Virus record (IMG/VR): IMGVR_UViG_3300009370_000166
Span: 1-23,839 of that record
Strand: one strand, 5' to 3'
Length of the DNA: 23,839 nt
From: a virus
In this document: positions 1 to 23,839 of the stretch, one piece after another
Layout of the letters: each line of letters opens with the position of its first letter
Position numbering within the stretch: the first letter of the stretch is position 1
Notes under the pieces: generated by a model
What the model was told of the DNA's origin: nothing
Databases searched by the model: none
The model's input: only the letters and a program-made list of their open reading frames with translations
Made by a program: the position numbers and the translations under genes

Positions 1-58
1 CTACCTTTTCTTTAATAAAAACCTCAGTCATATATTTTTTATATACGGAAATTCCCAT
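1..58 (-). CDS. 5' end of a gene cut off by the left edge of the window
   Basis: An ATG at 58 opens a frame that stays open for 19 codons to the window edge (MGISVYKKYMTEVFIKEKV). It begins two bases after the stop of the upstream gene, and a strong Shine-Dalgarno (GGGGGA) sits in the last codons of that gene, so translation is probably coupled. Too little is visible to name it. In T4-like genomes the scaffold (gp22) and major capsid (gp23) genes follow the protease gene, and neither is elsewhere in the window, so this could be one of them. That is inference from position only. Confidence 0.6.
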   Translation of the reverse strand, partial: MGISVYKKYMTEVFIKEKV

Positions 59-60
59 AA

Positions 61-558
61 TTATCCCCCAGCCTTTTTAATTGCTTTATCTCTTGAACCT
101 TTCCATTCATCTTCAGGACTTTCTAAGTCACCATCATCATCATAATCTTTTTTTGCCTTTTCAGCCTCACCCATAACTTCATCAATGTCATAATAACGAT
201 TAAGAATATTTCCCATATCTTCATATAGAGCAGATAATCGTTGATTTGTAGAATGTGCCTCAACAGCCGTTTTCTTAAATTGACCTGTCAAACCTTTCAG
301 TTCTTTCATATTACGCTTTATCGATACAGCATCAAACCAATCATCAGTTTCACTCAAGACATGATTTTGAGCCGATTCAGCCATTTTAGCAAGTTGTGTA
401 GCAGCTTCTAAAATACCACCACCACTATAAAGTTGTTTTCCAACCATACCATATGACTTTACTGCTTCAATTACTTCATATTTATTTACTTTAGGTCTGT
501 CATCAGCCAATCCTACTCCAATGTCTTCAACAATTCCTAATAATTTTATATCTTTCAT
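61..558 (-). CDS. Small acidic-tailed protein with an EF-hand-like loop; possible head-internal protein
   Basis: This 165-residue protein has no named family that I can assign. Residues 1-11 (MKDIKLLGIVE) end in an I-x-E tripeptide of the kind cut by T4-type prohead proteases. Residues 30-130 look helical and amphipathic. Residues 138-149 form a textbook EF-hand loop: Asp138, Asp140, Asp142, Gly143, Leu145 and Glu149 occupy loop positions 1, 3, 5, 6, 8 and 12. Basic C-terminal residues follow (GSRDKAIKKAGG). As I recall, a similar acidic loop plus GSRDKAIKKA ending occurs in other marine T4-like phages, but no function is known to me. The ATG has an AGGAG six bases upstream. It ends the run of small targeting-peptide genes, so a head-internal role is plausible but unproven. 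Confidence 0.85.
   Translation of the reverse strand: MKDIKLLGIVEDIGVGLADDRPKVNKYEVIEAVKSYGMVGKQLYSGGGILEAATQLAKMAESAQNHVLSETDDWFDAVSIKRNMKELKGLTGQFKKTAVEAHSTNQRLSALYEDMGNILNRYYDIDEVMGEAEKAKKDYDDDGDLESPEDEWKGSRDKAIKKAGG
112..147 (-). other. EF-hand-like calcium-binding loop
   Basis: Codons 138-149 encode a 12-residue D-x-D-x-D-G-x-L-x-x-x-E loop, matching the canonical EF-hand positions. Only one loop is present. The flanking residues (EKAKK before, DEWKGSRDKAIKKA after) could form the two helices. Confidence 0.5.
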
Positions 559-564
559 ACTATA

Positions 565-569
565 CTCCT
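565..569 (-). promoter_or_regulatory. Shine-Dalgarno AGGAG for the 61-558 gene
   Basis: AGGAG lies six bases before the ATG at 558, in the 22-base gap after the upstream gene. It supports this start and shows that the phage uses conventional ribosome binding sites. Confidence 0.6.
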
Positions 570-580
570 ATATATAAGTA

Positions 581-949
581 TTATCGTCTAAGCTTTCCCT
601 TTGGGGAATATCTTCTAAACCCATCACGAACCTTTCTCCAAAGCATTCTCATAAAAGGTCTTTCACCATCATGTGTTCTATTCATAGGGCCATATTCTAT
701 TCCTCTTTGTATATCCAAAGCATCATATCTACCACCTTTTACACCATTCATCATTATTTTAATAATTTGATGTGATGCTTTACCTAAAATATTTGACATT
801 TTTTTAATATCTTTATCTAAAATAATTCTTGCCTCATCTGAACTAAATGTCTGGGGTGCTTCTTCCATAGGATTTTTAAAAGCCCTAGCAGGATTATGTT
901 TAGATATATGACCTGATTGGTCTTTTAGTAAATCTACTAAATTGATCAT
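581..949 (-). CDS. Uncharacterised small basic protein with a targeting-like N-terminus
   Basis: This 122-residue protein begins MINLVDLLKD, resembling the MIKLKELLKE start shared by downstream-cluster neighbours, although position 10 is Asp instead of Glu. The rest contains a probable helical centre (residues 40-68) and a basic tail rich in Arg and Lys (RRYSPKGKLRR). No catalytic motif is visible. Its ATG overlaps the end of the upstream gene by four bases (ATGA), implying coupled translation. By analogy with T4 internal head proteins it may be DNA-associated head cargo. That is inference from the N-terminus, the charge and the position. Confidence 0.8.
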   Translation of the reverse strand: MINLVDLLKDQSGHISKHNPARAFKNPMEEAPQTFSSDEARIILDKDIKKMSNILGKASHQIIKIMMNGVKGGRYDALDIQRGIEYGPMNRTHDGERPFMRMLWRKVRDGFRRYSPKGKLRR

Positions 950-1218
950 TTTCCACTATGTTTGATTTCGGTTTCTAAAAATCCTTTTAATACAGTTCTC
1001 TTATACATTGCATTATAAGCAGCTTCTGGATTACCTTTTTTGACATACTTAGATATTTCAGCAACATATCTTTGAATACTTCCTTGCATTTGTTTTCTTG
1101 TCATAACACCAAATCCAGGTATTTGAACTTTTGCATCTAACGGAGTCTGTTTACCCCTTTTTGGCGGTGTAATTTTTGCCTCTCGAACATATTTGACTAA
1201 ATTTTTTAAACTAATCAT
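946..1218 (-). CDS. Uncharacterised small basic protein, member of the targeting-peptide cluster
   Basis: This 90-residue, Lys/Arg-rich protein starts MISLKNLVKYVREAK. The V-R-E tripeptide at residues 11-13 would be a plausible prohead-protease site, three residues later than in its paralogous neighbours. Residues 35-65 look helical. I recognise no family. It shares a single base with the upstream stop (TAATG) and overlaps the next gene by four, so it is translated as part of a chain. A head-internal or injected role is inferred only from the cluster pattern. Confidence 0.8.
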   Translation of the reverse strand: MISLKNLVKYVREAKITPPKRGKQTPLDAKVQIPGFGVMTRKQMQGSIQRYVAEISKYVKKGNPEAAYNAMYKRTVLKGFLETEIKHSGK

Positions 1219-1514
1219 TACATCGAACTATATATTTCATCATAATTACTATAAACTCTTTTAGCACCATTAAATAACATCTTATCTAATTTTTCTCTGG
1301 CATGCATCAACTCATTCATTTGATTAAATATACCATGCAGTACTTTTAATGCCTCATACCCCTTAACCAATGGTGAGTTTTTACCAAGAAAAGATTTAGC
1401 CAACATAAGCCTAGCTTCATTATGATTGTTAGTATCGGTCATTCGTTTAATATATCCGAGTGTTTTAGAATCCAATTCTTTCTTTTCCGTTATGAGTCCT
1501 GATAATTTAATCAT
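1218..1514 (-). CDS. Uncharacterised helical protein with a MIKLSGLITE targeting-like N-terminus
   Basis: This 98-residue protein starts MIKLSGLITE followed by KK. Residues 8-10 (I-T-E) match the I/L-x-E rule for T4-type prohead protease cleavage, and Glu is at position 10 as in the T4 internal-protein and gp24 leaders. The remaining 88 residues look almost entirely helical (residues 17-95) with no enzyme motif. The start overlaps the preceding gene by eight bases, and the stop shares a base with the next start. A cleaved, encapsidated protein is the favoured reading but is not demonstrated. Confidence 0.82.
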   Translation of the reverse strand: MIKLSGLITEKKELDSKTLGYIKRMTDTNNHNEARLMLAKSFLGKNSPLVKGYEALKVLHGIFNQMNELMHAREKLDKMLFNGAKRVYSNYDEIYSSM

Positions 1515-1857
1515 TTCTATCCTTTTTACGATATTTATCTTCTATCTTTCTCCAAACTTTCCAAATATTATTCATATCATTAATTGCCTTATTAAGTGGT
1601 TTAGCAATTTTATTCATATGTTTGTTATATTCTTTTATAGCATCATTATAATTACTTTGGTCATTCCAATCATATATAGAAGATTCTCTTGGACCATAAT
1701 CTATATAATGTCCATGACCTTGTGCTAATTGTTTAAAAACATTAACCCAACTTCTTTCTGTTTGATCGGGATCTGTTGGATGAACTGTAAGTTTTCCGTC
1801 TACGGTTTCTTTTAATGATTGTTTTTCTTCTTTTAAAAGTTCTTTTAATTTAATCAT
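1507..1857 (-). CDS. Uncharacterised protein with a MIKLKELLKE targeting-like N-terminus
   Basis: This 116-residue protein begins MIKLKELLKE, nearly identical to the N-terminus of the next upstream gene and close in pattern to T4 gp24 (MAKINELLRE, cut after Glu10). A second L-K-E lies at residues 15-17. The body has a Trp/Tyr-rich middle (residues 37-66) and a basic helical C-terminus (residues 70-114). No known family or catalytic motif is evident. The start forms a TAATG junction with its upstream neighbour. Because only the leader, and not the body, is shared with the neighbours, the leader behaves like a portable tag. Confidence 0.84.
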   Translation of the reverse strand: MIKLKELLKEEKQSLKETVDGKLTVHPTDPDQTERSWVNVFKQLAQGHGHYIDYGPRESSIYDWNDQSNYNDAIKEYNKHMNKIAKPLNKAINDMNNIWKVWRKIEDKYRKKDRND

Positions 1858-2099
1858 TATATCTTATCCATTAATCTTTTGATTTGTTTTAAAATCTTAA
1901 AAGTACCTTTAGCATTTTGAAATATAGAATAATCTTCTCCAATCTTTACCAATTCATCGAACTGGTCTCTCAAATCATATTTCATTTCTTTCCACAACTT
2001 AGAATTAATATCATAGACATGGTATAGTTTCCAACCTGTTTTAGTACTAGCTTCATTTATAGATTCTTTCTCTTTTATTAATTCTTTTAATTTTATCAT
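1857..2099 (-). CDS. Small protein with a MIKLKELIKE leader and a second ESINE site
   Basis: This 80-residue protein starts MIKLKELIKE and continues with ESINEAS (residues 12-18), so two candidate prohead-protease sites sit in the first 16 residues (after Glu10 and Glu16). The ESINE motif matches the ESVNE linkers in the two large modular proteins of this window. A body of about 64 residues remains (residues 17-80), with aromatic residues and a basic amphipathic C-terminus. I see no known family. It begins at a TAATG junction with the holin gene. It links the small-protein tags with the polyprotein linkers and is probably head cargo, by inference. Confidence 0.82.
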   Translation of the reverse strand: MIKLKELIKEKESINEASTKTGWKLYHVYDINSKLWKEMKYDLRDQFDELVKIGEDYSIFQNAKGTFKILKQIKRLMDKI

Positions 2100-2524
2100 T
2101 ATTTTGCCACCTGCTTTACTTTTTCAATTGAACGACCAGCAAAATAAGCCGCATATACTGTCATTAATAAAGTTTGATATACAGGAACATATGCTGCACC
2201 TATTGTAAAATCCTCTCCAGCAATTTGTAAATTTCCATCAAATACACTTAATATTGTAAATACAAATGTAAGAAACACCAAAGTTAATGGTCTGATATTT
2301 TTACTCAACCAACTTCCATGTTTCATATCAGCTTCCCAACGAGCAGATACTTGTGCTTGAGCAGCCTGTTCAGCTTGAATTAAAATTGTTTCTAATTTTT
2401 GTTTTGCTTCAGCTTTTTCTTCACCTGAAGTATGTAGGTTATCAATGATATTTCCCACATCTTTTATCGTATCACCGCCTAATAAACTTCCGGCAGCGCT
2501 AGTAAGTGTACTTAATAATCCCAT
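2099..2524 (-). CDS. Holin of the 3TM / gene-transfer-agent release type
   Basis: This 141-residue membrane protein is likely to permeabilise the inner membrane for lysis. Residues 1-60 are soluble: a small Gly-containing start and a long amphipathic helix rich in Glu, Ala and Gln. The segment around residues 62-80 (RWEADMKHGSWLSKNIRPL) is typical of the 3TM holin family (PF11351 type), which precedes membrane segments at about 79-95 and 108-130. A basic tail ends the protein. It directly follows another small membrane protein, while the candidate endolysin lies about 12 kb away. The family assignment is by recalled sequence pattern. Confidence 0.8.
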   Translation of the reverse strand: MGLLSTLTSAAGSLLGGDTIKDVGNIIDNLHTSGEEKAEAKQKLETILIQAEQAAQAQVSARWEADMKHGSWLSKNIRPLTLVFLTFVFTILSVFDGNLQIAGEDFTIGAAYVPVYQTLLMTVYAAYFAGRSIEKVKQVAK

Positions 2525-2526
2525 AA

Positions 2527-2847
2527 TTATTCATCCGCGTGTTCTAATAGTTTAACATCATCTTCAGCATTGTTGAACCAAAAGTCAATCACTTTGGCAA
2601 ATGAACCAACAAAGCCTCCTAACATAAGTAGTAAAATTTCTTTCCATCCACCTTGAACATCAACGCCATTACTCATAAAGTAAATCATAAGTGCCAATAT
2701 AATAGAAAACAATGCCACAACAGCAATACTTATCATCCATTTTTTTGATTGTCTAAATTTTATAATTCCGATTAATTCAGTATTAATTTGATGTTTTTGA
2801 TCCTGTATATGCATATCAGTTGTTGTTGTTTTTTTTGTTTCAGCCAT
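2527..2847 (-). CDS. Small two-segment membrane protein, possibly holin-related
   Basis: A 106-residue protein starts at the ATG at 2847 (MAETKK). A longer frame from 2883 would add 12 residues, but it would overlap the upstream gene by 34 bases, and a purine-rich AAAGAGAT stretch precedes 2847, so I prefer the shorter form. Residues 1-35 are polar and cytoplasmic-looking. Residues 37-58 and 70-91 are strong membrane segments, and the acidic tail is soluble. Its place next to a holin suggests a role in lysis timing, for instance as a second holin or antiholin. No family was recognised, so the role is contextual. Confidence 0.75.
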   Translation of the reverse strand: MAETKKTTTTDMHIQDQKHQINTELIGIIKFRQSKKWMISIAVVALFSIILALMIYFMSNGVDVQGGWKEILLLMLGGFVGSFAKVIDFWFNNAEDDVKLLEHADE

Positions 2848-2849
2848 AT

Positions 2850-4310
2850 CTATCTCTTTTTTCGTATGGCAGACATTTTCCAAGCCACATCAGCCATCTT
2901 TTTAATTGGTAGTTTTTCAAATTTCTTTCTATTGGATGAATTGAGTACGTCCCAAACTTTTAAAATAAGATTGGCTGTATTCATATCGACTAAATACCCA
3001 TCAATCTTTTTATGTTGTTTCTTTCTTACGATATGTGCAAGTGTAGTTCTTATCTGATTCCAAGATTCGTTTATATCACTTTTACCAGTAAGTTCATACC
3101 CCAATTGTTCTGCATTTTCCTTTCTTGCCTTTTCAAATTTCTTTTTATCACTTCCTTTTAACTCCCCACCAAATCCTTCGGCATAAAATCCTATTTTTTC
3201 ATATTCTTTTCTTACAGTTGGTTTATCTATGATGATAAGACTTTTTCCAGATGTTTTGTGTTTGACTTTTACTGTTTTACCTTTTTTATATGTAAGTCCT
3301 AAATCTGATTCTTTTATATGAGGATTCTTCTGTTGTCCTTTATTCCAACTATCAACTAACTTAATAAATGGAATAACTTGCTTCTTAAAAGCTTTCATAA
3401 TAATTTTTTGGTCTGATGGAATACCACTTATCTTAGTCATACTTTTAGCTAAACCATTAACTGCAACTGTAAATTTTTGGAATGATTTTGAAAACTCCAT
3501 AGTTAAATTATTAGCATCTCTTTTTTGACCTTCATTTACGGATTCTTTAAATACTGGTAAACCTTTTTTCTTTTGACCAACATTTATTTTTTTAATAATA
3601 GATTTTTTCATTTTTTTCTCTTCAGGTGTTTTGAATTGAGTGTCAAAAACATATTGCATATATTTGTGATATTGTTCTGGATCCATTTTTTCATTTACGG
3701 ATTCGCCTTGCATCTTTTTGGCATACTTGAACAGTCTTTTATGATTTTTACCTATTTCTTCACCACCTCTGTAATCATTATAAAAACTAGCAACAATATC
3801 AGGTAAACTAGAACCTTTTTTGAATTTTGTTTTTAGAAATTTATCGACTTTATTAAAATCACTTATTTTTTTATGATTATAGTTTTTAAATTGTTTATCC
3901 ATTTGAGCATATAAAGCACGAAGTTTTGTTAAATCTTCATTTATACTGTATTCTTTAATAACCTCATCTAAAATATTATCAATCATTGGGTTAAAATCAG
4001 GACTCTCTTTTTTTAAACGACTCTTTTCTCTACGACCCCTATTTGTAGATTCCTTTTCAAATCCAGCAATCTTACCACCTTTATGTGATGCATCTTTACC
4101 ATCACCATTTCCATAAGTACCCTTTTTACGATTGTATTGATTTAATTCCGCTCTATATTTTTTTGCTTTGGTTGATGATTGAAACTTTTTGTATTCGTCT
4201 TTATAATCTCTTTCTGCAGCCTCATCCTTTTTTTCTTTTTCCCACTTATCAGCCATTTCAGGCTCATTAGCATGCATCCACCGCCTTTGCTTTTCCGATT
4301 TGAAGGGCAT
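2850..4310 (-). CDS. Modular head polyprotein candidate with four V/I-N-E linkers
   Basis: This 486-residue, Lys-rich protein lies directly downstream of the prohead protease, where scaffold or core proteins usually sit. The N-terminus (MPFKSEKQRRWMHANEPEMA) is a motif I have seen in many phage proteins of unknown role. The protein then divides at SINE125, SVNE207, SVNE260 and DINE415, with a weaker HIKE334. This gives segments 1-125, 126-207, 208-260, 261-415 and 416-486. Each segment looks like a small folded unit without catalytic motifs, and 336-380 resembles a short basic module (KKGKTVKVKHKTSGKS) recalled from other marine phage proteins. Cutting after these Glu residues by the gp21-type protease is inferred. 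The last six bases of the protease gene give a GGGGGGA ribosome binding site for its ATG. Confidence 0.88.
   Translation of the reverse strand: MPFKSEKQRRWMHANEPEMADKWEKEKKDEAAERDYKDEYKKFQSSTKAKKYRAELNQYNRKKGTYGNGDGKDASHKGGKIAGFEKESTNRGRREKSRLKKESPDFNPMIDNILDEVIKEYSINEDLTKLRALYAQMDKQFKNYNHKKISDFNKVDKFLKTKFKKGSSLPDIVASFYNDYRGGEEIGKNHKRLFKYAKKMQGESVNEKMDPEQYHKYMQYVFDTQFKTPEEKKMKKSIIKKINVGQKKKGLPVFKESVNEGQKRDANNLTMEFSKSFQKFTVAVNGLAKSMTKISGIPSDQKIIMKAFKKQVIPFIKLVDSWNKGQQKNPHIKESDLGLTYKKGKTVKVKHKTSGKSLIIIDKPTVRKEYEKIGFYAEGFGGELKGSDKKKFEKARKENAEQLGYELTGKSDINESWNQIRTTLAHIVRKKQHKKIDGYLVDMNTANLILKVWDVLNSSNRKKFEKLPIKKMADVAWKMSAIRKKR
3066..3077 (-). other. Candidate prohead-protease site DINE415
   Basis: Codons 412-415 encode D-I-N-E, followed by S-W-N-Q. 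Hydrophobic residue at P3 and Glu at P1 match the T4 gp21 rule. It separates the 71-residue C-terminal module from the rest. Confidence 0.4.
3531..3545 (-). repeat. 15-base exact repeat encoding ESVNE, copy 1
   Basis: GAATCCGTAAATGAA on the minus strand encodes residues 256-260 (ESVNE). Exactly the same 15 bases occur at 3690-3704 and at 12954-12968 in a different gene. The flanking bases differ. It marks a module boundary and a candidate protease site. Confidence 0.75.
3690..3704 (-). repeat. 15-base exact repeat encoding ESVNE, copy 2
   Basis: The same 15 bases encode residues 203-207 of the modular protein. Identical codons (TCC for Ser, GTA for Val) are used in all three copies although several synonymous codons are available. 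Confidence 0.75.
3936..3947 (-). other. Candidate prohead-protease site SINE125
   Basis: Codons 122-125 encode S-I-N-E, followed by DLTKL. It separates the charged N-terminal segment from the first compact module (126-207). Confidence 0.4.
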
Positions 4311-4311
4311 T

Positions 4312-4917
4312 TTATCCCCCCATTATGTCAGAAATAATCTGTTCTATTTTACTATACTTAGTAGTTTCTTTCCGAACACCCTCATTCACTGGTTTCATAA
4401 ATGCCCCGTGTGTAGATGGGTTGGATACGAAATCAAATGCAATCAATTCAAAATCAGGTTGAACCTCTACAGTATCTTCACCACCCTCTTTTTCATTTAC
4501 TGGTTCAACACTACCTAATCCTCTTGAACTAATTCCTAATTTAATTCCTGATTTAAATAATTCTTTCAATATATTACCAGCTGGTGTTGACAGTACTTCA
4601 ACCGTTCCCATCAAATCATCACCATTCCAATGCATTTCTACAACATTATGTGAAGCATTATTTAAATTTACAACCGAACTCTCTGGATGGTCAAGTTCCC
4701 CTAAAGCTCTCCTCTCTGTAACTTGTTCTTGCAAATATTTTGCAACTTCTTTTAACAACACATCTCTTGGATATACACGCCCATTTTGATTTTTAGATTC
4801 GGCTCTTTGTAATACACCCTTTACAATAAGCCTTCCATCATTCTTTTCCATAGACTCATGTATTTGAGTTGGTGAAATTTCAAATGGCCTTACATCTACT
4901 AATAATTGTCTACTCAT
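4312..4917 (-). CDS. 21: Prohead core protein protease, T4 gp21-like
   Basis: This 201-residue serine protease is the size expected of the T4 gp21 family (S77, herpesvirus-assemblin-like fold). It acts inside the prohead, degrading scaffold and trimming head proteins after Glu. Recognisable elements are the conserved start of the fold (GVLQRAESKNQNGRVYP, residues 34-50), the probable catalytic His77 in ELDHP, the probable nucleophile in GISSRG (Ser130/131), and the AFDFVSNPS segment (residues 160-168). The C-terminus carries two V-N-E sequences, EPVNE142 and KPVNE179, the latter 22 residues from the end. T4 gp21 cleaves itself, so these may be autocleavage sites. It lies downstream of the portal, as in T4, though with three genes in between. 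An AGGAT ribosome site precedes the ATG. Confidence 0.92.
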   Translation of the reverse strand: MSRQLLVDVRPFEISPTQIHESMEKNDGRLIVKGVLQRAESKNQNGRVYPRDVLLKEVAKYLQEQVTERRALGELDHPESSVVNLNNASHNVVEMHWNGDDLMGTVEVLSTPAGNILKELFKSGIKLGISSRGLGSVEPVNEKEGGEDTVEVQPDFELIAFDFVSNPSTHGAFMKPVNEGVRKETTKYSKIEQIISDIMGG

Positions 4918-4930
4918 ATTGTTATCCTAT

Positions 4931-5146
4931 TTAACCTGCGACTAATTCTGCTTTTTTCCAAGCAGTTCCATTATATACAAATATGTCACCATGACCGTTT
5001 TCATAACTAAAAGTCATCGTACCTTTAGCTGGATTAGCAACTTGAGCTGCAGCATCTGTAGCAAATGTTTGTACAAAAGATGGGTTATGAAATGCCAATT
5101 GTTTTGGTACTTGTTTTTTATCATTGTCTGGATCTACTTTATACAT
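4931..5146 (-). CDS. Uncharacterised 71-residue protein
   Basis: This short, slightly acidic protein lies between the head genes. Residues 45-71 (TFSYENGHGDIFVYNGTAWK and the following KAELVAG) have the beta-rich NGTAW pattern often found in phage fibre or decoration proteins, while residues 24-40 are Ala-rich. It starts at a TAATG junction with the upstream gene, whose final codons (GGGAGGAAAA) form a good ribosome site. It could be a small head decoration or core protein, but I do not recognise a family. Confidence 0.72.
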   Translation of the reverse strand: MYKVDPDNDKKQVPKQLAFHNPSFVQTFATDAAAQVANPAKGTMTFSYENGHGDIFVYNGTAWKKAELVAG

Positions 5147-5451
5147 TATTTTCCTCCCCAGGATGTTCGTTTAATCCAAATATCTCTCAAGATATCTGAT
5201 ACCTCTTTTCTAATTGTTGCTCTTATTTTACTCATATCATCATTACTTATCGCTTCATCCACAAATGAATATCCAGTTTGTTTTTCAATATTTTTCTTTT
5301 TCTTTTTACTAATACCTTTAAAAGCATTAGGTGTATCATATCCATCGATACTTGCCGTAGTAGTCATTTCATCCAAATGTTTTTTAAGCAAAAGATAAGT
5401 CATCTCCTTTACTAATGATTTAAACTTTACTGAGTTCTTTATCAAGTTCAT
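5146..5451 (-). CDS. Uncharacterised basic protein with a possible cleavable N-terminus
   Basis: This 101-residue protein sits between portal and protease genes, the region where T4 keeps the small prohead core genes 67 and 68. Residues 1-16 are basic and end in L-V-K-E (residues 13-16), similar in pattern to T4 gp67 and gp24 cleavage sites. A Lys-rich stretch lies at 50-58 and a helical C-terminal segment at 73-93. The start at 5451 overlaps the upstream gene by 32 bases. An alternative Met17 (5403) has an AGGAG only directly adjacent, too close to be ideal, so I keep the longer form. A core or internal head protein is likely from position only. Confidence 0.72.
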   Translation of the reverse strand: MNLIKNSVKFKSLVKEMTYLLLKKHLDEMTTTASIDGYDTPNAFKGISKKKKKNIEKQTGYSFVDEAISNDDMSKIRATIRKEVSDILRDIWIKRTSWGGK

Positions 5452-6265
5452 AATATCTCAACAATTGTATTACTGATTTATCTTCAGCTGTTTTAGATTC
5501 AGAAGTACAAAATTTATCAATACACTTCACAGCTTCATTAAGTTTTATTTTTAAAACTTTATCTTTTATTTTTGGTATTTTTGTTGTTAATTCACCCTTC
5601 AAAGTTTCTAATTTTTTTCCAACTATTGAATAAAAATTATTTGTATTTGAAATATTATTTATATATTCTTTTAAAATAGTTCTTTGTTCATTAGATAAAT
5701 TAGAATATTTTTTATTAAATTTTTCCAATAAAACACGATAAGATAAAATCCTAATATCTTTATTATTTAACTCTGTTGAAACATATGATTTATTTTCAAC
5801 TCTATGTTTTGTTGTTATTTGTTCTACTATATTAAAATAACTTTCTGTTTTCTCGTCGGCTGAAATTGTATTAATACCTTCGAATAATTTATAGATTGAC
5901 GCATAGACAACATAATTATTAACCTTTGATGAAAATAAATTTTTTGGATTATAAATAGTTGAAATTTCTTTCACTATATTATATTTTTCTCTTTTTAATT
6001 TAGGATTATTTAGAGACTGTCTTTGTCTCAAAACCTCAGCTAAAAAATAATCAGCTTTCTTATCCGATTTAAACTTTTTTGTTATAAGTGCATTATATAA
6101 TGCTAATTCCCTCCCAACTTCAGTATGTTCATTAAATCTTTTTTTAATGATCTTTAGAGCTTTAGAATTCTTTTGTTTATTGAGAACATCTACAGTAACT
6201 TGTCTAAGCAAAAACTCAAACAATAAACCGGTATTTCTCAGCTTACTATGCTTGAAATTATTCAT
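5420..6265 (-). CDS. Uncharacterised, mostly helical protein next to the portal gene
   Basis: This 281-residue protein is very rich in Lys, Asn and Ile and is predicted by eye to be nearly all helix, with no metal-binding or catalytic motif. I recall proteins beginning like this one (FKHSKLRNTGLLFEFLLRQ) beside portal genes in other marine T4-like phages, without a known function. It follows the portal after a 66-base gap and has an AGGAAAA ribosome site four bases before its ATG. Its position suggests a part in prohead assembly, for example an initiator-complex or core protein. That is inference. Confidence 0.8.
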   Translation of the reverse strand: MNNFKHSKLRNTGLLFEFLLRQVTVDVLNKQKNSKALKIIKKRFNEHTEVGRELALYNALITKKFKSDKKADYFLAEVLRQRQSLNNPKLKREKYNIVKEISTIYNPKNLFSSKVNNYVVYASIYKLFEGINTISADEKTESYFNIVEQITTKHRVENKSYVSTELNNKDIRILSYRVLLEKFNKKYSNLSNEQRTILKEYINNISNTNNFYSIVGKKLETLKGELTTKIPKIKDKVLKIKLNEAVKCIDKFCTSESKTAEDKSVIQLLRYYELDKELSKV

Positions 6266-6301
6266 AATTTTCCTATAATAGTATCAATACAATTTTTCAT
6301 A

Positions 6302-6312
6302 TATAAATATAA
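6302..6312. promoter_or_regulatory. Recurring intergenic motif TATAAATATAA / TTATATTTATA, copy 1
   Basis: The 66-base gap between the portal and the 5420-6265 gene contains TATAAATATAA on the plus strand. The same 11 bases occur in the gaps at 14668 and 22801, with a one-mismatch copy at 17940. TATAAATA is the T4 late promoter octamer, but here it points away from the genes. Read along the genes it is TTATATTTATA. This copy lies 36 bases before the downstream ATG. Confidence 0.35.
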
Positions 6313-6331
6313 ACTAAATTTTAATAAAAAA

Positions 6332-8086
6332 TTAGTCTTCAATTATATTCTCTTCTGAGAGTAAATCTGGGTTATCAAATGGTATTTTTTGTGGAAATTT
6401 GTCTTTTAATAGTGAAAGCATACCTTCCCTTGCAACAACTGTAGAAGCTTTTGATTGAGCTAATGGAGATTTACCTTTAAACTCTCTTTTACCAAAACTT
6501 CGGTGTCTTTTTTGAACTTTACCATCATCTTCTCTTGGTTCATCTTTACCAAAATATTCTTTCTCACTTCCACCCCAATCATCAGGTCTTGCCATCTCAT
6601 CGTCTTCATCTGATGATTCTACTGGTTGTACAGCAGGATCCTGACCCTCAGTTTCAATTTGTTCCATTCTAAATTTCTGTTTCGTATCTTCGATTATGTT
6701 AGCAAATATTTCAGCCTTTTTGTCATCACTAAAATCAAATATATTTTGATAAATCCAATCACGACTAAATAATTTAATATCCATTGCTTTTTCTGCAGCT
6801 TCTAATCTTTGATTCATTAGTTCAAGTTTTTCTTGTTCGTGAATCATTGATGGATTCTGTAATTCCAACTCAAAATCAATTAATGATTCATCAGCAAATC
6901 CTTGAGTATAAAGATGTACAATACCTATCTTCATCAATTCACTAACAATTATCTTCTGTAACCTCTCAACGGTACGAGCAAAACGAACATCTTCAGCAGC
7001 CAATGTAGCTTTACCACCACTTAATCCCTCTTCATATCCTAAAAAAGCTTTTGGAATTCTAAGAGCAGCCATCATTTTATTTCTCAAATATTCTACATCT
7101 TCTATTTGATCATTATTAGATAAACCTGGAAGAGTTTCAATTTCTGTTCCACTATCACTACCACGAACTGGTAAGAAATAATCTTCTGTTACACTTTCCA
7201 TATTATATTTTAAATTATACTCACCTGTTTTCTGATCAATAACAGGAACTTTTTTCATCTTATTGATAATTTTATGCATAAATTGTTCGACTTCTCTTGG
7301 TGGTATATTTCCAACATCAATTTTAAATATTCGTTTTTCTGGTGCTCTCATAATACGATGAATTAACATAGCATCTTCCATCAAAATCAATTGTTTAAAA
7401 ATGCGTCTAGCACCCTCAAGCATAGACTTACCATAAGGTAAAAAATTTGAATCTGATAATAATCTAAAATGTGCTACTTCATAATTTTCTAAAAGTTCTT
7501 TTCTATCTTGCTCAAGTTCAAATTGTATTAATTGTGGATTTTCTGGATCATGATCTTCAAGTCTAATAACATCATAACTAGAAAGAGGTTTAATATTAAC
7601 CACACCATATTTATCAACAATTTCTAAATGAAGATAAAAATCTCCATATTTAGTTAAATTACGAATCCAACTCCATAAATTGAATTCTATATTCATTATA
7701 TCGTAATATAAATTATGAAGAATTTTTTGAACCTGTGTATTATTAGTTCTTATTTTTAATATATCCCCTTCAATATTATCAATAGTACATTCATCACTAT
7801 AAATGTCTAAAGCTGAAGAAATAATTGGATCTTGATCCATAAATTCATAATCTTTAAATAAATCATGTTTTAAAACTTCATAATTAGCTCTTTGATTCTG
7901 TGCCGAACCATACGGTGTATTATATGTTTTTTGTACTAACCTATCATATCTATCTATAAAATTTGAAGAAAAAGATTTTTGTGAATGATCTAAATCCCTT
8001 ACAACAATTTTATCATCATCAGTTTTTCTTAAAATTATACTAGATTGAAATAATCTACCTAATCTTGTAAAAATATTATCTGCCAT
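6332..8086 (-). CDS. 20: Portal vertex protein, T4 gp20-like
   Basis: This 584-residue protein forms the dodecameric portal through which DNA enters and leaves the head and which nucleates prohead assembly. It shows the gp20-type layout: an N-terminal segment with YNTPYGSAQNQRANYEVLKHD and DQDPIISSALDIYSDECT (about residues 55-100), a central alpha/beta body, and the conserved stretch around LRIPKAFLGYEEGLSGGKATL (about 342-362), with SGGKATLAAEDVRFARTVER typical of these portals. The acidic, low-complexity tail (about 490-584) is likely flexible. It is slightly longer than T4 gp20 (524). It follows the terminase gene by three bases, with GGGGT at the end of that gene as ribosome site. Confidence 0.95.
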   Translation of the reverse strand: MADNIFTRLGRLFQSSIILRKTDDDKIVVRDLDHSQKSFSSNFIDRYDRLVQKTYNTPYGSAQNQRANYEVLKHDLFKDYEFMDQDPIISSALDIYSDECTIDNIEGDILKIRTNNTQVQKILHNLYYDIMNIEFNLWSWIRNLTKYGDFYLHLEIVDKYGVVNIKPLSSYDVIRLEDHDPENPQLIQFELEQDRKELLENYEVAHFRLLSDSNFLPYGKSMLEGARRIFKQLILMEDAMLIHRIMRAPEKRIFKIDVGNIPPREVEQFMHKIINKMKKVPVIDQKTGEYNLKYNMESVTEDYFLPVRGSDSGTEIETLPGLSNNDQIEDVEYLRNKMMAALRIPKAFLGYEEGLSGGKATLAAEDVRFARTVERLQKIIVSELMKIGIVHLYTQGFADESLIDFELELQNPSMIHEQEKLELMNQRLEAAEKAMDIKLFSRDWIYQNIFDFSDDKKAEIFANIIEDTKQKFRMEQIETEGQDPAVQPVESSDEDDEMARPDDWGGSEKEYFGKDEPREDDGKVQKRHRSFGKREFKGKSPLAQSKASTVVAREGMLSLLKDKFPQKIPFDNPDLLSEENIIED

Positions 8087-8089
8087 TTT

Positions 8090-9667
8090 TTACCCCAATA
8101 ACCAACTTAAGTCTTCTTTTTCACCTCTTATGTCCATTTCCCAAGGATTGTCTTTAGGTTTATTTGGTGTCATAATAGGTGTTCTCTCATTTAAATTTCC
8201 AATTGAATCCACTATACTACTCTGTAATTCATTTCTCTCTGATTGTATACGAATAGCAGTATCCCTTATCCATAATAATATAGAATAAGACATCACTAAA
8301 TCATCATTATACCCTTCAAGAGCTTCCATCTTTGTGTTCTTATATATAAATACAAAAAGTTCGTCAATTAATCGTGTTGACTTCAACTTAACCATCTTCT
8401 CACGAGTGTATTCTTCCATTTTTGCCACAATCAAAGGTTTAGATTTCATTGTAGTAGTAAAGCCAGGAACTTTATTTCTATCAATACTTCGATATCGATT
8501 TGTATGATGATTATCTTCATCAACAACCAAATGATTCTTTTCTTGATAAAAGAGATTTTCATATCCCCTATCGATAATTGTCTGTAGAGTAGCCCAACCA
8601 ATGTTGTTATTCTCCACTACCAATAGAGCATCGTTATATTTAGTAGCCAATTCAATTAAAAAATTACCAAATTCTGTAGTACCCAATTGTCCTTTATATT
8701 CTGCCACTTGTTCCATATTCTCTAAATCAAAAACTTGAGCCGCACTATAATCAGTCCCATCACCACGAGCGACATCAGCACTTATTAAATATTGTTTTGA
8801 ATAATTAGGATAATCCCATATCCATAAATTTCTATCAAATCCACTTTTTTCTACTGGTTCACAACACATCTTTTCTTTATACCATTCTAATACTCTTGGA
8901 TCAACAACAGAACGACCAGAACTTAAAAAGTCAGCATCACATTCTTGAGATGCTTGTGTTGGACCCAAAATCTTAGTTTGTTCATCTCTCCAACTTTGGT
9001 CTCTTTCTGGATGTTCAGACCAATGTAATTTTATTGTTTCAAAACCATTCAATCCATCTTTTGCATCTAACCAAGTTCTATGAAACCAATTACCAACACC
9101 ATTAGGTGTTGAAATTGCCAAACATTTACCACCAGTAGCCAATGTTTGCTGAGCAGCAGTCCATATCGTATCAATTTTTTCAATAAAAGCTGCTTCATCT
9201 AATATCAATAAAGATAATGCCTCTGAACGACCAGCCGATTCAGTAGATGCCAATGCTTTTATTTGTGAACCATTTTTAAAAACTAATGATAATTTATTAT
9301 TTTCTATAATTTGTGTTTTCAACCAATTTGGTAAACCTTCATACATAATACGAACTTTAGTAACTAAATTTTTAGCAGTATCTTTTGTAGTGGCAATACA
9401 CAATACGTTCTTATCATTATGAAACAACATCATCCACAAAGAATAAGCAGCACTTAATGTTGAAATACCAAGTTGTCTTGATTTTAATACAACATTATAA
9501 TCACTTTCTAAATATTTTTTTAGCACATCTTTTTGAAAATCATATAATTTAAATTTAATCTTTCCGCGCTGTGGATGTTGAATAATACAATATTGATTAA
9601 TAAAATGTGCTGGATCCTGTACACATTTTAAGTATTGTTTTTTTATTGCTTGTTTTATGTTACTCAT
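8090..9667 (-). CDS. 17: Large terminase subunit (packaging ATPase and nuclease), T4 gp17-like
   Basis: This 525-residue protein powers DNA packaging and cuts the concatemer. The ATPase part shows KSRQLGIST (residues 62-70, the variant Walker A), LLILDEAAF (153-161, Walker B with Asp157 and Glu158) and ISTPNG (185-190, coupling motif III). The nuclease part shows the acidic cluster: Asp298 in ISADVARGDG, Glu352 in VVENNNIG, and Asp455/456 in YNDDLVMS. It is somewhat shorter than T4 gp17 (610). The ATG overlaps the upstream zinc-ribbon gene by four bases. Tail sheath and tube genes (18 and 19), which separate 17 from 20 in T4, are absent here. Confidence 0.96.
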   Translation of the reverse strand: MSNIKQAIKKQYLKCVQDPAHFINQYCIIQHPQRGKIKFKLYDFQKDVLKKYLESDYNVVLKSRQLGISTLSAAYSLWMMLFHNDKNVLCIATTKDTAKNLVTKVRIMYEGLPNWLKTQIIENNKLSLVFKNGSQIKALASTESAGRSEALSLLILDEAAFIEKIDTIWTAAQQTLATGGKCLAISTPNGVGNWFHRTWLDAKDGLNGFETIKLHWSEHPERDQSWRDEQTKILGPTQASQECDADFLSSGRSVVDPRVLEWYKEKMCCEPVEKSGFDRNLWIWDYPNYSKQYLISADVARGDGTDYSAAQVFDLENMEQVAEYKGQLGTTEFGNFLIELATKYNDALLVVENNNIGWATLQTIIDRGYENLFYQEKNHLVVDEDNHHTNRYRSIDRNKVPGFTTTMKSKPLIVAKMEEYTREKMVKLKSTRLIDELFVFIYKNTKMEALEGYNDDLVMSYSILLWIRDTAIRIQSERNELQSSIVDSIGNLNERTPIMTPNKPKDNPWEMDIRGEKEDLSWLLG

Positions 9668-10128
9668 TTTTTCATCTCATTATTAGCAAGAGCATTTGCA
9701 ACAGTCTTATCAAAACGTAAAGTTTTATTTTTCTCTAATAATTTCATCTCTTCTTCATAATCACTAAGAAAAGCTTCCCATCTTTTTTCTTCCATCTTAG
9801 TAACCCACTCATTCCATTCACCTTCTCTATGTAGGTTAGCTTCAAACTCCATTTGACACACTCTACATTTTCGAAATCTATCATAAGTTTGTTGATCGAG
9901 TGTTTTTAATATCAATTTTTCACAATCACTACATTTATCAAATCCTCTTGGTGGTATTTTGGTAATTTGTTTTCTTTTACCATTTTCTTTAACCCAAGTT
10001 CTATTATTATGGTCAACCCAAGTTTCACCTTCTTTTCTTTCATCTACAGATTTTCCTTCGTAACCAATCTGTACAGAACGATTATAAATTCCCTTTGCCA
10101 TTTTTTGTATTTTTTCTATATTACTCAT
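9664..10128 (-). CDS. Zinc-ribbon protein upstream of the large terminase
   Basis: This 154-residue, charged protein has two Cys pairs, Cys66/Cys69 (KCSDCE) and Cys88/Cys91 (KCRVCQ), 18 residues apart, suggesting a single zinc-binding ribbon. The N-terminal part (25-60) is polar and the C-terminal part (95-150) is helical and acidic-basic mixed. It lies between the 1366-residue protein and the terminase, overlapping both by four bases. T4-like phages place the small terminase (gp16) just before gp17, so a packaging partner is possible, but gp16 has no zinc ribbon. I recall similar small Cys-pair proteins near terminases in marine phages, with unknown role. Confidence 0.8.
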   Translation of the reverse strand: MSNIEKIQKMAKGIYNRSVQIGYEGKSVDERKEGETWVDHNNRTWVKENGKRKQITKIPPRGFDKCSDCEKLILKTLDQQTYDRFRKCRVCQMEFEANLHREGEWNEWVTKMEEKRWEAFLSDYEEEMKLLEKNKTLRFDKTVANALANNEMKK

Positions 10129-13100
10129 CTATCAAATGTCATCATACCAGTAATTTGATTAACTGGTGCAAATGCTCCTGTAAACTTATAAACCTTTCCA
10201 TTATACTTAAATACAATACCCTCACTAGGAATTATTGCATCCAAACCACCAATAGAATCTAACCTATCCAATTGTATCTTTAATTTATTTAACTTCTTTA
10301 AATCACCACCACTCTTTATAGCAGATATTGCGGATTTTACTTTTTTTCTAATAATTTGAACTGATTGTTCTGGATGTGCTGCTAACCAACCATCTATATT
10401 TTTCATTATCTCAGCACCAACTGCAAAAAATAATTCTTCAAATGGTTTCATATTATCCTTGACCATTTTAGCGTGATCATATTTATCGGTAGCCAATACC
10501 CACTCTAAAAATTTAGGATGTTTCTCTTTTAAATCTTTTTTCATATCATTTATTTTATATGACTTATCGAAGAATGCCCATCGTTTAGTCAACTTAACCA
10601 ATATCTCATTTGTTATTTTTGGATAATCAGTTTGATGTGCGCCATTCATTATCCACTCTTGCCAATACATTTGATGATATAAAGAAAGTGTATCATTATC
10701 TTTGAGTACATATTCATTTTGTAATTTTTTTAGTTTTCCTAAAAATTTAGCTTTCATTTTACCAAATTCTTGATGTTTGGGAACTGTCAAAAAATTAGGT
10801 TTCCCTATCTTATACTTTTTTTGTATATGTTGATTTACTTGCTTAATCATTCCCTGTAACATTCGTCCACTATCCCTAGCTTGCCCAATTGCACGGCCAC
10901 TATCATCATATTTCAATGCACCATGAAATATAATTTGAGTAACATCATAATTAATTACATTCTCACTCTTAGGCCACAATACTTCCAAATTCATCCATAT
11001 TGAACCTTGACCAAAAATTTTATCTTGTTGTTTTTTACTCAAACTACTAACTGCTTTTTGTAAATCATTAACTGCAAAAACAAAAGCATCTCTAATTCGA
11101 CCTCTACCTGCAAATTTAGATGCAACACCCTTCACACTCAAAGCAGTTTTTCCTTTATTTTTTAAATGTCCTTTATTGCGAGCAGTAATTAATTTACCGT
11201 TCTTCCAACTTATCATAAGATTTTGTCCATCAAGTTTTTCCGTTACATTATCTTCACGATTTAACTCTCCACCTAAACCTCGTTCTATGATATTTTTTAA
11301 ATCTTTAAAAGTCAAATCTTTGTCATCGAATGGATGTGCCATATGTCCATAAGCCCCACCCTCAGTCAATATTTGTTCTTTATAAACAACTTTTAAATTA
11401 CCTTTGTCTATTTCTTTATCTCTATGTAATTTTTCCATTTCTGGTTTGTTAATTACAAGTTTTGGTTTTTCACTTGGTGTATTACTACCAACTGTCGGTA
11501 CGGCATAATAAGCTTTTCTAAACCCAAACTTTTTAGCCGCTATATGTCCCTTACCACCATATTTTTTAACCAAATCTTTTTCTGCCTCTTCTCTTGAATA
11601 TCGAATCTTAATACCCCTACGCATTAATCTTTGTTTCCAAATCTTGACTTTCTTCGACACTTCTGCTAATGACTTTACTTCTTTTACAATTGAATAATCA
11701 TCGTGAGTTTCATCACCCCTATTGGCATCTGTTTCTTTTGGTTCTTCAGCATCAAGTTGTTTTGCCGTCTTTGGACTATCTTTAACAATAGCTTTTCTTT
11801 CCTTAGCCATAGTGTCAACATATTCATATTCTTGATTTCTTAAAATCATATCAATATGATCTAACCATTTGTTCCATAATTCAGTACCAACGTAATCTGT
11901 TAAATTTTGAGCACTTGGTTCTTGAACTCCAGCTGGACCAAATGAAACGGAATCTACTGGTCCTTTTGGATATTCTGTATCTTTAACAAAACTAAAATCT
12001 TGACTATAATAATACTCATCATCAATTAATTCTTTCGCAAGGTCCCAACCCAATTTTCCAGCCTCTAATTCAGCTCTATTACGATATGATTTTAAACTTG
12101 ATATAAAACTTGGACCATCATCAACCTCACCAGCTGTATTTAAATTTGTGTTTTCGAATAAATGTGTATAAAATTCAAACAACTTTTTAAATTTATTCGT
12201 CATCATATTATACACACCTTTATCATAATATCCAAAAGCTTTTTTAAATAATTTTGGTCTTTCTTTAGAATCAAATTCAGGTGAACCTAAAAGTTGTCTC
12301 ATTACAGTTCCACTCACTTCTTTACCACCCACATTCACAGAAACATGTGGTGCTGTCATTATATATCCGTGCTCTTCATGCCCCTTTAAATTACCTTTAT
12401 TCTTTTTATAATCTTGATAATAAGTTTTTCCACCACTTTTCTTTGTTCCTCCAGCTAATCTTCCAGCATCTTTCTTTCCGAAAATATAAATAACTGCTGT
12501 AGTATCTTTGTCGTATTTTTTCAAAGTATTTTTTGCTACATAAGGTATTTTTTCTTTTACAATACGATTTGCTGGAACACCCATTTTAACCATATGTCGA
12601 ACTTTCTCTTTATAATTCATTGGATGTCTTGGTGGTTTTTTTATATCAGTTGTGGTTATGTAAGCTTCATCAACTTGTGCTTCTAACCACTTAAATGTTT
12701 TTAAATGATGAGGACCAAATGGTTGAAATCTTCCACCGTATATTCCAATGACTTTTTTGATTTTACTCTTTTCTTCAAATAAATCACCTACATCTTTTTT
12801 ATATGTTTGAATAAGTTGATATTTACTTTTTGGATCTTTCTTTCTAGCTTTTTTCAATTCACTACGAGCAGCACTTTTAGAACCTTTAAATTGAACTATC
12901 TTCTTTCCTTTTACTACTTTATAAAATCCATATGCCTTTGATGGTTGTATAACTTCATTTACGGATTCATTTCCCATCGGAACAACCCAATGAATATTAG
13001 CTTTATCTAACCTATCAAGTACTTTCATAATTTTACCATAACCACCAGCAACATTATAAAATCCAGCTTCCTTACCACTACCTTTAAGTTTCTTAATTTT

Positions 13101-14225
13101 ATCGAATTTAAAATTCTTATCAAAGTAATGATACAGAAGTTTATTTACTTTAGGTATGTCTTTTCTAAATACCCAAAATCTTTTAATTTTAGCTTCATTG
13201 ACTTTTTTATATCCACTCATTGAATTAGTTTTATTCTTTTTAACTTTCTTTCTTGATGGACTTCCTTGAATTACACCATCACCACCAACAATCCCCTCTT
13301 CATCAAATATATTAACTCTTTTATGAATTCTAAATGTAGCAGCCTTTCTTCCATTTATTGTTGGCATTCCATGTTTATCTTTTCCTATATTTTTAATCTT
13401 CATTTTTTTATTCTTAAACTTACCTACTAATATAGTATCGCCAACTTTTACTGGAATCTTTATATCCTCTTTCATTATCTTTTGTTTTTCAATCCATTTT
13501 TTGCCAAGATGATTTTTTACAGGTTTTTTAATGAATTTACCAATTCCTTTTGTAACCAACATATTAAATTTTTTGGTTGCTTGTTTTTCATCTAAAGTTT
13601 TAGAGTTATCAACCATCAGATAATTAGCATTTCCAAATAATCCTTGAAATGAAATTAAATTTTTCTGAACATCCTTCCAACTTTTCTCTACTAACTCAGG
13701 ACTTAACTTTCTTGGTCTTTCCATATTTCGTTTTTGTGCTACATCTAAATCAGTATGAACGAACACCATAAAAGTATCATAACCAATATCTTCTAATTCT
13801 TTCTTTTGTTCTTTTATTTTTCCGTATTTATGACCAGTACCATCAATAATCAAACCGAGTCTACCATTCATATAAAGTTTTTTCTGTTGAGCCGTTATAT
13901 CTTTTGCATAACTTCTCAACCCACTATAATCATCATAAGTAGGATCAGTCAATTGTCTAAATAATTCTTCTGGCATATCATCTAAATCTGTACCGAATCC
14001 ATATTTCTTCAATAATGTCGTAAGTGCTTTATCTTGATTGACTACCTTTAATCCATATGCCGATACAGTAGTTGTATCGGGTATTCCAAATAATCCCTTA
14101 GAAACGTATCCTTTACCACTTCCAGGTCCACCAGCAAGAAATATAGCTTTTAAAATACCAGGATCATTGATACCTTCTTCTATTATTGGTTTAGTTATTT
14201 CTTCTACTAATTTCTGTAAACTCAT
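10125..14225 (-). CDS. 1366-residue multidomain protein: P-loop kinase, small modules, cytidylyltransferase-like, ATP-dependent ligase-like
   Basis: Order: residues 20-250, P-loop kinase (zeta-toxin/polynucleotide-kinase type) with Walker A GGPGSGKG (32-39) and IIDGTGHK (126-133); 254-305, a short beta-rich module (KVGDTILVGKFKNKKMKIKN); 345-424, an 80-residue module; 425-484, a further small module; 490-660, a nucleotidyltransferase-like domain with GRFQPFGPHH (498-507) and SGTVMR (638-643); 700-950, a charged helical region; 956-1366, a ligase-like domain with EKLDG (nucleophile Lys997), MNLEVLW (1078-1084) and EGIVFKYNGKVYKF (1335-1348). KVNE344, ESVNE424 and ILTE955 lie at module borders and fit prohead-protease rules. 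ILTE resembles the FLTE cut in T4 gp23. RNA or nucleotide repair is the likely chemistry. It is translationally coupled to the Nudix gene (ATGA). Confidence 0.9.
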   Translation of the reverse strand: MSLQKLVEEITKPIIEEGINDPGILKAIFLAGGPGSGKGYVSKGLFGIPDTTTVSAYGLKVVNQDKALTTLLKKYGFGTDLDDMPEELFRQLTDPTYDDYSGLRSYAKDITAQQKKLYMNGRLGLIIDGTGHKYGKIKEQKKELEDIGYDTFMVFVHTDLDVAQKRNMERPRKLSPELVEKSWKDVQKNLISFQGLFGNANYLMVDNSKTLDEKQATKKFNMLVTKGIGKFIKKPVKNHLGKKWIEKQKIMKEDIKIPVKVGDTILVGKFKNKKMKIKNIGKDKHGMPTINGRKAATFRIHKRVNIFDEEGIVGGDGVIQGSPSRKKVKKNKTNSMSGYKKVNEAKIKRFWVFRKDIPKVNKLLYHYFDKNFKFDKIKKLKGSGKEAGFYNVAGGYGKIMKVLDRLDKANIHWVVPMGNESVNEVIQPSKAYGFYKVVKGKKIVQFKGSKSAARSELKKARKKDPKSKYQLIQTYKKDVGDLFEEKSKIKKVIGIYGGRFQPFGPHHLKTFKWLEAQVDEAYITTTDIKKPPRHPMNYKEKVRHMVKMGVPANRIVKEKIPYVAKNTLKKYDKDTTAVIYIFGKKDAGRLAGGTKKSGGKTYYQDYKKNKGNLKGHEEHGYIMTAPHVSVNVGGKEVSGTVMRQLLGSPEFDSKERPKLFKKAFGYYDKGVYNMMTNKFKKLFEFYTHLFENTNLNTAGEVDDGPSFISSLKSYRNRAELEAGKLGWDLAKELIDDEYYYSQDFSFVKDTEYPKGPVDSVSFGPAGVQEPSAQNLTDYVGTELWNKWLDHIDMILRNQEYEYVDTMAKERKAIVKDSPKTAKQLDAEEPKETDANRGDETHDDYSIVKEVKSLAEVSKKVKIWKQRLMRRGIKIRYSREEAEKDLVKKYGGKGHIAAKKFGFRKAYYAVPTVGSNTPSEKPKLVINKPEMEKLHRDKEIDKGNLKVVYKEQILTEGGAYGHMAHPFDDKDLTFKDLKNIIERGLGGELNREDNVTEKLDGQNLMISWKNGKLITARNKGHLKNKGKTALSVKGVASKFAGRGRIRDAFVFAVNDLQKAVSSLSKKQQDKIFGQGSIWMNLEVLWPKSENVINYDVTQIIFHGALKYDDSGRAIGQARDSGRMLQGMIKQVNQHIQKKYKIGKPNFLTVPKHQEFGKMKAKFLGKLKKLQNEYVLKDNDTLSLYHQMYWQEWIMNGAHQTDYPKITNEILVKLTKRWAFFDKSYKINDMKKDLKEKHPKFLEWVLATDKYDHAKMVKDNMKPFEELFFAVGAEIMKNIDGWLAAHPEQSVQIIRKKVKSAISAIKSGGDLKKLNKLKIQLDRLDSIGGLDAIIPSEGIVFKYNGKVYKFTGAFAPVNQITGMMTFDR
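11361..11372 (-). other. Candidate prohead-protease site ILTE955
   Basis: Codons 952-955 encode I-L-T-E followed by GGAYGHMAHP, exactly at the start of the ligase-like domain. T4 gp23 is cut at FLTE before Ala. Release of a separate ligase of about 411 residues is predicted. Confidence 0.4.
12954..12968 (-). repeat. 15-base exact repeat encoding ESVNE, copy 3
   Basis: Residues 420-424 of the 1366-residue protein are encoded by the same 15 bases as in the modular protein at 3531 and 3690, about 9 kb away. Confidence 0.75.
13194..13205 (-). other. Candidate prohead-protease site KVNE344
   Basis: Codons 341-344 encode K-V-N-E followed by AKIKRFW. Together with ESVNE424 it frames a compact 80-residue module. 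Confidence 0.4.
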
Positions 14226-14650
14226 GCCTTTAATTCCAAAGAATAACGCATACCTTTTTCAATTGGATATGGTAATGAATCAACATCATAATAACCATAA
14301 TCAGAATGTTCTTTATCAAGTTCAGGTTTGGGTTTATTTGGTAATTCAATCATATATAACTTTACAATTCTATTATATTTAGAATCTTTTATTGTATCTA
14401 AATATACTAAAGAATTGATGTCAATGTCAAGCTTTGTTTCTTCTTGAAACTCTCTATGAGCACCTTGAATGAACTTTTCTCCACTCTCAACATGCCCCAT
14501 TGGAACTGCCCAAAAGTTAGGATATTTTCCTGCATTTTCTGATCTTTTTGTTAATAAAACCTTATCTTCTGATTTAACCACAACTCCACCAATTTTTTTT
14601 GGTGACTTAACATCAAATTCAAGTAAATCAATTAATTTTGGTATAGACAT
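14222..14650 (-). CDS. Nudix hydrolase
   Basis: This 142-residue protein hydrolyses nucleoside diphosphates linked to other groups; the substrate cannot be told. The Nudix box runs from Gly52 to Leu74 (GHVESGEKFIQGAHREF then QEETKL). Gly52, Glu58 and the REFQEE core (66-71) are all present, but the usual Gly near the end of the box is Lys73. The N-terminus is beta-rich (19-36) after a leader, MSIPKLIDLLE, that again ends in a hydrophobic-x-Glu, so it might also be a targeted protein. Its stop overlaps the start of the 1366-residue protein (ATGA), suggesting that both act on the same nucleotides, for example NAD-type or ADP-ribose compounds or capped RNA. Confidence 0.9.
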   Translation of the reverse strand: MSIPKLIDLLEFDVKSPKKIGGVVVKSEDKVLLTKRSENAGKYPNFWAVPMGHVESGEKFIQGAHREFQEETKLDIDINSLVYLDTIKDSKYNRIVKLYMIELPNKPKPELDKEHSDYGYYDVDSLPYPIEKGMRYSLELKA

Positions 14651-14667
14651 AGTTATTTCCCTACACC

Positions 14668-14678
14668 TATAAATATAA
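14668..14678. promoter_or_regulatory. Recurring intergenic motif TATAAATATAA / TTATATTTATA, copy 2
   Basis: This copy lies in the 57-base gap before the Nudix gene, 17 bases from its ATG, downstream of an A/T-rich inverted stretch (AAAATTTT). The orientation is the same as in the other copies. Confidence 0.35.
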
Positions 14679-14707
14679 TAATATTTAAAGTAAAAATTTT
14701 AAAAAAA

Positions 14708-14890
14708 TTATTCTTCTATTATTGCAAAAGCTTTATTTGGCTCTGCAGCTTGTAATGTTGCCATCGCAGTCTCTGCTGAAGATCTAGTTACTGTTGATTC
14801 CACTTTAACTTTAACTGGATCTTCATAACCTATACCTTCAGGCCATCCAGCTGGTTTTTCGGTGGTTGATTTGTAAATTACATATGGCAT
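14708..14890 (-). CDS. Small protein of unknown function after the endolysin
   Basis: This 60-residue protein begins MPYVIYKSTTEKPAGWPEG. A frame 11 codons longer exists, but GGAGGT at 14896-14901 sits five bases before this ATG and fixes the start just after the endolysin stop. The sequence looks beta-rich and then helical, with no motif recognised. Similar short proteins in other marine phages are unassigned as far as I recall. It may be a small structural protein, or linked to lysis by position only. Confidence 0.75.
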   Translation of the reverse strand: MPYVIYKSTTEKPAGWPEGIGYEDPVKVKVESTVTRSSAETAMATLQAAEPNKAFAIIEE

Positions 14891-14891
14891 T

Positions 14892-15368
14892 TTAAACCTC
14901 CAATGCTCTACGAAACCATCCAAAGTAAAATCTTTCTAAGTCTGGTTTGCGGGTTACTAAGTCAGCATAATATTTAACTCTATATGCCCTAACTCTATTT
15001 AATTCAACTCCTTCCATAGCAGCTATTGTCTTTGGACCAATCCCACCATCTACTTTTAAATTAGCACCTTTAGCATTAGCTGCTCGTTGTAGAATTTTAA
15101 CTGCTCTATTCTTACCTTGATTCACACACATATCAAAATAAATATGACGTAAATCCTCAGATAACCTTTCTACTTTATTTCTATCCCAGTAGTGTTTTTT
15201 GTAGATTTTTTTTGCTTTATCTTCAGTTAGATTTTTTATATCTTCATCAGGATGACTACGTTTTGCAATTCCAAAGTTAGTCTCACCTCCCGGATCTTTA
15301 GGATCATTTACATATCCACCCTCATGTTTTAACACTACTTCAATTATATCTTCAAATTCTATTAACAT
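14892..15368 (-). CDS. Endolysin, GH108-type muramidase with C-terminal PG-binding segment
   Basis: This 158-residue enzyme is predicted to cleave peptidoglycan glycan chains at lysis. Residues 13-36 carry the GH108 signature: HEGGYVNDPKDPGGETNFGI, with the probable catalytic Glu16. Residues 108-130 (the GGIGPKT motif and following helix) match the peptidoglycan-binding segment (PG_binding_3) usual in this family, and the length is typical. There is no signal peptide, so it needs a holin to reach the wall; the clear holin candidate is at 2099-2524. An AAGGAT ribosome site precedes the ATG. A virion-associated role is possible because it lies beside fibre genes. Confidence 0.93.
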   Translation of the reverse strand: MLIEFEDIIEVVLKHEGGYVNDPKDPGGETNFGIAKRSHPDEDIKNLTEDKAKKIYKKHYWDRNKVERLSEDLRHIYFDMCVNQGKNRAVKILQRAANAKGANLKVDGGIGPKTIAAMEGVELNRVRAYRVKYYADLVTRKPDLERFYFGWFRRALEV

Positions 15369-15378
15369 TTTTTTATCC

Positions 15379-17934
15379 TTAATAACTATATGCAGAACTA
15401 CTAATAGTTTGCACTAATGTCGTATCTAATGATCCTTCAGTATATTCTTCAGTACAACAATTATTTACCCAAGCCGGCGTACCACTTGATACAGCAAGAG
15501 CTGCTGTATCTGTTCCAAGATGTGCTGTACGATTCCTAGCCGTAGCCATATTTGGACCAGCAGACCAAGCTGTACCATTCCATAATTCTGTATTAGCAAT
15601 ATTAGTAAATGAATTACCACTTACAGTACTACCACCCCAAGCCACACCTGAATTTTGGGTTCCAGCACCACCTCGAGCCATAACTGTCTGACCCATTTCT
15701 GTTCCTGTAGCCCAAGAAGTACCATCCCAATCCTCAACACATCCACAATTAGGATAAGCCCCCGCAGCTACAGCAGCATTTACTGTTCCAAATCTTGCTC
15801 TCCCACCTTTCGAATTTAATATATTATCATTACATTGAACCCATGCACTACCATCATAACCAAAAGTTTCAGAACAGGCGATCCAATTAGAATAAGGCAT
15901 TTCATAACCTTGGTAAGGAATACAAGAAAATCCATATGCAATAGTAGAATTTTGATTTCCAACCCCTACACCATCTCCTCTAGAATAAGGCATATTACCA
16001 GAATTAGACCAAGATGAACCATTATATTCTTCAGTCGCATTACAATCTCCTGGTGCACCAAAAAATGGACCTTGTTTAGCGCCACCAAAAGCTAAACCAG
16101 CATTTTGATTTCCAGTAGCTCCTCGGAATGACAGGGTTTTACCTTGATTATTAGAAGATGTCCATGATGATCCATCATACTCCTTAGTTCCAGTTCCAAT
16201 ATACCATTGGTTAGCATTACCACTCTTATATTGACCTGTAACTAAAACCGCTGCATTTTGGCTTCCAAGAACACTACTCCGAAAAGTTGTATCTCCAACA
16301 GTTCCTCCAGCACTCCATACTCTATCTGTAGCACTTGAACTTAAATAAGAATAATTAAGACAACCTGTAAGTCTATTAATCCAAAGAGAACCAGGACCTA
16401 ATGAAGTGATTGGAGGATCGGCTGTCAATAATGGAATCTGTTGTGGTTCAGTTGATTGTAATTTAATCGAACCAGTAATAGTTAAATTACTTGGTGTTGC
16501 AACATTTGTTATATTAGCACCATCTCCACTAAATACTGTAGCAGAAAGTGTGCCTGTGCTTGGATTATATGTTAAATCACCATCAGATTCCAATCCTAAA
16601 TTTCCACCATCTACATCACCACCTGCAGTAAAGATAATAGCATTTTCTTCATTTGTAGATTCATTATCTGTAATAGTAACTGTAGTTGCTACAGTTGCTG
16701 TATCAGCAGTACCTGTTACATTACCTGTTACATTACCTGTTAAATTACCAGTAAAAGAAGCATTAAATGAACCACTTCTATGTGCACCATCTTGTGAAAG
16801 CATTCCAAAAGCAGCTGATGAAGATACCAAACCAGATTTAGCAACAATTTCTTTTGATTCTAAATTATTCGTCAAAGATTTGTCATAATGTTCAGTACAA
16901 CAATGACCTGGATATCCACCAAAAATGGAAACTGCATTAGAACTACCATCACTAGATCTACCCCGAGCGAATCCGGGATGAACACTTGATGCGCCAGTTG
17001 ACCAAGCACTACCGTTCCATAAAATGACAGCTGTACAGTAAGAATTGTAGCTACCTCCGCTAGCTAGAAAAGCATCATTTTGTGTTCCACCAGCTGCAGC
17101 CGCACTTCTTTTGCTAGGAAGATTTGATATATTAGACCAACTAGTTCCATCATATGATTCAGCACATGTCATTGTATAATTTGGATGAGAAAAAATAGTT
17201 GCTCTTAAGGAATAACCAGAATAACAAGCACAGGCACCACCTAAAGCCAACGCAGCATTTTGACTACCACCCACAGCAATATTATCTTTCCCAGGAGCCG
17301 ATCTATTTATATTATTAACTGCTGTCCAACTTGTACCATTATATTCTTCTACACAAGAGTATGGGGTATTGGCATAATTACTAGAACATTTCAGACCCCC
17401 TACAGCAAGAGCTGCATTTTGAGTTCCATCTCCTCCATGGAAAGACCGACCAACATTCATAGCATTAGAAGTAGCCCAAGCTGAACCATTAAATTCTTCT
17501 GTACAAGTATAATCCAGCGTATCTGGTCTAATAAAACCTTCTACCCCACCAAATAATACAAACGCATTTTGACCACCAGCACCAGCTGTTGAACCACGAG
17601 AAACCGTAACATCAACACCATCCGTCCAAGTCGTTCCATCATATTCATATGATTCAGCTTTTATTGTACCATGATTCGATCCACCAGCAACATGAATTGC
17701 ACTGTCCTGTCCACCTCCAGATCCTCCGGCGCCTGTTCCAGCTCCTGTTGCAATTGCTCCACCAACAGACCAAGCAGCTGATGCTATACTTGAACTCAGA
17801 TAAGCAAATTTTAATGCACCACCTCTGTTTATCCAAAAGGAACCATCAGATATAGCCGGCGTAGTTGGATCAGTATCAAATGCCTGTACTTTTGTCGCTG
17901 TGCTTCCTGTAATATCTGCTGAATAAATCTTCAT
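15379..17934 (-). CDS. Fibre-like protein with two kelch-type beta-propellers
   Basis: This 851-residue protein has two similar halves. Each begins with a WINR...YLSSS...W-S-x-GG segment (residues 30-60 and 514-545) and continues with kelch-like units, in which an EYNGTSW strand is followed by a GTQNAALAFGG strand. I count six GG strands and six EYNG-type strands in each half (75-350 and 555-832), with the first and last strands able to close the ring, so two six-bladed propellers are likely. Between them, 391-475 is a Thr/Gly/Asn-rich region (NLTGNVTGNVTG) as found in marine phage fibres. Cysteines are unusually frequent (CACYS, CCTEHY, NCGC, CCTEEY). A receptor-binding or virion-surface role is inferred. 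No clear ribosome site precedes the ATG. Confidence 0.88.
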   Translation of the reverse strand: MKIYSADITGSTATKVQAFDTDPTTPAISDGSFWINRGGALKFAYLSSSIASAAWSVGGAIATGAGTGAGGSGGGQDSAIHVAGGSNHGTIKAESYEYDGTTWTDGVDVTVSRGSTAGAGGQNAFVLFGGVEGFIRPDTLDYTCTEEFNGSAWATSNAMNVGRSFHGGDGTQNAALAVGGLKCSSNYANTPYSCVEEYNGTSWTAVNNINRSAPGKDNIAVGGSQNAALALGGACACYSGYSLRATIFSHPNYTMTCAESYDGTSWSNISNLPSKRSAAAAGGTQNDAFLASGGSYNSYCTAVILWNGSAWSTGASSVHPGFARGRSSDGSSNAVSIFGGYPGHCCTEHYDKSLTNNLESKEIVAKSGLVSSSAAFGMLSQDGAHRSGSFNASFTGNLTGNVTGNVTGTADTATVATTVTITDNESTNEENAIIFTAGGDVDGGNLGLESDGDLTYNPSTGTLSATVFSGDGANITNVATPSNLTITGSIKLQSTEPQQIPLLTADPPITSLGPGSLWINRLTGCLNYSYLSSSATDRVWSAGGTVGDTTFRSSVLGSQNAAVLVTGQYKSGNANQWYIGTGTKEYDGSSWTSSNNQGKTLSFRGATGNQNAGLAFGGAKQGPFFGAPGDCNATEEYNGSSWSNSGNMPYSRGDGVGVGNQNSTIAYGFSCIPYQGYEMPYSNWIACSETFGYDGSAWVQCNDNILNSKGGRARFGTVNAAVAAGAYPNCGCVEDWDGTSWATGTEMGQTVMARGGAGTQNSGVAWGGSTVSGNSFTNIANTELWNGTAWSAGPNMATARNRTAHLGTDTAALAVSSGTPAWVNNCCTEEYTEGSLDTTLVQTISSSAYSY
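16711..16746. repeat. 12-base tandem repeat, three units
   Basis: ACCTGTTACATT occurs twice and then once with a single change (ACCTGTTAAATT). It encodes the NLTGNVTGNVTG run in the central part of the two-propeller protein. In-frame expansion by slippage would lengthen the linker. Confidence 0.7.
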
Positions 17935-17939
17935 ATATG

Positions 17940-17950
17940 AATAAATATAA
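17940..17950. promoter_or_regulatory. Recurring intergenic motif, copy with one mismatch
   Basis: AATAAATATAA lies in the 43-base gap before the two-propeller gene, only five bases from its ATG, so at this spot it is too close to act as a conventional promoter for that gene. Confidence 0.2.
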
Positions 17951-17977
17951 TTATATTACATATTCCCATTAATAACA

Positions 17978-18985
17978 TCAATCAGCTTTAATATTTCTAA
18001 TTACTATATGTGGTTCAAAAATATCTGTATATGTTGTATATGGACACTCATGAACATTACTATCAAACCCATAATCAAATACATAACTATTCATAATTTG
18101 ATTTGCTCTAGTTGGTTGCTTTGCAATAATATTATTATGATATTTATATCCAAAAACTTTTGGTGATGTCCCTATCCAAAGAACTGTTGATGGTAATAGA
18201 AAAGCTCGTGCCGCATGTTGTAAACAACTATCAATTAATACTCTTTTTGTAGATGTAGCTAATATTGAAAATAATTCTATATTACTCAAATTTTCATCAA
18301 TTCTTTCGACACCATTTAAAATAGGAGATTCCGGTCTACAAACTTGAAATATATGATATTCATTAGAAAAATTATTCACTATTTCTTGTGCAAGTTCTAT
18401 TGGCATATCTCTACACCAATTATATGCAAATTTTTGTCCAACATAAGGACCACCATGAGTATGCAAAACCATTGTTGGCTTTTCTCTAATCCATCTTTTA
18501 GCTAATTGTTGCTGTGCATAATTCAATACAACTGCCGGCATATATTTTTCTTCAGAATAATCCAAATCCATTAAATCACACCAATTATGAATCAAATGCT
18601 TAGACTTATGTACATGCGCAGTTTGATTATAAGCTTCGTGTTTATATATTATAGTATCTTTATTCTCTATATAATCTTCATAAAAATGAGGTGTTTGTCC
18701 AAGTGTATAAAGTCTATCTATTGATGTATGATTCAAAAAAATCTCAGGCCAAGCAGCAACAAGAATAAACTTTCTATCATAATGTTTTTCTTTTAAAAAT
18801 GGTAATACAGAAGTAGCAGCAACATGTTTTCCCACCCCACCTTCTATATGCCATATTAAATATTTTTCAATTGATTTACTTTTTTTCACATCCTTCTTTT
18901 CAATTTCAGATTGTGATATTTTTTTTGGAGCTTTTTTATAAGAAGACCAACTAGCCCCCTCAGTTTTTTTTGTTTTATTTTTCAT
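17978..18985 (-). CDS. GT9-like (heptosyltransferase-type) glycosyltransferase
   Basis: This 335-residue protein is likely a GT-B fold sugar transferase. After a Lys-rich leader (residues 1-40), HIEGGVGKHVAATSVLPFL (46-64) matches the N-terminal loop of ADP-heptose:LPS heptosyltransferases. The second half has CRPESPIL (216-223) and the donor-site region RVLIDSCLQHAARAFLLPS (248-266), corresponding to the GT9 D-S-x-x-x-H-x-A-A pattern with His257. It follows four oxygenase genes and precedes the large propeller protein. It might glycosylate a hydroxylated virion protein or alter host surface sugars. The substrate is unknown, and divergence from bacterial GT9 is clear. Confidence 0.8.
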   Translation of the reverse strand: MKNKTKKTEGASWSSYKKAPKKISQSEIEKKDVKKSKSIEKYLIWHIEGGVGKHVAATSVLPFLKEKHYDRKFILVAAWPEIFLNHTSIDRLYTLGQTPHFYEDYIENKDTIIYKHEAYNQTAHVHKSKHLIHNWCDLMDLDYSEEKYMPAVVLNYAQQQLAKRWIREKPTMVLHTHGGPYVGQKFAYNWCRDMPIELAQEIVNNFSNEYHIFQVCRPESPILNGVERIDENLSNIELFSILATSTKRVLIDSCLQHAARAFLLPSTVLWIGTSPKVFGYKYHNNIIAKQPTRANQIMNSYVFDYGFDSNVHECPYTTYTDIFEPHIVIRNIKAD

Positions 18986-18986
18986 A

Positions 18987-19685
18987 TTAGATAACCCTAT
19001 TAAATAATAATTGTGTTAAATTTCCCTCAGAGCCTAATTTTTCTTTTGGTAATATATTCATAGCTACACTGCTTCTTATTTTTCTTGTAGTATTTTCTTC
19101 AACAGAATGTGTAAACCAAGATGGAAAGAATATTAACGATCCTGGAGCAAAATTAAAACTAAATGAAGTCCAAGTATTTGGAATATCACTTCCATCTATT
19201 TGCAATACATCTATAGTATTTTGTTGATAAGAAACTGATGGTTTATGAAATGTTAATGAAGGTGTTTTTTCTTCAGAATGCCCATAAAAAAATACTCCAG
19301 ATATTACACTATTAGGATGAGTATGTGCAACATGCATTTGTCCAGGATGTTTATGAGAAACCCAAGTTTGTGAAAACTGCCACTCATCAACATCATATCC
19401 TAATAATGTATCATTATAATTTTTCGCTTCTTTTAATATATATTCTTTAAATTCAACACATTCTGGTTCATCCAATATATAACTATTCTTTGAATGAGTT
19501 CCATAATTTTTACTATCAGAAGTTTTATGATGATGATGAGTTTGTAAATCAAAGAAATTACAAACAACAGAATATTCTGGAGGCATCTCCAATGTCCGTA
19601 TTGGTATTGGAAAAACATTATAATCTTCTATATATAATTTATTAGAATCTTCTATAGATTCCTTTATCTTCTTATCTTTTTTCAC
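18987..19685 (-). CDS. Putative 2-oxoglutarate/Fe(II) oxygenase (TIGR02466-like), GTG start
   Basis: This 232-residue protein resembles the TIGR02466/PF13759 oxygenases. Metal ligands are likely among His118, His121 and His123 in HVAHTHPNSVISGVFFY (118-134), with distal His193 in FPSWFTHSV and the probable 2-oxoglutarate-binding Arg204 in RSSVAMN. The start is GTG at 19685, overlapping the upstream stop (GTGA), with AGGA eight bases before it. A run of four His at 50-53 is notable. The reaction would be hydroxylation of a protein or small molecule, using oxygen and 2-oxoglutarate. It shares its family with the next gene upstream, suggesting duplication with strong divergence. Confidence 0.85.
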   Translation of the reverse strand: MKKDKKIKESIEDSNKLYIEDYNVFPIPIRTLEMPPEYSVVCNFFDLQTHHHHKTSDSKNYGTHSKNSYILDEPECVEFKEYILKEAKNYNDTLLGYDVDEWQFSQTWVSHKHPGQMHVAHTHPNSVISGVFFYGHSEEKTPSLTFHKPSVSYQQNTIDVLQIDGSDIPNTWTSFSFNFAPGSLIFFPSWFTHSVEENTTRKIRSSVAMNILPKEKLGSEGNLTQLLFNRVI

Positions 19686-20326
19686 CTATTGGTTCCTACT
19701 TTTATTTCCTCATACCTCTTTCCTGTAACATCAAGAGGTAATACATAATTAATTGATAATACAATTCTATCTTTATCAGTTAAATTTTGACCAACACCAT
19801 GTTTTAACCAAGATGGAAATAATATAAAATTTCCTGTTTTTGGTACAATATTAAAATTGGTTGCTGTAAACTCTGATTTTCCTGTTCTATCTTTAAAATA
19901 ATATTCAGCACTATCACCTCTTTCTATAAAAAATTGTCCAACATCACCTTCGGCTTGAACATAATAAGCAGCTGATAAAAAACTTCCTTGATGATTATGA
20001 TATGCATTATAATTATATTTTGAATTTACTATAAACCAATAATTACCAATCATCAAATCAGAAACTTTAGTTTTTTCTGCACAATAATCATTTACAAATT
20101 CAGTTGATTCTTCAAGTAGATTTTTTAAATCATCAGCTAATGGTTCTAATACTTCATATGAATGTGAATGCCAACCACCTATATTTGACCTACCGATACC
20201 TTTTGGATCATGATCTTTTATTTTATTTACATATTCAGCTATACTTTCATTATCAATATTACTAATTTCACTTACCCAAATATGATTTGGAAATAAATCA
20301 ATTTCATCTACTTTAAAATCTAACAT
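19682..20326 (-). CDS. Putative 2-oxoglutarate/Fe(II) oxygenase (TIGR02466-like)
   Basis: This 214-residue protein shares the layout of its downstream neighbour: FPNHIWVSEI near the start (12-21), YHNHQGSFLSAAYYVQ with candidate ligands His110 and His112 (109-124), FPSWLKHGVGQN with distal His176, and DRIVLSIN with Arg187 for 2-oxoglutarate. This pattern is typical of the family common in T4-like cyanophages and other marine phages; substrates are not known to me. It starts at a TAATG junction with the upstream oxygenase, so the four genes are translated as a chain. Confidence 0.87.
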   Translation of the reverse strand: MLDFKVDEIDLFPNHIWVSEISNIDNESIAEYVNKIKDHDPKGIGRSNIGGWHSHSYEVLEPLADDLKNLLEESTEFVNDYCAEKTKVSDLMIGNYWFIVNSKYNYNAYHNHQGSFLSAAYYVQAEGDVGQFFIERGDSAEYYFKDRTGKSEFTATNFNIVPKTGNFILFPSWLKHGVGQNLTDKDRIVLSINYVLPLDVTGKRYEEIKVGTNR

Positions 20327-20958
20327 TATCTAAATGGCTCCCCACCTGTCCAAAAAACAAGTGCTCTTCTTTCACCCTTAGTTATTGGTGTTACTCTATG
20401 GAGATAAAAAGTTGGGAAAATCAATACATCTCCTTTTTCTCTTGGTAATGTAATAAAACCTTTATGACCACCATACCATACTTGAAAATCCCCACCTTCA
20501 TAATCATTTGGATCACTTAACTGTACAGTGCAAGCAAGCTTTCTATTATTAACTTTACCTTGACCTATATCCATATGCCAATCTAAATGTCCACCATCAG
20601 TAGGATAAATTACATAATGAAGATTATCTGTTATAGTCTGAATATCAAATTGGAAAATCTCTTTATTTGCCTGTAAAACTAAATCTAATAAAAATTTATA
20701 AACCCATTCAGAATGATCTACATATGGGACATACGCAATATCTCTATTATTTGTCTTTTCACTATCTGTATTTTCTCCATAACCAGTTTCACCTTTTTTT
20801 AAAACATAACGATTCAAAACAATCATTTTATGTGTTTTTTCAATTAACTCTTCTGTAAATACATCGTTAAAATAATAAAAATCACCAAAATCACAATTTA
20901 TTGGACTTGAAATAGTAGGTTTATACTGAATGGTGGGAGAATCAGTCATCTTTTTCAT
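20326..20958 (-). CDS. Prolyl-4-hydroxylase-like 2-oxoglutarate/Fe(II) oxygenase
   Basis: This 210-residue enzyme has a complete facial triad: His128 and Asp130 in GGHLDWHMDIG, and His187 in FPTFYLHRVTPI, with Arg197 in KGERRALVFW as the likely 2-oxoglutarate contact. The SDPNDYEGGDFQVW segment (148-161) is the usual core strand of P4H/PKHD-type enzymes. The protein is close to the length of small bacterial PKHD hydroxylases. It overlaps the upstream gene by 17 bases, and a second ATG at 20949 would leave an 8-base overlap; neither has a clear ribosome site. The substrate is unknown; a virion protein residue is an inferred possibility. Confidence 0.9.
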   Translation of the reverse strand: MKKMTDSPTIQYKPTISSPINCDFGDFYYFNDVFTEELIEKTHKMIVLNRYVLKKGETGYGENTDSEKTNNRDIAYVPYVDHSEWVYKFLLDLVLQANKEIFQFDIQTITDNLHYVIYPTDGGHLDWHMDIGQGKVNNRKLACTVQLSDPNDYEGGDFQVWYGGHKGFITLPREKGDVLIFPTFYLHRVTPITKGERRALVFWTGGEPFR

Positions 20959-21646
20959 CCATAATTATTAAATGACTACGTTCATCCACATAAAGTGTCG
21001 GCTTACTACCATCTTCGTATTCTATCGGAAGCATTCCTTCGAATCCAAACCATCCAGTAAGAACATATTTTGTTTCATTAGGAGCAACTATACCACGATG
21101 CATATGAGTAAAGTCAGCTGGCCACGCAACTAATTTTCCAGCCTCAGCCCGTTCAAAATGTTGTTGATAATAAAACTCGGTCTCACCACCCACTTCAACA
21201 TCATTTAAATATATCAACCAAGCATGAGTTCTATTATAAAATTGATTATTACAGCGTTCACAATGAAATACCTTATAACCTTCTTCAGGATTATATCTTT
21301 GTAAATTAAAAAAAGTACTTATTACAAATTTATCAATATTATCACAACCCACATACCAATATCTTTTATAATCCTCTATTGCCGATTCCAATACTGGAAT
21401 TATTTCTTCTTTAAGTATATCTCCCCAAATTGGATCATCGAGCATTTGCGGACCAAATGTCATATCAGTAGATTTTTTTATCTCATCTAAAGCTCCTGTG
21501 AATAGTCCTTCTTCATCTTCCGTTGAAGTTCTTCCAACCACACCATTATAATGTAAATCAGTGCTCTCTTCAAAAAGAGTTATTAATTTATCACAGACTT
21601 CTTTGCTTAATGCGTGTTCTCTTCTAAGAATAAAATCTGTAACCAT
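20942..21646 (-). CDS. Prolyl-4-hydroxylase-like oxygenase with an HxE metal motif
   Basis: This 234-residue protein follows the P4H layout: RYNPEEGYKVFHCERC (117-132), then LIYLNDVEVGGETEFYY (144-160), then WPADFTHMHRG (175-185) and ETKYVLTGWFGF (191-202). The ligands would be His128, Glu130 (instead of the usual Asp) and His183, with Lys193 binding 2-oxoglutarate as in prolyl hydroxylases. I recall HxE variants in other phage members, so activity is plausible. It is the first gene of the oxygenase chain, three bases after the preceding gene, with an AAAGAG ribosome site inside that gene's end. Confidence 0.88.
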   Translation of the reverse strand: MVTDFILRREHALSKEVCDKLITLFEESTDLHYNGVVGRTSTEDEEGLFTGALDEIKKSTDMTFGPQMLDDPIWGDILKEEIIPVLESAIEDYKRYWYVGCDNIDKFVISTFFNLQRYNPEEGYKVFHCERCNNQFYNRTHAWLIYLNDVEVGGETEFYYQQHFERAEAGKLVAWPADFTHMHRGIVAPNETKYVLTGWFGFEGMLPIEYEDGSKPTLYVDERSHLIIMDEKDD

Positions 21647-21649
21647 TAG

Positions 21650-22372
21650 TTACTCTTTTAATTTTTTAACTTCTCCACCAGAAAGTTGTGGAGTTGACCC
21701 ATCAAATCTCTTTATTTTACCATCATCAGTAGCAAGTCTTTTTAATGTTTCTAATGGACCAGCCGCATTTAAAACCTCAGAAGGTTCAGAATGTTCTGAT
21801 AAAGCTCTAACACGATTTTCTAATCTATGTGCATAAGAAATTGCTTGATGTTCATTTACATCATCTGTATCAAATGATCCATCTTCAAGCTCAGATTTAA
21901 TTTGTGACCATAATTTTAATTCTCTAACTCTATCACCAGCAGTTTGATGCATATTAGCTCTACTCCAAGCAGCTTCATCTAAATCTATCTGAAGTTCTTC
22001 AACTAACATATCATCACCTTCATCCATAGCCTGTTCCATAGCTAATTTTAATTTTCTTTCTGAAATGGTATGCCGTCTAAGATCAAAAGATAAACCTATA
22101 AGTGAATCAAACATTGAACCCATTTCACGAACAGATTGCCAATACTTTGAAGCAGCAGTAGGATGTTTAGCATCATTCAATACTGAAATTCTCATTTCTG
22201 TTTCAGTACGAAATATTTGCTTCTTTTTCCAATTACTAGCTAACTCATCTCTTATCTGATAAATAGCTTTTGAATCTTCTGAATTTAATTCACTTAAAAT
22301 TGGTTTTAAATCATCAGTTGCGGCTATTAATGATACATCATGTTTCTTTTTCTTTTTCTTTTTATTTTTCAT
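21650..22372 (-). CDS. Uncharacterised helical protein with a poly-lysine start
   Basis: This 240-residue protein begins MKNKKKKKKKHD, encoded by a GAAAAA-type repeat (22345-22362 as TTTTTC units on the plus strand). The rest is highly charged and probably all helical, with heptad-like stretches (about 40-60, 95-135 and 165-195). There are no catalytic motifs, and I do not recognise the family. It stands between a fibre-side protein and the oxygenases and may be a structural or assembly (chaperone-like) protein. The ATG has an AGGAAA ribosome site. Confidence 0.82.
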   Translation of the reverse strand: MKNKKKKKKKHDVSLIAATDDLKPILSELNSEDSKAIYQIRDELASNWKKKQIFRTETEMRISVLNDAKHPTAASKYWQSVREMGSMFDSLIGLSFDLRRHTISERKLKLAMEQAMDEGDDMLVEELQIDLDEAAWSRANMHQTAGDRVRELKLWSQIKSELEDGSFDTDDVNEHQAISYAHRLENRVRALSEHSEPSEVLNAAGPLETLKRLATDDGKIKRFDGSTPQLSGGEVKKLKE

Positions 22373-22386
22373 AACTATTTCCTGTT

Positions 22387-22407
22387 AATATAACTAAAAT
22401 ATAACTA
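22387..22407. repeat. Two 10-base direct repeats 11 bases apart
   Basis: AATATAACTA at 22387-22396 and 22398-22407 are exact copies spaced about one helical turn, in the gap before the 21650-22372 gene. A shorter ATAACTA lies at 22371-22377. A perfect TTTTTTA/TAAAAAA inverted repeat lies next to them (about 22408-22422). They could be a binding site or a weak terminator; the evidence is slight. Confidence 0.3.
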
Positions 22408-22432
22408 TTTTTTTACTAAAAAACAACTAAAT

Positions 22433-22768
22433 TTATGGTAATTCATAAGTCACTAAAACACCAGTATCAGTAAATTTATAATCATCTTCAGTAAGATCAG
22501 TTCTAGAAGCCTCTGAACCTGATCCTATATAAGAAGATGATATTACTGTTAATCTATTACCTGAGTCATCAACTAAAGTAGCATCCAAAATATTTTGTGC
22601 TTCTTCTTTAGTTTTTTCAGTAGCACCTACACGAGAAGCCCATGCAGAATTAACTTCATCAGTCACCCAAATATTTGCTGGATGTCCACTAATTTGTGCA
22701 ACACCTTGATCTTCATGTGTAATAAACCCTTTACCAGTATTTGTAGCTATATAATATTTATTAGCCAT
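22433..22768 (-). CDS. Uncharacterised small, probably virion protein
   Basis: This 111-residue protein begins MANKYYIATNTGKGFITHED. Residues 1-45 look beta-rich and 45-65 helical (EKTKEEAQNILDATLVDDSG), followed by a Ser/Gly-rich loop and a beta end. There is no enzyme motif. Small proteins of this look follow fibre genes in other marine phages, where they are usually unassigned virion proteins. A GGAGA ribosome site lies eight bases upstream, and copy 3 of the recurring intergenic motif lies 32 bases from the ATG. Confidence 0.8.
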   Translation of the reverse strand: MANKYYIATNTGKGFITHEDQGVAQISGHPANIWVTDEVNSAWASRVGATEKTKEEAQNILDATLVDDSGNRLTVISSSYIGSGSEASRTDLTEDDYKFTDTGVLVTYELP

Positions 22769-22800
22769 TTTTTAAATCTCCAAAATAATTAGTTTGTGTA

Positions 22801-22811
22801 TATAAATATAA
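22801..22811. promoter_or_regulatory. Recurring intergenic motif TATAAATATAA / TTATATTTATA, copy 3
   Basis: This copy lies in the 58-base gap between the fibre-like gene and the 22433-22768 gene, 32 bases before the latter's ATG. It is identical to copies 1 and 2. Confidence 0.35.
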
Positions 22812-22826
22812 AGTATTTTACCTTTA

Positions 22827-23837
22827 CTACTCATTCTTTTCTACCTTTTCAAGTCTTTTATTTAATTCAATAACATATAAAGATAACTCCTCAATCTTTT
22901 CTAACAACAACATATCCCTATCACCCACACTCAAAGTTTTCCATTTCTTCATATCATCCATATCAGGAACATTTGGTAAATGTTTTGATTCAGATACAAA
23001 GATTTCCAATTCAGAAATTGATTTTAATTCATAATCAGGTTCAAATACATAATCAGGTACATTTAGCTTTGTTCCACCATCATAAAATCCATCTTGAGCA
23101 TCAACTCTTCCAAATGAACCAGTAGATGTCAATGAACCACTAAGATTACCACCATTAGAAAAAATAGCTTTACCAGAAGTTGCGCTACTAAAAGTTATAG
23201 TAGCCAAATCAACTGAATCCGCTTTAATACTAGTTGGTATCATAACTTCATCATCATCACCATATACAGTAACATTTGGGTATTTACTATTCAATGAATG
23301 TGTTATTGCCCAATTTGTAGAATCTCCTGCCTGAGTATGTATATGTGCGCCATCTGTAGAAACTCTCGTAACAGTACCTGTTGTTCCTCCTGAATTTATT
23401 ACCGCATAACCAGAAGTTGCCGAAGAAAATCCTATTGTGGTTTGATTAGTATCATCAGCAGTTATATCAGTTGGAATAATTACTTGATCACTATCATCAT
23501 AAACAGTTATAGCATTATATTTAGTTCCTAATGAATGAGTTATTGCCCAACTTGTAGAATCTCCAGCTTGAGTAAACATATAACTACCACTATTTGTTCC
23601 ACTTCCACCTCCTCCACCACCAGATGATGCAAATGTTACAGAATCACCACCAGCACTTGTGGTAAGTGTCATATTTGAACCAGCAACTAATGTTAATGTA
23701 TCGGTAGCAGAATCAGCAACTACATCGGATTGACCAGAAACAGATATTGTTTCAAATGCTTTTTGAGCACCACCACCTGAACCACCCCCACCTCCTGCGG
23801 CGAGTGAAGCAGATGTGAAGTTACCACCACCAACCAT
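22827..23837 (-). CDS. Fibre-like protein, possibly truncated at its 5' end
   Basis: An ATG at 23837 opens a 336-residue frame, but only two bases lie beyond it, so the true start may be outside the window. Gly-rich stretches (14-23, 73-80) separate beta-rich parts. Two similar units of about 64 residues follow (88-151 and 167-230), each with QAGDSTxWAITHSL, a VTVY/VYDD strand, IPTxI and FSSATSG. The C-terminal part (251-336) has PDYVFEPDYELKSISELEIF, KHLPNVPD and a coiled MLLLEKIEELSLYVIELNK helix. That ending is common in fibre proteins linked with Bacteroidetes and their phages and may trimerise or act as a cleavable chaperone. A tail-fibre or virion-surface role is likely. Confidence 0.8.
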   Translation of the reverse strand: MVGGGNFTSASLAAGGGGGSGGGAQKAFETISVSGQSDVVADSATDTLTLVAGSNMTLTTSAGGDSVTFASSGGGGGGSGTNSGSYMFTQAGDSTSWAITHSLGTKYNAITVYDDSDQVIIPTDITADDTNQTTIGFSSATSGYAVINSGGTTGTVTRVSTDGAHIHTQAGDSTNWAITHSLNSKYPNVTVYGDDDEVMIPTSIKADSVDLATITFSSATSGKAIFSNGGNLSGSLTSTGSFGRVDAQDGFYDGGTKLNVPDYVFEPDYELKSISELEIFVSESKHLPNVPDMDDMKKWKTLSVGDRDMLLLEKIEELSLYVIELNKRLEKVEKNE

Positions 23838-23839
23838 AA

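Follow-up and report, generated by a model that had tools for sequence, protein, structure and literature searches.

The window analysed here, a stretch of 23,839 nt of viral DNA, carries next to its prohead protease gene an ORF of 486 codons, and the question is whether its product is a head protein of the usual kind or a string of small proteins that is cut apart inside the prohead. An earlier note on this DNA had proposed the latter. ORF and translation bore out the 486-residue protein at 2850–4310, with its ATG at 4310 and on the minus strand. The claimed adjacency to the protease gene also held. The protease ORF (4312–4917, minus strand) sits one base upstream and encodes a Peptidase_S77 of the T4 gp21 family (Pfam, E=1.3e-32; PHROG head maturation protease, 2.7e-56). 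Its score against PF03420 was 113 bits, with a cut-off of 27, and the DHP and SSRG motifs expected of S77 peptidases were present in all of the 96 protease relatives. The gene order is that of a T4-type head: terL, portal, ORFs of 281, 101 and 71 aa, the protease and then the 486-aa ORF. In relatives (L004) the scaffold and major capsid protein (MCP) genes lie farther downstream of its counterpart. The position is suited to core or internal genes, as the note had read it. Within the array of head and internal-protein genes there is also a holin-like ORF (2099–2524, minus strand; a weak GTA_holin_3TM match below the cut-off), which adjoins the polyprotein in close relatives as well. Outside this array, a run of three or four ORFs at 18987–21646 (minus strand), by eye 2-oxoglutarate/Fe(II) oxygenase-like, lies upstream of a tail-fibre-like ORF (15379–17934).

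The four (S/D)(V/I)NE motifs on which the proposal was built, SINE125, SVNE207, SVNE260 and DINE415, were found at exactly these residues. Their number is far above expectation: over 20,000 composition shuffles of the protein the mean was 0.027 [SD][VI]NE per shuffle, and four were never reached. Generic [VIL]xE sites were not enriched (7 in the protein versus 5.6 ± 2.1 expected) and counting them was discarded as uninformative; the signal is therefore the specific motif. All proposed cut sites are read from the minus strand. At the first, SINE125 followed by D (3936–3947), L002, L072 and L066 have TINE, SINE or MNE in the same place, and the structural model shows coil. The second (ESVNE207 followed by K, 3690–3704; coil with low pLDDT) and the third (ESVNE260 followed by G, 3531–3545; coil) are both encoded by a frozen 15-mer, GAATCCGTAAATGAA. 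The fourth, DINE415 followed by S (3066–3077), has homologous DVNE or DIKE in relatives. IKE334 followed by S (3309–3317) is an additional candidate, located at a homology break between two modules (m4a and m4b, see below); the module that begins there with SDLGLTY or ADLGLTY comes after a Glu in nearly all contexts. This site probably adds a sixth product to the predicted set. Of the earlier estimate of about five small products, the four motif sites thus stand and the count becomes five or six.

To gather relatives, viral contigs were scanned with three kinds of query (the protein itself, the protease and a two-copy DNA pattern), which yielded more than 110 loci. Pfam gave no significant match for the 486-aa ORF, for its counterparts in L002 and L011 or for the 841-aa protein of Flavobacterium phage immuto. 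In more than 50 marine viral contigs the relatives are mosaics of exchangeable modules, with lengths between about 200 and more than 1100 aa; the one in L002 has eight T/S-[VI]-N-E joints in 839 aa. The individual modules of the 486-aa protein recur at 40–98% identity, with neighbours that differ on both sides. Module m1b (aa 31–104; 3999–4220, this and the following on the minus strand) is phrog_6437-like (PHROG, E=2.5e-12) and is present at 53 loci in a wide range of contexts; according to tblastn to cyanopodoviruses it is a stand-alone gene in T7-like cyanophages. Module m2 (aa 126–207; 3690–3935), an independent helical domain, occurs in 10 loci with differing modules after it, and m3 (aa 208–260; 3531–3689) is 94–98% identical in other loci, where it has different neighbours on both sides. 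The region of aa 261–415 (3066–3530) consists of three blocks, m4a, m4b and m4c, which are exchanged separately. Module m5 (aa 416–486; 2853–3065), a confident small domain, has homologous C-terminal modules in L024, L072 and L010. Many relatives have DUF3008 as their N-terminal module; it is absent from the 486-aa ORF itself.

Linkage was tested by asking whether the block upstream of a seam meets a different downstream block in another phage. In 59 mosaic proteins, linkage across seams was broken in 65% of the comparisons, versus 24% at control positions. The comparison of module order among relatives, which had been suggested as a check, thus shows exchange at the motif. Loss of the motif between conserved flanking modules, the outcome that would have spoken against the proposal, was not seen: where both flanking blocks were kept at fixed spacing, ESVNE was kept in 24 of 24 (partly redundant) comparisons. 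Strict BLAST breakpoints coincided with the motif in 16% of the cases versus 4% by chance, and since the motif accounts for just this 16%, many seams are other xE joints followed by S, A or G. Breakpoints based on loose, K-rich BLAST ends were a weak test (1.5–2.3-fold excess), and the linkage test was used instead. Two named phages carry comparable proteins. In the cultured phage immuto, the hypothetical protein of 841 aa (QQO92109.1; L022:9347–11872) contains joints of both the ESVNE and the ESLNE type, and a module known from L011 and L020 occurs in it twice. Synechococcus phage S-SM2 encodes between terS and terL a similar mosaic of 708 aa with [VIL]xE joints (SSM2_109; L134:5698–7824), which has several modules in common with the marine contigs. 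The N-terminus of the neighbouring SSM2_108, MKTLKQFLKE, looks like a T4-type capsid-targeting sequence (CTS).

The window also contains small ORFs adjoining the polyprotein, all on the minus strand, whose N-termini resemble such sequences. The ORF at 1857–2099 starts with MIKLKELIKEKESINE followed by A, a T4-like capsid-targeting N-terminus; those at 1507–1857 (MIKLKELLKEEKQSLKE followed by T) and 1218–1514 (MIKLSGLITE followed by K) are capsid-targeting-like. Starts of the form MIKLKDLL[KTNS]E in the small ORFs beside the polyprotein are very close to the T4 sequences. The capsid-targeting pattern was found in 83 distinct N-termini of the locus set and in none of its terminases, portals or MCPs. 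It was likewise found in 0 of 41 ORFs of the POLY class, and the 486-aa ORF, whose N-terminus reads MPFKSEKQRRWMHANEPEM, has no T4-like CTS either. The body of a further small ORF (122 aa; 581–949, minus strand) recurs as C-terminal module in polyprotein-like ORFs of L011 and L020, an indication that modules pass between the polyprotein and targeted genes separate from it. This phage, as read from its sequence, combines both strategies, since the putative polyprotein is adjoined by small, separately encoded ORFs whose N-termini are of the T4-like capsid-targeting kind. The fusion that the earlier note had set against the separate internal-protein (IP) genes of T4 is there, but the plain contrast is not, with separate CTS-like ORFs next to it.

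Virion data are available for homologues in the cultured cyanophage S-SCSM1. Its gp279 is a stand-alone DUF3008 protein of 69 aa, 67% identical to the N-terminal module of the relatives, and is annotated as a virion protein from mass spectrometry (PMC9602691, NC_070962.1). The same holds for its NMN adenylyltransferase gp281, which starts with the CTS MKSFLQFLKE followed by A, and for the neighbours gp280, gp282 and gp089 (PMC9602691, NC_070962.1). The 486-aa protein starts with another short segment, so that these data speak for the family and not for this particular chain. In the window, an ORF of 1366 aa (10125–14225, minus strand) comprises, according to Pfam, P-loop kinase-like and NMN adenylyltransferase-like parts and a C-terminal region. 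Since it contains one ESVNE 15-mer (12954–12968), and since the cyanophage NMN adenylyltransferase is a virion protein, its product is probably a second head cargo. The N-terminus of this ORF is P-loop kinase/zeta-toxin-like, its C-terminal region contains EKLDGQNL, by eye ligase-motif-like, and its relatives in L099, L102 and L106 have an N-terminal module in common with SSM2_109. A NUDIX-like ORF (14222–14650, minus strand) starts with MSIPKLIDLLEFD; its relatives start with MSIPKLKDLLNE, which is capsid-targeting-like, and on that ground the nudix enzyme may be head cargo too.

The gene lies between the protease and the scaffold genes, the location of the T4 core genes, and the protein might accordingly be a core or scaffold protein that is cut at the same sites and whose pieces exit the head before DNA packaging, as most of T4 gp22, gp67 and gp68 does. 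T4 offers a precedent in gp22 and gp67, each one head protein that receives several prohead-protease cuts (here the cuts are predicted) and whose fragments mostly leave the head (PMC9026906). However, the 486-aa protein does not have the properties of a gp22-type scaffold. With charge computed per module, its net charge is +49, strongly basic like the T4 internal proteins, and the clade has its own separate, acidic gp22-like scaffold beside the MCP, preceding it in L004, L014 and L020. To our knowledge, the gp22 and gp67 fragments are not modules that can be exchanged, nor is there a frozen seam between them. The highly variable module content, and the presence in S-SCSM1 virions of DUF3008, the first module of many relatives, also argue against a scaffold, a reading which we consider unlikely.

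If the protein is cut, its joints should be sites for the adjacent protease. The published gp21 cleavage rule is L/I-X-E (PMC9026906). Among 157 non-redundant near-copies of the seam (at most 3 nucleotide changes), P1 was Glu in 148 and P3 was V, I or L in 155, whereas P2 drifts (N, D, K, S, Y, E, T, H). Over 211 sites, Glu was found at P1 in 201, V/I/L (mostly V) at P3 in 206 and A/G/S at P1' in 104. The seam sites thus show the gp21 substrate pattern of a hydrophobic P3, Glu at P1 and a favoured small P1', although V at P3, common in the seam, is outside T4's own I/L rule. The clade MCP carries NQARQLI[SD]E followed by A, S or N at the expected maturation point, and the MCP site of phage immuto has V at P3. 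The protease has a likely self-processing site at its C-terminus, PVNE179 followed by G (4381–4392, minus strand); PVNE followed by G or S, or PMNE followed by S, occurs near the C-terminus of most relatives. The gp21-like rule that had been read into the linkers is therefore upheld by the near-copies and by the like sites in MCP and protease, and the ESVNE seam probably reads as a site for the clade's own gp21-type protease. Conservation of P5 Glu (195 of 211) and P4 Ser (188 of 211) came close to that of P1 and is not expected from the T4 rule. The pattern would thus be due in part to common descent of the 15-mer, and some of the conservation may reflect recent DNA copying and not selection for cleavage. 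At seam residue −2 a hydrophobic amino acid is common, which gives the appearance of a second site (hydrophobic-K-E followed by S) ahead of SVNE; if cut, it would release a tetrapeptide.

An AlphaFold2 model of the 486-aa protein (39-row alignment, mean pLDDT 61, pTM 0.26) contained two confident independent domains, at about 128–200 and 416–485, with a pLDDT of 76–91 over about 130–190 (m2) and 88–94 for m5. Low-confidence coil was found at or beside all four motif sites, and the proposed cut sites are thus predicted to fall in linkers. A fold search of the model against the PDB gave no significant match. A viral polyprotein would comprise several independently folded products with sites for the virus's own protease between them; here putative sites and separable modules were observed, two of the modules folding confidently by themselves in the model, and the release of products is predicted. 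The same linkers would suit a chain that stays whole, like beads on a string, with (E)SVNE as a flexible linker or as a docking motif for scaffold or protease; the conserved Glu and Ser at P5 and P4, neither of which gp21 needs, would fit such a motif. However, the preferences at P1, P3 and P1' agree both with the gp21 rule and with the sites in the clade's own MCP and protease, and homologous modules are also encoded by genes of their own, with capsid-targeting N-termini that end in a site of this type. An uncut chain is, in our estimation, improbable.

The joints are also unusual at the DNA level, as ESVNE is nearly always encoded by the one 15-mer. In the window it is present at 3531–3545 and 3690–3704, both in the 486-aa ORF, and at 12954–12968 in the 1366-aa ORF. 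In 1.22 Mb, all 122 exact copies were in frame, sense and within ORFs, with no intergenic or antisense copies among them, and a DNA-only or antisense role was set aside on this account. Exact copies link 56 upstream and 56 downstream block families, with 79 different pairings. Ser is encoded by TCC at 71% of the seam sites versus 5.3% of other serines, and Val by GTA at 97% versus 39% elsewhere. With the loci that had been selected by DNA pattern removed, TCC was still found at 64 of 87 sites; chance or simple codon bias was ruled out as the source of the 15-mer by this contrast, also without the pattern-chosen loci. The information profile of the 211 sites has sharp edges at 15 bp, with a weak A/G/S preference directly after. 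Ten larger viral contigs (~860 kb) contained 32 copies with at most one mismatch, on a single strand per contig and nearly all within ~2 kb, and no copies of a reversed control pattern. In the polyprotein family ESV/INE has a density of 3.89 per 1000 aa; none was found in portal (51.6k aa), terL (29.4k aa) or MCP (7.6k aa) sequences. That the 15-mer is purely a nucleotide-level element, a recombination seam or mobile in-frame cassette whose protein product has no role in cleavage, would account for codons frozen beyond protein need, conservation that stops sharply at 15 bp and the many block combinations, but is very improbable given copies that are exclusively in frame and sense, on one strand per contig, and near-copies that preserve the P1 and P3 chemistry while P2 drifts. 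The readings as DNA seam and as protease site are compatible, and the best explanation takes in both.

We therefore regard it as likely that the 486-aa ORF (2850–4310, minus strand) encodes a head-confined cargo polyprotein, an internal-protein precursor that is cut at gp21-type sites and whose modules are shuffled at the seam; the translation, the charge of its modules and the mosaic relatives point this way. It would be synthesised as one basic chain and built into the prohead core, where the adjacent gp21-type protease would cleave S-(V/I)-N-E behind its Glu, and probably also cut behind IKE334. Five or six small, basic, separately folded proteins would be freed inside the head, stay there and perhaps later be ejected with the DNA. 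Packaging and cleavage we infer from the protease rule and from the virion-detected homologues of related modules in S-SCSM1; retention, ejection and any function of the released products we likewise infer. The cut site would double as the joint for module exchange between phages, with GAATCCGTAAATGAA passed on nearly intact from one junction to the next; any module arriving with it would thereby be in frame and have a cut site. We give even chances to the wider idea of plug-and-play cargo, in which this 15-bp coding cassette is both prohead-protease site and recombination seam, and small injected proteins are added, dropped and reordered. If true, the cassette keeps every insertion into the one gene in frame and ensures that it is packaged and then set free in the head.

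Among known systems the T4 internal proteins are closest. IPI, IPII, IPIII and Alt have capsid-targeting sequences and are processed by gp21 (PMC9026906). In common with them are the proposed small, basic head proteins, a gp21-family protease with a hydrophobic-x-Glu rule and the prohead-core cargo, as well as the CTS-like N-termini of adjoining ORFs. The T4 proteins, however, are separate genes with a single N-terminal cut each, whereas here the modules are fused in one ORF and the internal site is repeated and frozen at the nucleotide level. The 486-aa protein accordingly departs from the definition of a T4 internal protein on two counts: it has no CTS, which for such a protein would be an N-terminal stretch of about 10 residues with a gp21 site at its end, and, basic as it is, it is fused and 486 aa long. 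Inner-body and ejection proteins of phiKZ and SPN3US are packaged and receive multiple prohead-protease cuts (PMC10052503, PMC5694885), as predicted here, but there the cuts strip propeptides from a single mature protein and do not give several products. The S-SCSM1 cargo (gp279, gp280 and the NMN adenylyltransferase gp281; PMC9602691, NC_070962.1), all annotated virion proteins, shares the homologous DUF3008 module of relatives and mosaic neighbours, and the adenylyltransferase has a CTS ending in LKE followed by A. Unlike the ESVNE seam, its [VIL]xE joints are varied, and its DUF3008 module stands alone. Mobile regulatory cassettes reportedly shuffle small genes in T4-type phages. They resemble the seam in that a short conserved sequence is tied to modular exchange, but they are intergenic and regulatory, whereas the seam is coding, in frame and protease-site-like. 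A literature search for an earlier account of this system found none, most subscription papers being outside its coverage. The system would be a variant of the T4 internal-protein/prohead-protease system, with IP-like processing but with exchangeable modules and a frozen, repeated joint.

Each module is a candidate for an injected protein, and with the seam as a marker in the sequence itself, further ones can be sought in unannotated genomes. In addition, the natural variation of more than 150 seam copies resembles a mutational scan of protease specificity. The finding suggests that some marine T4-like phages vary the proteins carried in their heads as strings of exchangeable modules, and not gene by gene.
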